Assembly: GCF_003386865.1 (NCBI RefSeq)
Contig: NZ_QTUA01000001.1
Span: 2,666,001 to 2,730,000, forward strand
Origin: Calidifontibacter indicus
GTDB taxonomy: Bacteria; Actinomycetota; Actinomycetes; Actinomycetales; Dermatophilaceae
Direction of reading: 5' to 3'
DNA: 64,000 nucleotides
Shown: positions 1 through 64,000 of the stretch, piece after piece
Numbering within the stretch: position 1 is the first letter of the stretch
Layout of the letters: each line of letters opens with the position of its first letter
Position numbers and translations under genes: made by a program
The notes under the pieces: generated by a model
Database searches by the model: none
What the model was told of the DNA's origin: nothing
What the model saw: the letters and a program-made list of their open reading frames with translations, nothing else

Positions 1-553
1 GCCCGAACTGCGTGCGGGCCTGTGCCTGCATCCCGGCCCGGTCGAGGTCGGTGATCTCGCGGCGCAGCGGGAGCCCGATGACCTGCGCGTGCGGCAGCGG
101 CGTGCTGGAGAAGGTGGTCGCGACGTACGGCGTCATCCGCGCACCGAGCTTGTTGGCCAGGCCCGGCCGGGCGTTCTGTTCGTGGATCACGAACGGCGTG
201 CCGCGGCGGCGCGCCGCCAGGTAGGCGGGCGTGCTGACGTGTCCGCCGAAGCCGATGACGACCTGCGCGTCACGCTCGTCCAGCAGGTCCTTGGTGCGCG
301 CCACCGCTTCGCGGAACGCGCCGGGAAAACGCACGGCGGCGCCGTTCGGCCGGCGCGGAAAGGCCACCTTCGGGATGATCGTGAGCTCGTAACCACGTGC
401 CGGCACGAGGTCTTCCTCGAGTCCGCCCTCGCTGCCCAGCACCGCGATCTCGATCTTCGGCAAGCGTGCGCGCAGCGCGTCGGCGGTCGCGAGCAGGGGC
501 GACACATGGCCGGCGGTTCCACCGCCGGCCAGGACAACTCGTTCGATCCTCAT
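1..553 (-). CDS. murG: UDP-GlcNAc:lipid I GlcNAc transferase MurG (N-terminal part)
   Basis: MurG transfers GlcNAc from UDP-GlcNAc to lipid I at the inner membrane face, giving lipid II. The first 184 residues are visible; the C-terminal donor-binding half lies beyond the left edge. The start ATG (553) gives MRIERVVLAGGGTAGHV, the glycine-rich GGTAGH loop of the family; GFGGHVSTP and the IHEQNARPGLANK segment follow, both typical of the acceptor-side Rossmann domain. It is the last visible gene of the dcw operon, 4 bases after the ftsW stop, so translation is probably coupled. The order ftsW-murG is standard. The call is safe although the gene is truncated by the window. Confidence 0.96.
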   Translation of the reverse strand, partial: MRIERVVLAGGGTAGHVSPLLATADALRARLPKIEIAVLGSEGGLEEDLVPARGYELTIIPKVAFPRRPNGAAVRFPGAFREAVARTKDLLDERDAQVVIGFGGHVSTPAYLAARRRGTPFVIHEQNARPGLANKLGARMTPYVATTFSSTPLPHAQVIGLPLRREITDLDRAGMQAQARTQFG

Positions 554-557
554 GGGT

Positions 558-1796
558 TCATCTTCCGCGTCGGGAGGTCGGCAGGATCGCGCGGGTGCGA
601 CCGACCAACTTGGGTCGCTGCGCGAGGGCTGCCTTGCATTCGGGTTCGTTGCGTGCGAACGACATGAGCATGCCGAGGGCGATCAGTGTGGTGACCAGTT
701 GCGAACCGCCGGCGGAGACCAGCGGCAGCGGCACGCCGATGATCGGCAGCAGCCCCAGCACCGAGGCGATGTTGATCGTCGCCTGGATGAGGATCCAGGT
801 CATCACACCGGCGGTGGCGATGCGCACGAAGAAGTCCTTGCTGGTGGCGATCAGCCGGTAGCAGGCATAACCGATCGCGGCGTACAGGCAGAGCACGACG
901 AGGGTGCCCGGCAGGCCGAGCTCCTCACCGAGGATCGCGAAGATGAAGTCGTTGTGGGCCTCGGCCATCCAGCCCCACTTCTCCCGGCTGGCCCCGAGCC
1001 CGACGCCCCACCAGCCGCCGTCGGCCAGCGCGTACTCACCGTGCACCGGCTGCCAGCAGCCGTCCTGCAGCGCGCCCTGCGGGCAGCCGCCGAGCCAGGT
1101 GCTGATGCGACCCATCCGGTTGCCGGAGGTCCACACCAGCACGGTGACGGCGGCGGCGGCCAGCGCCAGCGAGATGCCGAAGATGCGCAACTTGACCCCG
1201 GCCACGAACAACATCGCGCCGACGATCATCGCGAGCACCAAGGTGGTGCCGAGGTCGTGACCGGCCATCACCAGCGCCATGAAGAACAGCGCGCACGGAA
1301 TGATCGGTATGAGCACGTGTTTGAACTCGGCCAGAAGCTTGCGCTTCATCGCCAGCACGCCGGCGGTGAGCAGCACCAGGGCGAGCTTGCCGAGCTCGGA
1401 GGGCTGCATGGTGAAGCCGCCGACCCTGATCCAGTTGGTGTTGCCGAGCACGCTGACACCGAGCGAGGTGAACACGAGTCCCTGCATCAACACCGCGACG
1501 ATGTATGCCGGCCAACCGGCGACCTTCCACACCCGCACCGGGATTCGTGCGGCGATCATGGCACCCACGGTGCCGATCGCGGCGAACATCGCCTGGCTCT
1601 TGAACACCGTGAACGACGAGCCGGACTGTTGGTAGGAGGTGACGCTGGACGCCGACAGCACCATCACCAGCCCGAGCATCGTCAGCCCGCAGGTGGCGCC
1701 GAGCAACAGGTAGTAGGGCGCGGTGGGTGACTCCATGCGGCGCAGCGTGGCGCGCACGTCGAACCGACCGGTGTGGACCGGTGCTTGGGTCGTCAT
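558..1796 (-). CDS. ftsW: Lipid II polymerase / cell division protein FtsW
   Basis: FtsW is the SEDS-family peptidoglycan glycosyltransferase of the divisome and works with the transpeptidase FtsI. The 412-residue protein has about ten hydrophobic segments starting near residue 28, a large extracytoplasmic loop around 240-290 and the SEDS signature toward the C-terminus (GVPLPLVSAGGSQLVTT), as well as the AEAHNDFIFAILGEELG segment that is diagnostic for FtsW/RodA. The ATG at 1796 lies 2 bases after the murD stop, and murG follows after 4 bases. RodA is the main alternative, but the position between murD and murG fixes it as FtsW. Confidence 0.97.
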   Translation of the reverse strand: MTTQAPVHTGRFDVRATLRRMESPTAPYYLLLGATCGLTMLGLVMVLSASSVTSYQQSGSSFTVFKSQAMFAAIGTVGAMIAARIPVRVWKVAGWPAYIVAVLMQGLVFTSLGVSVLGNTNWIRVGGFTMQPSELGKLALVLLTAGVLAMKRKLLAEFKHVLIPIIPCALFFMALVMAGHDLGTTLVLAMIVGAMLFVAGVKLRIFGISLALAAAAVTVLVWTSGNRMGRISTWLGGCPQGALQDGCWQPVHGEYALADGGWWGVGLGASREKWGWMAEAHNDFIFAILGEELGLPGTLVVLCLYAAIGYACYRLIATSKDFFVRIATAGVMTWILIQATINIASVLGLLPIIGVPLPLVSAGGSQLVTTLIALGMLMSFARNEPECKAALAQRPKLVGRTRAILPTSRRGR

Positions 1797-1798
1797 CG

Positions 1799-3304
1799 TC
1801 AGTCGGTCGACGCCAGGGCGCGGGCCGCAGCGGCGAAGGCATCACCGCGGGCTCCGTACGAGGCGTACATGTCGAGCGAGGCCGCTGCCGGCGAGAGCAG
1901 AACCACGTCGCCCGGGGCGGCCATCGCGGCTGCGCGGCGAACTGCGTGATCCATGACGCCAGTGTCCGTCTCGTCGAGCACGACGACCGGCACATCCGGC
2001 GCGTGTCGTGCAATTGCTTGTGCGATCTGTGCCCGATCGACCCCGATGAGCACCGCACCACGCAGCTTCGCGTGGTTCGCCGCGACCAGTTCGTCGACGT
2101 CGGCGCCCTTGAGCTGACCGCCGGCGATCCAGACGATCGAGTCGAAGGCCCCCATCGCGGCCTGCGCGGCCGGCGGGTTCGTCGCCTTGGAGTCGTCGAC
2201 GTAGCGGACGCCGTCGACCTCGATCACGGTCGCGGTGCGATGCGGCTGCGGGTGGTAGGCGCGCAGGCCGTCACGGACGGCGAGCGGACGCACCCCGAAG
2301 GCGCGAGCGAGCGCCGCGGCCGCGAGCGCGTCCTGGACGTAGTGGGGTGCCGGGGCGAACCCGTCCTGCCCGAGGTCCTTCAACTGGCAGAGCTCCGCAG
2401 CCTGGTGGGTGCGGTCGTCGACGAACGCCCGGTCGGCGAGCACGTCGTCGACCAGTCCGAGCATCGACGGGTGGGGCAGGCCGAGGGTGAAACCGACCGC
2501 GCGGCAGCCTTCGACGACATCGGCGTCCTCGAGCAACTGCTCGGTGGTGGGGTCGTCGACGTTGTAGATGCAGGCCACCTGGGTCTGCTCGTAGACCCGC
2601 CCCTTCTGCCGGCGGTACTCCTCGAACGACCCGTGCCAGTCGATGTGGTCGGGTGCGACGTTCAGCAGGCACGAGGCGTAGGGCGACAGGCTGCGCGACC
2701 AGTGCAACTGGAAGGTCGACAGTTCGACGGCGAGCACCTCGTAGGGCTCCGGGTGCAGCACGGCCTCCAGGATCGGCAGACCGACGTTGCCGGCGGCCGT
2801 CGCACGCAGGCCGGCCGAGCGCAGGATCTGCTCGAGCATGGTCACCGCGGTGGTCTTGCCGTTGGTGCCGGTGATCGTCAGCCACGGCGCCGCGCCGGTG
2901 CGCGGACGCATCCGCCAGGCCAACTCGACCTCGCCCCAGACCGGCACACCGGCGGCTGCGGCCGACAGCATGAACGGGTGATCGGGGCGAACCCCCGGCG
3001 AGGTGACGACGAGTTCGGTGCCGGCGGGCACCTGCTGCTGGTGCTCGGCGCCGAACAGCACACGGGCACCGAGGATGTCGAGGATCTTGGCGCGTTCCTG
3101 CACCGTCGGCGATGCGTCGGTCGACAGCACGGTGACCTTCGCGCCGCGCTCGAGCAGCGCGTCGGCGGCGGCATAACCCGACACCCCGAGGCCCATCACG
3201 ACGATGTCCAGGCCCGACCAGTCCGCGTCGCGATGGGTCAGGTCGCGGTCGCCGCCGCGCGGTTCGTAACTCGGGTCGATCGGCCGGGGGGTCTCGGCCG
3301 TCAT
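1799..3304 (-). CDS. murD: UDP-MurNAc-L-Ala--D-Glu ligase MurD
   Basis: MurD adds D-glutamate to UDP-MurNAc-L-Ala in the cytoplasm, using ATP. From the chosen start the protein is 501 residues: an N-terminal Rossmann domain ([18 protein letters not shown], about 38-55), the central ATP-binding loop TGTNGKTT (about 145-152), the [11 protein letters not shown] segment of the central domain and a C-terminal ligase domain with DDSKATNP. An upstream ATG would give 32 more residues inside mraY; I chose ATG 3304 because it forms an ATGA overlap with the mraY stop, as the neighbouring genes do. The roughly 30 residues before the Rossmann fold are rich in Pro/Arg/Asp and are probably disordered. Confidence 0.96.
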
Positions 3305-4377
3305 CCGGTCACCCATTCGGCGTAGAAGAGTCCGAGGCCGAGAGCGACGCATAGCCCGGCGATGATCCAGAAGCGGATCACGACCGTCACCTCGTTCCAC
3401 CCGACCATCTCGAAGTGGTGATGGATCGGCGCCATCCGGAACACCCGTTTGCCGCGCGATTTGAAGGATCCGACCTGGATGATCACCGACAGGGTCTCGA
3501 GCACGAACAGGCCGGCGAGGATGACGACCAGCAACTCGGTGCGGGTCATGATGGCCAGCCCGGCCAGCGCGCCGCCGAGGGCCAGCGAGCCGGTGTCACC
3601 CATGAAGATCTTGGCGGGGGTGGCGTTCCACCACAGGAAGCCGAAGCAGGCGCCCATCACACAGGCAGCGACCAGCGCGAGGTCGTGCGGGTCGCGCACG
3701 TCGTAGCACTTGTTGCTGCCGATCGTTTCGCAGTTCTGGTTGAACTGCCAGATCGAGATGAGCACGTAGGCGGCGAACACCATCACCGAGGCGCCGGTGA
3801 GCAGGCCGTCGAGGCCGTCGGTGAGGTTGGTGCCGTTGGAGGTGCCGGCGATGATCAGGTTGGCCCACAGCACGAACAGCACCATGCCGAGCGCGGTGCC
3901 GGCGAAGGCGAGGTCGAACCACGTGTCGCGCACGAACGAGACGCGGTAACTCGCCGGGGTGCGACCGCCCTGGTCGGGGAAGTTGACCGCGAGCAACGCG
4001 AACGACACACCGACGAAGGTCTGCGCGACGAGCTTCTGCCAGGCCCGCAGACCCAACGAACGCTGGTTGCTGATCTTGATCCAGTCGTCGGCGAAGCCCA
4101 CCGCGCCGAGACCGACGATGAGGTACATCACCAGCAGGCCCGACACCGACGGCGCCGTCCACAGCACCAGGTGGGCCAGGAAGTAGCCGAGCACGCATCC
4201 GATGATGATGACGGCGCCACCCATCGTGGGCGTGCCACGCTTGGTGTGGTGGGTCGTGGGTCCGTCGTCGCGGATGAACTGGCCGTAGCCACGCCGCACC
4301 AGGAACTTGATGAACGCAGGGGTGCCGGCGAGTCCGGTGACGAGTGCGATCAACGCACCGATCAGAATGGCCTTCAC
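3301..4377 (-). CDS. mraY: Phospho-MurNAc-pentapeptide transferase MraY
   Basis: MraY moves phospho-MurNAc-pentapeptide onto undecaprenyl phosphate to make lipid I. It is a 358-residue integral membrane protein with about ten hydrophobic helices. Family motifs are clear: the cytoplasmic Asp cluster in [11 protein letters not shown], the [15 protein letters not shown] segment, and the HHHFE histidine loop ([11 protein letters not shown]). Start is GTG at 4377, which overlaps the murF stop as GTGA; the stop overlaps murD as ATGA. The upstream murF and downstream murD fit the universal dcw order. Confidence 0.97.
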
Positions 4378-5765
4378 TGCCCGGCAACCTTTCCGTCCGC
4401 TTCGACGAGCCGGTCGCCAAGGTAGCGCAGGCCAGAGTCACGACTTGATTTGAGCAAGGCTATATCGCCGGTGCGCAACATCGAGCGCAACAGGTCGTAG
4501 GCCGTGTCGGTGTCGGCGGCATGCTGCCACTCGACCCCGTCCGCAGCCGCCGCGCGACCGATCGCGTCGGCTCCCGCGCCGACGGTGACGAGCAGGTCGA
4601 CGCCGCTGGTCGCGACGGTTCGACCCACCGCTTCGTGTTCGGCGACGGACGACTTCCCCAGCTCGAGCATCTGCCCGAGCACCGCGACCTTGCGCTCGGC
4701 CCGCATCGTCTGCAGGGCGCGCAACGCGGCGCCCATCGAGTCGGGGTTGGCGTTGTAGGCGTCGTTGACGATCGTGACTCCGTCGGACAGTTCGTGGATC
4801 TCCATCCGCCAGCGGCTGACCGCTCCGGCCCGCTCCAAGACGGACACGATGTGGTCGGCGTCGACACCCAGGTGACGGGCAGCGGCGTAGACCGACAGGG
4901 CGTTGCCTACGTGGTGGGAGCCGAACAGTCCCAGTCGGATACGGCGCGGCGGCCCGTCACCGACGAGGGTGAAGGTGGCGCGCGACCGGTCGTCGAGTTC
5001 GATGTCGGTGGCGCGCAGGTCGGCCGACTCGCCGGTGCCGACGCGTTGCACCGTGCAGCGCGCCCGGCCGGCCATCGCGGCGACGCGTGGGTCGTCGGCG
5101 TTGAGGATCGCCAGGCCGTCGTCGGGTAGAGCCTCGACGAGTTCGCCCTTGGTCTGCGCGATCGCCTCGACCGAGCCGAACTCGCCGACGTGCGCCCGCC
5201 CGACGTTGAGCACGATGCCGACCTGCGGCGGGGCGATCCCGGCGAGGTAGGCGATGTGGCCCACGCCGTCGGCGCCCATCTCGGCCACCAGGTAGCGGGT
5301 GTCGGAGGTGACCCGGCACACGGTCAGCGGCACGCCCATCTCGGAGTTGAGCGAGCCCTCGGGCACCACGGTCTCGGCGAGCGGGAGCAGCACCTGCCCG
5401 AGCAGATCCTTGGTCGACGTCTTGCCCGAGCTACCGGTGATGCCGACGATCGTGAGTTCGGGCGCCCGGTCGACGACGGCGCGTGCGAGCCGTCCGAACG
5501 AGGTCTGCACGTCGTCGACGACGACGGTCGGCATGCCGTCGATCGCCCGGCTGCCGAGGGTCGCCACGGCACCGGCCGCCGCGGCGTTCGGTGCGAAGTC
5601 GTGGCCGTCCGCGAACTCGCCGATCCGGGCCACGTACAGGCTCCGCCGGTCGGCCTGACGCGAGTCGGACACCACCGGTCCGTCGACCAGTACGGCGCCG
5701 GCGTCGGCAGGTTCGAGTCGGCCACCGACCGCGTCCGCGATCTCGGCCAATGTCATCGGGATCAT
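4374..5765 (-). CDS. murF: UDP-MurNAc-tripeptide--D-Ala-D-Ala ligase MurF
   Basis: MurF attaches D-Ala-D-Ala to UDP-MurNAc-tripeptide with ATP hydrolysis. The 463-residue protein has an N-terminal domain of about 100 residues, the Mur ligase P-loop [12 protein letters not shown] (about 108-119), the [12 protein letters not shown] and [13 protein letters not shown] segments, and the C-terminal [11 protein letters not shown] motif specific to MurF. This separates it from MurE, which uses GTNGKT and a different C-terminal signature. ATG 5765 overlaps the ftsI stop as ATGA; a second Met lies three codons on. MurE, the enzyme supplying its substrate, is not encoded between ftsI and murF as in most bacteria (see findings). 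Confidence 0.95.
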
Positions 5766-7909
5766 TGCTTGCGGTCCTTGCTGGGGTCGTACTTCAGGTC
5801 GTACAGGCTCGGCTTGACGGTGCTCGGCGGGACGTGGCCGTTACGCAGCGCCGCGGCCATGAGCTGCGAGAACACCGGCGCGGCGACCTCACCGCCGTAG
5901 ATGCTCACCGCGGTCGGACGCTGCAACGCGACCGAGACGATGTACTGCGGGTTCTCGGCCGGGGCGAAGCCGATGAACGAGGCGGTCCACCCGTTGTACC
6001 GTCCGAGCGATTCGTCGTAACGGGCGGCGGTACCGGTCTTGCCGGCCACGTTGTAGCCCTCGACGACGGCCTTGGGAGCCGTTCCGTTCTTGGTCGGCAC
6101 GGCCTGCATCATCCGGGTCATCTGGGTGGCCACCGAGGCGGGCACCACCTGCACCGCGACACGGTCGTCGGCCGGTGCGGTGAAACCACCCGACCCGTCG
6201 CCGATGCCCTTGACCAGCTTGATCGGCTCACGCACGCCGCCGTTCGCGATCGTCTGGAAGACCGAGATCTGCTGCATCGTGTTGCTCGACAGACCCTGGC
6301 CGAACATCACCGTGTAACGCCGCGAACCCGTCATCTGCGCAGCGGTCGGGATGCTTCCGACGTTCTCACCCGGGAAGTTGGTGCCGGTCGGCTGGCCCTG
6401 ACCGAAGCGGGTCATGTAGTTGCGCAGCGTCGCGGCCGACATCTTCTCCCCCACCTGGATGGTGCCGGTGTTCGAGGAGTCGGCGAGGATGCCTGCCGTC
6501 GTCATCGTCTCCGTCGGGTGGTGGTGGGAGTCGGTGAAGGTCTGGTCCGCACGCGGCAGGCCGTAGGGCACGGTGAATGTCGTCGTCGGGGTGACCTTGC
6601 CCTCGGCGAGGGCCGCAGCCATCGTCACGACCTTGTTCGTCGAGCCCGGCTCGTAGCTGTCGGCGAACGGACGCGAAAGCATCGACCCCTGCGCGGTCGC
6701 GATCTGGTTGTTGTCGAAGCTGGGGTAACTCGCGGCCGCGATGATGTTGCCCTTGCGGTCCATCACCACCGCTTCGCCGGACAGCGCCTTCGTCTTCTTC
6801 ACCTGCGCGGCGATGAGGTTCTGCGCGGTCCACTGCAGGTCGTTGTTGATCGTCAGTTGCACCGGACGCCCGTCGGCCGCCGGGGTGTCCTTGTTGTTGC
6901 CCGTGGCGATCGTGGTGCCGTCGGCCGCTCGCTCGTAGACGTGCGTGCCGGGCGTGCCGTTCAACTGCTTCTGCGCGACCACCTCGACACCACCACCGGG
7001 CTTGCCGTCGGCGCTCACCCAGCCGAGCAGCGGTGCGAGCGCGGTGCCCTGCGGGTACTCCCGCTTCACCGTGCGCTCACTGAAGATCCCCGGGATGCCC
7101 AGGTCGCTGATCTGCACCCACTGCTGGGGCGAGATGTCCTTGGCCAGGTAGACGAACCGGCGACTCTTGGCGGCGGCGTCCTGCAGCGTCTTCAACAGGG
7201 TCGCCGGATCGTCGCCGACGATCGGTGCGATGGCGTCCGCGGCACCCTTGAGGCCCAGCTTCACCTTCTTGCGGGTGCCGTCGGGTTGCTTGTCGTAGCG
7301 CGCGTACGTCGAGGCCGCCAGCGGGTCGGCGGTCACATTGCGCCGCTCGACCGACCGCGCCAAGGTCACCCCGGACGCGTCGACGATGTCGCCCCGCTTG
7401 GCCGGGATGGTCGCGCGCGCCACCCGCTCGCTGAGTGCCTTCTGCGACACCGACGCGGCGTCGAGGCCCTGCACCCGCAGCAACTGGGCGACGAAGACGG
7501 TGAGCACCATCCCGAACGCGATGAGCAGGGCGCGGGCCCGCCGGCGCGGGTGACCCACGCCGAGTTGCACCGGAAGGCGCGGCTTGGAACCGCCGCCACG
7601 ACCACGTCCCGACCCGCCGCCACCGACGGCCTTGCGGGACTTCGCGGCGTTGCGCGCGCGCACCGAGTCGAGGTCGATCGTGGCCGAACTACGCTCCCGC
7701 ACCGGCGACCGCGGGGGTGTACGACGCCCCGCGGTCGGTCGTGATGTCGAGGCCGCAGCGGGCTTCTTCGCCCCCGTGGCCGCCGCGGTGGAAGACCGAC
7801 GAGCCCCGCCCGGCGCCTTGCCTCCGGCTCGCGCGGCTCCTCGGGGAGCCCGTGCAGCGGGGGTGGGCGTCGTCGTGGGGCGCGAACCCGGTCGACGGGA
7901 CTGCGTCAC
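5762..7909 (-). CDS. ftsI: Septal peptidoglycan transpeptidase FtsI (PBP3 class B)
   Basis: FtsI is the divisome D,D-transpeptidase and works with FtsW. From GTG 7909 it has 715 residues: a Ser/Thr/Pro/Arg-rich cytoplasmic tail of about 120 residues, one membrane anchor (about 126-145), a PBP dimer domain with the RGDIVDASG motif, and a transpeptidase domain with S423-T-N-K (SxxK), S478-S-N (SxN) and K624-TGT. A GTG/ATG 24 bases upstream is possible but sits inside ftsL; GTG 7909 has GAGG 7 bases before it and follows the ftsL stop. The gene runs directly into murF, leaving no room for murE. The unusually long basic N-terminal tail is shared with other actinobacterial FtsI proteins. Confidence 0.95.
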   Translation of the reverse strand: MTQSRRPGSRPTTTPTPAARAPRGAARAGGKAPGGARRSSTAAATGAKKPAAASTSRPTAGRRTPPRSPVRERSSATIDLDSVRARNAAKSRKAVGGGGSGRGRGGGSKPRLPVQLGVGHPRRRARALLIAFGMVLTVFVAQLLRVQGLDAASVSQKALSERVARATIPAKRGDIVDASGVTLARSVERRNVTADPLAASTYARYDKQPDGTRKKVKLGLKGAADAIAPIVGDDPATLLKTLQDAAAKSRRFVYLAKDISPQQWVQISDLGIPGIFSERTVKREYPQGTALAPLLGWVSADGKPGGGVEVVAQKQLNGTPGTHVYERAADGTTIATGNNKDTPAADGRPVQLTINNDLQWTAQNLIAAQVKKTKALSGEAVVMDRKGNIIAAASYPSFDNNQIATAQGSMLSRPFADSYEPGSTNKVVTMAAALAEGKVTPTTTFTVPYGLPRADQTFTDSHHHPTETMTTAGILADSSNTGTIQVGEKMSAATLRNYMTRFGQGQPTGTNFPGENVGSIPTAAQMTGSRRYTVMFGQGLSSNTMQQISVFQTIANGGVREPIKLVKGIGDGSGGFTAPADDRVAVQVVPASVATQMTRMMQAVPTKNGTAPKAVVEGYNVAGKTGTAARYDESLGRYNGWTASFIGFAPAENPQYIVSVALQRPTAVSIYGGEVAAPVFSQLMAAALRNGHVPPSTVKPSLYDLKYDPSKDRKQ

Positions 7910-7913
7910 AAAG

Positions 7914-8654
7914 TCACCTCGCGGACGTCGCACTGGGCGACGTCGTGTTCTTCTGCTTCTGGCTGTCGGTCTTGGTCTCGGTCTTGGTGTTCGTCCCGGT
8001 GTTCGTCTTCGCGTTCGTCGTGCTGCCGGCCTTGCTGCTCGCCGGGGCGGTGGCCTTGGCCGATGCGGTGGTGCTGGGCTTGCTGCTGGGCGTAGTGCTC
8101 GACTTGGCGTCCTTCTTCGGGTCCTGCGACGTCGCCTTCGCCTTCGGCTTCTCCACGAGTCGGGCGAGGTCGGCCGTGGTCACGGCGAGGTTCGCCACCG
8201 GCGTGGCCGGAGTCTTGGGCAACGTGCTCACGGTAAACGGGTCGGTCGAGCCGGTGCCCTTCGCCACGCCGACGAGGCGGTGATCGGACGCCCGCACGTA
8301 CCGGATGTCGGTGGCCGGCACCATGCCGTACTCCTGGGCCTTGAGCGCCAGTTGCTGCGGCGCCCGGGCGAAGGTCAGCCGGCTGTCGAGGTCCTGCTGG
8401 GTCGCCGACAGCCGCGACGACGCGTTCTGCAGGTCACTGATCGTGTACTGCTGCTGTGCACGGGCGGTGTTGAGCAACAGCACGGTGATGAGGCCACCGA
8501 TCAGGAGCGCCGCGCACAGCACCACGAAACCGACACCGGAGCTGGCCGCCTCGGTGGGTTGGACGAGCTTGAGGCGCGCCCGGGTGGCGGTCGGGTTCGT
8601 GCCGCGGGGTGCGCGGCGGACCGGTGCGGGACGGGCGGCGGTGGCCTGGCTCAT
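7914..8654 (-). CDS. ftsL: FtsL-like division protein with long Lys/Thr/Ser C-terminal tail
   Basis: Position between rsmH and ftsI, one membrane helix (about 40-62) and a following Gln-rich coiled-coil-like stretch (about 66-105, TISDLQNASSRLSATQQDLD) identify an FtsL-type divisome scaffold, which normally binds FtsB/DivIC and helps activate FtsW-FtsI. The length, 246 residues, is roughly twice the core family. The extra part (about 165-246) is almost only Lys, Thr, Ser, Ala, Asn and Gln with short KT/NT repeats; with the usual FtsL topology it would lie outside the membrane, within the wall. ATG 8654 overlaps the rsmH stop as ATGA. FtsL sequences diverge strongly, so the name rests mainly on context and topology. 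Confidence 0.85.
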   Translation of the reverse strand: MSQATAARPAPVRRAPRGTNPTATRARLKLVQPTEAASSGVGFVVLCAALLIGGLITVLLLNTARAQQQYTISDLQNASSRLSATQQDLDSRLTFARAPQQLALKAQEYGMVPATDIRYVRASDHRLVGVAKGTGSTDPFTVSTLPKTPATPVANLAVTTADLARLVEKPKAKATSQDPKKDAKSSTTPSSKPSTTASAKATAPASSKAGSTTNAKTNTGTNTKTETKTDSQKQKNTTSPSATSAR

Positions 8655-9664
8655 CGGCGGTTCCCCTTCTGGGTTGTTTCGGCGGCTCGGTGGGGGGTCG
8701 GACGGAGGCGGCGGGCGACGCGCAATTTCGCGGACGCCGCGCGTGGGTTGGTGCGCACCTCGTCCTCGCCGGGGGATTCGGCGCCCCGGGTGAGGAGTTC
8801 GAGGTAGGGCTTGTGTTCGGGCAGTTCGACCGGCAGTCCGGCGGGCGCGGTGGAGCGGGCCCCAGCGGTGAGCACCCGCTTGGTGATTCGGTCCTCGAGC
8901 GAGTGATAGGACAACACCGCGATGCGGCCGTCGACGGCGAGCGCGTCGACCGTGGCCGGGAGCGCCTGCTGCCAGCTGTCGAGTTCTGCGTTGACCTCGA
9001 TGCGCAGCGCCTGGAAGGTGCGCTTACCCGGGTGTCCGCCGGTGCGCTGCGACGCGGCCGGGATGGTGGCTCGCAGCAACTCCATCAATTGCTCGGAGGT
9101 GCGGATCGGGTCGGTGTCACGGCGTCGGACGATCGCCTTGGCGATCTTGCCGGCGAACCGCTCCTCGCCGTAGTCCCGCAGGATGCGGCGCAGGTCGGCC
9201 TCGTCGTAGTCGGCGAGCACGTCGGCCGCGGTGAGGCCCTGGGTCTGGTCCATCCGCATGTCGAGGGCCGCCTCGCGGCTGTAGGAGAACCCGCGCTCGG
9301 TCTCGTCCAACTGCAGCGAGCTCACGCCGAGGTCGAACAGTGCGGCGTCGATGCTCGCCACTCCCCGATCGGCCAACTCGGCGACCGCGTCGTCGTAACG
9401 CGCGTGCACCGGCACGAACCGGTCGCCGAACGCGGCCAGGCGACGGCCGGCGAGTTCGAGCGCCTCGGTGTCGCGGTCGACGCCGTACGCCACCGCGTCG
9501 GGGCAGGCCCGCAGGATCGCCTCGGTGTGGCCGCCCATGCCGAGCGTGCCGTCGAGGTAGACCCGGGGCTGCCCAGCGCCGTCCAGAGCCGGAGCCAGCA
9601 ACTCGACGATGCGGTCGCGCATGACCGGGACATGGCGGTCGGCCACGGCCTGGTCGTCGTTCAT
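8651..9664 (-). CDS. rsmH: 16S rRNA (cytosine1402-N4)-methyltransferase RsmH
   Basis: RsmH (MraW) methylates N4 of C1402 in 16S rRNA using SAM. The 337-residue protein starts with HVPVM and the SAM-binding glycine motif DGTLGMGGHTEAIL (about 39-52), then has FDLGVSSLQLDE, GFSYSREAALDMRMDQ and the C-terminal LSYHSLEDRITKR, all hallmark RsmH segments. ATG 9664 is preceded by GAGAGG about 9 bases upstream. It is the second gene of the dcw operon. The 189 bases separating it from mraZ contain an imperfect hairpin (CCCAGC/GCTGGG near 9780) but no gene. Confidence 0.97.
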   Translation of the reverse strand: MNDDQAVADRHVPVMRDRIVELLAPALDGAGQPRVYLDGTLGMGGHTEAILRACPDAVAYGVDRDTEALELAGRRLAAFGDRFVPVHARYDDAVAELADRGVASIDAALFDLGVSSLQLDETERGFSYSREAALDMRMDQTQGLTAADVLADYDEADLRRILRDYGEERFAGKIAKAIVRRRDTDPIRTSEQLMELLRATIPAASQRTGGHPGKRTFQALRIEVNAELDSWQQALPATVDALAVDGRIAVLSYHSLEDRITKRVLTAGARSTAPAGLPVELPEHKPYLELLTRGAESPGEDEVRTNPRAASAKLRVARRLRPTPHRAAETTQKGNRR

Positions 9665-9853
9665 GCGGGTCGCCTCTCGGGGGTCGGGTGGTGCCGGTTG
9701 TCTGGGTGGCTGTCGGTGGTCGGGGGTAGCTGTTGGTCTGGTGATTCCTGAGGTGTCGCCTCTTCTGAGCTCCGGTCCCCAGCCGCTGGGTCGGGGTCGA
9801 CACCGGGGAAGTGATGTCGACGCCGTCCGCGGGTAGCGGATGGAGGCCGCAGG

Positions 9854-10294
9854 TCAGAAGAGGCCGCCAGGAATCACCTCCTGGGCCTGGTCTGCGAATT
9901 CGTCCTCGGTGCTGGCCAGCAGCTCGTTCCAGGCCTCGGTCGCCCACAGCTCGACGCGGTTGCCGGCGCCGATGACCGTGCACGCCTTGGTGAGCCCGGC
10001 GTACTCGCGCAGGATCGCGGGGATGGTGATTCGTCCCTGCTTGTCGGGGATCTCGTCGGACGCCGCCGACAGCAGGACGCGCTGGAAGTTGCGGGCCGCC
10101 TTGTTGGTGACCGGGGTGCGGCTCATCTCGCCGGCCAACTTCTCGAAGTCGGCGAGGGCGAACACGTAGAGGCAGCGCTCCTGGCCACGGGTGATCACCA
10201 GGCCACCGGCGAGCTTGTCGCGGAACTTCGCCGGCAGGAACATCCGGCCCTTGTCGTCGAGGCGCGGCTGGTGAGTGCCGAGAAACAGCGTCAT
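9854..10294 (-). CDS. mraZ: Transcriptional regulator MraZ
   Basis: MraZ is an AbrB-like DNA-binding ring protein that represses the dcw operon by binding phased GTGGR repeats upstream of its own gene. From ATG 10294 it has 146 residues, the normal size, with the two MraZ half-domains (GTHQPRLDDKGRMFLPAKFR near the N-terminus and DKQGRITIPAILREYA near residue 95) carrying the paired DKGR/DxxGR DNA-contact motifs. An upstream Met would add 11 residues, but ATG 10294 matches the family start and has AAGGGG about 8 bases before it. The matching operator array lies directly upstream (10312-10367). Confidence 0.97.
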   Translation of the reverse strand: MTLFLGTHQPRLDDKGRMFLPAKFRDKLAGGLVITRGQERCLYVFALADFEKLAGEMSRTPVTNKAARNFQRVLLSAASDEIPDKQGRITIPAILREYAGLTKACTVIGAGNRVELWATEAWNELLASTEDEFADQAQEVIPGGLF

Positions 10295-10311
10295 GCCGGC
10301 ACCCCTTCCCG

Positions 10312-10367
10312 CTCCACTCGATCGCACCGTGCTCCTGTGTCCTCCACTTTACTCCACTCAACCCCAC
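10312..10367 (-). promoter_or_regulatory. MraZ boxes upstream of mraZ
   Basis: Read on the minus strand, GTGGGG at 10367-10362, GTGGAG at 10357-10352 and GTGGAG at 10347-10342 are spaced exactly 10 bases start to start. A further GTGGAG at 10317-10312 lies in the same 10-base phase. This equals the known MraZ operator design (a GTGG-type half site in each of several consecutive helical turns). It implies autoregulation of mraZ and the whole dcw operon. The repeats are seen directly; binding is inferred from the family. Confidence 0.85.
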
Positions 10368-10428
10368 CAGTCATCCACCCAGCGCCGAAATCTTGGGTGC
10401 TTTTGGATATTTCTGCAGGTCAGAGGCC

Positions 10429-10597
10429 GTGGAGCCGAGTGGAGCAGAAATTGGCCAATCGGTCGTCCAGCCAGTCCGCCGAGACCCGAGGCGGTTCCGG
10501 ATCTCCGCGGAAATCCGGGGGCCGGCGCCGGCGTCGGCGGCGTCGAGGTCGCCCGGTGGAGGAAAGTGGTGGAGGAAGGTGGCGGAGCAGTGTGGGG
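10429..10597 (+). promoter_or_regulatory. Second GTGGAG array facing the moxR operon
   Basis: On the plus strand GTGGAG occurs at 10429-10434 and 10439-10444, exactly 10 bases apart, and again as a looser group at 10556 (GTGGAG), 10569 (GTGGAG), 10579 (GTGGCG) and 10592 (GTGGGG). The orientation is toward moxR, opposite to the mraZ array. The rest of the 400-base gap 10295-10695 holds GC-rich inverted repeats around 10498-10520 and no convincing gene. Whether MraZ binds here is inference. Confidence 0.5.
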
Positions 10598-10695
10598 CCG
10601 CGACGGATGCTCCCGGCCGGTCACCCGGTGCTCGGCTGGGAGCTTTCTGATGGGTGGGGCCTACGCAACGGCGGGTCATCAGGCAGGATCAATGC

Positions 10696-11742
<1,047 letters not shown>

Positions 11743-11751
11743 GGACGACCG

Positions 11752-12984
11752 ATGCGCAAGGCTCGGTTCACCACCCGCGGCAGGTCGTTCCTGTCCGCGG
11801 GGCTGACCCTGGTGATCGGCGGCGCCCTGCTCGGTTTTCCCGACATCAGTCGGCTCGGCGGACTGCTGATCGTGCTGGTGGGTGCCACCTGGTGGATGGC
11901 CCTGCGCCGCGACCGCACGGTCGAGGTGCACCGTTCCTTGCGTCCGTCGATCGTCACCGCCGGGTCGCGGTGTGTGATCGACATGGAGTTCCGCAACAGC
12001 GATCGGCGCCGCTCCCGATACGGCCTGGCGGAGGAGTCCTTGGCGTACGCGCTCGGCGAGCCGCCCCGCTTCGTGCTGCCGGGCATCGCTCCGGGTGAGT
12101 CGCGCGTGGTGAGTTACACCGTCGCGCCGCGCATCCGTGGCGAGCACCGCATCGGGCCGGTCGAGATCAGTGTCCGCGACCCGTTCGGACTCACCCGTCG
12201 ACACATCACGGTCGACGCGCTCGATCAACTCCTCGTGCTTCCCCGCATCGTCCCGCTCGGGGCGAGCCACCCGCCGGGCGCCGGTGCGGGGCATGAAGGC
12301 ACCACCCCGGCGATGATCGCGCTGCACGGCGAGGAGGACGTCAGTCTGCGCACCTACCAGGACGGTGACGACCTGCGGAAGGTGCACTGGCCGGCCACCG
12401 CGCACCGCGGGGAGTTGATGGTGCGTCAGTTGGACCGGCCCGCGCGCCGGTCGTGTGTGTTGGTGCTCGACTCCCGCGGATCGGCACACGCCGGCCACGG
12501 CGAGCACTCGTCGTTCGAGTGGGCGGTGAGCGCGCTCGCCTCGATCGCCGTCCGGATGTACGAACTCGGCTACCTGGTGCACCTGGTCAGCGCCGAGACG
12601 GTCGCCGGTGGGCACCACCTCGTCGACCTGCCGCCCGACGCCACCCAGCTGTGGTTCGCCCGCGCCCGGCTCGGCGAGGACTCCGACTTCGACGCCGTGC
12701 TCCAGGGTGCGCACGACGTCGCCGGCAGCGGTGCCGTGGTGGTGGCCGCGGTCGCGGACGACCTGTCGGGCTTCGAGGAGAGTCTCGGATCGCTGCGGCA
12801 ACCGGGCGCGTCGGCGCTCGGGCTGGTGCTGAACAGCGCGACCTTCGGCGGGGCGACCGTGCCCGTGCCGGCACCGCTGGCCGACTTCGGCTGGCGGGTG
12901 GAGCAGGTCGACGCCGACACGACCATCGAGCGGGCGTGGTCGTCGATCACCCGTCGCTCGCTGATCCGGGTCGGTGCCCTGTGA
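11752..12984 (+). CDS. DUF58 domain membrane protein
   Basis: This 410-residue protein has two close hydrophobic helices near the N-terminus (about 14-50), a beta-rich stretch with RIRGEHRIGPVEISVRDPFGL, and the DUF58 core with the signature EEDVSLRTYQDGDDLRKVHW (about 200-220) followed by a von Willebrand A-like fold (CVLVLDSRG). DUF58 proteins are the partners of MoxR ATPases; their biochemical function is not settled. It lies 9 bases after moxR and its TGA overlaps the GTG of the transglutaminase gene, so the three are likely co-translated. Confidence 0.9.
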   Translation: MRKARFTTRGRSFLSAGLTLVIGGALLGFPDISRLGGLLIVLVGATWWMALRRDRTVEVHRSLRPSIVTAGSRCVIDMEFRNSDRRRSRYGLAEESLAYALGEPPRFVLPGIAPGESRVVSYTVAPRIRGEHRIGPVEISVRDPFGLTRRHITVDALDQLLVLPRIVPLGASHPPGAGAGHEGTTPAMIALHGEEDVSLRTYQDGDDLRKVHWPATAHRGELMVRQLDRPARRSCVLVLDSRGSAHAGHGEHSSFEWAVSALASIAVRMYELGYLVHLVSAETVAGGHHLVDLPPDATQLWFARARLGEDSDFDAVLQGAHDVAGSGAVVVAAVADDLSGFEESLGSLRQPGASALGLVLNSATFGGATVPVPAPLADFGWRVEQVDADTTIERAWSSITRRSLIRVGAL

Positions 12985-15239
12985 GAAACCGCGACCCGCT
13001 GCTGTCGGTGCTGGCCGGAGTCACCGGCTTGGTCTCGGCGTGGCCGCTGACCACCCTCATCCGTGACGGCCACTGGATCGGCGAGACCGTACTCGCGGTC
13101 GCCATCGCGATCGGACTCGGCATCGTGGCGCGCCGGGTGCGGGTGCCCGAACCGATCGTCATCCTGTTGCAGACCCTCGCGATCGCCACCCTGCTGTGGT
13201 TCCTCTACGTCAGGGGTAGCGACGAGTCGACCGTCGACACCGTGCGCACCCTGGTGCAGGAGGCCGACGACACGATCCGCAAGTTCGCGGCGCCCGCGCC
13301 GGAGACCACGGGTCTGAAGTTCGCGATCGTCGGGCTCGTGTCGATGCTGACCGTGCTCGTCGACGTGCTGGCCGTCGGGCTGCGGGCACCCGCGCTGGCG
13401 GGGCTGCCGGCGATGAGCATCTACCTGATCAGTGCCGCGAACACCACCGAGGGCCTGCCGGCCCGCTACTTCCTCGCGGCCGCCACGTGTTGGCTGCTGA
13501 TGGTCGGTGTGACGGCCCGCGACGACGTCGACGAGTGGTCGAACACCACCGCGCGGGCGACGGCGCCGACGCTGCTCGGCGACCGTCTCGGACTCGGCGG
13601 GTTCGCGTCGGTGGCACGAGCTCTCGGGGTGGTGGCTCTGGTCGGTGCGCTGGTGCTGCCCAACGTGATTCCCACCGCGCCCCAGCGCTATCTCGGCGAA
13701 GGACTCGGCCGCAGCCCACAGGGCACCGTCGGCACGGTCGGGTTGTCCAACACCCTCGATGTCGGACGCAGCCTGGTGAGCAACGACCGCACCCCGGTGT
13801 TGCAGTACACCACCGAAGACCCGACCCCGCCGCCGCTGCGGGTGATGACCAGTTCGGCCTACGACGACGGCACCTGGAACGCGAGCGATCCGCAGGAACA
13901 GACCGCCGGGAGCAACGGCGCCCGCATGCAGGGTCCGGCCGGCCTCGCCGAACGCGCCGGTTATGTCGAACAGACCGCCCGGTTCACCGCCAGCACGCTC
14001 CAGTCGGGGCTGCTCGCCGCGCCCACTCCGACCCTGCGGGCCGATCTGTCCGGCACCTCGTGGACGTACGACCCGACGAGCTCGGTGATCACTCCTCGAC
14101 GCACCACCGCCAACTACAGCGTCACCTACGCCCGCCTCGGCCCGTCCGCTCGTCCCAGTTCCAACACCACACCGTCCGGGCTCGAGGCCGATCTCGCCCT
14201 CGACCCCCGATCGCTCAGCGAGCTACGACGCACTCTGGCGCAGATCCCCGCCGCGAACACCCCGTTCGAGCGAGCCGTCGCGATCCAGGACTACCTGCGT
14301 GGCACGGGCGGCTTCAGCTACTCCCTCACCCTCGCGCCGACGCGCACCACGGTCAACGGCGCACGCGTCGACCCGCTGACCAACTTCCTGCTCACCAAGC
14401 AGGGCTACTGCGTGCAGTTCGCGACCGCGATGATCATGCTCGCCCGGTTGGAGCGGATCCCGGCCCGAATGGCGATCGGGTTCCTCGCCGGCACTGCGTC
14501 GGTGCAGAACAACCAGTACACGGTGATCCAGTCCGACGCGCACGCCTGGCCGGAGCTGTACTTCCCGGGTCTCGGCTGGACCCGCTTCGAGCCCACCCCG
14601 GGCAGCCGCTCGGGCAGCGTGCCGGAGTACACCGTTCCGCAGAACGTGCAGACCCGTAGCGAGTCGCCCGAGCAGACGACGTCGACGGGTTCCACGACCA
14701 GCTCGAGCAGCGCTGCCACCTCCTCGACGCCGGCGTCGACCGGAGGCAACAACAACACCCCGACGATCGTCGGCACCGCATTGAAGTACCTCGGCTGGCT
14801 GGTGCTCGCGGCGCTGGTGCTCGGCCTGCTCGGGTCGCTGTTGCCCTTCGCCGCCCGCCGGGAGGCCGAACACCGACGCAAGCGCGGCACGGTCGGCGAC
14901 CAGGTCGAGGGCGACTGGCTCAACATGCGCGACGAACTCAGCGACCTGGGCGTGCCGCCGCCGCCCGACGTCTCCCCCAGGGCCCAGCAGGAGCACTACC
15001 AACGCGCCGGCGCCCTCAGCGGCGAGTCGGCCGCCGCCCTCGGACGGGCCACGGCCACGCTCGAACGCGCGCGGTACGGGCGTCCCGACGACACCCTCGA
15101 CCTTCGCATCGACAGCGAGACGGTGATCGACTCGGTGCGCCGCAACGCCGCGTTCCGCAACCGGGTGCAGCACCGACTCGCGCCGCGCAGCGGACGCCGG
15201 TGGTTGCTGCGCAAGCTGCGGTTCTGGCGGCGCGACTGA
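12981..15239 (+). CDS. Membrane transglutaminase-like protein (TgpA type)
   Basis: The 752-residue protein starts at GTG 12981 in a GTGA overlap with the DUF58 gene. It has a cluster of about six N-terminal membrane helices (residues 5-230), a large extracytoplasmic part, a transglutaminase-like core with Cys477 (KQGYCVQFA), His521 (SDAHAWPEL) and Glu537 in WTRFEPTPG where many homologs have Asp, a Thr/Ser linker, one more membrane helix (about 595-620) and a cytoplasmic DUF4129-like tail. The layout matches TgpA/DUF3488 proteins, which are encoded with MoxR and DUF58 genes in many bacteria. The substrate is unknown; a role in the cell envelope is inferred. Confidence 0.88.
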   Translation: MRNRDPLLSVLAGVTGLVSAWPLTTLIRDGHWIGETVLAVAIAIGLGIVARRVRVPEPIVILLQTLAIATLLWFLYVRGSDESTVDTVRTLVQEADDTIRKFAAPAPETTGLKFAIVGLVSMLTVLVDVLAVGLRAPALAGLPAMSIYLISAANTTEGLPARYFLAAATCWLLMVGVTARDDVDEWSNTTARATAPTLLGDRLGLGGFASVARALGVVALVGALVLPNVIPTAPQRYLGEGLGRSPQGTVGTVGLSNTLDVGRSLVSNDRTPVLQYTTEDPTPPPLRVMTSSAYDDGTWNASDPQEQTAGSNGARMQGPAGLAERAGYVEQTARFTASTLQSGLLAAPTPTLRADLSGTSWTYDPTSSVITPRRTTANYSVTYARLGPSARPSSNTTPSGLEADLALDPRSLSELRRTLAQIPAANTPFERAVAIQDYLRGTGGFSYSLTLAPTRTTVNGARVDPLTNFLLTKQGYCVQFATAMIMLARLERIPARMAIGFLAGTASVQNNQYTVIQSDAHAWPELYFPGLGWTRFEPTPGSRSGSVPEYTVPQNVQTRSESPEQTTSTGSTTSSSSAATSSTPASTGGNNNTPTIVGTALKYLGWLVLAALVLGLLGSLLPFAARREAEHRRKRGTVGDQVEGDWLNMRDELSDLGVPPPPDVSPRAQQEHYQRAGALSGESAAALGRATATLERARYGRPDDTLDLRIDSETVIDSVRRNAAFRNRVQHRLAPRSGRRWLLRKLRFWRRD

Positions 15240-15274
15240 ACATGGACACCTGGGCACCGCCCCGGTACGGACGA

Positions 15275-15311
15275 CGAAGGCGCCCCCTGCACATCGCAGG
15301 GGGCGCCTTCG
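15275..15311. terminator. Bidirectional terminator between transglutaminase gene and sigA
   Basis: A perfect 16-bp inverted repeat (15275-15290 and 15296-15311) with a 5-base loop ACATC lies between two convergent genes. The stem reads CGAAGGCGCCCCCTGC on the left arm, so each strand ends its hairpin in CTTCG, a weak T-rich tail usable in both directions. Confidence 0.85.
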
Positions 15312-15326
15312 CAATCGTTGCGGCGA

Positions 15327-16988
<1,662 letters not shown>

Positions 16989-17020
16989 GGACTACCTTCC
17001 AATCGGAGCGGGGTGCGCAT

Positions 17021-17040
17021 CGTGCTGCCTGGGCAGCACG
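17021..17040 (-). other. Hairpin in the sigA leader
   Basis: CGTGCTGCCTGGGCAGCACG is a near-perfect 20-base palindrome (9-bp arms) 33 bases upstream of the sigA start codon and downstream of its likely promoter, so it would be in the 5' leader of the mRNA. No known function. Confidence 0.5.
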
Positions 17041-17133
17041 ACACACCGCCAGGGGCGGCTCACCAGTAGGGATTGCAAGCAATTCGCGGTCACTCTTCGG
17101 TTCGTGCCCGAAGGCGGCGCGTACTTAATCACC

Positions 17134-17139
17134 ATTATA
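17134..17139 (-). promoter_or_regulatory. -10 element upstream of sigA
   Basis: TATAAT, a perfect sigma-70 -10 hexamer, lies on the minus strand 146 bases before the sigA GTG in an AT-rich patch that is unusual for this window. No good -35 is present at 16-18 bases, which is common in actinobacteria. It predicts a leader of about 140 bases. Apart from the leader hairpin, 16989-17251 holds no gene. Confidence 0.6.
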
Positions 17140-17251
17140 AAACTACGCCACGACCGGAACCGAATCGGCGGCATTCTCCGACCCCGCGGCGGCGCCGTGC
17201 ATCAGCCGATCGGCGCGCTCGATTTCCTTGCATCCCAAGGAGATCGGCGGA

Positions 17252-17629
17252 TCACCGCCGGTCGTCGGCAGGTTTCACCGTGAGCACGGGCACTGGGGCA
17301 TCGAGCAGGATTCGCTGGGCGTTCGATCCGAGGATCAGTTTGCCGACGGTCGACCGTTTGCGCAGGCCGATCACGATCAGGCTCGCCGACAGTTGCTCGG
17401 CCCGCTCGAGGAAGGCCTCGACCAAGTCTGTGCCGCGCAACGGTTCGTCGACGCTCGGCGTGGCGGCATCAGGGGCCAGAGCACCGACGAGTTCCTGTGC
17501 GCGTGCGGCGGCGGACTCATCGAGCGGCACGACCGTGACCGGCACGTTCTCGACGGCGCCGACCCGCACGGCTTCTGCGAAGGCGGCCTCGCCTTCCGGG
17601 CTCGCCAACAGCGCCACCACGATCGTCAT
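17252..17629 (-). CDS. Universal stress protein family (UspA domain)
   Basis: A single Usp domain of 125 residues from ATG 17629. The family nucleotide-binding signature is clear near the C-terminus (GLRKRSTVGKLILGSNAQRIL, then DAPVPVLTVK). Usp proteins bind ATP or other small ligands and are linked to stress survival; the specific role is not known. It lies 64 bases after metX on the same strand and may be read through from the SAM-controlled metX transcript. A longer open frame upstream overlaps metX and has no family similarity, so the internal ATG is preferred. Confidence 0.88.
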   Translation of the reverse strand: MTIVVALLASPEGEAAFAEAVRVGAVENVPVTVVPLDESAAARAQELVGALAPDAATPSVDEPLRGTDLVEAFLERAEQLSASLIVIGLRKRSTVGKLILGSNAQRILLDAPVPVLTVKPADDRR

Positions 17630-17693
17630 CAGACCTCCAGAAACTCCGGGCCGACGTCCGGCGACATCGGCAAGATCGGCACCATCGGTGACG

Positions 17694-18854
17694 CTACCCG
17701 ACCTGCAGCACCCGGCGGTGCTCGACCTCGACCAACGCCGATCGGACAATGGCTTCGATCTGGTCGGTCTCGATGAGGAAGCCGTCGTGGCCGCTGGCCG
17801 ATCGGATCAGTTGCACCCGTTCGCCGGCCGCCGCCGCCATGTCGTGGGACAGGTGCGGCGGGAACAGCCGGTCGGAGTCGACGGCCGCGACGTGCAGTCG
17901 GCCCGGGTAGCGGGCGATGACCGCGGCTGCTCCCCCGCGTCCGCGACCGATGTCGTGGGTGGCCATCGCGCGGGTGAGATGCACGTAACTGGCCGCGTCG
18001 AAGCGGTTGACCAGTTTGCCGGCCTGGTGGTCGAGGTAGCTCTCGACGGCGAACCGGCCGCCGTCGAGCGGGTTCTCGCTCGCCTGCGCGTCGACGCCGA
18101 AACGGTCCTGGAGTTCCTGCGCCGAGCGGTACGTCGTGTGCGCGATCCGGCGCGCGATCCCGAGGCCCGCGCGCGGCCCCTCGCCGGGGTGGTAGTCGCC
18201 GCCGGCCCAATCCGGGTCTGACGTGATGGCCAGCACCTGGGCCTGGCCCCAGGCGATCTGGTCGGCGGTCGCGCAGGCGGTGGTGGCGATGGCGAGCACC
18301 GCCTCGCACCGGTCGGGGTAGCTGCCGAGCCACTCGAGGGCGCGCATCCCACCCATCGACCCGCCCAGCACGAGCCGCCAACTCGGCACCCCGAGGTGAT
18401 CGGCGAGCGCCGCCTCCAGTCGCACCTGGTCGCGGATGCTGACCTGCGGGAATCGGGAGCCCCACGGCCGACCGTCGGGAGCGGTCGACGACGGTCCCGT
18501 GGTGCCACGACACCCGCCGAGCACGTTGGCGGCGACGACGAAGTAGCGGTCGGTGTCGAGCGGTCGGCCGGGACCGATCACCCCCGGCCACCACCCTGCG
18601 GTCGGTTGTCCGGCGCCCTTCTCCCCCACCACGTGGGCGTCGCCGGTGAGCGCGTGTTCGACGAGGATCGCGTTGCTCGCGTCCCGGTTGAGGGTGCCCC
18701 AGGTCTGATAGCCGACGACCACATCGTCGATCGCCCGGCCCGACTCAAGCGCGATGCGACCGGCGTCGAACCGGCGTAGCGCCGCGTTGGCGAACGGGTC
18801 GTCGTCGACCGTGGGTGTGCCGGTGGGGGTGCCGGTGGTCTGGATGCTGCTCAT
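17694..18854 (-). CDS. metX: Homoserine O-acetyltransferase MetX
   Basis: MetX acetylates homoserine with acetyl-CoA, the first committed step of methionine synthesis in this lineage. It is a 386-residue alpha/beta hydrolase-fold enzyme with the nucleophile elbow VLGGSMGGMRALEW, the oxyanion/NVLGGCRGTTGPSS segment, a catalytic Asp in AVDSDRLFPP and the catalytic His in SGHDGFLIE. ATG 18854 is preceded by GGGAGAGG. A SAM-IV riboswitch lies directly upstream (18886-18998), which matches the pathway. metY, the next enzyme, is elsewhere in this window (31221) under the same type of riboswitch. Serine acetyltransferase-like activity of some MetX homologs is the main alternative; context makes it unlikely. 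Confidence 0.95.
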   Translation of the reverse strand: MSSIQTTGTPTGTPTVDDDPFANAALRRFDAGRIALESGRAIDDVVVGYQTWGTLNRDASNAILVEHALTGDAHVVGEKGAGQPTAGWWPGVIGPGRPLDTDRYFVVAANVLGGCRGTTGPSSTAPDGRPWGSRFPQVSIRDQVRLEAALADHLGVPSWRLVLGGSMGGMRALEWLGSYPDRCEAVLAIATTACATADQIAWGQAQVLAITSDPDWAGGDYHPGEGPRAGLGIARRIAHTTYRSAQELQDRFGVDAQASENPLDGGRFAVESYLDHQAGKLVNRFDAASYVHLTRAMATHDIGRGRGGAAAVIARYPGRLHVAAVDSDRLFPPHLSHDMAAAAGERVQLIRSASGHDGFLIETDQIEAIVRSALVEVEHRRVLQVG

Positions 18855-18870
18855 CGCCTCTCCCGATCAG

Positions 18871-18887
18871 GGGGCCGAGCAGGCCCC
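18871..18887 (-). promoter_or_regulatory. Hairpin between metX riboswitch and its ribosome binding site
   Basis: GGGGCC, loop TGCTC, GGCCCC forms a 6-bp GC stem just after the SAM-IV aptamer and 6 bases before the GGGAGAGG ribosome binding site (18864-18857). It is the likely expression platform. No U tract follows, which favours translational control or a short-stem pause over classical termination. Confidence 0.55.
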
Positions 18888-18998
18888 GCGCTTGCCGCAC
18901 GACCGATGGGGTCGGCGACCTTGTCCTCACCCGGGGCACCCCACGCGGTGGAGGGTTGCCGCCCAGCAAGCCGGGGCTTGTCGCTGGGACTCTTGACC
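18886..18998 (-). promoter_or_regulatory. SAM-IV riboswitch upstream of metX
   Basis: The minus strand carries the SAM-IV consensus core in order: GGTCAAGAG, the CCAGC/GCTGG P2-type stem, GGCAACCCTCC, a GTGGGGTGCCCCGGGTGA block and a terminal GGCAAGCGCG. It aligns almost base for base with the element at 31044-31154 in front of metY. SAM-IV elements are known from actinobacteria and bind S-adenosylmethionine. Location in front of metX agrees with feedback control of methionine synthesis. Confidence 0.92.
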
Positions 18999-19004
18999 GT
19001 TTGG

Positions 19005-19010
19005 ACGATA
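19005..19010 (-). promoter_or_regulatory. -10 element for metX riboswitch transcript
   Basis: TATCGT on the minus strand ends 6 bases before the GGTCAAGAG that opens the riboswitch, so transcription would begin at the aptamer. The metY copy has TACAAT with the same placement (31031-31036). No clear -35. Confidence 0.5.
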
Positions 19011-19089
19011 CCGCAGCCGCCCCGGCACGAGAACCGGCTGTTCCCCATACGGACGAGGGCGGTCGCCGACCGCTGGTTACCATCGGCCC

Positions 19090-19346
19090 GTGGCTTCCTT
19101 CTAACGCCAGATCGACGAGTCCACCTTCGAGTCGCTGCCGGCAACGGCGGGTCCGTGGAGTGCGCAGTCGCAGCACGCCGGACCGCCGGCCGCCCTGCTG
19201 TCACGTGCGATGGAGCAACACGAACCGATGCCCGGCACCCGGCTGGCCGGCGTGCGCCTCGACATCCCCGGCCCGATCCCGGTCCGGCTGAGTCCGGCCC
19301 CGGAGGTGAGTGCTCGTCTGCCCTCACGCCCGCGCTCACGCCGAGC
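19090..19346 (+). pseudogene. Remnant of an acyl-CoA thioesterase-family gene
   Basis: Translation from GTG 19090 gives VASF, a TAA stop at 19102-19104, then continues in the same frame with RQIDESTFESLPAT, AGPWSAQSQHAGPPAALLSR and RLAGVRLDIPGPIPV. This resembles the start of thioesterase-superfamily proteins of about 260 residues (a GPW-QHGGPPAALLAR pattern followed by a D-I-x-GPIPV strand). Only some 75 residues remain; similarity fades near 19320, where the 3' end of the DUF4192 gene on the other strand begins. An early nonsense codon plus a missing C-terminal two thirds indicate a decayed gene. The family call rests on motif memory. The rest of the gap 19011-19089 shows nothing else. Confidence 0.65.
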
Positions 19347-20348
19347 TCACGCCGCGGGCGGGTCGCACGGTGTCGGCAGCACCCCGAACATGAGGCATTC
19401 GTACACCAGGTTCGCCAGCGGGTAGTCCGGGTCGGCGTCCAACGCCGCTTCGAGCGCGATGGTGGCCAGCGGGCCGCCACCGCGAGCCCATTCGAGCGCC
19501 GCGACGCACGCCCAGATCGGCACCGCGTCCTGGTCGGGCACCCGGCAGGCCCAGCGGACGAGCCGGGCCACGATCGCGGGGCGCACGTGAGCCGGCGGCG
19601 ACGGTGGGCCGTCGCGACCCAGCAGCCGGTCACGGCCGGTGGGCGGCGGGAAGGTGTCGGGACGCACCCAGTGCAGGAGGCCGTCGCGCACGCCGACCTG
19701 CTGGACGGCCTGCGTCGCGGCCGCCAGCGTCAGCGGATCGGTCGGCAGCGCGGCACCCGGGTCGACCAGTTCGGCCAGCGCACATTCGCGGACGGCCGCC
19801 TCGAGCGGCGTCGTTCGGTGGCGACCGACGAGCAGCGCGATCTCCTCCTCCGCAGGCGTCGGTCGACACCCCTGTTCCAGCTGTGCGCGGGTCACCGACG
19901 GGTCGATGCCGCGCACGGCCGCGTCCAGCACCGCGCCGATGCCGTGTGCCTCGGGTAACCGCTCCGCGCCCTGGGGGCATTGGCCACAGTCGCAGCGTTC
20001 GGTCTGCCAGGTGCGCTCGCGATAGTCGACGGAGTGCACGTGACCCACGGCAATTCCGTTGACCTCCAGAGCATCTCGCACCACGAGGGCGCCGGTGAGC
20101 ACCTGCTCGTCCGGTCCGGTGACGATCAGCGTCGCGTGCGCGAGCCGGCTGAGACGGCCCTGCGCGAACAGTGCCGCGACCGCCGACTTCTGGTCGCTGC
20201 CCGGCGGGTCGAGCCGCAGCGTGACGACGATCGTGTGCGCTTCGTCGAAGCCGACGACCACCACACTGTCGGTCGGGGTGATGCCCAGTTGATAGGGCAC
20301 ATGCGCCAGCAGTTCGCCCTGGCCGCGCAGCGATCGAGTCGGTCTCAT
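19347..20348 (-). CDS. DUF4192 domain-containing protein
   Basis: A 333-residue actinobacterial protein recognisable as DUF4192 by its start (RGQGELLAHVPYQLGITPTDSVVVVGFD) and by the C-terminal RPDTFPPPTGRDRLLGRDG-type region, ending in a helical section of repeated Ala/Leu pairs (about 250-325). It has a Cys pair in CDCGQCPQG (about 119-127) that might bind metal or be a structural disulfide. No enzymatic motif, signal peptide or membrane segment is visible. Function is unknown. It is transcribed alone, 97 bases after the EcsC-like gene on the same strand. Confidence 0.85.
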   Translation of the reverse strand: MRPTRSLRGQGELLAHVPYQLGITPTDSVVVVGFDEAHTIVVTLRLDPPGSDQKSAVAALFAQGRLSRLAHATLIVTGPDEQVLTGALVVRDALEVNGIAVGHVHSVDYRERTWQTERCDCGQCPQGAERLPEAHGIGAVLDAAVRGIDPSVTRAQLEQGCRPTPAEEEIALLVGRHRTTPLEAAVRECALAELVDPGAALPTDPLTLAAATQAVQQVGVRDGLLHWVRPDTFPPPTGRDRLLGRDGPPSPPAHVRPAIVARLVRWACRVPDQDAVPIWACVAALEWARGGGPLATIALEAALDADPDYPLANLVYECLMFGVLPTPCDPPAA

Positions 20349-20445
20349 GGGCCGACCTCAGCGCATGCGCACCCCGTGCGGGGACGGCTTCATCCCGGCT
20401 GTGGATCGAACCGGCCGAAGGAGCAGGGTGTGGACGGCTACCGGC

Positions 20446-21123
20446 TCACCGCGCCGGGAACTGGTTGCGCGCGTTGTCGGCCACCTTGTGCAGCATCCAG
20501 CTGTCGATGCCGGCACCGACGAAACCGCCGGCGAACGGGATCGCCTTGCCGAGCCGGGTGGTCGCCTTCTCGCCGACCTGGCCGATGAGCCGGAATCCGA
20601 CGGCCTTGTTGACGACCATCATCACCGGCGGCGGGAGTTGCTGGGTGGCGAGGTTGGCCAACCGTCCGGTGGACACGACGCCGGCCTTGTTGAGGATGTC
20701 GTCGGCGTCGGCGCCGACGAGGGTGAGCAGGATCGCCGAGCGCAGGGCGGGGTCACGCAGGTCGTAGCCGCGCACCTTGGCGACCGCGGCGACCATCCGG
20801 GTGGAGATCAGATAGAACCCTGCGACATTGGCCGGCAGCGCCACGGCCATAGTGACGAACCCGCCGAGCCCGGTGACGAACCCGTTTGCAGCGGCGAGGC
20901 GACGGGTGTCGGAGATGATCTCCTTGACCGCCTTCTCGCGGTCTCCCTTGCTCTCCTGCAGCGCTTTCGCCGCGATCTGTTCCGCGGAGTGGAAGCTGCC
21001 CTTGCCGTCGATGCCGACCTGCATGATCCGCTCGGCGAGACCGAGGGCGGTCGAGCCGAGTGGGCCGCTGTCGAGTTTCACCGGGAGGTTCTTGTCCTTC
21101 TTGTCACGACCGATTCCGAACAT
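20446..21123 (-). CDS. EcsC-like protein
   Basis: The 225-residue protein from ATG 21123 resembles the EcsC family: a helical N-terminus, a central hydrophobic segment (GFVTGLGGFVTMAVALPANVA, about 83-103) and repeated glycine-rich amphipathic helices (AIPFAGGFVGAGIDSWML near the end). EcsC was named from a Bacillus ABC-transporter operon, but its function is not known; membrane association is likely. No strong ribosome binding site precedes the start, and upstream in-frame ATG codons at 21132 and 21135 are possible. It diverges from sufE with 99 bases between start codons. Confidence 0.7.
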   Translation of the reverse strand: MFGIGRDKKDKNLPVKLDSGPLGSTALGLAERIMQVGIDGKGSFHSAEQIAAKALQESKGDREKAVKEIISDTRRLAAANGFVTGLGGFVTMAVALPANVAGFYLISTRMVAAVAKVRGYDLRDPALRSAILLTLVGADADDILNKAGVVSTGRLANLATQQLPPPVMMVVNKAVGFRLIGQVGEKATTRLGKAIPFAGGFVGAGIDSWMLHKVADNARNQFPAR

Positions 21124-21222
21124 GCGGCACATCATGACAGCCGAACTGCCCGCCGAGCGCACTTCCCGCCCGCGCCGACCGGCGATTCCCGCACCGGCAC
21201 CCGTGCGGGTGATGATGGACGG

Positions 21223-21633
21223 ATGCAGACCGCGCGCGAATGTCTCGAGGAACTCCTGGAGGAGGCCGAGTCCATCCCGCCCAGGCAGCGCCTTGAGTGG
21301 TTGGTCGAGTTCGGCGACGAGTTGCCGGCGCCGAACGGCGAAGCCGGCGAACTGCAGCGCCTGCCCGAGTGCCAGTCGCCGGTGTCGTGGGCCGCGCGGG
21401 TCGACGGCGACCGCTATCTGCTGGCGGTCACCGCGCCACCGAGCGCGCTGGTCGTGCGCGGGTTCGCCGGGCTCGTCGTGCCGGTGCTCGACACCCGACC
21501 GGTCGACGAGGTGCGTGATCTGCCGGCCGATCTGGTCGATCGACTGAACCTGTCGGGCACGGTCTCCGAGCTGCGGTTGAACGGCCTGCGGGCGTTGTGG
21601 TCCAAGGTGCGGCTGCCGGTCACCGTCGGGTGA
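21223..21633 (+). CDS. sufE: SufE-family sulfur acceptor protein
   Basis: SufE takes persulfide sulfur from the cysteine desulfurase SufS and hands it on for iron-sulfur cluster assembly. The protein is 136 residues, the usual SufE size, with the key acceptor cysteine visible as Cys50 in LPECQSPVSWAARVDG, followed by the conserved ALVVRGFAGLVV helix and a C-terminal GLRALWSKVR. The start is ATG 21223. The rest of the suf genes are not in this window. CsdE-like roles cannot be separated by sequence alone. Confidence 0.9.
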   Translation: MQTARECLEELLEEAESIPPRQRLEWLVEFGDELPAPNGEAGELQRLPECQSPVSWAARVDGDRYLLAVTAPPSALVVRGFAGLVVPVLDTRPVDEVRDLPADLVDRLNLSGTVSELRLNGLRALWSKVRLPVTVG

Positions 21634-21703
21634 GCTTCAGGTTTCGCTCAGAAAACCGTGCCTCCACCGGCGACGTGCGCCTGGACGAACGAACCGGATG
21701 AAG

Positions 21704-21709
21704 TAGTTT
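21704..21709 (+). promoter_or_regulatory. -10 element giving a probable leaderless start
   Basis: TAGTTT is followed by exactly 7 bases and then the ATG of the repeat-tail membrane protein; no Shine-Dalgarno sequence precedes that ATG. A TGGACG hexamer 16 bases upstream could serve as -35. Transcription would start at or next to the ATG. Confidence 0.5.
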
Positions 21710-21716
21710 GTCTGCC

Positions 21717-22805
21717 ATGTCCAACTCTTCCGGCAACAAGAATGCGCTCCTGGCCGTCCCGGCCGCTGCGGCTGTGCTCGGTCTGATCCTGTTGCTGGTC
21801 AGCATGCTGTTCAGTCCGAAGGTGAACCTCGCGGGCCTTTCCAACGGCGACCTCGTGAACGCGAGCGACAGTGGCTTCTCGGTCTACAGCACCGACCAGA
21901 GCGACCGGGCCGCCGCGAGCTGCTCGGTCGTCAACAACGGCAAGACCACGTCGTTCGACCAGCCGTCCGCCGACTTCTCGGTGGAAGCCGAAGGCAAGAA
22001 GTACTGGGAGATCGGTCGCTCCCCCGACGGTCTCGCCAAGGCTGAATATGCAACCAGCTGCGCCAACACCAAGGGCGACCTGTTCGCCGGCAACCGCGCC
22101 GACAAGATCGGTGGCGGTTGGCGCACCCCGGTGCTGATCGTCGGCCTGTTGCTCCTGCTCGGCGGCATCATCGGCACCGTGCTGATGTTCATGCGCGGCA
22201 AGAAGGCCGCCTCGAACAACCAGAACAGCGGCTACGACAACTCCGGTTACCAGTACGGCCAGGGTTACAGCGACGGCTACGGCACCCCGGGTTCGTACGG
22301 GGTTTCGTCCGGCTCGCACACCCCCGCCCAGGGCAACCAGAACTACGGCCAGCAGGGCCAGGGCTATGGTCAGCAGCCGCAGCAGGGTGGTTACGGCCAG
22401 CAGGGCTACGGTCAGCAGGGCTACGGCCAGCAGCCCCAGCAGGGTGGTTACGGCCAGCAGGGCCAGGGCTATGGTCAGCAGCCGCAGCAGGGCGGTTACG
22501 GCCAGCAGGGCTACGGTCAACAGCACCAGCAGGGTGGTTACGGCCAGCAGGGCTACGGCCAGCAACCGCAGCAGGGCGGCTACGGCCAGCAGCCCCAGCA
22601 GGGCGGCTACGGCCAGTCGGGTCAGCAGTCGGGTCAGCAGGGTGGTGACGTCTCCGACGCCGCGACGCAGGCCGTGAACCGCGACGACATACGTGCCGCC
22701 GGTGCCGCCGGTGACGACGCGCCGACCCAGGCTCAGCAGCCCGGTCAGCAGGGTGGTCAGCAGGGTCAGTCCGGCTGGGAGCCTCCGCGGGACGGTCAGC
22801 ACTGA
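21717..22805 (+). CDS. Two-helix membrane protein with Gly-Tyr-Gln repeat tail
   Basis: I do not recognise a named family. The 362-residue protein has membrane helix 1 at about 10-32, an outer domain (33-137) with two cysteines (69 and 115) that could form a disulfide, helix 2 at about 138-159 ending in a basic MRGKK stop-transfer, and a long low-complexity tail. Residues about 205-305 consist of [10 protein letters not shown] and GQQGQ units; the last 50 are Gln/Gly/Asp-rich. The tail, predicted inside the cell, is free of Lys and nearly of hydrophobics except Tyr, like prion-like domains of FUS-type RNA-binding proteins. Some actinobacterial membrane proteins carry similar tails, but no function is assigned. 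It ends at a terminator hairpin. Confidence 0.85.
22340..22631 (+). repeat. In-frame GGYGQQ/PQQ coding repeat
   Basis: Tandem imperfect 15- to 45-base units built on GGTTACGGCCAGCAG and CAGCCGCAGCAG encode the [10 protein letters not shown] tail. Units differ mostly at third positions, so the repeat has been kept at protein level while DNA drifted. Slippage-driven length change between strains is likely. Confidence 0.9.
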
Positions 22806-22826
22806 CCGACCACGATCAGACAGCGA

Positions 22827-22848
22827 CCCCGCAGCATCCGCTGCGGGG
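22827..22848 (+). terminator. Terminator after the repeat-tail gene
   Basis: CCCCGCAG, loop CATCCG, CTGCGGGG forms an 8-bp stem followed by TTCGTTG, 21 bases after the stop codon. Confidence 0.7.
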
Positions 22849-22852
22849 TTCG

Positions 22853-24517
22853 TTGTCTGCTGTCGTGCTCTCCCCCGACGGACGGTGCACGGTCGTGACC
22901 GACCGTTCGTCCGAGCCGACGTCCGCGCCGGTGTCCGTCGACTTCGCCTCGGTCGACGAGGCAGTCGCGAGTGGGCTGCTCGACGGCCGCCGCGTCGTCT
23001 GGTGGCGGGCCGCTGCCATGGTGCCGCTCATTGCGCGGCAGCCGCCGCCGCGGGTGTGGGATCTCGCAGCGGTGCACCGTCTGGTGATGGGCGGGTCGCG
23101 CGACGACGACCACGCCATCTGGGCCGCGCGCCAAGGCCTCGAAGCGGCCCGGGCTGCCCCGGCTGCGCGAGCGGATGCGGGTCTGCCTGATCTGTTCGCG
23201 GCCCTTGAGCCCGATGAGGTTCGCTCAGGCGTGGCGCTGCCGCGCGCCGCCGGCACCTCCGACTGGTTGCGCTCGACGGAGCATCGTGCCCTGTGGGCCA
23301 GGCATGCGCTGGACATCGCCTGCTGGCAGCACGACCGGTTGGCCGAGCGCCGCGGACCCTTCTCCGCGGCGACCGCGGAGTCGGGTGCGGCGATGCTGTG
23401 CGTCGAACTCGGGCTCGACGGCTTGCCGGTCGATCGACCGGTGCTCGAGGAGTTGATCGCGGCGTCGGCCGGTGCGCGGCCGCAGACCGAGGATGACGCG
23501 GTGCGGGCGCGGCGGGTGCGCGACGAACTGGTCTGGCGGCAGGTGCCCGGTGGGCGCCCGGTCGATCTGCGCAACCCGGGCGCCGTCCGGGAGATGCTGC
23601 GGCAGGCCGGTGTGGTCGTCGACGACACCCGCGCCTGGCATCTCGAGCCGTACCGCGCGGGGTCACCGTTGGTGGATGCGCTGCTGACGTGGCGCAAGGC
23701 GGAGCGGATCGCGACGACGTACGGCTGGTCGTGGTTGGCGGAGTTCGTCGGGCCCGACGACCGACTGCGCGGGGCGTGGGATGCCTCGGACGGCGGCGCG
23801 GGCCGGATGACGGCCGGCTCGGGGCTGCACAGCCTGCCGGCTCCGCTGCGTCCAGGCATCGCCGCCGAGCCCGGCCACGTGCTGGTGCGAGCCGATCTGG
23901 GGCAGATCGAGCCGCGGGTGCTGGCCGTCGTGTCGCGCGACCCGGCCCTCGCCGAGGCGACCCGGTCGGACGACCTCTACGCCGAGATCGCCACCGACCT
24001 GTCGGTCGACCGTCCGACGGCGAAGGTGGCGATGCTGGCCGCCATGTACGGCCAGACCAGCGGCACCGCCGGGCAGGTGCTCGGCCGGCTCGAGCGCACC
24101 TACCCCACCGCGATGGCTTTCCTGCGGTCGGCCGCCGAGGCGGGCGAGCGCGGCGAGCCGGTGCTCACCTACGGCGGACGCCTGGTGCCGGTGCACGTCG
24201 GCCCCGACGACACCACCGCTCAGGCTCGCGGCCGCGGCCGGTTCACCCGCAACGCCGTCGTGCAGGGCGCCGCGGCGGAGTTCTTCAAGGCGTGGGCGCT
24301 CACCGTGCGCGCCGAGGTGGCGCCGCTGCGCGGTCGCATCGTGCTGTGTCTGCACGACGAACTGCTCGTGCACGTGCCCCGGGAGGCGGCGGACGCAGCC
24401 GTGGAAGCGGTCGACTCCGCATTGCAGAACGCCGCCCGACGTTGGTCGGGCGGCGCTCCGGTGCGTTTTGTCTCCGACACCGGTGCCTTCCACCGGTGGA
24501 GTGAGGCGAAGGGGTAG
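22853..24517 (+). CDS. Family A DNA polymerase-like protein with degenerate exonuclease domain
   Basis: The 554-residue protein resembles the small actinobacterial 'bifunctional exonuclease/DNA polymerase' group, distinct from PolA. The polymerase part is complete: motif A as RADLGQIEPRVLAVVSRD, motif B helix as DRPTAKVAMLAAMYGQ, and motif C as CLHDELLVHVP with the catalytic HDE. No 5' nuclease domain is present. The N-terminal 150 residues correspond to the 3'-5' exonuclease position but I find no DxE or YxxxD metal-binding motifs, so proofreading is doubtful. The start is uncertain: TTG 22853 or GTG 22865, neither with a clear ribosome binding site. It converges on the PAC2 gene with 2 bases between stops. 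A role in DNA repair is inferred. Confidence 0.85.
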   Translation: MSAVVLSPDGRCTVVTDRSSEPTSAPVSVDFASVDEAVASGLLDGRRVVWWRAAAMVPLIARQPPPRVWDLAAVHRLVMGGSRDDDHAIWAARQGLEAARAAPAARADAGLPDLFAALEPDEVRSGVALPRAAGTSDWLRSTEHRALWARHALDIACWQHDRLAERRGPFSAATAESGAAMLCVELGLDGLPVDRPVLEELIAASAGARPQTEDDAVRARRVRDELVWRQVPGGRPVDLRNPGAVREMLRQAGVVVDDTRAWHLEPYRAGSPLVDALLTWRKAERIATTYGWSWLAEFVGPDDRLRGAWDASDGGAGRMTAGSGLHSLPAPLRPGIAAEPGHVLVRADLGQIEPRVLAVVSRDPALAEATRSDDLYAEIATDLSVDRPTAKVAMLAAMYGQTSGTAGQVLGRLERTYPTAMAFLRSAAEAGERGEPVLTYGGRLVPVHVGPDDTTAQARGRGRFTRNAVVQGAAAEFFKAWALTVRAEVAPLRGRIVLCLHDELLVHVPREAADAAVEAVDSALQNAARRWSGGAPVRFVSDTGAFHRWSEAKG

Positions 24518-24519
24518 GT

Positions 24520-25431
24520 CTACTCCTCGCCGCCCTCGGTGCGCAGGAACTCCTCGAGTTCGGCACCGATCTCCTCGGCGCTGGGGAGTTCGGCGAGTTC
24601 GGTGGCGAGCAGGTTCTGCCGCTGGCGACCTTCCTGGAAGGCGTCGAACTGCTGCTCGATGCCGTGCACGACGTCGCGGATCTCCGGGTTGGCCTCGATC
24701 TGGCGGCTGATCTCGCGACGATGCAGTTCGGCCTGCATCGCCAACTCGCTCACCGGAAGAGACAGCCCGCTCACCCCGACGATAGCGTCGAGCGCGGCGA
24801 CGGCGGAGTCGCCGAAGTCCATCGCGGCGAGGTAATGGGGCACGTGCACGGCGAATGCGACGGCGTCGACACCGTGTTCGCCGAGGCGGAAGTGCAGGAG
24901 CTGCTCGAGGCTGCCCGGGATCTGCACGGTGCCGAACACCGGCTCGTTCTCGGGGATGAGCGAGTGGTCGGTGGCGTACCGGGTCATGCCCACCGGACGC
25001 GTGTGGGGCACGGCCATCGGGATGCCGTGGGCACTGATCACCATCTGCACGCCGAGCCGGCGGGTGAGGAACAGCACGGCCTCGCAGACGCGCTCCCACT
25101 GGTAATCGGGCTCGGGTCCGGCGAGCAGCAGGAACGGCGTGCCCTCGTCGTCGGTGAGTCGGTAGAGGTTCAGCGACGGGTCCTCGTAGGAGGTGAGCCG
25201 GTCGCGGTCGAAGGTCATCAGCGGACGCCGACCGCGGTAGTCGAGCAACTGGTCGATGTCGAACGACGCGACGACGACCGGGTTGCTGTTGGCGAGCAGG
25301 TGCTGCACGAGCAGACGCTGGGTGTTGCCGGCGTCGACCAGGCCGCCGAGGGCGACGACCATCGTGCGGGCGCCGAGCTCACTGGCGTGGGCGTCCGACT
25401 CGAAACGGATCAGTTCCAACGGGTCCCGCAT
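24520..25431 (-). CDS. PAC2-family protein (proteasome assembly chaperone-like)
   Basis: The 303-residue protein has the PAC2 family layout: an N-terminal core with ARTMVVALGGLVDAGNTQRLL, a central AHGIPMAVPHTRP segment, TVQIPGSLEQLLHFRLGE, and a C-terminal helical, Glu-rich tail (240-303). Archaeal and eukaryotic relatives help assemble the proteasome; the actinobacterial members have no fixed role, although these bacteria have proteasomes. The ATG at 25431 has AGGAG 9 bases upstream. It is last in a minus-strand series RIO1-hrpA-HIT-PAC2, 86 bases after the HIT gene. Cytoplasmic, without membrane segments. Confidence 0.88.
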   Translation of the reverse strand: MRDPLELIRFESDAHASELGARTMVVALGGLVDAGNTQRLLVQHLLANSNPVVVASFDIDQLLDYRGRRPLMTFDRDRLTSYEDPSLNLYRLTDDEGTPFLLLAGPEPDYQWERVCEAVLFLTRRLGVQMVISAHGIPMAVPHTRPVGMTRYATDHSLIPENEPVFGTVQIPGSLEQLLHFRLGEHGVDAVAFAVHVPHYLAAMDFGDSAVAALDAIVGVSGLSLPVSELAMQAELHRREISRQIEANPEIRDVVHGIEQQFDAFQEGRQRQNLLATELAELPSAEEIGAELEEFLRTEGGEE

Positions 25432-25517
25432 ATCGGGTCACTCCTGGCAATCAAGCATGGTCAAGGTCTCTGCCGATGATCAACGCGCGCGCCGCGAAGG
25501 TCATTCCCGGTGCGACG

Positions 25518-25943
25518 TCAGTCGGGGACGTTCTCGCCGTGCCCCTGGTCACGCAGTCGCGCCCGCAGCCGGTCGGCGTTGGCCTTGAGCACGCCCTGGT
25601 CTTCGCCGCGGGTGACATGGCGCAGGTCGAAGTCGGCGATCTCGTTCACCGGCCACACGTGCACGTGCAGGTGGGGCACCTCGAAGCCCTGCACCAGCAG
25701 TCCGACCCGCTTGCTGTCCCATTCGGCCTGCTGCGCCTGCCCGACCGCGCGCGCCACGGCGGTGAGGTGGTCGAACAGTTCGGGGGACGCGTCGAGCCAG
25801 TGGTCGATCTCTTCGCGCGGCACCACGATCGTGTGCCCGTCGGTGAGCGGGTCGATCACCAGGAAGGCGACGCACAGGTCGTCCTTCCAGACGAAGTGAC
25901 CCGGGATGTCGCCGTCGATGATCTTCGTGAACAAGGTCGCCAT
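25518..25943 (-). CDS. HIT-family nucleotide-binding protein
   Basis: A 141-residue histidine-triad protein: FTKIIDGDIPG at the N-terminus, the TDGHTIVVPREE strand, and the catalytic triad HLHVHVW (about 92-98). HIT proteins hydrolyse nucleoside phosphoramidates or adenylylated substrates. The triad is complete. It begins 32 bases downstream of the hrpA stop with no Shine-Dalgarno sequence but a TAAATT hexamer 6 bases before the ATG, suggesting an own leaderless transcript. Confidence 0.93.
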   Translation of the reverse strand: MATLFTKIIDGDIPGHFVWKDDLCVAFLVIDPLTDGHTIVVPREEIDHWLDASPELFDHLTAVARAVGQAQQAEWDSKRVGLLVQGFEVPHLHVHVWPVNEIADFDLRHVTRGEDQGVLKANADRLRARLRDQGHGENVPD

Positions 25944-25949
25944 GCGGCC

Positions 25950-25955
25950 AATTTA
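25950..25955 (-). promoter_or_regulatory. -10 element giving a probable leaderless start for the HIT gene
   Basis: TAAATT on the minus strand, 6 bases before ATG 25943, in a short AT-rich patch between hrpA and the HIT gene. There is no ribosome binding site. Confidence 0.4.
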
Positions 25956-25974
25956 TCCGGCACCCGCGTCGGGC

Positions 25975-28900
25975 TCAGGCGGTGGCGTCCTCCACCTCGT
26001 CCATCGCCTTGAAGATCCGCTTGATCGAGACCGGACCGGCGGTGCCGAGCTTCTGCGCGAACAGGCTCACCCGCAGCTCCTCGATCATCCAGCGCAGCGC
26101 GACGACGTCGGGGTCGGTGCGGCGCCCGGCGGGCAGGCCGGCGAGCAGCTTGTCGAGTTCGGTGCGCACGTGGTCGACGTCGTCCTGGCGCTGCTCGTCG
26201 CGAGCCAGGTCGCCGGGTGCCTTCTGCGCCCGTTCGAGCATCGCGCGCAGGTAGACAGCCAACCGAGGCAACCGGTCGGCACCGGTGTCCGCCACGAAGC
26301 CGGGGTGGATCAGGTCGCCGTACTGCTTCTCCAGCTCGGCACGCAGACCGGCCACCGACGGGGCGGTCATCCGGTCGAGCACGAGCCGCACCTGCCGGGC
26401 GAGGTCGAGCACCGGCCCGACGAGGTCGACCACCTTGATCACTTCGGGCACGACCTGCTGCTTCACGACGTGCAACGCGCGCTCGTACTGCTGCGGGTCG
26501 CGGACGCGTCCGCCGGGCAGTTCTCGCGCGATGATCGCGTCGACGGCCGCGGCGAGGATGTCCTGGTGCAGCGCCTCTCGGCTCTCGTGCGGGTGGTTGC
26601 CGAGGGCCAGTTTCTGCCGGTTGTCGAGCAGCCCGAGGATGCGGTTCCACGGCACGTCGGTATTGAGCAACACCAGCCGCCGCACCCCGAAATGGGTCGC
26701 GTGGTCGCGTTCGGACGGATCGGGCAGCACCTGCACCGCGACCGAGTCGCCCTGATCGACCAGCGCCGGGTAACCGACGACGGTGCGGCCGCCGTTCTTC
26801 TGCTCGATGCGGTCCTGCAGCTGAAGGTCACCCCAGGAGCGAATTCCCTTGCGCTCCAACGCGGCTCCAACGCTCGACATCGCCTGCCGCACCGACCCCT
26901 GCAGCTGTTGCTGCAGCACAGACAGGTCTTTGCCCTCGGCCAGCTTCCGCCCGCCCTTGCCCTCCACCCGGAAGGTCATCCGCAGGTGGTCGGGCACGCG
27001 CGACCAGTCCCACTCGTCGTGCCCGACCCGCACCCCCGACCGCGCGAACAGCACGTCGGCGAGCGCGTCCACCAGGTCGCGTCCGTCGGACGGGTCCAGC
27101 TGTGCCACAGCTGCTTTCGCATGGTTCGGTGTCGGCACGAAGTGTTTTCGGGTGGCCTTCGGAAGCGACTTCAGCAGCGCGGTCACCAACTCCTCGCGCA
27201 CTCCCGGCACCAGCCAGTCGAAGCCGACGTCGTGCACCTGGTTCAGCTGCTCCACCGGCAGGTGGACGGTGACTCCGTCGGCGTCCGACCCGGGGTTGAA
27301 CTGGTAACTGAGGCGCAGTGCGAGATCGCCCTGTCGCCAGGTCTTGGGGAACTGCGAGACGTCGAGGTCGGCGGCGTCGTCGGTGAGCAGCAGTTCACGG
27401 GTGAAGGTCAGCAGCTTGGGGGTCTGTCGACCGACCCCCTTCCACCAGCGGTCGAAGTGCGCACCGGAGACGATGTCGTCCGGGAGTCGCTCGTCGTAGA
27501 AGTCGAACAGCACGTCGTCGTCGACCACGAGGTCGCGGCGGCGGGTGCGCTCCTCGAGTTCGCCCACTTCGCGCAGGAGCGCACGGTTGTCGCGCAGGAA
27601 GCGGTGGTGGGTCTGCCACTCCCCCTCGACCAGTGCGTGTCGGATGAACAGTTCCCGCGCGTACTCGCGATCGACCCGGCCGAACGACACCGGGCGCCCC
27701 GCGGCGAGTGGCACCCCGTAGAGCGTCACCCGTTCGCTGCAGATCGCCTGGGCCTGCTTCTTCTCCCAGCGCGGATCGGAGTAGCTGCGCTTGAGCAGGT
27801 GCTGTCCGGCGACCTCCACCCAGGCGGGGTCGATGCGGGCGTTGGTGCGAGCCCACAACCGGCTGGTCTCGACGAGTTCGCCGGCCATCACCCAGTCGGG
27901 TTGCGCCCGGAAGAGGACCGACCCGGGCTGGATCGCGAATCGTGCCTGGCGCGCCCCGAGGTAGTCGCGCGAGTCGCGGTCGCGCAGCCCGATGTGCGAC
28001 AACAGACCGGTCAACAGCGCCCGGTGCACGGTGTCGTCGGCGGCCGGGTTGTCGCTCGGCGTCAGCTTCAGCTGCTTGCAGATCTGGCGCAGCTGTCCGT
28101 GGAGGTCCTGCCACTCCCGCACCCGCAGGTAGTGCAGGTATTCGCTCTTGCACATGCGCCGAAAAGCGCTGCCGGACAACGCTTTCTGCTGGTCACGTAG
28201 GTAGTTCCACAGGTTGAGCACGGTGAGGAAGTCGCTGCTGTCGTGCTTGAACCGCGCGTGCTGCTGGTCGGCCTGCGCCTTGGCGTCGGCCGGTCGCTCA
28301 CGGGGGTCCTGGATCGACAGCGCCGCGACGATCGGGAGCACCTCACGCAGCGACCCGTTGCGCGCGGCCTCGACGATCATCCGGGCGAGGCGCGGGTCGA
28401 CCGGCAGGGTGGCGATCGCGCGCCCGTCGGCGGTGAGCCGGCGACGGGCGCCGTCCGTCTCGACGGCGTTGAGCTCCTCCAGCAGCCGCAGGCCGTCGGC
28501 CACCTGCCGACTGTCCGGCGGCTCAACGAACGGGAACCGGGCGATGTCGCCGAGCCCGAGCGAGATCATCGCGAGGATGACCGATGCCAGGTTGGTGCGC
28601 AGGATCTCCGGGTCGGTGAACTCCGGACGCTGCTCGAAGTCGTCCTCGGAGTAGAGCCGGATGGCGATGCCGTCGGCGAGGCGCCCGCATCGCCCCGAAC
28701 GCTGTCGCGCGCTGGCCTGCGAGATCGGTTCGATCGGCAGTCGCTGCACCTTGGTGCGCTGGCTGTACCGGGAGATGCGGGCGGTGCCGGTGTCGATGAC
28801 GTAGCGGATGCCCGGCACGGTGAGCGAGGTCTCGGCGACGTTCGTGGAGACGACGATGCGGCGTCCGTCGTGGCGGGAGAACACCCGATGCTGTTCCGCG

Positions 28901-29904
28901 GCCGACAACCGGCCGAACAGCGGCACCACCTGGGTGTTCGGCAGCTTCATGCCTTCGAGCGCGTCGACGGCGTCGCGGATCTCCCGCTCCCCCGAGCAGA
29001 ACACCAGGATGTCCTTCGGCCCGGTGTCCGAGTCGGGCTCGCTCCACAGTTCTTCGACGGCATCGACGATGCCGGCGACCTGGTCGACGTCGACGAGGGT
29101 CGGCGCGGCATCGGCGCCCTTGCCGGGCACCTCGCGCACCAGCGGCCGGTAGCGCACCTCCACCGGGTAGGTGCGCCCGGAGACCTCGATGATCGGCACC
29201 GGGTTGCCCTGTGTCGCAAAGTGTTCCGCGAAGCGTCCGGGGTCGATGGTGGCCGAGGTGATGATCACCTTGAGGTCGGGGCGCTTCGGCAGCAGCTGCT
29301 TGAGGTAGCCGAGGATGAAGTCGATGTTGAGCGACCGCTCGTGGGCCTCGTCGATGATCAGGGTGTCGTACTGACTGAGCATCCGGTCGCGCTGCAGCCC
29401 CGACAGCAGGATGCCGTCGGTCATCACCTTCACGAGGGTGTCGGCGCTGGAGGTGTCGGTGAACCGCACCTGGTAGCCGACGGCCTCGCCGAGCGGGGTG
29501 TCGAGTTCTTCGGCGATCCGCTCGGCGACCGAGCGGGCGGCGAGTCGGCGCGGCTGGGTGTGGCCGATGACCCCGTTCACCCCGCGGCCGAGTTCGAGGC
29601 AGATCTTCGGCAGCTGCGTGGTCTTGCCCGAGCCGGTCTCGCCGGCGATGACGACCACCTGGTGGTCGCGGATCGCCTCGGCGATCTCGTCCTTCGCGGC
29701 GACCACCGGCAGGTCGGGATAGGTCACCGTCGGCACGATCGAACGGCGGTGTTCGATCTGCTGCGGGGTGAGACCCGCCGGACGGCGCTGCGCGGACGCC
29801 GGGCGGCGCGACCTTCCTCGACGGTGGGATCGACCGGGTTGGCCGGGTTGACCGGGTTGAGTTGATCGGCGGTCTGCGGGCGTGGCGTTCTGGTCGGTCG
29901 TCAT
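25975..29904 (-). CDS. hrpA: DEAH-box RNA helicase HrpA
   Basis: HrpA is a large ATP-dependent RNA helicase; in E. coli it rescues stalled ribosomes on mRNA. At 1309 residues this has the full bacterial HrpA length. Walker A is AGETGSGKTTQ (about 87-97), the DEAH box is IIDEAHERSLN (about 183-193), the SATI motif follows, and helicase motifs continue with STNVAETSLTVPGIRYVID and QRSGRCGR. Then come HA2 and OB domains and the long C-terminal HrpA-only domain (DUF3418). An N-terminal Pro/Gln/Arg-rich linker of about 45 residues is probably disordered. It follows the RIO1 kinase gene by 30 bases on the same strand. Confidence 0.97.
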   Translation of the reverse strand: MTTDQNATPADRRSTQPGQPGQPGRSHRRGRSRRPASAQRRPAGLTPQQIEHRRSIVPTVTYPDLPVVAAKDEIAEAIRDHQVVVIAGETGSGKTTQLPKICLELGRGVNGVIGHTQPRRLAARSVAERIAEELDTPLGEAVGYQVRFTDTSSADTLVKVMTDGILLSGLQRDRMLSQYDTLIIDEAHERSLNIDFILGYLKQLLPKRPDLKVIITSATIDPGRFAEHFATQGNPVPIIEVSGRTYPVEVRYRPLVREVPGKGADAAPTLVDVDQVAGIVDAVEELWSEPDSDTGPKDILVFCSGEREIRDAVDALEGMKLPNTQVVPLFGRLSAAEQHRVFSRHDGRRIVVSTNVAETSLTVPGIRYVIDTGTARISRYSQRTKVQRLPIEPISQASARQRSGRCGRLADGIAIRLYSEDDFEQRPEFTDPEILRTNLASVILAMISLGLGDIARFPFVEPPDSRQVADGLRLLEELNAVETDGARRRLTADGRAIATLPVDPRLARMIVEAARNGSLREVLPIVAALSIQDPRERPADAKAQADQQHARFKHDSSDFLTVLNLWNYLRDQQKALSGSAFRRMCKSEYLHYLRVREWQDLHGQLRQICKQLKLTPSDNPAADDTVHRALLTGLLSHIGLRDRDSRDYLGARQARFAIQPGSVLFRAQPDWVMAGELVETSRLWARTNARIDPAWVEVAGQHLLKRSYSDPRWEKKQAQAICSERVTLYGVPLAAGRPVSFGRVDREYARELFIRHALVEGEWQTHHRFLRDNRALLREVGELEERTRRRDLVVDDDVLFDFYDERLPDDIVSGAHFDRWWKGVGRQTPKLLTFTRELLLTDDAADLDVSQFPKTWRQGDLALRLSYQFNPGSDADGVTVHLPVEQLNQVHDVGFDWLVPGVREELVTALLKSLPKATRKHFVPTPNHAKAAVAQLDPSDGRDLVDALADVLFARSGVRVGHDEWDWSRVPDHLRMTFRVEGKGGRKLAEGKDLSVLQQQLQGSVRQAMSSVGAALERKGIRSWGDLQLQDRIEQKNGGRTVVGYPALVDQGDSVAVQVLPDPSERDHATHFGVRRLVLLNTDVPWNRILGLLDNRQKLALGNHPHESREALHQDILAAAVDAIIARELPGGRVRDPQQYERALHVVKQQVVPEVIKVVDLVGPVLDLARQVRLVLDRMTAPSVAGLRAELEKQYGDLIHPGFVADTGADRLPRLAVYLRAMLERAQKAPGDLARDEQRQDDVDHVRTELDKLLAGLPAGRRTDPDVVALRWMIEELRVSLFAQKLGTAGPVSIKRIFKAMDEVEDATA

Positions 29905-29934
29905 ACGAATCGCCCCAGTCTCTCACCCCGCGCC

Positions 29935-30801
29935 TCAGAAGGCGTACGCCAGCAGTTCTGCGAACAACTCGTCGCCGTCACGCTCCAGCCCCTTCGAACT
30001 GAACCAGGTGCACACGTTGACGCAGTCGCGGTGCAGGAAGTCGGTGCCGTTGGGGTTGGCGATGAGGTCGAGCACTTGGGGCAGATCGATGAGCACGATG
30101 CCGTCGCGTCCGGCAAGGATGTTGTAGGCCGACAGGTCACCGTGCACGATTCCCTTGCCGCACAGCACGATCAGCGCCGATCTCAGCTGGTCGTACCACT
30201 GCGTGAGTTGATCACGCGACGGACGCGTGGCCGCGAGTCGGGGCGCCGGCGAGCCGTCGGCGTCGACGACGAGCTCCATCAGGATCTCGCGGTCGTCGAT
30301 CTGCACCGGGTAGGGCACGGGCACGCCGCTGGTCCAGAGGTCGACGAGTGCCGACCATTCGGCCTGGGCCCAGACCCCGGTGGCGACCTGACGGCCGAAC
30401 CGGGTCTTCGTCGCGACCGCGCGGGCCTCGCGGGAGTCCTTGATCCGGCGGCCTTCGGTGTAGCCGGCGTGGCGACGGAACGAGCGGTGCTCGGCGTCGC
30501 GGTAGCGCTTGGCGGCCATCACCGCCCGTTTGACCGGTGCGCCGCCGGCTGTCGGCAGGGCGGCGCGCTCGATGACGAAGACGTCGGCTTCCTTGCCGGT
30601 CTTCAGCACACCGAGTTCGGTGTCGATGGATTCGTCCTGGGTCACGACCCAGTCGGGGCGCGGCTGCGGGCCGCGTTGCAGGCGCTCGATGCTGCTCCAG
30701 GTCGACCAGCGCTGACCTTCGTCCAGGTCGTTCGGGGTCAGGAAGTCCGGCAGTTCGAGTGCGTGGACGGTCGGGGTGAGGTTGAGCGGGTCGTTCGACA
30801 C
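29935..30801 (-). CDS. RIO1-family serine kinase
   Basis: From GTG 30801 the protein has 288 residues. RIO signatures are clear: the ATP loop KTGKEADVFVIE, the Lys in VMAAKRYRDAEHRSF, the catalytic loop IVHGDLSAYNIL (His-Gly-Asp plus Asn) and the metal-binding Asp in IVLIDLPQVLDL. In archaea and eukaryotes RIO kinases act in small-subunit ribosome maturation; bacterial members are poorly studied. The GTG has GGAGAA 8 bases upstream; longer frames up to 31005 lack similarity. A short open frame with a far stronger ribosome binding site (30872-30738) overlaps the start in another frame. The gene precedes hrpA, which suggests a shared role in translation or RNA metabolism. Confidence 0.9.
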   Translation of the reverse strand: MSNDPLNLTPTVHALELPDFLTPNDLDEGQRWSTWSSIERLQRGPQPRPDWVVTQDESIDTELGVLKTGKEADVFVIERAALPTAGGAPVKRAVMAAKRYRDAEHRSFRRHAGYTEGRRIKDSREARAVATKTRFGRQVATGVWAQAEWSALVDLWTSGVPVPYPVQIDDREILMELVVDADGSPAPRLAATRPSRDQLTQWYDQLRSALIVLCGKGIVHGDLSAYNILAGRDGIVLIDLPQVLDLIANPNGTDFLHRDCVNVCTWFSSKGLERDGDELFAELLAYAF

Positions 30802-30872
30802 GACGGGTTCTCCGTTCGAGGAAGGGTGGTGAAGCGCTGGGCGCGGCAGGCGCGCAGGACGGCGACAGTCAT
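30738..30872 (-). CDS. Candidate upstream ORF overlapping the RIO1 start
   Basis: ATG 30872 has an excellent ribosome binding site, AAGGAGG, 6 bases upstream (30885-30879), the best in this region. It opens a 44-codon frame beginning MTVAVLRACRAQRFTTLPR and ending 61 bases inside the RIO1 gene in a different frame. No family is recognised. It could be a regulatory upstream ORF or a small protein; it could also be chance sequence behind a strong site. The peptide part that does not overlap RIO1 is 24 residues. Confidence 0.4.
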   Translation of the reverse strand: MTVAVLRACRAQRFTTLPRTENPSCRTTRSTSPRPSTHSNCRTS

Positions 30873-31030
30873 CGGTCTCCTCCTTCGAACGGGCACGCCC
30901 CTTCGTCGCGGAGCGTGCGGTGTGGCTCCAGGGTGCCCACCGGCCGGCGGGTGCCGCAACCGAATTTCCGGCACCCATCGGCGTGTCCGAATGGGGAGAC
31001 GACACTTCAGGGTTCGGACAGTCGTCGGCC

Positions 31031-31036
31031 TACAAT
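31031..31036 (+). promoter_or_regulatory. -10 element for the metY riboswitch transcript
   Basis: TACAAT ends 7 bases before the GGTCATGAG that opens the riboswitch; the placement mirrors the metX element. No clear -35. The stretch 30886-31030 shows no other feature. Confidence 0.55.
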
Positions 31037-31043
31037 CGCGATA

Positions 31044-31154
31044 GGTCATGAGTGTCAGCGCGAAGCCCCGGCTCGCTGGCCGGCAACCCTCCGCCGCGGT
31101 GGGGTGCCCCGGGTGAAGACCTGGCCGAGGTGCAGATCATCTCGGCAAGCGCGG
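31044..31154 (+). promoter_or_regulatory. SAM-IV riboswitch upstream of metY
   Basis: Same ordered core as the metX element: GGTCATGAG, a CAGC/GCTGG stem, GGCAACCCTCCGCCG, the GTGGGGTGCCCCGGGTGA block, GAAGACC and the final GGCAAGCGCGG. Both SAM-IV elements of this window thus control consecutive steps of the same pathway. Confidence 0.92.
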
Positions 31155-31175
31155 ACGCGAAGAGGTCGCGCCGCC

Positions 31176-31195
31176 GCAGGCGGTCATCCGCCTGC
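31176..31195 (+). promoter_or_regulatory. Hairpin between metY riboswitch and start codon
   Basis: GCAGGCGG, loop TCAT, CCGCCTGC forms a perfect 8-bp stem, 12 bases before the AGGAGGAG ribosome binding site of metY. It is probably part of the expression platform, in the same position as the metX hairpin. Confidence 0.55.
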
Positions 31196-31220
31196 ACCCT
31201 TGCACCAGGAGGAGACGCCC

Positions 31221-32600
31221 GTGAGCGACGAGCAGACCACCCAGTCACAGCAGAGCACCGATCAGACCGCCGAGCAGACCCCGCAGGACCCGCGTGCCGG
31301 CTGGTCGTTCGAGACCCGGCAGATCCACGCCGGCCAGGTGGTCGACGAGACCACCGGCGCCCGCGCGCTGCCGATCTACCAGACCACCTCGTACGTCTTC
31401 AAGGACACCGAGCACGCGAAGAACCTCTTCGCGCTGAGCGAGTTCGGCAACATCTACACGCGTTTGATGAACCCGACGACCGACGCCGTCGAGCAGCGCA
31501 TCGCCAGCCTCGAAGGCGGTGTGGGCGCCCTGCTGGTGGCGTCCGGTCAGGCCGCCGAGACCCTCGCGATCCTCAACATCGCCGAGGCCGGGTCGCACAT
31601 CGTGGCCAGCCCGGCGCTCTACGGCGGCACGTTCAACCTGCTGAAGTTCACGCTGCCGAAGTACGGCATCGACGTGACCTTCGTCGACGATGCGAAGGAC
31701 CCCGAGCAGTGGCGTGCCGCGGTGCGCCCGAACACCAAGCTGTTCTTCGCCGAGACCGTGTCGAACCCGAAGGCGGAGATCCTCGACATCGAGGCGATCG
31801 CGAAGGTGGCCCACGAGGCCGGCGTGCCGCTGGTCGTCGACAACACGATCGCCACGCCGTACGTGCTGCGCCCGATCGAGCACGGCGCCGACATCGTCGT
31901 GCACTCCGCCACCAAGTACCTCGGCGGTCACGGCACCTCGATCGCCGGCGTCATCGTCGACTCCGGCAACTTCGACTTCGGCAAGGACCCGGAGCGCTTC
32001 CCCAACTACAACACCCCGGAGGAGAGCTACCACGGTCTCGTCTACGCCCGCGACCTCGGTGTCGGCAGCCCGCTCGGCGCCAACCTCGCGTTCATCCTCA
32101 AGGCCCGCGTGCAGTTGCTGCGCGACCTCGGTGCGTCGGTTTCGCCGTTCAACGCGTTCCTCATCGCCCAGGGCATCGAGACCCTGAGCCTGCGGATCGA
32201 ACGCCACCTGGAGAACACCCGCAAGGTCGCCGACTACCTCCTCGGGCACGACCAGGTGGAGCGCGTGGTGTGGGCGTCGCTGCCGGACAACGAGTACTAC
32301 GACCTGGCGCAGAAGTACACGCCGCAGGGGTCGGGCGCGGTCGTCTCGTTCGAGATCAAGGGCGGCGTGGAGGCGGGCAAGAAGTTCGTCGAGGCGCTGC
32401 AGTTGCACTCGCACGTCGCGAACATCGGTGACGTGCGCTCGCTGGTGATCCACCCGGCCTCGACCACGCACAGCCAGGGCAGCGACGAGGACCGTCTCGC
32501 CGCCGGCGTCACGCCCGGCCTGGTGCGACTGGCCGTCGGCATCGAGCACATCGACGACATCCTCGCCGACCTCGACCTGGGCTTCATCGCGGCGAAGTAA
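31221..32600 (+). CDS. metY: O-acetylhomoserine sulfhydrylase MetY
   Basis: MetY is a PLP enzyme that makes homocysteine directly from O-acetylhomoserine and sulfide. From GTG 31221 (AGGAGGAG upstream) it is 459 residues with a Gln/Thr-rich N-terminal tail of about 25. Cys/Met-metabolism family motifs: FETRQIHAGQ at the start, YTRLMNPTTDAVEQR, the GQAAETLAIL helix, the PLP site Asp in VVDNTIATPY and the PLP lysine in VVHSATKYLGGHG. The insert NTPEESYHGLVYAR is typical of MetY versus MetB or MetZ. The SAM-IV riboswitch upstream fits. It converges on the DUF445 gene, with a hairpin between. Confidence 0.95.
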   Translation: MSDEQTTQSQQSTDQTAEQTPQDPRAGWSFETRQIHAGQVVDETTGARALPIYQTTSYVFKDTEHAKNLFALSEFGNIYTRLMNPTTDAVEQRIASLEGGVGALLVASGQAAETLAILNIAEAGSHIVASPALYGGTFNLLKFTLPKYGIDVTFVDDAKDPEQWRAAVRPNTKLFFAETVSNPKAEILDIEAIAKVAHEAGVPLVVDNTIATPYVLRPIEHGADIVVHSATKYLGGHGTSIAGVIVDSGNFDFGKDPERFPNYNTPEESYHGLVYARDLGVGSPLGANLAFILKARVQLLRDLGASVSPFNAFLIAQGIETLSLRIERHLENTRKVADYLLGHDQVERVVWASLPDNEYYDLAQKYTPQGSGAVVSFEIKGGVEAGKKFVEALQLHSHVANIGDVRSLVIHPASTTHSQGSDEDRLAAGVTPGLVRLAVGIEHIDDILADLDLGFIAAK

Positions 32601-32612
32601 TCTCGCGGCTCC

Positions 32613-32631
32613 GGGGCCTCCGCCCGGCCCC
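32613..32631 (+). terminator. Possible terminator after metY
   Basis: GGGGCC, 7-base loop, GGCCCC, 12 bases after the metY stop. It lacks a T tract, so it is a weak call. Confidence 0.45.
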
Positions 32632-32658
32632 CACCCCTCGCAAACAAACTTCCGACCC

Positions 32659-33894
32659 CTAGAGCAGCTGACTCAGGCTGTAGATGAGCAGGCCGACGAG
32701 GCCGCCGACGATCGTGCCGTTGATGCGAATGAACTGAAGGTCGCGTCCGACGTGCAACTCGATCCGCTGGGCGGCCTCGTTGCCGTCCCACCGGTCGATG
32801 GTCTGCGAGATGACCGTCGACAGTTCCCGGCCGTAGGTGCGCACGACGTAGCCGACGGTCTCCCCCAGGCGGCGGTCGAGCGAGGCGCGCAGTTCGTCGT
32901 CGCTCTCGACGCGGGCGCCGAGGTCGCGCAGCGCCACCACCAAGCGGGCGCGCAGTTCACCGTCCGGATCGTCGAGGGCGTCGATGACGGCCCGTCGCAC
33001 CGAACCCCACAGCGACACCAACGAGTTGCCGACGGACGGGTGGGTGAGGAAGCGCTCCTTGAGCGCCTCGGCCTTGGCGATCGTGTCATCGTCGTGCTGC
33101 AGGTCGTCGGCCAGCGTGGCGAGCAGGTTGTCGAGCGCGACGCGGGCCGAGTGGTGCGGGTTGTCGCGCACATCGGCGAGCCACTTCACGATCTCGACGT
33201 GCACCCGCGCGGTCACGGTGTCGTCGAGCCACTTCGGCGACCACCACGGCGCCCGCTGCCCGAGCAGCGCCGTGATCGTCGCCTCGTTGGCCAGCGCCCA
33301 GTCGTGCAGTTCGCGCACCCCGATGTCGACCAGTCCGCGATGGGAACCGTCCTCGACGATGCCTTCGAGCAGGTGACCGGCGAGCGGGCCCACCGGTTCG
33401 CGGCCGAGACGGGGCAACAGGATGCTGTCGAGCAGGTGCCGCACCTCGTCGTCCTTGATCGACGCGACGGCCTTGGCCAGGGCCGGGGACGCCTCGGCGA
33501 CCACCCGCTCGGCGTTGCCCGGCTGCTGCAACCACACCCCGAGCCGCCGGGGCACCTGTGCGCTGTCGAGCCGGGTGCGCACGTTCTCCTCGGTGAGGAA
33601 GTTCTCGGTGACGAAGTCCTCCAGGCTGGTCGCGATGGAGTCCTTGCGCTTGGGGATGATCGCGGTGTGCGGGATCGGGAGCCCGAGCGGGTGCCGGAAC
33701 AACGCGGTCACGGCGAACCAGTCGGCGACGGCACCGACCATCGCGGCCTCGGAGGCCGCGTTCACATAGCCCCACACGCCGTCCCGCCCGTGGGTGACCA
33801 CGAAGACGACCGCCGCGAAGACGAGCAGCCCCAACGCCACGGCGCGCATCCGGCGCAGGCCGCGGCGGCGCTCCTCATCACCCGCGGAGAGCAC
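32659..33894 (-). CDS. DUF445 membrane protein
   Basis: A 411-residue DUF445 protein: an N-terminal membrane helix (about 17-35), the family motif AASEAAMVGAVADWFAVTALFRHPLGLPIPHT (about 46-77), repeated amphipathic helical units and a C-terminal hydrophobic hairpin (INGTIVGGLVGLLIYSLSQLL). The function of DUF445 proteins is not known. The start is unclear: GTG 33894 has no convincing ribosome binding site, whereas a perfect AGGAGG lies 5 bases before an in-frame ATA at 33930, which would add 12 Thr/Pro-rich residues. It ends convergent to metY. Confidence 0.85.
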   Translation of the reverse strand: MLSAGDEERRRGLRRMRAVALGLLVFAAVVFVVTHGRDGVWGYVNAASEAAMVGAVADWFAVTALFRHPLGLPIPHTAIIPKRKDSIATSLEDFVTENFLTEENVRTRLDSAQVPRRLGVWLQQPGNAERVVAEASPALAKAVASIKDDEVRHLLDSILLPRLGREPVGPLAGHLLEGIVEDGSHRGLVDIGVRELHDWALANEATITALLGQRAPWWSPKWLDDTVTARVHVEIVKWLADVRDNPHHSARVALDNLLATLADDLQHDDDTIAKAEALKERFLTHPSVGNSLVSLWGSVRRAVIDALDDPDGELRARLVVALRDLGARVESDDELRASLDRRLGETVGYVVRTYGRELSTVISQTIDRWDGNEAAQRIELHVGRDLQFIRINGTIVGGLVGLLIYSLSQLL

Positions 33895-33927
33895 GGGACC
33901 TGTGGGTGCGGTGGTGGGTTCGGTGGT

Positions 33928-33941
33928 TATGGCCGCCTCCT
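33928..33941 (-). promoter_or_regulatory. AGGAGG ribosome binding site before an in-frame ATA
   Basis: AGGAGG (33941-33936), 5 bases, then ATA (33930-33928) in the DUF445 reading frame. ATG, GTG or TTG are all absent at proper spacing from this site; the first conventional start is GTG 33894. Either ATA is used as a start codon or an original ATG has mutated. Confidence 0.5.
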
Positions 33942-33959
33942 GGGGCAGGTCACGGGGTC

Positions 33960-33983
33960 AACTCGCGGATTCAGCCGCGAGTT
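33960..33983. other. Hairpin upstream of the DUF445 gene
   Basis: AACTCGCGG, loop of 6, CCGCGAGTT: a perfect 9-bp inverted repeat between the lipoprotein terminator and the DUF445 ribosome binding site. It may be an operator, a second terminator stem or a leader hairpin. Confidence 0.5.
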
Positions 33984-33997
33984 CATGGCCGACACAC

Positions 33998-34043
33998 GAA
34001 TGATCGGCCACACTCCCGAACGACGGGAGCGGGCCGATCATTC
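33998..34043 (-). terminator. Large composite hairpin after the lipoprotein gene
   Basis: Perfect 12-bp outer arms (GAATGATCGGCC at 33998-34009 and its complement at 34032-34043) enclose a second 6-bp stem (CTCCCG/CGGGAG, 5-base loop). It starts 22 bases after the lipoprotein stop codon. There is no T tract, but the double stem is strong. Confidence 0.65.
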
Positions 34044-34064
34044 CGGTCCGTGGACGATCGGGCG

Positions 34065-34811
34065 TCAGCCCTGCCAGCCGTAGCCGGCCTCGGTGCCGCC
34101 CTTGTAGTCGCCGTTCCACAGGAAGGTGTACTTGCTGTAGTCCTTGTTCTTCGGCACCACGAAGACGACCTTGCCGCCGTACTCGGTCTTGTCGTCGTTG
34201 ATCGACTCGACATCGATCATGTCCTTACCGAGCACCACGTTGTTCGAGCCGCTCGACGCGCGGGCGCAGTTGCGGCCGCTCTCGTCGACGAGCGAGAACG
34301 CCAGCGGGGTCGCGACGTAGAAGCCGTCCGAGCTGGTGCGCTTGAACTTCACGTCGAAGACCAGAGCCTGGGTGTCGGCGTCGTACGGGTAGTCCGAACC
34401 ACCGTCCTTGGCCTCGCCCTTGGAGACCGTGAGGTCGAGCGTCGCGTTGCCGGTGTCACCCTGCACCGACTGGGTAGCGCCGTACTTCGCAACCTTGGTG
34501 TTGCCGCCCTTGACGATGAAGTAGGAGCTGGTGTTGTTGCAGGCCCCCGCCTGCGAACTCTGGGTGACCGCGCCGCCGGTCGACGAGGACGAGCTAGTGC
34601 TCGACTCGCTCGACGACGAGCTCGACTCGGTGGGGCTCGGGGTGTCGGAGCTGGTGGAGCTCGATGCGCTGCTCGAACCACCGTCGGTGCTTGAGGTGCT
34701 GCTGGCGGTGCTCTTGGCGACCGGCGGTGCGCTGTCCTGGCAGCCGGTCAGACCGAGCGTCGCGACGGCGACGACCGCCGCGGCAAGAGTGCGCTGACGC
34801 ATGGTGTTCAT
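34065..34811 (-). CDS. Secreted lipoprotein of unknown function
   Basis: From ATG 34811 (AGGAGG 7 bases upstream) the protein has 248 residues: a signal peptide with lipobox LGLTGC (lipidated Cys24), a Ser/Thr-rich linker of about 75 residues (runs such as SSSSSSESSTSSSSS) that would span the wall, and a compact C-terminal domain (about 85-248) of predicted beta strands. The domain (SSYFIVKGGNTKVAKYG, ALVFDVKFKR, FSLVDESGRNC) resembles immunoglobulin-like DUF4352-type extracellular domains, but I cannot name a family firmly. It lies between serA and the DUF445 gene on the same strand. The gap 34812-35077 before it contains only short direct repeats of GGATCGGTGTC near 35046-35070. Confidence 0.8.
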   Translation of the reverse strand: MNTMRQRTLAAAVVAVATLGLTGCQDSAPPVAKSTASSTSSTDGGSSSASSSTSSDTPSPTESSSSSSESSTSSSSSTGGAVTQSSQAGACNNTSSYFIVKGGNTKVAKYGATQSVQGDTGNATLDLTVSKGEAKDGGSDYPYDADTQALVFDVKFKRTSSDGFYVATPLAFSLVDESGRNCARASSGSNNVVLGKDMIDVESINDDKTEYGGKVVFVVPKNKDYSKYTFLWNGDYKGGTEAGYGWQG

Positions 34812-35077
34812 GTGGTTTCCTCCTGAATTTCGTGTTCCCCCGTGCAACACGCCCGGCGTTCCTGTATCGGTGCGCATCCTAACGACGGCATGACGTGGTG
34901 CATCGCTTCGGTTGCGGCTCGAATCGCTCCGGTCGGTATGAAGTGGGCCCGTACCTTCCGTCGCATGTTCGTTCCTCCGACCCCGCTGCGGCCCGATCGG
35001 TTCCCACCGATTTGCCCAGATGCGGGATGGGTGTCGGGCCGAGGCCGGATCGGTGTCGGATCCGCGTCGGATCGGTG

Positions 35078-36277
35078 TCAGATCACCCGCAGTCGGATGG
35101 TCTCCGGCAGCGCGCGCAGTTCCGCGACGGCGGCCTCTGGCAGGTCACGGACGTCGGTGACCACATATCCGGTGTGGCCCAGCGTGCCGAGCAACTGGCC
35201 CTCGATGTTGACGCCGGCTCCGGCGAGGATGCCGTTGACGGTGGCCAGCACACCGGGGGTGTTTTGGTGGAAGTGCAGGATGCGGCGGTCGCCCGGGTGC
35301 CCCTCGAGGGTGAGCGCCGGCAGGTTGACGTTGAGCGTCGTCGTGCCGCGCTCGACGAAGTCGCGCAGCTTGGTCGCCACGAACCGGCCGATGTCCTCCT
35401 GGGCTTCCTCGGTCGAACCGCCGATGTGCGGGGTGAGCACGACGTTGGGGATGCCCTGCAGCGGCGACTCGAACCGGTCGCCTCGCGCCTTCGGCTCGAC
35501 CGGGAAGACGTCGACCGATGCGCCGGCGATGTGACCGGCCTGCAACTGCTCGCGCAGCGCGTCGTAGTCGACCACGAAGCCGCGGGACAGGTTGAGGAAC
35601 AGTGACCGCGGCCGCATCTTGGCGAACTGCTCGGCACCGAAGAAGCCCGCATTGCCGTCGCGACCGTCGACGTGCAGCGTGACGACCTCGGCGATCTCCA
35701 GCAGTTCGTCCAGCGAGTCGCAGCGCTTGGCGTTGCCGAGTGCCAGCTTGTCGTCGGTGTCGTAGAAGTAGACCTGCAGGCCGAGCATCTCGGCCACGAC
35801 CGACAACTGGCTGCCGATGTTGCCGTAACCGACGATGCCGAGGCGGCGACCGCGGATCTCGTGGCTGCCCTTGGCGTTCTTGTCCCAGACCCCGGCGTGC
35901 AGCGCGGTGTCCTTCTCGGTGAGCCGGCGGGCCATCACGATGATCTCGGCAATGGCGAGTTCGACGACGCTGCGGGTGTTGGAGAACGGCGCGTTGAACG
36001 CGACGATGCCGCGGCGGGCCGCGGCGTGCTTGTCGATCTGGTTGGTGCCGATGCAGAAGGCACCGATCGCCTGCAGGCTGTCGGCCGACTCGATCACCTT
36101 GGCGGTCACCTCGGTCTTCGACCGGATGCCGAGCAGGTCGACGCCCTTGAGCGCCTCGATCAGTTCGTCCTCGTCCATCGCACCGGCGTGCGTCACGACC
36201 TCCATCCCGGAGTCGCGCAGCAGCGCTTCGGCCAGCGGGTGGATGTTCTCCAACAACAGTGCCTTCACGCGGGCCAT
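35078..36277 (-). CDS. serA: D-3-phosphoglycerate dehydrogenase SerA
   Basis: SerA oxidises 3-phosphoglycerate with NAD+, the first step of serine synthesis. The 399-residue length and single C-terminal ACT domain (about 325-399, NTPGVLATVNGILAGAGVNIEG) match the shorter E. coli type rather than the longer mycobacterial type. The NAD-binding fold is GIVGYGNIGSQLSVVAEMLG (about 148-167), with the catalytic Arg/Glu/His region RGFVVDYDAL and TPHIGGSTEEAQ. The ACT domain normally binds serine for feedback control. The start ATG lies 28 bases after the P450 stop, so it could be the last gene of the lipase-acyltransferase-P450 transcript. Confidence 0.94.
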   Translation of the reverse strand: MARVKALLLENIHPLAEALLRDSGMEVVTHAGAMDEDELIEALKGVDLLGIRSKTEVTAKVIESADSLQAIGAFCIGTNQIDKHAAARRGIVAFNAPFSNTRSVVELAIAEIIVMARRLTEKDTALHAGVWDKNAKGSHEIRGRRLGIVGYGNIGSQLSVVAEMLGLQVYFYDTDDKLALGNAKRCDSLDELLEIAEVVTLHVDGRDGNAGFFGAEQFAKMRPRSLFLNLSRGFVVDYDALREQLQAGHIAGASVDVFPVEPKARGDRFESPLQGIPNVVLTPHIGGSTEEAQEDIGRFVATKLRDFVERGTTTLNVNLPALTLEGHPGDRRILHFHQNTPGVLATVNGILAGAGVNIEGQLLGTLGHTGYVVTDVRDLPEAAVAELRALPETIRLRVI

Positions 36278-36305
36278 TGTGACAGTGCGCCGCGAGCGGC
36301 CCCGC

Positions 36306-37556
36306 TCAGGTCCGTGATGCGGGCGCCCGGCCGAAGTCGACGTCGACCCGCTCGAACCCGCGGATCACGAACGTCGGGTGGTAGGTCGGGCGCTCGATCA
36401 GCCGTACCTCGGGGGCCTGCCGGGCGATGCGGGTGATCATCGCCGACAGTTCGGCACGAGCCAGCGGTGCGCCGATACAGAAGTGCACGCCCGCGCCGAA
36501 GCCGATGTGGGTGCTCTCCCCACGCGCGGCATCGAAGGTGTCGGCGCCGGGGAACCGCTCCGGGTCTCGGTTGGCCGAACCGAACAGCATCGCGATCCGC
36601 TCCCCCACCTCGAAGGTGCGACCGGCGATCTCGACCGGTTCGAGCACCCAACGCTCAAACATCTGCAAAGGCGGGTCGAAACGCAGCATCTCCTCGACGA
36701 CCACGGTCGGCTCCACCTCACCACCGGTCACCCGACGCCACTCGTCCGGCCGCTGCAGCAATGCGTTGAGGCCGTTGCCGAGGGTGTTGACCGTGGCCTC
36801 GTGGCCGGCGTTCAGCAGCACGATCACGGTACAGACGATCTCGTCGACACTGAGCCGGTCGCCGTCGTCGGCCACCTGCACCAGCTCCGACACCAGGTCG
36901 GTGCCGGGGTGTGCCCGCCGGTCGTCGATGAGCTCGCGGACGAAATCGACGAACTCCCCCGCCGCCTGCTCCGCGTCGGCCCGCTGCTGATCGGTGGGTG
37001 CGATCTCGTACATCTTGACGATCGCGTGCGACCAGCGCAGCAGGTCGGGGCCATGCTGTTGGGGCACGCCCAGCAACTCGCAGATGACCGAGATCGAGAA
37101 CGGTTGCGCGAGCTCGGCGACGACATCGGTCGACGGCCGCTGGAGCACCGCACCGAGGGCCGCGTCGGCCAACTCGCCGATGCGGGGCTCGAAGTCGCGC
37201 ACCGCCTTGGCCGTGAACACCTTCGTCACCAACCGGCGGATCCGGGTGTGGTCCGGCGGCTCGAGGTTGAGCAGCGACCACCGCTCCGACTCGACGAACC
37301 GCGGGAACTCCTGCTCCAGGTCAGCCAACCCCGGACGTCCGAATTCAGCTGGGGTGTAACGGTGTTCGAAGCTTCTCCCGAGCGATCGGTTGCGCAGGGC
37401 CGCGTGCACGTCGGCGAACCGCGGCAGCAGCACGACGCCGCGCTCGGCGTACGGGATGGCACGTCCGGCGTCCCGCAACCCGGCGAGCACCGGGTAGGGA
37501 TCGGCGATGAAGGCCGGGTCGGACGGGGCGAAGCCGAGGTCAGCTGCGTCGGTCAC
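36306..37556 (-). CDS. Cytochrome P450
   Basis: A 416-residue soluble bacterial P450. The heme-binding loop is FGAGVHFCIGAPLAR with Cys360 as thiolate ligand; the I-helix oxygen-activation motif is AGHEAT (250-255); the K-helix ExxR is Glu289-Met-Leu-Arg292. The segment EPPDHTRIRRLVTKVFT (99-115) is the typical C-helix of actinobacterial CYP107/CYP105-like enzymes. No ferredoxin gene lies nearby, so redox partners are elsewhere. GTG 37556 overlaps the stop of the acyltransferase fusion as GTGA, which suggests coupled translation and a linked function, perhaps lipid or fatty-acid modification. The substrate cannot be told from sequence. Confidence 0.93.
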   Translation of the reverse strand: MTDAADLGFAPSDPAFIADPYPVLAGLRDAGRAIPYAERGVVLLPRFADVHAALRNRSLGRSFEHRYTPAEFGRPGLADLEQEFPRFVESERWSLLNLEPPDHTRIRRLVTKVFTAKAVRDFEPRIGELADAALGAVLQRPSTDVVAELAQPFSISVICELLGVPQQHGPDLLRWSHAIVKMYEIAPTDQQRADAEQAAGEFVDFVRELIDDRRAHPGTDLVSELVQVADDGDRLSVDEIVCTVIVLLNAGHEATVNTLGNGLNALLQRPDEWRRVTGGEVEPTVVVEEMLRFDPPLQMFERWVLEPVEIAGRTFEVGERIAMLFGSANRDPERFPGADTFDAARGESTHIGFGAGVHFCIGAPLARAELSAMITRIARQAPEVRLIERPTYHPTFVIRGFERVDVDFGRAPASRT

Positions 37557-39226
37557 GAGGCGTCTCCGGTGGTCTTTCTGGTCGATGTCTTCTTGGTGGT
37601 CGTCTTCTTCGCCGGGGTGTTCGCAGCCGTCCTCTTGGCGGTCGTCTTCTTCGCCGGGGTCTTCGCAGCCGTCTTCTTGGCGGTCGTCTTCTTGGCGGTC
37701 GTCTTCTTGGCGGTCGTCTTCTTGGCGGTCGCCTTCTTCGCCGGGGCCTTCGCGGTTGCCTTCTTGGCTGTCGCCTTGCGCCCCTTGGCGGTGTTCGCCG
37801 CGATCGCCCGCTCGATGTCGGGCAGATCCTGCTGCGGGATCCGTCCGCCCGGGTAGGTCGAGGCGACCTGGTCGATGCTCGTCGCCTTCAGACCCTTGGC
37901 GTCGTCGGGAAGGATCCGCGAGATGGCCGCCATGATCCGCTCGGTGTCGGCTTCCTCGGAGTCGTAGGCGAGGTCGACCGGCGTGCCGATGTTGACGGTG
38001 ATCTTGGGCGGGTTGCGGAAGCTCAACACGTTCGGGGTCGACGACGACCGCGGCCAGACCACTTCGGTGCCGCTCACCGCGAACGGGATGACCGGCGCCT
38101 TCGACATCGCCGCCAACCGGGCGGTGCCCGGGTAACCCTCGAGCGTGTCGGAGAAGAAGTCGAGTCCGCGCGGGATGGTGCCCTGCGGCATGACGCCCAC
38201 GAGGTCGCCGCCGGCGAGCGCCACCGCGGCCTCCTCGAGCGGGTCGGCCGCGTCGGGGTCACGCTTGTCGCGGTCGACCCGCACCCCACCGAGCATCCGA
38301 AGCACCGGGCCGAGCAAGGGCACGTCGAACAGTTCGCGTTTGGCGAGGAAGCTTGCCCCGCGGCCGGTGCGCCCCATCACCACCGCCATCGTGGCCATGT
38401 CGAAGTAACTGCGGTGGTTGCCGGCCAGAATGGCCGCGCCCTCAGCGGGGATGTTCTCCAGACCGTTGATCTCGAACCGGACGTAAGGGAAGGTCTCGGG
38501 CCGCGTCAGCATCATCGCCAACCGCCGGGCCTCGAGGTTGACCACCGGGAAGGTGAGCGTGCCGGGCGGTGCCTCGAACGACAGGATCGGCCACCGCTTC
38601 GCGATCGCCACCACGAGCAGCCGCGGGTCGGGGTTCACCGCGCCCGGGTTGCCGACCGCGCCGAGCAGCGGCACGTCGTAGATGGAGTCGGAGTACGCGA
38701 ACGATTCGGACAGGTCGATGTCGTGCTCGCGCGCCCACTCCTTGACACTCGCCAGCTTGCCCCACGACCACACGAACCGGCCGTCCTGCTTGCCGTTGTA
38801 CAACCCGTCGTCGCCCACCTGGTAGCGGGTGGCGATCACGTCGTCGAACCCGAGCGCGTCGGCGAGCGGCTTGATGAGGTGGTGCGGTGTGGTCGTCGCC
38901 ATCACCACCTTGCGCCCGGCCTCGTGGTGCTGCGCGATGAGGATCTTGGCGAACGGACCGATCTGGTCGACCAGCGACTGCGCCGCCCGGCGCGCCGCGT
39001 CGTCGAACGCGCCGCCGGGTTTGCCGGCCGCGACCAACACGGCCTGGCGCGCCAGCGCGATCGAACCCAGCGTCTCGCCGAACGCGTTCATCCACCAGAA
39101 GAGCACCGACTCCCCCGGCAACTTCGAGCTGACCACCCCGCTCTCACGCATCGCACGGGACAGAGCGGGACCGGACGCCTTCCGCAGAAGCGTCCGGTCG
39201 AGGTCGAAGAAAGCAGCGCCGGCCAT
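37553..39226 (-). CDS. HAD-IB phosphatase / lysophospholipid acyltransferase fusion with H1-like tail
   Basis: A 557-residue three-part protein. Residues 1-210: HAD subfamily IB with the nucleophile motif FFDLDRTLL (Asp8, Asp10), VVMATTTPHHLI and YSDSIYDVPLL. Residues about 245-440: PlsC-type acyltransferase with the NHRSYFD box (His271, Asp276) and the substrate motif MPQGTIPRG in place of the usual PEGT. Residues about 480-553: a basic tail of KKTTAK, PAKKAT and TAKKTT repeats. HAD-IB/PlsC fusions are known in actinobacteria and are thought to remodel phospholipids. A histone-H1-like tail on a lipid enzyme is odd; similar tails are DNA- or polyphosphate-binding. The gene starts 9 bases after the lipase gene and overlaps the P450 gene. 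Confidence 0.92.
   Translation of the reverse strand: MAGAAFFDLDRTLLRKASGPALSRAMRESGVVSSKLPGESVLFWWMNAFGETLGSIALARQAVLVAAGKPGGAFDDAARRAAQSLVDQIGPFAKILIAQHHEAGRKVVMATTTPHHLIKPLADALGFDDVIATRYQVGDDGLYNGKQDGRFVWSWGKLASVKEWAREHDIDLSESFAYSDSIYDVPLLGAVGNPGAVNPDPRLLVVAIAKRWPILSFEAPPGTLTFPVVNLEARRLAMMLTRPETFPYVRFEINGLENIPAEGAAILAGNHRSYFDMATMAVVMGRTGRGASFLAKRELFDVPLLGPVLRMLGGVRVDRDKRDPDAADPLEEAAVALAGGDLVGVMPQGTIPRGLDFFSDTLEGYPGTARLAAMSKAPVIPFAVSGTEVVWPRSSSTPNVLSFRNPPKITVNIGTPVDLAYDSEEADTERIMAAISRILPDDAKGLKATSIDQVASTYPGGRIPQQDLPDIERAIAANTAKGRKATAKKATAKAPAKKATAKKTTAKKTTAKKTTAKKTAAKTPAKKTTAKRTAANTPAKKTTTKKTSTRKTTGDAS
37568..37789 (-). repeat. KKTTAK coding repeat in the acyltransferase fusion
   Basis: Tandem units of 15 bases (plus-strand GGCGGTCGTCTTCTT) encode the Lys/Thr/Ala tail. 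Several neighbouring units are identical, so recent expansion or copy-number variation is likely, unlike the more diverged repeat in sigA. Confidence 0.9.
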
Positions 39227-39235
39227 GACGCGAGG

Positions 39236-40504
39236 TTAGTGGTTGGCGGCCGCGGTCGGCAGCGGCTCCACCTCAAGACGCCGGGCGATCACGTTGAACA
39301 CCCGGGGATCGTTGAGCAGATCGAGGTGGTTGACGCCGCCGACGTACTCGACCGCCCACGTGTCGCCACCCAGGCCGGCGGCCGACGAGCGCGACACCAT
39401 GCCGTCGCCGAACGGTCGTCCCCACCACGCCTTCGGCTGCGGCGCGATCATCCCGACGACCGCGAGGTGCCGGATCGGGTGGTGATGGCGTCGTTCGCTG
39501 GAGCGATGGTCGTGCGGGTCGTCGGGGTCGTAGCCCTTCCAGTCGGCCTCGACGAGATTGCCGTGCCGCAGGTCCTTGATGCCCTGGCTGCGGAAGCGCA
39601 GCAGATCGCCTGCCCAGCGGGTGGCGGTGTGTTCGGTCAGCCGGCCGGCGACGAGGTTGACCCCCTTCTCCAACAACGCACCGTGGTACGGCGTGCCGAG
39701 GGTGATCGTGTCGGTCACCAGGCCCGCCCAGGGCGCGCCCGGGGCGGCCTGCAGCAGCGAACTGTGCACGACGAGGCCGCCCATCGAGTGCCCGACGAGC
39801 ACCACCCGGTCGACCGGCACCGGCCACCGTGCCACGAGTCGGGCGAGCAACCGGCCCAGATCGCGTCCGTTGGTCGAGACGCGTTGGCCGGTGTTGTAGC
39901 GCATCCACAGTGCCGACCAGTCACCGTGCGCTTCCAGTCGGCGACCGTAGGACAGCCGCCGACCTTCGTCGTCGCGACTGGCGCGCCGTTTCCACATCTG
40001 CTCGGTGCCGACGAACCCGTGCACGAACACCACGATGTTCGACGCCGCATCGGGGTAGGCGTTGGCCAGACCGGCCTTGGTCACCGGCACGTCGTAGCCC
40101 GAGCGGCGCAGGGTCATCGGGTAGGAGATCGGCAGGTCGATGTCGGCGAGTCGGTCGCCGGTGAACCCCTGCACGAACGCGGCCACCGAGACGGCACGCT
40201 TGCGCACGACGCGGCTCGGAGTCTGCTGGGCGATGGTGTCGGCGGCCGGTCGCACGATCGCGCCGGTCGCATCGAGGGCGGCGCCCAACGTGTTGTAGGT
40301 GCTGCGCACGACCAGGTCGTGGGCCAACTCGACCGGTGTCGTGACCGGCCCGAAGACGGTGCGCGCTTTACCGAACACCTTGGTGGCCGCGGCGCCGTGG
40401 GCGTCGCACAGCGTGGCGATGACGCCGCGGGCGTCCTCACCGGCGACGGCTGCGCGCCGCGTGTCTCCTGCTCCACTTGTGGTGGTGTTGCGAGTGGCTG
40501 GCAT
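39236..40504 (-). CDS. Lipase-like alpha/beta hydrolase
   Basis: A 422-residue serine hydrolase with an alpha/beta fold: the oxyanion strand VVFVHGFVGTEQMW (about 158-171), the nucleophile elbow VLVGHSMGGLVVHSS, and a late catalytic His probably in GGVNHLDLLNDPRVF. The N-terminal 150 residues are helical and lack similarity to simple lipases. The arrangement recalls PGAP1-like or triacylglycerol-lipase-like hydrolases of actinobacteria that act on membrane or wall lipids. No signal peptide is visible. It is the first gene of the minus-strand cluster lipase, HAD/acyltransferase, P450 and (28 bases on) serA. GGAAGG precedes the ATG. The substrate is unknown. Confidence 0.83.
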   Translation of the reverse strand: MPATRNTTTSGAGDTRRAAVAGEDARGVIATLCDAHGAAATKVFGKARTVFGPVTTPVELAHDLVVRSTYNTLGAALDATGAIVRPAADTIAQQTPSRVVRKRAVSVAAFVQGFTGDRLADIDLPISYPMTLRRSGYDVPVTKAGLANAYPDAASNIVVFVHGFVGTEQMWKRRASRDDEGRRLSYGRRLEAHGDWSALWMRYNTGQRVSTNGRDLGRLLARLVARWPVPVDRVVLVGHSMGGLVVHSSLLQAAPGAPWAGLVTDTITLGTPYHGALLEKGVNLVAGRLTEHTATRWAGDLLRFRSQGIKDLRHGNLVEADWKGYDPDDPHDHRSSERRHHHPIRHLAVVGMIAPQPKAWWGRPFGDGMVSRSSAAGLGGDTWAVEYVGGVNHLDLLNDPRVFNVIARRLEVEPLPTAAANH

Positions 40505-40523
40505 GGTGTCCTTCCTGCCGGGC

Positions 40524-40550
40524 GTGCAGTTCGGCAGCGCCGAACTGCAC
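40524..40550. promoter_or_regulatory. Perfect 27-bp palindrome in a divergent promoter region
   Basis: GTGCAGTTCGGC (40524-40535), 3 bases AGC, then its exact complement (40539-40550). It lies 20 bases upstream of the lipase start and 68 bases upstream of the divergent lipoprotein gene, the usual spot for a dimeric repressor's operator. A second, shorter inverted repeat GCTAC/GTAGC (40557-40572) follows. Confidence 0.65.
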
Positions 40551-40581
40551 CCCGATGCTACTTCCCAGTAGCACCCCGATG
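40547..40581. repeat. Direct repeat overlapping the palindrome
   Basis: GCACCCCGATG occurs at 40547-40557 and again at 40571-40581, 24 bases apart (a little over two helical turns), in the same divergent gap. Confidence 0.6.
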
Positions 40582-40617
40582 TGGCCAGTAAGGTGCCGTG
40601 CGGGAGGAGGCCGACGA

Positions 40618-41733
40618 ATGAAGCGACCTACGGCGCCACGCCGCGCCGCCGTCCTGTCCGCGCTGACATCCCTCCCCGTCGCATTGGCCGGCTGCACCGG
40701 CAGTCCGGCGCCCGCACCGACCGATGCTTCCTCTCCGGCGTCCGTCACGAGTTCCTCGACCACCACCTCGACCTCGAGCAACGCGTCACCCCCGGTGGTC
40801 ACGGCCGACGGCGTCGACCCGAAGGCATGGACGGCGGTCGACGCGAGCGCGCGGCGGGCGGGCGGCATCGTGGCGTTGCTCGCGGCCGTCGTGTCGCCGT
40901 CCGGACAGGTGCGGGTGGTGCACCGCACCGGCTCGACCGACCTCCGCCCGATCGCGTCGGTTGCCAAGCTCTACGTGATGGTGGCCCTGCTCGACGCCCT
41001 GCGCGACGGAAAACTGACGTGGAACACCGCCATCACCGTTCGAAGCCAGGACATCTCGGCTGGCAGCGGGTCGCTCGCCGGACGCGGCGTCGGAGCCCGG
41101 GTGACGGTGTTCGAGGCGGCCCGCCTGATGTTTCAGGAATCCGACAACACCGCCACCAGCGCTTTGATCCGCACCCTCGGCCAACCTGCGATGGCCACCG
41201 CACTACGCGAGACCGGGCACTGCGCGCCGGACCGGATGACCCCGTTCCTCACCGTGCGTGAGGACCTCTGGCTGCTCTACTCCGCCGGGGCCGCGGGTGC
41301 CCGGTCGCAGTGGGCGGTAGCCAGCCCCGCCGAGCGCACCCGGCTCATCTCGCCGGCCACCAAATCCCCCGCCGCGTTCCACGGTGCACCCGCCTGGCGC
41401 GCCGGCCTCGGTTACGTTGCCAGTGCCGAAGACATCGCCCGGGCCTGGGCGGTGATCGCCGACCGCGTGCGCACCCTGCGGTCCACAGGTGCAGCGTCGG
41501 TGATGACGGTGCCCTCGCCCGGGTTCACCCGGCCGACCGGGTGGTCGACGGTGTGGTTCAAGAGCGGCGCCCTCGACAGCGTGCGCGCCGGCACCTGGTT
41601 TGCACCGGCCTCGGGGAGGTCGCCGAACGGCCGTGTGGTTGTCGTGCTCGCCGCCGACGGTCCCGGCGAATCGGGGGTTGCCGCGATCGGCGGTGCGGCG
41701 GCGGCGCAGCTCGAGCGCTACGCGACACCCTGA
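40618..41733 (+). CDS. Secreted serine hydrolase lipoprotein (class A beta-lactamase fold)
   Basis: From ATG 40618 (GGGAGGAGG upstream) the protein is 371 residues with a signal peptide and lipobox LAGC (Cys26), a Thr/Ser linker (30-60) and a beta-lactamase/transpeptidase-like domain: S114-V-A-K117 (SxxK), S175-D-N177 (SDN) and FKSG near residue 310 in the KTG position. The omega-loop Glu-x-x-Leu-Asn that class A beta-lactamases use for deacylation is not found after SDN. It is therefore more likely a peptidoglycan-active or cryptic penicillin-binding enzyme than an antibiotic-degrading one. It diverges from the lipase cluster. Confidence 0.82.
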   Translation: MKRPTAPRRAAVLSALTSLPVALAGCTGSPAPAPTDASSPASVTSSSTTTSTSSNASPPVVTADGVDPKAWTAVDASARRAGGIVALLAAVVSPSGQVRVVHRTGSTDLRPIASVAKLYVMVALLDALRDGKLTWNTAITVRSQDISAGSGSLAGRGVGARVTVFEAARLMFQESDNTATSALIRTLGQPAMATALRETGHCAPDRMTPFLTVREDLWLLYSAGAAGARSQWAVASPAERTRLISPATKSPAAFHGAPAWRAGLGYVASAEDIARAWAVIADRVRTLRSTGAASVMTVPSPGFTRPTGWSTVWFKSGALDSVRAGTWFAPASGRSPNGRVVVVLAADGPGESGVAAIGGAAAAQLERYATP

Positions 41734-41783
41734 AGCGCTCCGAAGCGTCCTGGACAGCAGCAGTTTTCGCCTCGGTGACGGAT

Positions 41784-41841
41784 GCGCGGGTTATCGAGAT
41801 CTGCGCGGGTCGGGACGCGCGCAGATCTCGATAACCCGCGC
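41784..41841. repeat. 24-bp perfect inverted repeat (possible dispersed extragenic element)
   Basis: Two exact 24-base arms (41784-41807 and 41818-41841) flank a 10-base spacer GGTCGGGACG. The arm core is GGGTTATCGAGATCTGCGC. The element stands between the serine hydrolase gene and the nrdJ terminator, 50 bases after the stop codon. The arms are far longer than needed for a terminator and no T tract follows. I recall similar GGGTTATCGAGATCT palindromes between genes in other actinobacteria, which suggests a repeated family; only one copy is in this window. Confidence 0.75.
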
Positions 41842-41855
41842 GTTTGTGCAACGCA

Positions 41856-41890
41856 AAGGCCCCGGCGCCCTTGTGGGGTGCCGGGGCCTT
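41856..41890 (-). terminator. Terminator of nrdJ
   Basis: 15-bp arms (41856-41870 and 41876-41890) with one G-T pair and a 5-base loop, beginning 13 bases after the nrdJ stop. On the minus strand the stem ends in GGCCTTTGCGTT. Confidence 0.85.
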
Positions 41891-41903
41891 CGACGGCCGG
41901 CTA

Positions 41904-44780
<2,877 letters not shown>

Positions 44781-44796
44781 GTTCCTGCTCCTCCGT

Positions 44797-44822
44797 GATT
44801 TCTCGACTGGATTTCTCGACTG
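44797..44822 (-). repeat. 13-bp tandem duplication in the nrdJ leader
   Basis: GATTTCTCGACTG is repeated twice without gap (44797-44809, 44810-44822) directly upstream of the nrdJ ribosome binding site (44794-44788). Confidence 0.85.
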
Positions 44823-44880
44823 TGTGACTTACTCGTGGTGCCGTGCGTGCTGGTGCTGTGCGTGCTGTCGGCCGCGCGGC

Positions 44881-45447
44881 TCAGCTGGTGGTGGTGCGAC
44901 CAGTCTTGCCGCGACCACCGACAACCTCGCCGGTGTCTTCGGCTCCACCCGCATCACCGTCGACGTGGCTGTCGCTGTCACCGGCGTCGGTCTGCTGCAG
45001 GTCTCGCTCGCTGCGCAGCAATGCGATCGCCGCCTCGAAGTCGTCGAGGTCGTCGAACGCCTGGTAGACCGAGGCGAACCGCAGATAGGCGACCTCGTCG
45101 AGGCAGCGCAGCGGGCCGAGGATCTCCAGACCGACGTCGTGGGCGTCGATCTCGGCGGCTCCCGCCGAACGGATGCCTTCCTCGACCTGCTGGGCGAGCA
45201 ACGCGAGTTGGTCTTCGCTGACCGGGCGCCCCTGGCAGGCCTTGCGGACGCCGACGAGCACCTTCTGCCGGGAGAACGGCTCGCTCGCGCCGGACCGCTT
45301 GACCACCGTCAGGCTCGCGGTCTCCAAGGTGGAGAACCGCTTCCCGCACGACGGGCACTGGCGACGCCGCTTGATCGAGGTGCCGTCGTCACTGCTGCGG
45401 CTGTCGACGACCCGCGAGTCGTCGTGTCGGCAGAACGGGCAGTGCAT
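44881..45447 (-). CDS. nrdR: Transcriptional repressor NrdR
   Basis: NrdR is the ATP/dATP-sensing repressor of ribonucleotide reductase genes. From ATG 45447 (GGAGG 6 bases upstream) it has 188 residues: an N-terminal zinc ribbon (CPFC at 3-6, CPSC near 31) with [17 protein letters not shown], and an ATP-cone domain ([32 protein letters not shown]). A Gly/Asp/Thr-rich tail of about 35 residues extends beyond the usual 150-residue family length. GTG 45453 in frame overlaps the ribosome binding site and is less likely. It precedes its usual target nrdJ, and two NrdR-box-like sites lie upstream. Confidence 0.96.
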
Positions 45448-45591
45448 GGTCACCTCCGGGTGGCGTCACGATCGATCAGAGCCCGCGATGGGCATAGGAA
45501 TGCCCGGGCCGCGAGGCCTTTTCGGATCGATCTGGGGGTCGATTGTGGAAAACCGGTGTAGAAGTCCGTGGATCCTGTTGACTAGCTGGGG

Positions 45592-45635
45592 ACCTACATG
45601 TGGACAACTTACAACGGTGTAACTACTAGATGTAG
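45592..45635 (-). promoter_or_regulatory. Paired NrdR boxes upstream of nrdR
   Basis: CCTACATGTGG (centre about 45598) and CTACTAGATGTAG (45623-45635, centre 45629) are two palindrome-like sites resembling the NrdR box (an ACA...TGT type 16-mer). Their centres are about 31 bases apart, three helical turns, the spacing typical of functional NrdR box pairs. On the minus strand TTGTCC and TAGTCA (17 bases apart) could be the promoter, overlapped by the proximal box. The rest of the 397-base gap 45448-45844 holds no gene. Confidence 0.75.
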
Positions 45636-45783
45636 GGATGCTATTCCGGTCCGACCCCAAGATGCAACAGCCCCGGCGTGGCGAATTCGGCCCGCTCCGG
45701 CCGAGCCCGCAAATGCGCAGGTCACGGACTTGCAACACCTCGAAATCGATCGGGACACGCCTCCGCGACCGACCGAACGACGA

Positions 45784-45818
45784 GGCCCGGCGTCGACCGA
45801 TCAGGTCGACACCGGGCC
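45784..45818 (-). terminator. Terminator after the LysM protein gene
   Basis: 14-bp arms GGCCCGGCGTCGAC (45784-45797) and a complement with one mismatch (45805-45818), 7-base loop, 27 bases beyond the stop codon. It lacks a T tract. Confidence 0.65.
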
Positions 45819-45844
45819 ACGAGATGCACGTGATCAGCGCAGGC

Positions 45845-46225
45845 TCAGCGCGGGACCACCAAACGCTGACCCTCGCTCACCTGAAGGCTGTTGAGGCCGT
45901 TGGCGCGCTGGATGCGGTAGACGGCTTCGCCGACCGGCAGTTGCGGGTAGGCAGCGTGGGCCACCTCGGACAGGGTCTGCCCCGAGCGGACCACGAGTTC
46001 GGAGCTCGAGGAGCCGCCGGCGAACGCCTGGCCAACTCCCCACCCGCCACCGACGATGGCCGCGAGGACCAGGGCGGCCACCAGGCGCCGACCACGGATC
46101 GTCAGGCGCACAGCGCCCTCGCCGGCCGCCGACACCTGAGACTGGGCGGGCACGAGGTGCAGGTGGCGGCGCGTGCGCGGCTCGCGCCCGACGACCGGTG
46201 CATCCCAGTGAGCGACTGCACTCAT
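45845..46225 (-). CDS. LysM-domain membrane protein next to lexA
   Basis: From ATG 46225 (GGAG 6 bases upstream) the protein is 126 residues: a cytoplasmic Arg/His-rich part of about 40, a membrane helix (RLVAALVLAAIVGGGWGVGQAFAG-like, about 47-68) and a C-terminal LysM domain (VVRSGQTLSEVAHAAYPQLP to LQVSEGQRLVVP). LysM binds the glycan backbone of peptidoglycan. A LysM protein divergent from lexA is a conserved actinobacterial arrangement; in some species this SOS-induced gene acts as a cell division inhibitor or wall hydrolase. The SOS-like sites upstream fit SOS induction; the function here is inferred. Confidence 0.85.
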   Translation of the reverse strand: MSAVAHWDAPVVGREPRTRRHLHLVPAQSQVSAAGEGAVRLTIRGRRLVAALVLAAIVGGGWGVGQAFAGGSSSSELVVRSGQTLSEVAHAAYPQLPVGEAVYRIQRANGLNSLQVSEGQRLVVPR

Positions 46226-46269
46226 GATGTTCTCCATCCCCGACGCCTGAGCGTCGTCCCAATGTTCGC

Positions 46270-46301
46270 TCGCACACGCGTGCGATAGAACGCCTGTACG
46301 A
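46270..46301. promoter_or_regulatory. LexA (SOS) box candidates between lexA and the LysM gene
   Basis: TAGAACGCCTGTACGA (46286-46301) matches the actinobacterial SOS box TCGAAC-N4-GTTCGA at 10 of 12 defined bases. Directly before it, TCGCACACGCGTGCGA (46270-46285) is a palindrome of the same layout with a symmetric change (10 of 12). Both lie in the divergent promoter region, suited to control both genes. A TATAGC hexamer at 46305-46310 may be the lexA -10, giving a leader of about 200 bases. Confidence 0.7.
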
Positions 46302-46524
46302 TGTATAGCACGGTTGTTCGAAATAAACGAGACACGCGTCGTACAAATGTTTGATAACTGTGTGCGAGCGGCATAGCCTCTTTCCATGCTTCGCAGCCTG
46401 GCAGCGACCACCGACAACCTCCGTCGGCCGACTGTCTGACCGCAGGCACCAGCACCGCAGCTGGAGCACGACACGAGCACGACACGAGCACGGCCCCGGC
46501 GAGACGACGAAGGACGCAGACGAC

Positions 46525-47247
46525 ATGGCCAAGATCCACCAGTTGCCCGACGACGAGGGCGGCACCGCGCTCACGACCCGCCAGCGGAAGGTGCTCGAGG
46601 TCATCCGCAACTCGGTCGACCGCCGCGGTTACCCGCCGAGCATGCGCGAGATCGGTGAGGCGGTCGGTCTCACCAGCCCCAGTTCGGTCGCTCACCAGTT
46701 GTCGATGCTCGAGCGCAAGGGCTACCTGCGCCGCGACCCCAACCGGCCGCGCGCGATCGAGATCATCTCCCCCGATCACAACGCCGAAAAGCGCGGCGTG
46801 CGGGGTGGTTCCAGCGTCACCTCGGCCGACGAGTCCACGGTCGACGAGACCGGCGCCGGCGACCAGCGGCCGGCCGCGTCCTACGTGCCGGTGGTCGGGC
46901 GGATCGCCGCCGGCGGCCCGATCCTCGCCGAGGAGGTCGTCGAGGACGTCTTCCCGCTGCCCAAGCAGATCGTCGGTGAGGGCGATCTGTTCCTGCTGAA
47001 GGTCGTCGGTGACTCGATGATCGACGCGGCGATCTGCGACGGCGACTGGGTCGTCGTGCGTCAGCAGCCGACCGCCACCAACGGCGACATCGTTGCGGCG
47101 ATGCTCGACAACGAGGCCACCGTGAAGACCTTCAAGCGCCGCGACGGCAAGGTGTGGCTGATGCCCCACAACCCCGCGTACGACCCGATCGACGGCGACC
47201 ACGCCGTCATCCTCGGCAAGGTGACCGCGGTGCTACGCCGGGTCTGA
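46525..47247 (+). CDS. lexA: SOS repressor LexA
   Basis: LexA represses DNA-damage genes and cleaves itself when RecA is activated. From ATG 46525 (GAAGGA upstream) it has 240 residues: a winged helix-turn-helix (about 16-80, [24 protein letters not shown]), an acidic linker, the self-cleavage site Ala129-Gly130 in RIAAGGP, and the protease dyad Ser164 (GDSMIDAAI) and Lys201 (VKTFKR). All catalytic elements are intact. It diverges from a LysM protein gene and converges on a sirtuin gene. Confidence 0.97.
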
Positions 47248-47257
47248 GCTCCCGGAA

Positions 47258-48133
47258 TCAGTCCCCGGATTCAGACCCGGAGTCAGTCCCGGGCACATCA
47301 CCCAGCACGTCCCACACCGCCTCCTGCAGCACCTCGCGCAGGGGGCGGTGGACGTGTCGGGTGGCGATCTCCTCGGCCCGTGACCAGCCCGTGTTCATCA
47401 GCACGATCGGCACCTCGAGCGCGGCGGCCCGGCGGGCGAAGCGGTAGCCCGACATCACCCCGAGCGACGAGCCGACGACCAGCAACGTGCGACTTGCGGC
47501 GACGAGGTCGAAGCAGTGGTCGACGAGCGGTTTGGGCACCGACTCCCCGAACATCACGACGTCGGGCTTCAGCAGGTCGCTGCCGCAGGTCGGGCAGTGC
47601 ACCAGCGTGATGTCGTGGATGAGCGATTCGTCGATGTCGACGTCGCCGTCGGGGCGCAGCGGAAGGTTGCGCGCACGCTCGGCATCGGCCGCGAACGCCG
47701 GGTTGAGCCGGGTGAACTCGCGCTGCACCCACTCGCGGTCGACGGTGCTGCGGCAGTCGAGGCAGATCGCGCGGCCGAGGTTGCCGTGCAGCTCGATCAC
47801 CGTTCGGGATCCTGCGCGCTGCGCCAACCCGTCGACGTTCTGGGTGATCGTCGCGGCGAGCAGGCCGGCGCCTTCCAACCGGGCGAGATGGTCGTGTGCC
47901 GGGTTCGGTTCGGCGGTGCGAAACCGCGTCCAGCCGACATAGGAGCGGCTCCAGTACCGCTGCCGAGCAGCCGCACCCGCACGGAACTCGGCCACGGTCA
48001 TCGGTTGCACGCGGCGCACGCCGTCCGGGCCGCGGTAGTCGGGCAGACCGGAATCCGTGGACAACCCGGCACCCGTCATCACGAGCACCTTGCCCGCACG
48101 CAGGCGATGAGCCAGGTAACTGCGGTCGTCCAT
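47258..48133 (-). CDS. NAD-dependent protein deacylase (Sir2 family)
   Basis: Sirtuins remove acyl groups from lysines using NAD+. The 291-residue protein has all hallmark motifs: GAGLSTDSGLPDYRG (about 21-35), the catalytic ITQNVDGLAQRAG and the HGNL histidine, a Zn ribbon made of CLDC and CPTC, and the late nucleotide-binding GSSLGVMSG. ATG 48133 has GAAGGA upstream; an earlier start adds 11 basic residues. It diverges from the LysR gene by 47 bases. Class II/III membership is plausible; its substrates, for example acetyl-CoA synthetase, are unknown. Confidence 0.93.
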   Translation of the reverse strand: MDDRSYLAHRLRAGKVLVMTGAGLSTDSGLPDYRGPDGVRRVQPMTVAEFRAGAAARQRYWSRSYVGWTRFRTAEPNPAHDHLARLEGAGLLAATITQNVDGLAQRAGSRTVIELHGNLGRAICLDCRSTVDREWVQREFTRLNPAFAADAERARNLPLRPDGDVDIDESLIHDITLVHCPTCGSDLLKPDVVMFGESVPKPLVDHCFDLVAASRTLLVVGSSLGVMSGYRFARRAAALEVPIVLMNTGWSRAEEIATRHVHRPLREVLQEAVWDVLGDVPGTDSGSESGD

Positions 48134-48167
48134 CGGGTCCTTCGCTGGTCGTTCGGCGCGTCGCACG

Positions 48168-48173
48168 TACGCT
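48168..48173 (+). promoter_or_regulatory. -10 element giving a probable leaderless start for the LysR gene
   Basis: TACGCT is followed by exactly 7 bases and the ATG at 48181, with no ribosome binding site between. Confidence 0.5.
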
Positions 48174-48180
48174 AGTAGGC

Positions 48181-49104
48181 ATGATCGACGCTGCCGGACT
48201 CCGGGTGATTCGTGCCATCGCTGACGAGGGCAGCTTCACCGCGGCCGCGTCGTCGCTGGGTTACTCCCAGCCTGCCATCTCCCAAATGGTGCGCCGCTTG
48301 GAGGAGCGGCTGGGCACTCCCCTGGTCGAACGACTCGGACGCAACGTGCGCCTCACCGAGGCCGGTGAGGTGCTCGCCCGCCATGCCGGCGCCGTCCTGG
48401 GCGCGATCAGCGCGGCCGAGTCGGAGGTGGCCGCGATCGCCGGTCTGCGTTCGGGCCGGGTGCGGCTGATGGCCTTCCCGTCGTCGTCGTCGACCCTGGT
48501 GCCGAAGGCGTTGTCGCTGGTGAAGAAGCGTTTCCCGCAGGTGCAGGTGACCTTCGCCGAGGGTGAGCCGCCGGAATCGTTGGCCGCGCTGCGCGCGGGC
48601 GAGTGCGACGTCGCGGTCGCGTTCACCTACGAGGGGCTCGAGCTCACGACCGACCAGCTCGACGACTTCGAGGTGCGTGAGCTGTTGCTCGACGACGTGC
48701 GCATCGCGCTGCCCCTCGACCACCCGCTCGCCGCCCACGAGAGTGTCGACCTCGCCGACCTCGCCCAGGCGCCGTGGATCGCGGGCTGCACCCGCTGTCG
48801 CGGCCACCTGCTCGCGTTGGCCGACGGCGCCGGGTTCGCCCCCGATGTCGCCTTCGAGACCGAGGACTACGTGGCCGTGCTCGGACTCGTGGCCGAGGGT
48901 CTGGGAGTCGCACTGGTGCCCGACCTGATCCTGCGTTCCGCCCCGAACGCGCGGGTGAAGGTGCTCCCGATCGACCCGCCGTCGCACCGCCGGGTCTTCG
49001 CGGTCACCACGCCCGACCTCACCCGGGTGCCCGCCGTGGCCGCCATGATCGACGCGCTCGTCGAGGCGGCACACGACCAGTCGTGCGTCGGTGCTCCGGC
49101 CTGA
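48181..49104 (+). CDS. LysR-family transcriptional regulator
   Basis: A 307-residue regulator: an N-terminal winged helix-turn-helix (FTAAASSLGYSQPAISQMVRRLEERLG, about 19-45) and a periplasmic-binding-protein-like effector domain (RLMAFPSSSSTLVPKALSLV; IALPLDHPLA). The target and effector are unknown. LysR proteins often control a divergent neighbour; here that is the sirtuin gene, 47 bases away, so control of it is possible. The AlkZ-like gene follows 58 bases downstream. ATG 48181 is likely leaderless. Confidence 0.92.
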   Translation: MIDAAGLRVIRAIADEGSFTAAASSLGYSQPAISQMVRRLEERLGTPLVERLGRNVRLTEAGEVLARHAGAVLGAISAAESEVAAIAGLRSGRVRLMAFPSSSSTLVPKALSLVKKRFPQVQVTFAEGEPPESLAALRAGECDVAVAFTYEGLELTTDQLDDFEVRELLLDDVRIALPLDHPLAAHESVDLADLAQAPWIAGCTRCRGHLLALADGAGFAPDVAFETEDYVAVLGLVAEGLGVALVPDLILRSAPNARVKVLPIDPPSHRRVFAVTTPDLTRVPAVAAMIDALVEAAHDQSCVGAPA

Positions 49105-49162
49105 GCCGCCTCGCCGACCAGCCTCGCCGGTGCCGACAAGCTGACAACTTCGTGAAGGCACC

Positions 49163-50299
49163 GTGACGGCGCGCGTGGTCGACCGGCAGTGGGTGAACCG
49201 GCGCCGGCTCGCCGTCCAACGGTTGTCGTCGACCCCATTGCCGCACGCGGCGGACGCCGTCCGCCTGCTCACCTGTGTGCAGTCGCAGGACGCGCCTCTC
49301 GCCGCCCACTCGCTCGCGATGCGCTCACGGGACACGCGCTACGCCGAGGTCGTGGCTGCGCAGGCGCGCGGAGACTGGGTGCGCACCCACATCCTGCGAC
49401 CGACCTGGCACTTCGTCGCGCCGCAGGACCTGCGCTGGATTCAGGCGCTGACCGGCCCGAAGGTGGAGCGCTCCGACGCGGCACGCTTGCGGCAGCTCGG
49501 CATCACCGCCGACGTGATGGACGCCGGTCTGGATCTCCTGCGCGAGGTGCTCGCCGACGGCGCGGCGCTCTCACGCGCCGAGCTCGGGCCGATCTTCGCC
49601 GAGCGCGGTCTGCCCGGCCCGGGCGAAGCGATAGCGCATCAACTGATCGTGGCCGAGGTGCGGGCCGTGATCTGTTCGGGCGCCCCGCGGCTCACCGGCA
49701 ACACCGCCGAGCACACCTACGCACTCGTCGCCGAGGTGATCCCGGCCGTCGAGGCCGATTCGTGGCCACGCGAACACGCCGCCTGCATGCTGACCCACCG
49801 GTTCTACGCCGGACACGGCCCCGCATCCGAACGTGACCTTCAGCGGTGGAGCGGCTTGACGCTCACCGAAATTCGTTCCGCAACAGCGGAACTCACGTCG
49901 TCGCCGACCCTGCGTGACACGCACCCGCTGGAGGCTGTCGAGCTCGACGGCGACACCTTGTGGTTCGATCCGCGGGTGCCGGCCCGCACGACCCGCCGAC
50001 AGAGCGCGTACCTGTTGTCGACCTTCGACGAGGCGGCGCTCACCTACCCCGCCTCGGGCTTCCCCCGGCGCGACGCCGGCGCCGATCGAGTCCGGATGCT
50101 TTCCCAGGCCGCACGCGGAGTGATCATCGTCGACGGCAGCGACGTGGGCACCTTCGGTCGCACGATCGGCCCGCACGACGTGCGCGTGACCATCCGCGCC
50201 GAGGTCAACCTGAGCGCCGACGCGCGCGACGCCATTGCGCACGCCGCGCAGTTCCTGGCCGACTTCCACGACCGGCCGCTCCGACTCGACTTCAGCTAG
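49163..50299 (+). CDS. Winged-helix DNA glycosylase-like protein (AlkZ/YcaQ family)
   Basis: The 378-residue protein belongs to the HTH_42 group with AlkZ and YcaQ, which unhook crosslinked or alkylated bases. Near the N-terminus it carries the catalytic Gln-x-Gln-type motif in LLTCVQSQDAPLAAHSLAMR (about 36-55), followed by TWHFVAPQDLRW and a C-terminal beta domain (GPHDVRVTIRAEVNLS). The start is GTG 49163 with AAGG upstream. Actinobacteria carry many paralogs and not all are active glycosylases, so repair activity is a reasonable inference only. Its stop codon shares the four bases CTAG with the convergent comEC stop. Confidence 0.85.
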   Translation: MTARVVDRQWVNRRRLAVQRLSSTPLPHAADAVRLLTCVQSQDAPLAAHSLAMRSRDTRYAEVVAAQARGDWVRTHILRPTWHFVAPQDLRWIQALTGPKVERSDAARLRQLGITADVMDAGLDLLREVLADGAALSRAELGPIFAERGLPGPGEAIAHQLIVAEVRAVICSGAPRLTGNTAEHTYALVAEVIPAVEADSWPREHAACMLTHRFYAGHGPASERDLQRWSGLTLTEIRSATAELTSSPTLRDTHPLEAVELDGDTLWFDPRVPARTTRRQSAYLLSTFDEAALTYPASGFPRRDAGADRVRMLSQAARGVIIVDGSDVGTFGRTIGPHDVRVTIRAEVNLSADARDAIAHAAQFLADFHDRPLRLDFS

Positions 50300-52626
50300 A
50301 CCGCCCCGACTCGCAACCGGTCACCCGACCCGAACAACAGGATCGTGCCGTCGCGGTCGGTGCGCAGCACCGCGCATCCGGCGAGCAAACCCAAGGTGCG
50401 CGGCGCCGGGTGCCCGTAGTCGTTGTCGGCCCCGACGCCGATGAGACAGACCCGGGGTGCGACGGCCGCGATGAGTCCGGCGTCCTGATTGGCCGATCCG
50501 TGGTGCGGCACCTTGAGCACGTCGAAGCGTCCGTCGACGAGCTCCCGGCGCACCGCCGCGCCGGCTTCGCGTTCGATGTCGCCGGTGAACAGCAGCCGGG
50601 CACCGCCGGCGTGTACGTCAAGCACCACCGAGCCGTTGTTCTGCACCGATCCGTCGGTGAGCGTGCGCGCCGGCCACAGCACCCGGGCGCGCACCGAACC
50701 GATCACGAGGTTCTCCCCCGCAACCACCGCACGCACCGGCAGCCGCGACCGGGCGATGAGCTCCATCGTCGGCTCGCGCCGGGAGGCCTCCTCCCCCTTG
50801 CCGGCTGCGTCCTGCTGATCGACGGACGTCGTCAGCACCTGCCCGACGGTGCGCCCCGACCGCAGCACGCCGGAAAGACCGTCGACGTGATCGGCGTGGA
50901 AGTGCGTGAGCACGATGGTGTCGATGTGACCGATGGCGAGGCGGGACAGGCAGGCATCGACGGCGTCGGGGTCGGGACCGGTGTCGACCAGGAGCACGCC
51001 CCCGCCCGGGTCACGTACGACGGTCGCGTCGCCCTGACCGACATCGCACATCGCGACGAACCACCCGGGTGGGGGCGACGGGGACGGCACCGGCACGACG
51101 AGCGCGAGCGCGGTGATGCCGGCCGCACCGGCGCTCCACCGGCGGCGGGTCAGTTGGTGCAGCCACCAGGGCGCGGTGGTGAGTGCAAGCAGGATCGCGA
51201 GCACGAGCGTGACGACGCCCGGCCAACCCGGCAGCCAGGGCAACGAGCCGTAGGGCAGCGCGGCCGCGACATGGGCGATCAGTGCGATCCCCCACGCCGG
51301 GAGGCCTGCCACCCACGCGAGCGCCACGGCGGCGGGTGGCAGCAGCGGCGCGGTGCAGACCACGAGCACGCCGGCCACGGTGGCGATCGGCACCAGCGGC
51401 GCGGCGGCGACATTGGCCGGCAGCCCGACCAGGCTCACGCTGGATTGCAGGAGCACCGTGATCGGTGCACAGAAGACCTGCGCGGCCAGCGGCACCGCGG
51501 TCGCCTCGGCGAGAGGCGCCAGCCGGGGCGGCAGCCGCCGTGCCATGGCGTCGGCCCAACGCCGCGCGAACAACAGCAGGCCGAGGGTGGCCAGCGCGGA
51601 CAGCACGAAGCCGAAGGACCGTGCGAGGTGCGGGTCGACGAGCAGCAACACCAGCACGGCCGCGGCCAACGCGGGCGCCCCGACCTTGCGCGCGCCCGAA
51701 CGCAACGCCAGCAGCCCGACCACGCCCATCGCCGCGGCCCGGATGACCGAGGGTTCCGGGCGGCACAGCAGCACGAACAACCCGAGACCGACCAGCGCGA
51801 ACACGAGGCGGTAGCGGCGGGGCACCCGTAACGCACCGGCGAGCCACTGGATGCACAGCAGCACCACGGTGACGTTCGAACCCGAGACCGCGTTGAGGTG
51901 GGTCATGCCGGTCGCCCGCATGTCGTCCTCCAACTGGGTCGGCATCCGAGTGGTGTCGCCGATGACCAGTGCCGGCACCAGACCGGCCGGGTCGGCGGGC
52001 AGGCCGGAGGTGGCCGTGCGCAGACCGGTGCGCAGGTGTTCGACGACCCGCTCGGCCGGTCCGGCAGGGCTGACCCGCGCGACGCGGTTGGCCCGCAGCA
52101 CCGCGACGACGTCACCGGCGCGTTGTGGGGGCTGGAGGCGACCGGCCAGCACCACGCGTTCGTGCCAGCGCAGCGCGGTGAACTCCTCCCCGCCGAACGC
52201 GAGCACCGGCGTGCGCACCCTGGTGGTGCTGCCGCGCGCATCGATTCGGTTGACCTGCAGGCGCACTCGCCAGGTCGGCGGGCTCCCCGGACGGGCGCGC
52301 ACCGGCATCGGATCGGAGGCGACCTTCGCCTCCACCCGCACGCTCGACCCACGCTCGGCGAGCGCGGCGATCGGCCCGGCATCGGCGACCGCTCGGTGAC
52401 CGAGCACCCCGACGAGGGCGGTCGCGGTCGCGAGCGCGATCAGGCCGATCGCTCGACATCCCGGGCGGCTCGAGAACCCGACGGGCACCGTGGCCACTGC
52501 AGTGCCGAGCACGCCGAGCACGAGGTTCGTGGGCGACTGGATCAGCGCGGCGGTGGTCGCCCAGGCGACGAGGGCCGGCACCAGCAGGCGGACGTCGAGG
52601 TTCGCGCGCTCCCGCAGCGGCGTCAT
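50296..52626 (-). CDS. comEC: DNA uptake channel protein ComEC
   Basis: ComEC is the inner-membrane channel for single-stranded DNA in natural transformation. The 776-residue protein has N-terminal helices (about 10-60), an OB-like outer domain (about 65-200), a ComEC/Rec2 core of roughly ten membrane helices (ALVIGDTTRMPTQLEDDMRATGMTHL nearby) and a C-terminal metallo-beta-lactamase domain with THFHADHVDGL and the late HHGSANQ, a nuclease candidate. ATG 52626 follows comEA by 6 bases. Transformation has rarely been shown in this lineage, so the system may be cryptic. Confidence 0.93.
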   Translation of the reverse strand: MTPLRERANLDVRLLVPALVAWATTAALIQSPTNLVLGVLGTAVATVPVGFSSRPGCRAIGLIALATATALVGVLGHRAVADAGPIAALAERGSSVRVEAKVASDPMPVRARPGSPPTWRVRLQVNRIDARGSTTRVRTPVLAFGGEEFTALRWHERVVLAGRLQPPQRAGDVVAVLRANRVARVSPAGPAERVVEHLRTGLRTATSGLPADPAGLVPALVIGDTTRMPTQLEDDMRATGMTHLNAVSGSNVTVVLLCIQWLAGALRVPRRYRLVFALVGLGLFVLLCRPEPSVIRAAAMGVVGLLALRSGARKVGAPALAAAVLVLLLVDPHLARSFGFVLSALATLGLLLFARRWADAMARRLPPRLAPLAEATAVPLAAQVFCAPITVLLQSSVSLVGLPANVAAAPLVPIATVAGVLVVCTAPLLPPAAVALAWVAGLPAWGIALIAHVAAALPYGSLPWLPGWPGVVTLVLAILLALTTAPWWLHQLTRRRWSAGAAGITALALVVPVPSPSPPPGWFVAMCDVGQGDATVVRDPGGGVLLVDTGPDPDAVDACLSRLAIGHIDTIVLTHFHADHVDGLSGVLRSGRTVGQVLTTSVDQQDAAGKGEEASRREPTMELIARSRLPVRAVVAGENLVIGSVRARVLWPARTLTDGSVQNNGSVVLDVHAGGARLLFTGDIEREAGAAVRRELVDGRFDVLKVPHHGSANQDAGLIAAVAPRVCLIGVGADNDYGHPAPRTLGLLAGCAVLRTDRDGTILLFGSGDRLRVGAV

Positions 52627-52632
52627 CGGCGC

Positions 52633-53748
52633 TCAGACGGTGACCAGCGGCCGCAGCTGTTCGAGCAGCTTGTCGCCGATGCCAGCGACCTCGCCGAGGT
52701 CGTCGACCGTGCTGAAGCGGCCGTTGGTGGTGCGCCATTGCAGGATGCGGGCTGCGAGCACCGGCCCGACGCCGGGCAGCCCGTCGAGATCGGCCTCGGA
52801 GGCAGTGTTGAGGTTGACCGGCCCCGCGGTGTCTCGGCCTCCCGACCCGCCGCTGCCGCCACCACCCGTTGTTGCGCCGCCCGTTGTTGCGGGCGCCGGC
52901 GCGACCGACGGCGTCTCGCCCGGTTTCGGCACGTGCACCTGTTCGCCGTCGCCGAGGGGTCGGGCGAGGTTGACCGCCGACAGGTCGGCAGCCGGCGTCG
53001 CTCCCCCGGCAGCCTTGATCGCGTCGTCGACCCGCGACCCGGCGGGCAGACGCACAACCCCCGGACGGCGCACCTGACCCACGACGTGCACCAGCACGAA
53101 ACCTGTCGGCTGGGTGGCGGTGGCCTGGGCGCCACGGGCCAGCCCGGTGGCCGCGTTCGGGGAGACGTTCGGGGAGGCGTTCGGTGAGGCGGAGCCGGCG
53201 GCGGCGGTCGAACCGCCCGGCTTCGCGGCAGCCGTGCTCGGCACGGCGAGCGGAGTGGGGGTCGCCTGTTGGCGAGCCGACCACACCCGGAAACCGAAGA
53301 TGATCGCCACCACCACGAGCACGACCAAGGCACCCAGCAGTGCGGAGCGGCCGGGACGGGTCTCGATATCGGTGTCGGGCAAGGGTGTTCGGAACAACGG
53401 GGTGTGTGGACGGATCGGCGCCGGCGACGTGTGCCCGCGCGACCGGCGCTCGGCACGAGTGTGCGGCTCCTGCTCGGGCCAGGGCACGTCGACGTCCGGG
53501 TCGTCGTCGGGATCGTCGTAGCCGGCGTGCTGGTCATCGATGGAGTCACGCTCGCGGTCGTCCTCGAGGTCGTCGAACCCGAGAGCCGCGAGACCGCCCT
53601 CCTGCGGCGTGCGGCGCCGCCTGCGCAAACCGAAGACCGGTCGCCGGTCGATGAGTTCGTCCTCGTCGGGCAGCCAGGGCGTACGCCGGCCCTCGTCGAG
53701 TTCGGCGAGGATGGCGGCGAGCCGGTCGGGTGGCTGCTGACGTGACAT
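52633..53748 (-). CDS. comEA: DNA-binding competence protein ComEA
   Basis: ComEA binds double-stranded DNA at the cell surface and hands it to ComEC. From ATG 53748 the protein is 371 residues: an acidic, Asp-rich cytoplasmic part (about 1-130), a membrane helix (about 134-155), a Pro/Ala/Ser linker, an SLBB domain (VLVHVVGQVRRPGVVRLPAGSRV) and a C-terminal pair of helix-hairpin-helix motifs (VNLNTASEADLDGLPGVGPVLAARIL). The cytoplasmic part is unusually long compared with Bacillus ComEA (about 200 residues). A TACCGT hexamer 7 bases before the ATG suggests a leaderless transcript. Confidence 0.92.
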   Translation of the reverse strand: MSRQQPPDRLAAILAELDEGRRTPWLPDEDELIDRRPVFGLRRRRRTPQEGGLAALGFDDLEDDRERDSIDDQHAGYDDPDDDPDVDVPWPEQEPHTRAERRSRGHTSPAPIRPHTPLFRTPLPDTDIETRPGRSALLGALVVLVVVAIIFGFRVWSARQQATPTPLAVPSTAAAKPGGSTAAAGSASPNASPNVSPNAATGLARGAQATATQPTGFVLVHVVGQVRRPGVVRLPAGSRVDDAIKAAGGATPAADLSAVNLARPLGDGEQVHVPKPGETPSVAPAPATTGGATTGGGGSGGSGGRDTAGPVNLNTASEADLDGLPGVGPVLAARILQWRTTNGRFSTVDDLGEVAGIGDKLLEQLRPLVTV

Positions 53749-53755
53749 GACCCGC

Positions 53756-53761
53756 ACGGTA
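53756..53761 (-). promoter_or_regulatory. -10 element giving a probable leaderless start for comEA
   Basis: TACCGT on the minus strand, 7 bases before ATG 53748; no Shine-Dalgarno sequence. The 95-base gap after degV shows no other feature. Confidence 0.4.
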
Positions 53762-53843
53762 GGTGCGGCAACCGCTGCGTGGGCGGTGCTCGGCGCCGCC
53801 TGTGGACAACCGTCCGACGAACCGGACGCTGTGGCCTGGACCG

Positions 53844-54728
53844 TCAGCCGCGTGCCGTGCCCCGGGCAAGACGCGGCGCGACGGCGACGGCGAGCATGCC
53901 CGGCCCCACGTGCGCACCCAGCGCCGCGCCGAGTTCGACGAGCACGATCTGGCGCGCGTTGGGCACGTCGGCGGCGAGCTGCTCGGCGAGCACCTCGGCC
54001 CGCTGCTGGGCATCGAGGTGCTGCACCGCGATGTCGACGCCGTCGGTGTCGGGTTCGTCGCCGATCTCGGCGGCGGCCTGGACCGCGAGCGCCTGCAGTC
54101 GAGTCAGCGCCTTGCCCGACGTGCGCACCTTCTCCAGCAGTTCGATCGCGCCGTCCTGGATCGTCAGCAGCGGTTTGATCGCCAGCGCCGAACCCAGCAC
54201 CGACGACGCGCGCCCGATCCGGCCGCCGCGGCGCAGATGCTCGAGGGTGTCGACATAGAGGAAGCTGCGCGAACGGTCGGCGACCGCACGGGCGATCTGC
54301 TCGACCTCGTCCGCGCTCGCGCCTTCCTGGGCCGCGTTCGCGGCCGCCAGCACCGCGAACCCCATCGCCATGCCCATCGATCCGCTGTCGACGACGCGCA
54401 CGTTCGCCGCGCAGCTCTGGCCGGCGATCTCGGCCGAACTGACCGTCGCCGACGACTTGGCCGACAGGTGCACCGACACGATCTCGTCGATGCCGCGTTC
54501 GAGGAGATCCTCGTAGGCCTGCAGGAACGCGCCGGGCGACGGGCGGGACGTCGTCACCTGACGGTGGTCACGCAACGCCGCCGCGACCTGCGTGGGGGTC
54601 ACGTCGACACCCTCGTCGTACGACGTGCCGTCGATGGCGACGTGCAACGGCACGACGAACACCCGCCCGCGCACCACCCGTCCGGGCGGCAGGCAGGCCG
54701 AAGAGTCGGTGACGACGGCGACGGTCAT
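53844..54728 (-). CDS. DegV-family fatty-acid-binding protein
   Basis: DegV proteins bind a fatty acid; homologs (FakB) present it to a fatty-acid kinase FakA. From ATG 54728 it has 294 residues, typical of the family, with [13 protein letters not shown] at the N-terminus, [37 protein letters not shown] and the basic [10 protein letters not shown] segment. ATG overlaps the leuS stop as ATGA. A longer frame starting inside leuS is a shadow. No fakA gene is in the window, so a FakB role is inference. Confidence 0.92.
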
Positions 54729-57625
54729 CCGGCGACGATGTTGACCAGCTTGGGAGCGCGCACGATCACCTTGCGAACTTGCTTGTCGCCGATCGCCGAC
54801 TGCACCCGCTCGCTGGCCAACGCGGCGGCCTCCAGGTCGGCGTCGCTGATGTCGGCGGCCACCTCCAGCCGGTCGCGCACCTTGCCCAGCACCTGCACCA
54901 CACAGGTCACCTTGTCGTCGACCACCAGCGCCGGGTCGGCGTCCGGGAAGGCCTCGAAGGTGACGGTCTGCTCGTGCCCCAGGCGGTGCCACAGCTCTTC
55001 GGCGATGTGCGGCGCCAGCGGCGCGACCATCTGCACCAACGGCTCCACCACCGCGCGCGGCGGGGCGGCCAACCGGGTGACAGCGTTGTTCAGCTCGATC
55101 AGCTTCGCGACCGCGGTGTTGAACCCGAAGTGCTCGAAGTCGCGGCGCACGCCGTCGACGGTCTTGGCCAACAGCTTTGCCGTGTCGGCGTCAGGCGCGT
55201 CGTCGGTGACGCGCAGGTCGCCGGTCTCCTCGTCGATCACGTTGCGCCACAGGCGCTGCAGGAACCGCTGCGAGCCGACCACCGCTCGGGTCTCCCACGG
55301 GCGGGACTGGTCCAGCGGACCCATCGACATCTCGTAGACGCGGAAGGTGTCGGCGCCGTACTGGTCGCACATCTCGTCGGGCGTGACGACGTTCTTCAGC
55401 GACTTGCCCATCTTCCCGTACTCCCGGGTGACCCTCTGGCCCTCCCAGGTGTACGTGGTCGTGTCGCCGTCGACGTGCTCGACGACCTCGGCGGCCGGCA
55501 CCGGTTGACCGCGGTGGTCGCGGAAGGCGTAGGCCTGCACGTAACCCTGGTTGAACAGGCGACGGAACGGCTCCTCGCTGCTGACCTGCCCCAGATCGAA
55601 CAGCACCTTGTGCCAGAAGCGCGCGTACAGCAGGTGCAGCACGGCGTGCTCGACGCCACCGACGTAGAGGTCGATGCCGCCCGGGTCGTTCGCGACACCG
55701 GCGCCGGCGCCACGTCCCGGACCCATCCAGTACTGCTCGCACCCCGGGTCGACGAACCGGTCGTGGTTGTCGGGGTCGGTGTATCGCATTTCGTACCAAC
55801 AGGATCCGGCCCACTGCGGCATGACGTTGGTCTCGCGGCGGTAGGTCTTCGGACCGTCACCCAGATCCAGCTCGACCTCGACCCAGTCGGTGGCGCGGTC
55901 GAGCGGCGACTCCGGCATCGAGTCGGCGTCATCGGGCTCGTAGGTCTTCGGCGAGTAGTTGGCCACCTCCGGCAGCTCGACCGGCAGCATCGACTCGGGC
56001 AGCGCGTGGGCGACACCGTCGGCGTCGTAGACGATCGGAAACGGCTCGCCCCAGTAGCGCTGCCGGCTGAACAGCCAGTCGCGCAGCTTGTAATTGATGG
56101 TGCCGCGGCCGATGCCGTGCTCCTCCAGGTGGGCGATCATCGCGGCCTTCGCGTCGGCAACTCCCATGCCGTCCAACGAGATCGCGTCGTTCGAGGAGTT
56201 GATCGCCGGACCGTCACCGGTGAACGGGGTGTCCATGTCGTGGCCCTCGGACGGCTGCACCGTGCGGATGATCGGCAGCTCGAACGCCTTGGCGTAGTCC
56301 CAGTCACGAGCGTCCTGGCCGGGCACGGCCATGATCGCGCCGGTGCCGTAGCCCATCAGCACGTAGTCGGCGATGAAGACCGGAATCGCGGTGCCGGTCA
56401 ACGGGTTTCGTGCAAAACCACCGGTGAAGACACCGGTCTTGGACTTCTCGTCGGCCTGCCGCTCGACGTCGCTCTTGCGCGACGCCTCCAGCCGGTAGGC
56501 GGCGACGGCGTCCGCCGGGGTGGCCGCCCCACCGGTCCAGACCGGCTTGGTGCCTTCCGGCCACGCGTCCGGCACCAACTCGTCGACCAGCGGGTGCTCG
56601 GGAGCCAACACCATGAAGGTCGCACCGAAGACGGTGTCGGGTCGGGTCGTGAACACCTCGATCAGCTGACCGGTGCGCTCCACGGGGAACTCCACCGCGG
56701 CACCGGTCGACCGACCGATCCAGTTGCGCTGCATCGCCTTGATCGACTCCGGCCAGTCCAGGCGGTCGAGGTCGTCGATCAGCCGGTCGGCGTAGGCGGT
56801 GATGCGCATCATCCACTGCGGCAGGTTGCGCTTGAAGACCGGGAAGTCGCCGACCTCGGTCAGCCCCTCGTTGGTGACCTCCTCGTTGGCCACCACGGTG
56901 CCCAGGCCGGGCGCCCAGTTGACCGGCGACGCCGACTTGTAGGCCAGCCGGCGGCCGTCGATCTCGGCGCGCTGCTGCGCATCGGTCAGCTCGGCCCACG
57001 CACGCCCGTCGGCCGTTGCGACCTCACCGGCGGCGAACGCGTCGACCAGTTCGCTGATCGGACGGGCCTTACCGGCGGCGTCGTCGTACCAGGCGTTGTA
57101 AATCTGCAGGAAGATCCACTGGGTCCACTTGTAGTAGTCGGGGTCGATCGTCGCGAACGAACGGCGGTCGTCGTGCGACAGACCCAACTGGCGCAGCTGA
57201 CGACGGTAGGTGGTGATGTTCTCCTCGGTCGTCTTGCGGGGGTGCTGCCCGGTGCGCACCGCGTACTGCTCGGCCGGCAGACCGAAGGCGTCGAAGCCCA
57301 TCGTGTACAGCACGTTCTTGCCGGTCATGCGCTGGTAGCGGGCGATGACGTCGGTGGCGATGAAACCCAGCGGGTGACCGACGTGCAGGCCGGCGCCCGA
57401 GGGGTACGGGAACATGTCCTGCAGGAAGAACTTCTCCATGGCCTGCACGGTTGCCGCGTCGTCGCCGGACCACGGACCGCTGGGGTTCGGGGCGTGGAAA
57501 GTGCCCTGCTCCTGCCAGTTGTCCTGCCAACGGCGCTCGATCTCACCGGCCAGTGCGGCGGTGTAGCGGTGCTTCGGGGTGTCCGAGTTTCCGGTCGCGC
57601 CGGTCATGCTCGTCGTGTCAGTCAT
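54725..57625 (-). CDS. leuS: Leucyl-tRNA synthetase LeuS
   Basis: LeuS charges tRNA-Leu. The 966-residue class I synthetase has the HIGH motif as HVGH (81-84, [17 protein letters not shown]), an internal editing domain, [19 protein letters not shown], and the KMSKS loop as K738-MGKS-742, the common actinobacterial variant. ATG 57625 has GAGGG upstream. A candidate leucine attenuator precedes it (57693-57795). degV overlaps its end, so degV, and perhaps comEA/comEC, may be partly cotranscribed. Confidence 0.97.
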
Positions 57626-57692
57626 CGTGCCCTCACGTCGTGTCGTCTGCTGGTGTATGCCGCGGCACCGGACGTGCCCGTTCGTCTGTCAT

Positions 57693-57723
57693 GAAGAAGC
57701 CCCCGCCGATCAGGGCTAGGGGC
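57693..57723 (-). terminator. Attenuator terminator upstream of leuS
   Basis: On the minus strand GCCCC (57723-57719), an inner GCC/GGC pair and GGGGGC (57704-57699) form a GC-rich hairpin followed by TTCTTC, 67 bases before the leuS start and 23 bases after the leader peptide stop. An alternative pairing of GCCGCGC (57756-57750) with GCGCGGC (57731-57725) lies between leader peptide and terminator. Confidence 0.6.
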
Positions 57724-57746
57724 GGCCGCGCCGAGGTCCGATCTGT

Positions 57747-57782
57747 TCAGCGCGGCGTTCGAAGCAGAAGCAGGCGATGCAT
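57747..57782 (-). CDS. Leucine-rich leader peptide of leuS
   Basis: ATG 57782 opens an 11-codon frame encoding MHRLLLLRTPR and ending in TGA, with four consecutive Leu codons (CTG CTT CTG CTT). The peptide is followed by mutually exclusive hairpins and a terminator before leuS, the layout of classical transcription attenuation by leucyl-tRNA supply. No ribosome binding site precedes it, but a TATTCT hexamer 7 bases before the ATG predicts a leaderless start. Attenuators of this kind are known for leu and ilv genes in actinobacteria; the exact folding was not computed. Confidence 0.7.
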   Translation of the reverse strand: MHRLLLLRTPR

Positions 57783-57789
57783 GTCGTTC

Positions 57790-57795
57790 AGAATA
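57790..57795 (-). promoter_or_regulatory. -10 element for the leuS leader
   Basis: TATTCT on the minus strand, 7 bases before the leader peptide ATG. The remaining part of the divergent gap (57796-57885) shows no other clear element. Confidence 0.5.
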
Positions 57796-57885
57796 TCGCA
57801 GCCGGTCACCGGCCCTGTCCGCCCACCGGATCGGCGATCCCCCGGCGGATTTCGTCCCCCGCTCAGGCCCTGAGAGAATGCCCCC

Positions 57886-59124
57886 ATGCCCGCTCCGACC
57901 CGTACCGATGTTCTTGTTGTCGGAGCCGGCCCCGCCGGCTCGGCCGCCGCCACCTGGGCGGCCCGCCACGGCCTCGATGTCGTGCTCGCCGATGCCGCCA
58001 CCTTCCCCCGCGACAAGACCTGCGGCGACGGCCTCACCCCGCGCGCGATCGGCGAACTCGACCGGCTCGGCCTCACCGACTGGGTGCGCGCACACACCGT
58101 CAACCAGGGCCTGCGCGCCCACGGCTTCGGCCAACGCCTCGAGTTGCGCTGGCCCCAGGTCGAGGGACTTCCCGACTGGGGCTCGGCCGTGCCCCGCACC
58201 GAACTCGACGACCACCTGCGCACCCACGCGCTGAAGGCCGGCGCCGTGGGCGTCGAGGACGCTCGCGCCGTCGACGCCCGGGTCGAGGGCGGACGGGTGC
58301 GGGCCGTCACCTTCCGCGGCGCCGAGGGCACCTTCGAGATCGAGGCCGAGCGGGTCGTCGTCGCCGACGGTGTGCGTTCGCCGTTGGGCAAGGTGCTCGG
58401 CCGCGAGTGGCACCGCGACACCGTCTACGCGGTGGCGGGCCGCTCCTACATCGACTCCACGATGAGCAACGACCCGTGGATCTCCTCCCACCTCGAACTG
58501 CGCGGCGAAGAAGGTCAGATCCTGTCCGGCTACGGCTGGGTGTTCCCACTCGGCGACGGCTCGGTGAACCTCGGCGCGGGCACGCTCGCCACCGCCAAGC
58601 GTCCGGCCGACATCGCGATCAAACCGCTGATGCAGGTCTACGCCGACACGATCCGGGACGACTTCGGTCTATCCGGTGAGTTGCGGATGGGTGCGTCGGC
58701 GCTGCTGCCGATGGGCGGAGCCGTCTCGAACGTCGCCGGCCCCAACTGGGCGCTCATCGGCGACGCCGCCGCCTGCATCAACCCGCTCAACGGTGAGGGC
58801 ATCGACTACGGGCTGGAGACCGGACGTCTGGTCGCCGACATGCTGCTGGCCGGAGACGACCTGCAGACGGCGTGGCCTGCGCTGCTGACCGACCACTACG
58901 GCGAGGCCTTCTCGGTGGCGCGCCGCCTGGCCGGCCTGTTCAGCAACCCCAAGCTGCTCACCGCCCTCGGCCCGATCGGCATGCGCTCCGACCTGCTGAT
59001 GACCCTCGCGCTGCGCTGGATGGGCAACCTGGTCACCGACGACGACCGCGACCGCGCCGCCCGCGTGTGGCGCTGGGCCGGACGCCGCTCGGTCGGCCTC
59101 GACTCCCGCCCGCCGTTCAGCTGA
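57886..59124 (+). CDS. Geranylgeranyl-reductase-family flavoprotein
   Basis: A 412-residue FAD-dependent oxidoreductase: Rossmann motif DVLVVGAGPAGSAAATWAA (8-26), the KTCGDGLTPRA segment with the family cysteine, GWVFPLGDGSVNLGAG, and the second FAD contact ALIGDAAACINPLNGEGIDYGLE. Family members saturate isoprenoid chains; the best known actinobacterial one is MenJ, which reduces one unit of the menaquinone tail. Menaquinone reduction is likely here but not proven, as no men genes are in the window. It diverges from the leuS leader and converges on rpsT with a shared terminator. Confidence 0.9.
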   Translation: MPAPTRTDVLVVGAGPAGSAAATWAARHGLDVVLADAATFPRDKTCGDGLTPRAIGELDRLGLTDWVRAHTVNQGLRAHGFGQRLELRWPQVEGLPDWGSAVPRTELDDHLRTHALKAGAVGVEDARAVDARVEGGRVRAVTFRGAEGTFEIEAERVVVADGVRSPLGKVLGREWHRDTVYAVAGRSYIDSTMSNDPWISSHLELRGEEGQILSGYGWVFPLGDGSVNLGAGTLATAKRPADIAIKPLMQVYADTIRDDFGLSGELRMGASALLPMGGAVSNVAGPNWALIGDAAACINPLNGEGIDYGLETGRLVADMLLAGDDLQTAWPALLTDHYGEAFSVARRLAGLFSNPKLLTALGPIGMRSDLLMTLALRWMGNLVTDDDRDRAARVWRWAGRRSVGLDSRPPFS

Positions 59125-59148
59125 CCCACTCCACTTGAGGCAATGACC

Positions 59149-59180
59149 AAGCCCCGCAACCGATTTCGGTTGCGGGGCTT
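59149..59180. terminator. Bidirectional terminator between flavoprotein gene and rpsT
   Basis: AAGCCCCGCAACCGA (59149-59163) and its exact complement (59166-59180) form a 14- to 15-bp stem with a tight ATTT loop; the plus strand ends in CTTTG and the minus strand in CTTGG. Both convergent genes end within 30 bases. Confidence 0.9.
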
Positions 59181-59200
59181 TGTCAGCGAAGCTGAAAAGT

Positions 59201-59464
59201 TCAGCTCAGGCCATTGACCTGCTTGGTCAGGGCCGACTTCTTGTTCGCAGCCTGGTTCTTGTGGATGACGCCCTTGGAGACGGCCTTGTCCAGCTTCTGA
59301 CCAGCGGTCTTCAGCGCTGCCTGCGCCTTCTCGGCGTCACCGGCGGCGACGGCCTCGCGGGTCTTGCGGATCCAGGTGCGCAGCTCCGACTTGTAAGCCT
59401 TGTTGCGCTCGGTGCGGATCGCGTTGGTCTTGATCCGCTTCATCTGCGACTTGATGTTTGCCAC
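59201..59464 (-). CDS. rpsT: 30S ribosomal protein S20
   Basis: S20 is a helical 16S rRNA-binding protein of the small subunit. From GTG 59464 it has 87 residues, the standard length, starting [20 protein letters not shown] and rich in Lys/Arg/Ala, with [19 protein letters not shown] near the end. AAGGAAG lies 8 bases upstream of the GTG. Longer frames upstream have no similarity. It lies 199 bases after holA on the same strand; in Mycobacterium the two genes diverge. Confidence 0.97.
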
Positions 59465-59663
59465 GAAGTAACTTCCTTGGTTCGGTCTGAATGTTGTCGT
59501 AGAGGGCGACGACGCACCGGAACGGATGGGGCGTGGGGACGACCCTGGCGAGTTCGGTGCGTTGGTACTGCAGCGAGCGCGCACGACCAGAGCGCGCACG
59601 CGAGGAGTAAATCTACACTCCCCGACCAACGGCCCCCAAATCGTCGCGCCGCCTAGCCCGGAG

Positions 59664-60620
59664 TTACCGGCCGTGCCGTTCTCTGCAGATGGTGAGCACG
59701 GCGCGTTCGACGGCGAAGACGGGGTCGCGTCCGCCGCCCTTCACGTCGAAGTCTGCGGCCGCGACGGCCTGGATGGCGCGGCCGAGTCGGTCGCCGTCCC
59801 AGCCGCGGGCCGAGCGGCGGGCGCGGTCGACCTGCCAGGGCGCCATGCCGAGGTCACGGGCGACAGCCCCCGACGAGCCTTGCCCTGCCGAGGCGACCTT
59901 CGCGATCTGCCGCAACTGCCCGGCGAGCACCGCCACGATCGGCACCGGGTCGAGGCCCGACGCGAGCGCGTGCCGCAACAGCCGCAGCGCCTCCCCCGCA
60001 TTGCCCGCGACCGCCATATCGGCCACCCGGAAGCCGGTGGCTTCGACCTTGCCGCCGTAGTACTCGTCGACCTGCTCGACGTCGACGACGCCGGTGGTGT
60101 CGGCGACGAGCTGGGCGCACGCGGCGGCGAGTTCGCCGAGGTCTTTGCCGACGGCGTCGAGCAGCGCCTGGACGGCGTCGGGGCTGACCTTGCGTCGCGC
60201 GGAACGGAACTCGTTGGTGACGAACGACGCCTTGTCGCGGTCGGACTTGATCGAGGGCGCGTCGATGACCCGCGCGCCGCCCTTCTTGAGCGCGTCGAGT
60301 GCGCGCTTACCGCGGTTGCCGCCCTTGTGCATGACGACGAGAACCGCTTGATCGATAGGGCTCTTGGCCAGGGTGGTCACCTCGTCGACGAGCGCGTCTC
60401 CACCTTCGTCGAGGTCGCGCACCACCACGATCTTCAGCCCGCCGAACAGGCTCGGGCTGGTGTGCAGCATCAGCTCGCCGGGCTCGTAGGCGGCGGCGTC
60501 GACCCGGATCGTCTCGGCGTCGGGTTCGGTCTCGCGCACGAGGTCGACGGTGCTGCGCAACGCGCGGTCGGCGAGCAACTGCTCAGGTCCGCTGATCAGC
60601 ACGAGCGACGGAATGGCCAT
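59664..60620 (-). CDS. holA: DNA polymerase III delta subunit HolA
   Basis: HolA is the clamp-loader subunit that opens the beta clamp. From ATG 60620 it has 318 residues with [19 protein letters not shown] at the N-terminus, [28 protein letters not shown], the [26 protein letters not shown] segment and a final helical collar domain ([15 protein letters not shown]). Family recognition is by overall pattern, as delta lacks a complete P-loop. In many actinobacteria holA follows comEC; here they are some 7 kb apart. Confidence 0.92.
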
Positions 60621-60782
60621 GTGCACACTCTCCCATCCCCCGCCGACACTCCCGCAAACGCTGCACCTGCAGCGTTTGCGGCGGGGGAAGGGGCGAGCGG
60701 GCGCCGGATGGCCTAGTGTGCGAGCCCGGCGGACCCGGTGCCCGGACCCGCCGCAGCACACGCAGAACCAGGAGCCACCAGC

Positions 60783-61640
60783 GTGCCGACCGACCCGTCC
60801 GATTTCGTTCTCTCCGCCACCTGCGCCGACCGGCCCGGCATCGTGCACGCGATCACCGGCTACCTGGTGCGCCAGGGCGCGAACATCAGTGAGTGCCAGC
60901 AGTTCGAGGACCCCTCGACCGGCCGGTTCTTCATCCGGCTCGTCTTCCGCTGCGAGCTGCACGACGAGGACGCGCTGCGCGACGGGTTCGCCGATGTCGC
61001 AACCGAATTCGGGATGGAGTGGGGCCTGTGGCCGGCCGGTCGCCCGATGCGCACGCTGGTGTTGGTCTCGAAGCTCGGGCACTGCCTCAACGACCTGCTG
61101 TTCCGTCAGCAGGTGGGCTCCTTGCCGCTCGAGATCGTGGCCGTCGGATCGAACCACCTGACCTTCCAGAAGACGGTCGCCACCCACGACATCCCGTTCC
61201 ATCACGTGCCGATCACTGCCTCGACCAAGGATTGTTCGGAGGCGCGCATCCTCGAACTGGTGCAGGAGTACGACGTCGAACTGGTGGTGCTCGCCCGCTA
61301 CATGCAGGTGCTGTCCGACGATCTGTGCCGCACCCTGCAGGGCCGCGCGATCAACATCCACCACTCGTTCCTGCCCAGCTTCAAGGGCGCCCGCCCGTAT
61401 CACCAGGCGCACGACCGGGGTGTGAAGCTCATCGGCGCGACGGCCCACTACGTGACACCCGATCTCGACGAAGGCCCGATCATCGAGCAGGACGTCGCCC
61501 GCATCGACCACACCTACTCCCCCGAGCACATGGTGGTGGCCGGACGCGACGTGGAGACCCAAGTGCTCGCCCGGGCCCTCGCCTGGCATGCCGAGCACCG
61601 GGTGTTCCTCAACGGGTCGAGCACGGTCGTCCTGCGCTGA
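60783..61640 (+). CDS. purU: Formyltetrahydrofolate deformylase PurU
   Basis: PurU hydrolyses 10-formyl-THF to formate and THF, balancing one-carbon pools. From GTG 60783 (CAGGAG 8 bases upstream) it has 285 residues: an N-terminal ACT domain (FVLSATCADRPGIVHAITGYLV) and a formyltransferase-like catalytic domain with LARYMQVLSDDL, NIHHSFLPSFKGARPYHQA and the GATAHYVTPDLDEGPIIEQD motif (catalytic His and Asp). An in-frame GTG 45 bases upstream is less likely. It converges on the small membrane protein gene. Confidence 0.96.
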   Translation: MPTDPSDFVLSATCADRPGIVHAITGYLVRQGANISECQQFEDPSTGRFFIRLVFRCELHDEDALRDGFADVATEFGMEWGLWPAGRPMRTLVLVSKLGHCLNDLLFRQQVGSLPLEIVAVGSNHLTFQKTVATHDIPFHHVPITASTKDCSEARILELVQEYDVELVVLARYMQVLSDDLCRTLQGRAINIHHSFLPSFKGARPYHQAHDRGVKLIGATAHYVTPDLDEGPIIEQDVARIDHTYSPEHMVVAGRDVETQVLARALAWHAEHRVFLNGSSTVVLR

Positions 61641-61679
61641 CCGAACGGCGGAACGGACCGCCGAACGAACCCGCCCGAC

Positions 61680-61853
61680 TCAGCTCTCGGACGTTCGGGC
61701 GTCGGCCGACAGCGGTTTGCACGCCGCATCCTGGACCGGGTCGATGACACCCATCCGCACCAGTGCGGCGACCACGAGCAGTGAGGTGCCGGCCGAAAGC
61801 AGCATCGCTACGACGACGAGCACCCCTGCGCCGGCGAGCAGCCGCCGTGTCAC
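61680..61853 (-). CDS. Small single-helix membrane protein
   Basis: GTG 61853 overlaps the stop of the helicase gene as GTGA and opens a 57-codon frame: VTRRLLAGAG, a strongly hydrophobic stretch to about residue 33 (VLVVVAMLLSAGTSLLVVAA), then a polar tail with one Cys (VQDAACKPLSADARTSES). The overlap with the upstream gene and the one-helix topology support a real, translationally coupled gene. No family is recognised. Residues after the helix would lie outside if the basic N-terminus stays in. Confidence 0.6.
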   Translation of the reverse strand: MTRRLLAGAGVLVVVAMLLSAGTSLLVVAALVRMGVIDPVQDAACKPLSADARTSES

Positions 61854-64000
61854 AGCCCGAGTTCGGCGATGCGGGCCCGCACCTGCTCGACCGGGCGGTC
61901 GAGGTGGTCGGCGAGTTCGTCGGGGTCGAGTCCGAGGCTCACACCGTCGGTGAGTTCCTCGTCGTCCTCGGCGCTCCAGCCGGACGCGTCCGTGTGCTCC
62001 CCGGGTTCGTCCACCGGCGGCGCCGGGTGGTCCTGCTCGCCGAGGGCGGCGGCGCGCTCGGGTGCCTCGGTGGCGTCGGGCACTTCATCGGGCACCGCAT
62101 TGACCGCGCCGGAAGCACCCGCGGGTTCGTCGGCGAACTCCAGCGCGTCGTAGCTGCTGGTGCTCTCGGTGCTGATCCGACCCGCCGCAGCATCGAAGCG
62201 TTCGGCCGGGTTCTGCTGTGCGACAGTCGACTTCGGCGCAGCCGGCGCGGGTCTACCCACCGGAGTCGGCGGGGCCGCGGTCTCGTCGAGCCGCTTCAGC
62301 GCGCGCAGCACGAGCTCGCGATCGGTGGTCGGCCAGAACGGCGGCAGCGAACGTTGCAGGAAGCCGGCGTACCGCGCGGTGATCATCCGGTTGTCGAGGA
62401 AGGCCACGACGCCGCGGTCGGTCGACCGGCGCACGAGGCGTCCGGCGCCCTGCGCGAGGCGGAGCGCGGCGTGCGTCGCCGACACCGACATGAACCCGTT
62501 GCCGCCGCGTTCGGCGATCGCCTGTGAGCGGGCGGAGGTGATCGGGTCGTCGGGTCGCGGGAACGGGATGCGGTCGATGATCACCAGTTGGCAGGCCGAC
62601 CCGGGCACGTCGACGCCCTGCCAGAGGGTGAGGGTGCCGAACAGGCAGGTGCGCGGGTCGGCGGCGAACGCCTTGACCAGCGTGCCCATCTGGTCGTCGC
62701 CCTGGCACAACACCGGGAACTCGTCGCCGAAGCGTTCGCGCATCGCCTCGGTGGCGGCCTTCGCCGCCCGCATCGAGGAGAACAGCCCGAGGGTGCGGCC
62801 GCCGGCGGCCCGGATGAGCGTCTCGATCTCGTCCATCGCCTGCTGCGAGGTGCCGTCGCGGCCCGGCGGAGGCAGGTGCTTGGCGACGTAGGCGATGGCC
62901 TGCTGCGGGTAGTCGAAGGGCGACCCGACGTCGAGCCCTTCCCAGGCGGGCGAGCCCTCGCCGCGCAGCCCGAGTGTGCCGGCCACCGAGTCGAAGGTGC
63001 CGCCGAGCTCGAGGGTGGCCGACGTCATCACGACCGTGCGATCGCCGAAGATCTTGTCGCGCACCAGCATTGCCACGCTCATCGGCGCGACGCTGAGCGC
63101 GGAGCCGCGGTACTCGCTGTGGCTGACCCAGGCGACGTCGAGCTCACGCTCCTCCAGCAGGCGCTCGGCGTTCTCGAGCACCTCGTCGACCGCGGCACGC
63201 GCCATCTGCCGGGGGCCGTCGTTGTCGGCGGGCTTGTCGGGCTTGATGTCGGACGCGATACCGCGCGCGGCGTCCCGGATGCGCTGCACGGCGAGCGCGA
63301 GGTTGTCGGGCAACCCGAGCAGTCGCCCTTCGGTGGCCTGGTCGAGCACCGAGCCCAAGAAGACCCCGGTCTCGGCGAGTTCGTGGGTGTCGGCGTAACG
63401 ACCGGCCTTCTTCGCGGCGGCGGACACCATGCCGGGGGTCAGTTCGTCGGTGATGGTTGAGGTGACCCGGTCGACGAGTTCGTGCGCCTCGTCGACGACG
63501 AGCGCGTCGTGCTCGGGCAGCATCTGGCGCCCTTCGAAGGAGTCGATCGCCATGAAGCTGTGGTTGGTGACCACGACGTCGACGTCCTTGGCCTCCGCGC
63601 GCGCCTTCTCCACGAAGCACTCCGACACCATCGGGCAGGTCGACCCGAGGCATTCGTGCGCCGACACGCTCACCTGCCGCCAGGCCCGCTCGCTCACGCC
63701 CGGCACGAGATCGTCGCGGTCGCCGGTGTCGGTCTCGTCGGCCCACTCCCGCAGGCGCACGATCTCCTTCTCCAGGCGTCCGAGTTGTTGGTCGACCGCA
63801 CCCACGCCGAACAGGCTGTCCTCGTCGTCGGCCGGGTAACCCCCGACCAGCTTGTGCTGACACACGTAGTTGCGGCGGCCCTTGACCAGCCCGTAGGTGG
63901 GTCGCCGGCCGAGCACCGGACGCAGAGCGTCGGCGATCACCGGCAGGTCGCGTCCGACGATCTGGTTCTGCAGGGCGAGCGTCGCGGTAGCGACGATCAC
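61850..64000 (-). CDS. DinG/XPD-type ATP-dependent DNA helicase (N-terminus missing)
   Basis: An iron-sulfur superfamily 2 helicase; 716 residues are visible, and the N-terminus with Walker A lies beyond the right edge. Four Fe-S cysteines appear as RRNYVCQHK and then CLGSTCPMVSEC; the DEAH box is ALVVDEAHELVDR; late motifs are SATLELGG, GTLTLWQGVDVPG and LAQGAGRLVRRSTDRG. The C-terminal 130 residues are Glu/Ala/Pro-rich and variable, ending in a small DPDELADHLDRPVEQVRARIAELGL helical unit. It resembles actinobacterial DinG/YoaA-type helicases that act in repair of damaged replication forks. SOS control cannot be judged because its promoter is outside. Confidence 0.93.
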   Translation of the reverse strand: MIVATATLALQNQIVGRDLPVIADALRPVLGRRPTYGLVKGRRNYVCQHKLVGGYPADDEDSLFGVGAVDQQLGRLEKEIVRLREWADETDTGDRDDLVPGVSERAWRQVSVSAHECLGSTCPMVSECFVEKARAEAKDVDVVVTNHSFMAIDSFEGRQMLPEHDALVVDEAHELVDRVTSTITDELTPGMVSAAAKKAGRYADTHELAETGVFLGSVLDQATEGRLLGLPDNLALAVQRIRDAARGIASDIKPDKPADNDGPRQMARAAVDEVLENAERLLEERELDVAWVSHSEYRGSALSVAPMSVAMLVRDKIFGDRTVVMTSATLELGGTFDSVAGTLGLRGEGSPAWEGLDVGSPFDYPQQAIAYVAKHLPPPGRDGTSQQAMDEIETLIRAAGGRTLGLFSSMRAAKAATEAMRERFGDEFPVLCQGDDQMGTLVKAFAADPRTCLFGTLTLWQGVDVPGSACQLVIIDRIPFPRPDDPITSARSQAIAERGGNGFMSVSATHAALRLAQGAGRLVRRSTDRGVVAFLDNRMITARYAGFLQRSLPPFWPTTDRELVLRALKRLDETAAPPTPVGRPAPAAPKSTVAQQNPAERFDAAAGRISTESTSSYDALEFADEPAGASGAVNAVPDEVPDATEAPERAAALGEQDHPAPPVDEPGEHTDASGWSAEDDEELTDGVSLGLDPDELADHLDRPVEQVRARIAELGL

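Follow-up and report, generated by a model that had tools for sequence, protein, structure and literature searches.

Several proteins with lysine-rich tails of the kind considered here have been described, as represented in the excerpts of the cited papers used here. The C-terminus of MLDS, with four PAKKA motifs, binds DNA non-specifically and recruits DNA to lipid droplets (PMC5504291). Tails of such composition bind DNA non-specifically in HbhA (PMC10665949) and without sequence preference in AlgP and PhaF, and the number of repeats in AlgP differs between isolates (PMC9239181); the Lys-rich tail of TopA also binds DNA non-specifically (PMC7398561). Phosphoinositide binding by HBHA requires both the Lys-rich C-terminus and methylation, charge alone being insufficient (PMC6176652). 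By these excerpts, tails of such composition can bring lipid or polyphosphate bodies to DNA (MLDS, HbhA, AlgP/PhaF, TopA; PMC5504291, PMC10665949, PMC9239181, PMC7398561). Rv2483c, named as a bifunctional PlsC or phospholipid enzyme, is found among lipid-inclusion proteins (PMC10699116), and another source, in the part available, names it only among other candidate PlsC homologs (PMC10593935). A search of the mostly open-access literature found no such tail on a PlsC enzyme; a search on an N-terminal tail of SigA found nothing, and searches on bifunctional HAD-acyltransferases and on repeat-expanded Lys-rich tails gave nothing usable.

Within the window, by which we mean the whole stretch of 64,000 nucleotides of Calidifontibacter indicus DNA that was analysed, a phosphatase-acyltransferase gene (HAD-PlsC) was found to end in a tail of this type, and a tract in SigA was compared with it.

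37553..39226 (including stop), minus strand: HAD-IB phosphatase-PlsC acyltransferase fusion of 557 residues (PF12710, PF01553, TIGR01490)
37556..37774, minus strand: H1-like Lys/Ala/Thr/Pro tail, residues 485-557 (73 residues) of the HAD-PlsC enzyme, defined by repeats and composition
37628..37738, minus strand: 15-base repeat array with unit KKTTA, AAGAAGACGACCGCC, the most homogeneous part of the tail (Tandem Repeats Finder)
16476..16769, minus strand: Lys/Ala-rich tract in SigA, residues 74-171 of CDS 15327-16988, a compared tract outside the enzyme

The HAD-IB phosphatase domain of the enzyme was matched by PF12710 over residues 5-188 (E 2.5e-29) and the acyltransferase domain by PF01553 over residues 250-385 (E 2.7e-24; 85.9 bits against a cut-off of 23), and the TIGR01490 score was 130.3 bits against a cut-off of 98.3. 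A profile built from the ortholog sequences matched solved SerB-type phosphatases and the solved PlsC structure 5kym. The HAD-IB motifs (D8xD10, K157, and D180/D184) and the PlsC HX4D motif (H271-X4-D276) were invariant in 28/28 aligned sequences, an alignment from which L053, without a readable frame beyond its aligned end, was left out. At residue 348 the acyltransferase motif reads PQGTIPRG, with the Gln that forms the majority in the alignment, versus PEGTIPRG in the ortholog from another genus (G006), whose Glu we take to be the usual residue at this position.

The tail consists largely of 22 Lys, 22 Thr, and 19 Ala residues, together with 3 Pro, 2 Arg, and 1 Asp, and has a net charge of +23, against -4 for the remainder of the enzyme. 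It contains eight AKK[A/T] motifs and three PAKK motifs, one of them a full PAKKA. In an AlphaFold2 model made from the ortholog alignment, a helix stops at residue 492 and pLDDT is below 50 over residues 497-557, which are thus predicted to be disordered. Predicted disorder, a Lys/Ala/Pro(Thr)-rich composition, and repeated AKK are the traits of H1-like Lys-rich tails of the AKKA/PAKKA type, and the tail has all of them. Scores were below cut-off for Pfam HC2 (PF07382; 28.4 bits against 40), a profile that tests the named HC2 family and not the tail type, and for NF038052/NF038053. A sequence-only reading of this DNA had proposed a histone-H1-like KKTTAK/PAKKAT tail on a lipid enzyme, and this was borne out as 73 residues coded by in-frame repeats; its bounds (37568-37789) had to be moved, since they begin five residues early, within the shared ...TAKGRK, and leave out four codons at the end.

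Tandem Repeats Finder reported 7.6 copies of period 15 over 37628-37738 (82% matches) and 4.5 copies of a higher-order period of 42 over 37587-37777 (83% matches). One 15-mer occurs four times in the tail, and four or more copies arose in 4/2000 codon shuffles; Lys-Lys doublets coded as AAGAAG lie in the coding frame in 9/9 cases. Because shared composition must be told from common descent of the units, the age of the repeats was gauged by the identity of Ala/Thr codons between repeated four-residue words, compared with codons permuted within the tract. Codon identity was 0.82 in the HAD-PlsC tail versus 0.40 after permutation (reached in 0/300 permutations), 0.39 versus 0.43 in SigA, 0.53 versus 0.51 in TopA, 0.55 versus 0.40 in HupB, 0.42 versus 0.27 in the DksA-like protein, and 0.64 versus 0.35 in the phasin-like protein. 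The tail had been described as a recent expansion of nearly identical 15-base units and the sigA tract as older-looking; both descriptions hold, since codon identity is high in the former and not in the latter.

The HAD-PlsC gene was present in 25/119 genomes searched in the family and in 9/53 genera (E up to 1e-60; own genome included). Searches at order and class levels, in which the best five candidates at most were scored per genome and remote homologs may have been missed, found it in at least 11/297 genomes, all of the same family, and in at least 2/296 genomes, respectively. A scan of named genomes contributed four more loci from MAGs (titled Actinobacteria, Microthrixaceae for two, and Acidimicrobiaceae), and a remote fifth was left out of the ortholog set. 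With one genome per species, 28 other orthologs were collected, of which 27 had a readable C-terminus after L053 was dropped; L107 (G392), an open frame of 467 residues, lies outside this count. None of these orthologs (0/27) has a Lys-rich tail; that of L050 has a short Arg-rich C-terminal stretch. In the two congeners (G001 and G002), the cores are 85% identical, and the proteins run only a few residues beyond the shared NTAKGR and stop where the tail would begin (...NTAKGRKAALKRR and ...NTAKGRRKRST). A conserved functional tail is ruled out among the orthologs examined, and a general role of the tail in the enzyme is not supported by the same comparison; the earlier reading had itself named absence of the tail from orthologs without exception as a refuting outcome, and 27/27 readable orthologs lack it. 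A tail that occurs in a single species of the three close ones, and in no more distant one, cannot belong to how the enzyme family works. As congeners and outgroups all lack it, the simplest account is that the tail was gained once, on this branch. Judged by comparison of sequences, two independent lines of evidence mark the tail as young: its absence in relatives and the codon agreement between its units.

Such tracts are common in the genus. When three genomes were searched with the pattern KK[TAP]3KK and open frames were read around the matches, such tracts emerged in at least eight further proteins (TopA, HupB, SigA, UvrA, SecA, and DksA-like, phasin-like, and HBHA-like proteins). The tracts of TopA, SigA, SecA (short), UvrA, and the phasin-like and HBHA-like proteins were present in 3/3 genomes, and those of HupB and the DksA/TraR-like zinc-finger protein were present in 2/2 genomes read, HupB of G001 being absent from the stretch fetched and the DksA-like protein of G002 lying outside the comparison. 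The HAD-PlsC tail was present in 1/3 genomes, whereas the other tracts occurred in every congener read. The phasin-like (below the PF05597 cut-off) and DksA-like proteins were named by Pfam match and the other tract bearers by reading of the sequence; the HBHA-like protein is a separate gene (L094/L122), likened by such reading, with no Pfam match. The related tract in SigA, claimed at residues 73-170, was located within one residue of that position and occurs in SigA of both congeners as well. Its standing as an echo with a special link to the HAD-PlsC enzyme was lost, because at least seven further proteins of the genus carry such tracts; no DNA-copy relation was detectable either. Copying of the tail from other tracts of the genome was rejected: in local DNA alignments against eight tracts, none gave a best score above the highest of its 100 synonymous-codon controls. 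The DksA-like tract came nearest, scoring 109 where the controls averaged 92 (sd, 8.5) with a maximum of 114.

Three further tracts were observed. The phasin-like protein (L092, C1 ~2.035 Mb) has a Lys/Ala/Thr-rich tract of ~250 residues that includes nearly perfect 15-base repeats and, by these repeats, looks recently expanded. The Lys-rich end of SecA (L090/L116) is longer in the own genome (KKKSKSKAAAKKATAKK) than in the congeners (L117, L118). Dense tandem repeats at window positions 22359-22616 have as their consensus a Gln/Gly/Tyr-rich low-complexity stretch (QGYGQQ-like).

The genes on either side of HAD-PlsC lie on the same strand.

36306..37556, minus strand: cytochrome P450 (PF00067), with its N-terminus aligned with P450s of the congeners
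39236..40504, minus strand: alpha/beta hydrolase (PGAP1-like; PF07819, E 7e-8), directly upstream of HAD-PlsC and in the same direction

The synteny of the hydrolase with HAD-PlsC was kept in G001, G002, and G006. On the other side, both congeners have the order HAD-PlsC, PiT, small membrane protein, DUF3349-like, P450, and SerA-like, versus HAD-PlsC, P450, and SerA-like in the own genome, where the block of three genes is absent; the PiT-type phosphate transporter and the DUF3349-like and SerA-like neighbors bear putative names assigned by reading of their sequences. The GTG start of P450 overlaps the TGA stop of the tail by four bases (GTGA), and the last codons of the tail, TGDAS, are not repeat-like. 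The DUF3349-like and P450 genes are separate and overlapping in G001 and form one uninterrupted open frame of 560 residues in G002 (L086 5814-7496), so that gene ends at this junction are labile. A second set of PiT, small protein, and a two-copy DUF3349-like gene lies 350 kb away in the own genome (L106 6018-8118, C1 ~2.353 Mb). Its PiT scores 78.5% to that of G006, versus 69.6 and 73.5% to those of the congeners; being nearer to another genus, this set is probably not the relocated native block. The native PiT/small-protein/DUF3349 block was thus probably lost, with another copy serving in its stead.

On balance we favor, with some reserve, a reading of the tail as a young, dispensable, polyanion-binding accessory, in which we infer the binding, the dispensability, and the order of events from an observed gene, its repeats, their absence in relatives, and a rearranged junction. 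The tail probably grew through in-frame tandem duplications that began at the basic C-terminus (...NTAKGRK) already present in the genus, and this growth would have coincided with or followed loss of the three-gene block between HAD-PlsC and P450, leaving the reading frame to run on as far as the start codon of P450. What results is a polycation, predicted to be disordered, on a near-neutral enzyme, and on physical grounds it should bind polyanions non-specifically, DNA first and acidic phospholipid second; DNA is ranked first because AKK[A/T]/PAKK repeats bind DNA in HbhA, MLDS, and HupB. That basic tails bind polyanions, as had been proposed, is supported for DNA and phosphoinositide by the literature on tails of like composition (MLDS, HbhA, HupB, AlgP, and TopA, with methylation needed in HBHA). 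The earlier interpretation is thus supported in part. The tail would not be needed for catalysis and may be nearly neutral; it probably binds polyanions without specificity while being dispensable for catalysis. Since the genus is rich in such tracts, their composition must be tolerated there or even favored, and HAD-PlsC most likely adds one more protein to those with this well-known actinobacterial type of tail. Against a dispensable accessory, the frame and the Lys doublets are kept over 73 codons, and such tracts persist in sister proteins.

Among the alternatives, the one that fares best, while still unlikely, is a selected tether, MLDS-like or PhaF/AlgP-like, by which the tail would bridge a membrane- or inclusion-bound glycerolipid enzyme to DNA. 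It draws on the DNA recruitment by the MLDS C-terminus, on the presence of Rv2483c among lipid-inclusion proteins, and on the phasin-like and HBHA-like proteins of the genus, which bear tails of this kind. WS/DGAT genes (triacylglycerol or wax-ester synthesis) occur in 3/3 genomes of the genus, and neutral-lipid inclusions are therefore possible there. However, these WS/DGAT, phasin-like, and HBHA-like genes are common to all three species and the tail is private to one, and the tail has a single full PAKKA (plus two more PAKK), against the four of MLDS in the excerpt available. A by-product of gene fusion comes next and is doubtful: the old stop would have been removed, the frame would run to the next start, and the relevant effect, if any, would be translational coupling of P450. 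The four-base stop/start overlap, the non-repetitive TGDAS end, and the single open frame of DUF3349-like and P450 genes at the matching place in G002 are consistent with it, but it leaves unexplained that the intervening sequence is a regular, Lys-rich coding repeat and not a remnant of intergenic DNA. To the same doubtful rank belongs a newly arisen nucleoid tether: in one species, the enzyme supplying the precursor for membrane and storage lipids would only recently have gained, through expansion of repeats, the type of DNA-binding tail that its genus uses in other proteins; if true, glycerolipid synthesis would be brought to the nucleoid, or DNA bound to lipid inclusions, with the tail-less congeners as controls.

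We consider improbable, and place below these, a membrane anchor, in which binding of the polycation to acidic phospholipids would keep the enzyme close to lysophosphatidate, its substrate. The best 19-residue Kyte-Doolittle mean in the core was 1.24, too low for a clear membrane span, and 5kym aligned with the HAD-PlsC profile only from its residue 58 onward, so that membrane contact may be peripheral; the need of HBHA for its Lys-rich C-terminus in phosphoinositide binding also speaks for an anchor. However, the catalytic motifs are kept in tail-less orthologs, and an anchor is therefore not required, and the HBHA authors, in the excerpt available, find that methylation is needed besides charge. 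Assembly can miscount repeats, but a mis-assembled or untranslated tail is very improbable given a genome in two contigs with 100% estimated completeness and an uninterrupted frame that uses coding-like codons (AAG for 22/22 Lys) and reaches the P450 start without an in-frame stop.

Many actinobacterial proteins carry H1-like tails, and age mostly obscures how each of them arose. In this genome and its relatives, a very young tail, tail-less sister genes with 85% identity, and a visible rearrangement together give a natural comparison with and without the tail. The question of whether a polycationic tail alters the location of an enzyme thereby becomes directly testable, and a tail that does nothing would warn against inferring function from such tails. 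The tail is real and was rightly described in the earlier reading; it is ordinary in kind, and its value is that of a young, controlled case.

The HAD-PlsC enzyme resembles the mycobacterial Rv2483c type, which we take to consist of a HAD-IB phosphatase fused to PlsC, a likeness drawn from annotation; its Lys-rich tail is absent from all 27 of its orthologs with a readable C-terminus. With AlgP/PhaF of Pseudomonas, as excerpted, it shares an H1-like tail coded by tandem repeats, whereas the repeat unit there is KPAA and the host protein is another one. HBHA (HbhA) of Mycobacterium has C-terminal Lys/Ala/Pro repeats too and, in the excerpts, binds DNA, and phosphoinositides when methylated, but is a coiled-coil protein. 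The Lys-rich C-termini of actinobacterial TopA and HupB are equal in residue composition and lie in the same genome, but these tails occur throughout the genus in the genomes read and belong to proteins that work on DNA. MLDS/JLP of Rhodococcus jostii is likewise a lipid-associated protein with a C-terminal, PAKK-rich polycation, but, as described in the excerpt, it is a lipid-droplet protein and not such an enzyme, with four PAKKA motifs and demonstrated DNA binding, whereas the HAD-PlsC tail, a putative polyanion binder, has one PAKKA and two further PAKK motifs.

Follow-up and report, generated by a model that had tools for sequence, protein, structure and literature searches.

The leuS leader locus

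The window, the entire 64-kb stretch of DNA analyzed, contains a short leader region between leuS (start 57625) and a divergent menaquinone-reductase-like gene (start 57886). Identification of leuS was based on TIGR00396 (873.7 bits versus a cut-off of 548.4). The parts of the locus are given below, with the basis of each in brackets where recorded.

57797-57800, minus strand: conserved TGCG upstream of TATTCT (sequence and relatives)
57790-57795, minus strand: -10 promoter element TATTCT (sequence)
Between the -10 box and the ATG, minus strand: 7-nt spacer GAACGAC (sequence)
57747-57782, minus strand: leader open reading frame (ORF) of 11 codons, MHRLLLLRTPR and stop, predicted to be leaderless (sequence and relatives)
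57762-57773, minus strand: control codons CTG CTT CTG CTT (sequence)
57747-57756, minus strand: region 1, GCCGCGCTGA, formed by the last leader codons and the stop codon and beginning 5 nt past the Leu run
57725-57734, minus strand: region 2, TCGGCGCGGC, with a 10-bp pairing to region 1 (sequence and covariation)
57699-57723, minus strand: terminator-like GC hairpin, one base past region 2, with a 9-bp stem and a single bulged A
57693-57698, minus strand: imperfect U tract TTCTTC (sequence)
57630-57636, minus strand: leuS Shine-Dalgarno-like GTGAGGG (sequence)
54725-57625, minus strand: leuS, leucyl-tRNA synthetase, 966 aa (TIGR00396)

The leader ORF reads ATG CAT CGC CTG CTT CTG CTT CGA ACG CCG CGC TGA (57782-57747, minus strand), and the loop between regions 1 and 2 is 12 nt long. 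An initial annotation had proposed a leucine attenuator with a leaderless peptide at 57693-57795. These coordinates fit, and TATTCT 7 nt before MHRLLLLRTPR, the four tandem Leu codons, and the GC hairpin with TTCTTC before leuS (57723-57693) are all present on the minus strand. The pairing described after the peptide is also there, but it extends over 10 bp rather than 7. A classical -35 element was looked for upstream of TATTCT and not found, and positions 57500-57950 gave no Rfam match up to an E of 1. Elsewhere in the window, SAM-IV riboswitches are located at 31044-31157 (plus strand), before an O-acetylhomoserine sulfhydrylase-like ORF, and at 18883-18998 (minus strand), before a homoserine O-acetyltransferase-like ORF.

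Conservation of the leader and its RNA helices

Regions upstream of leuS were sampled from relatives in the family and order, from an even sample of the class, and from named genomes. More than 80 carried a short Leu-run leader 5 to 8 nt after TAnnnT; equivalents occur in most family relatives and in many actinomycete families beyond it. Approximately 35 of these loci are from Streptomyces, so independent lineages are fewer than loci. The peptides range from one identical to that of the window (L003) to the Streptomyces peptide MRAVRLLLSEPR, and the Leu run and hairpins are kept across actinomycete families, as the initial annotation had suggested checking. No such leader precedes several of the leuS genes, among them those retrieved from mycobacteria.

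A second, independent leader definition (CTNCTN followed by GCCG) yielded 86 leaders. TAnnnT was found within 35 nt of the leader start in 84 of these and 6 or 7 nt before it in 78, while 85 of the 86 lacked a Shine-Dalgarno sequence before the leader ORF. The -10 spacing and the missing Shine-Dalgarno sequence make a strong case, at the level of sequence, that the leader ORF is translated leaderless. Nearly every leader from the relatives retains TGCG just 5' of TAnnnT, which resembles an extended -10 motif, with no clear -35.

The possibility that such a frame arises by chance was estimated from control flanks (492 kb of strand) and the window, counting frames of 5 to 25 codons with ≥3 tandem Leu codons and a start 5 to 8 nt after TAnnnT. 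None occurred in the control sequence, and the two strands of the window together held exactly one, the leuS leader. A covariance model built from the leuS leader (model R1) was searched in the same genome and in 246 genomes of the phylum. The genome itself contained a single strong match (63.4 bits), before leuS, with the next at 17.4 bits. Across the 246 genomes, every match better than 1e-6 is upstream of leuS, including divergent LeuS types with 35 to 40% identity. Weaker matches to model R1 (L202, L203, and L205) lie in other actinobacterial groups upstream of acetolactate-synthase-like genes, named by eye from their translations; these leaders have Val-Leu-Ile codons and the same layout, with a helix abutting a terminator, as the leuS leader.

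Among 43 diverse leaders, 96.5% of region 1:2 cells were paired and 4 of the 10 pairs had changes on both sides; covariation over both helices was higher than in any of the 500 shuffles or any slid control. The helix equivalent to the terminator was 87% paired across relatives, and RNAalifold recovered the same two helices unprompted. When region 2 was swapped between loci, pairing fell only from 9.67 to 9.43 of 10 because the sequences are similar, and the column-wise covariation test is the stronger one. Region 1 has an invariant GCCG core in relatives. Spacing was also conserved among the 86 leaders: the Leu run is followed by region 1 after 5 nt in 64, and region 2 is followed by the terminator after 0 to 2 nt in 74, with a variable loop of 8 to 68 nt between regions 1 and 2. 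Some relatives have an 8-codon leader, with TAG where others have CAG, yet retain GCCGCG as untranslated RNA, which indicates that the conserved Pro-Arg reflects a constraint on the RNA rather than on the peptide. The hairpin and a T tract abutting region 2 are kept in nearly all relatives, most of which have 4 to 6 T.

It could be argued that the short frame has no regulatory role, its Leu run being accidental and the hairpin a constitutive terminator or stability element. Whole-leader folding energy, which was no different from that of shuffles (z -0.75), is consistent with this reading and was dropped as evidence of structure, leaving conservation and covariation. Nevertheless, equivalents across families, the covarying helix, and the absence of any comparable frame in the 492 kb of control strand indicate that the leader is not accidental, and the nonregulatory explanation is highly implausible.

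The Leu run ends in CTT in 50 of 55 distinct leaders, and CTT accounts for 34 of 2,132 Leu codons in leuS at 30 sampled loci and for none of 64 in leuS of the window. In two leaders (L038 and L075), Gln codons take the place of most Leu codons, with the RNA structure and CTT retained. One possible reason for this conservation is that CTT is a rare codon dependent on a minor tRNA; the conserved codon makes it possible to test directly which leucine tRNA the leader senses.

Proposed attenuation mechanism

Comparison with relatives strongly supports the proposal of a leucine attenuator with a leaderless peptide. The leuS leader is likely to be a ribosome-mediated transcription attenuator that senses charged leucine tRNA, and the leader and its two hairpins probably switch leuS on under leucine shortage. 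Transcription would begin at the leader ATG or beside it, with 70S ribosomes initiating on the leaderless 5' end, as the -10 spacing and the missing Shine-Dalgarno sequence suggest. With ample charged tRNA-Leu, the ribosome at the stop codon would cover region 1, region 2 would stay unpaired, and the terminator hairpin would form, stopping transcription before leuS. When leucine is short, the ribosome would wait at CTG/CTT, leaving region 1 free for formation of the 10-bp region 1:2 helix; the pairing is borne out by covariation, and its timing is what we infer. Situated 0 to 2 nt before the terminator, this helix would hinder closure of the terminator stem within the polymerase's RNA exit channel, which is the weakest step, and transcription would then read through into leuS.

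With a simulated ribosome, the median probability of the region 1:2 helix was 1.0 for a stall at the first Leu codon; it fell to 0.73 when the ribosome stood at the last Leu codon and to 0 at the stop codon. The effect thus has the expected sign, as starvation frees the helix and plenty hides it. The probability of the terminator stem was ~1 at every ribosome position because the helix and terminator have no base in common, so thermodynamic folding alone yields no switch. The imperfect U tract of the window, the Gln-codon leaders L038 and L075, the leuS genes that lack the leader, and the cited results on S. coelicolor ilvB and leuA also speak against the attenuator reading. The initial annotation had envisaged a complete layout with exclusive structures, to be verified by RNA folding; instead, the two hairpins abut (usually 0 to 2 nt) and fold together. 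A systematic search for conserved helices found no antiterminator that both covaries and overlaps the terminator, and the mutually exclusive, base-sharing terminator and antiterminator of a classical ribosome-mediated attenuator were not found. As the helix only abuts the terminator, steric hindrance at the polymerase is suggested. A switch by abutment, in which the helix blocks closure sterically while sharing no base and the sensor is chiefly the rare codon CTT, is offered tentatively. If the abutting-helix reading is true, it would represent a simpler attenuator design, apparently common to the ilvB leaders found here in other actinobacterial groups.

Classical 1:2/2:3/3:4 attenuation would apply if a base-sharing antiterminator had been missed, for example, one in which CTNCTT binds GAGGGG in the 3' arm of the terminator. 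This pairing of Leu codons with the 3' arm (6 bp; columns 22 to 27 with 111 to 116) can form in 93% of cells and was the sole other conserved candidate overlapping the terminator, and both antiterminator and terminator hairpins have been reported before Streptomyces leuS (PMC1262725). However, it was rejected as the antiterminator since, although frequent, it lacks any covariation (observed values equal those of shuffles). Furthermore, a ribosome stalled at the Leu codons would mask the strand needed for pairing, and CTC would pair better with the 3' arm than the conserved CTT, so that pairing does not explain the conservation of CTT. Classical strand exchange is therefore rather unlikely.

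Ribosome position might alternatively determine exposure of the downstream RNA through Rho or translation coupling, with region 1:2 serving only to time pausing. The imperfect U tract of the window (TTCTTC) would suit such a mechanism, and Rho-dependent attenuation has been proposed for other actinobacterial leaders (PMC1262725), but retention of the hairpin and T tract next to region 2 in nearly all relatives makes this explanation improbable.

Comparison with known leaders

Seliverstov et al. (2005, PMC1262725) predicted leuS attenuators for S. coelicolor and S. avermitilis, and an RNA-seq study of S. lividans TK24, which mapped the start, listed a leaderless leuL2, MRAVRLLLSEPR, before leuS (PMC8079986). 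The published leuL2 peptide was recovered among the Streptomyces homologues here. Like these, the window has a short Leu-run peptide, predicted to be leaderless, a hairpin, and a U run directly before leuS; the position before leuS, the tandem-Leu short ORF, and the terminator hairpin with an (imperfect) U run are those of leuL2. It differs in its peptide (MHRLLLLRTPR), its actinomycete family, its shorter loop (12 nt), and its imperfect U tract.

The leaderless peptide had been regarded as an unusual form of attenuation, but the form is not new, as leaderless leaders, leuL2 before leuS among them, are already reported in S. lividans (PMC8079986), and comparable ones in C. glutamicum (PMC11857589) and mycobacteria (Canestrari et al. 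2020, as cited in PMC9094748). The leader peptide of Corynebacterium glutamicum ilvBNC, which begins one nucleotide from the transcript end, shares with the window leader a start close to the 5' end, predicted in the window, a branched-chain amino acid context, and a terminator hairpin, but its antiterminator overlaps the terminator (PMC11857589), whereas the window helix only abuts it. The LEU element before actinobacterial leuA also has a Leu-run leader peptide (PMC1262725), which in S. lividans is the leaderless leuL1 (PMC8079986). Unlike the window, it involves a pseudoknot and pairing of Leu codons with the Shine-Dalgarno sequence, has no typical terminator, and precedes leuA (PMC1262725). 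In mycobacteria, leaderless polycysteine frames are reported to act as attenuators (Canestrari et al. 2020, as cited in PMC9094748). As predicted for the window, a leaderless short ORF there governs the operon behind it through a run of codons, but these are Cys codons; mycobacterial cys leaders also differ from the window in having no conserved terminator hairpin (PMC1262725). Experiments on the S. coelicolor ilvB and leuA leaders, as cited in PMC1262725, departed from classical attenuation.

The window leader is probably a further leuS attenuator, its distribution being wider and its covariation support greater than reported in PMC1262725 and PMC8079986. The predicted Streptomyces leuS attenuator is thereby extended, with covariation support, to many actinomycete families, and its conserved leader parts do not match the textbook strand-exchange switch.
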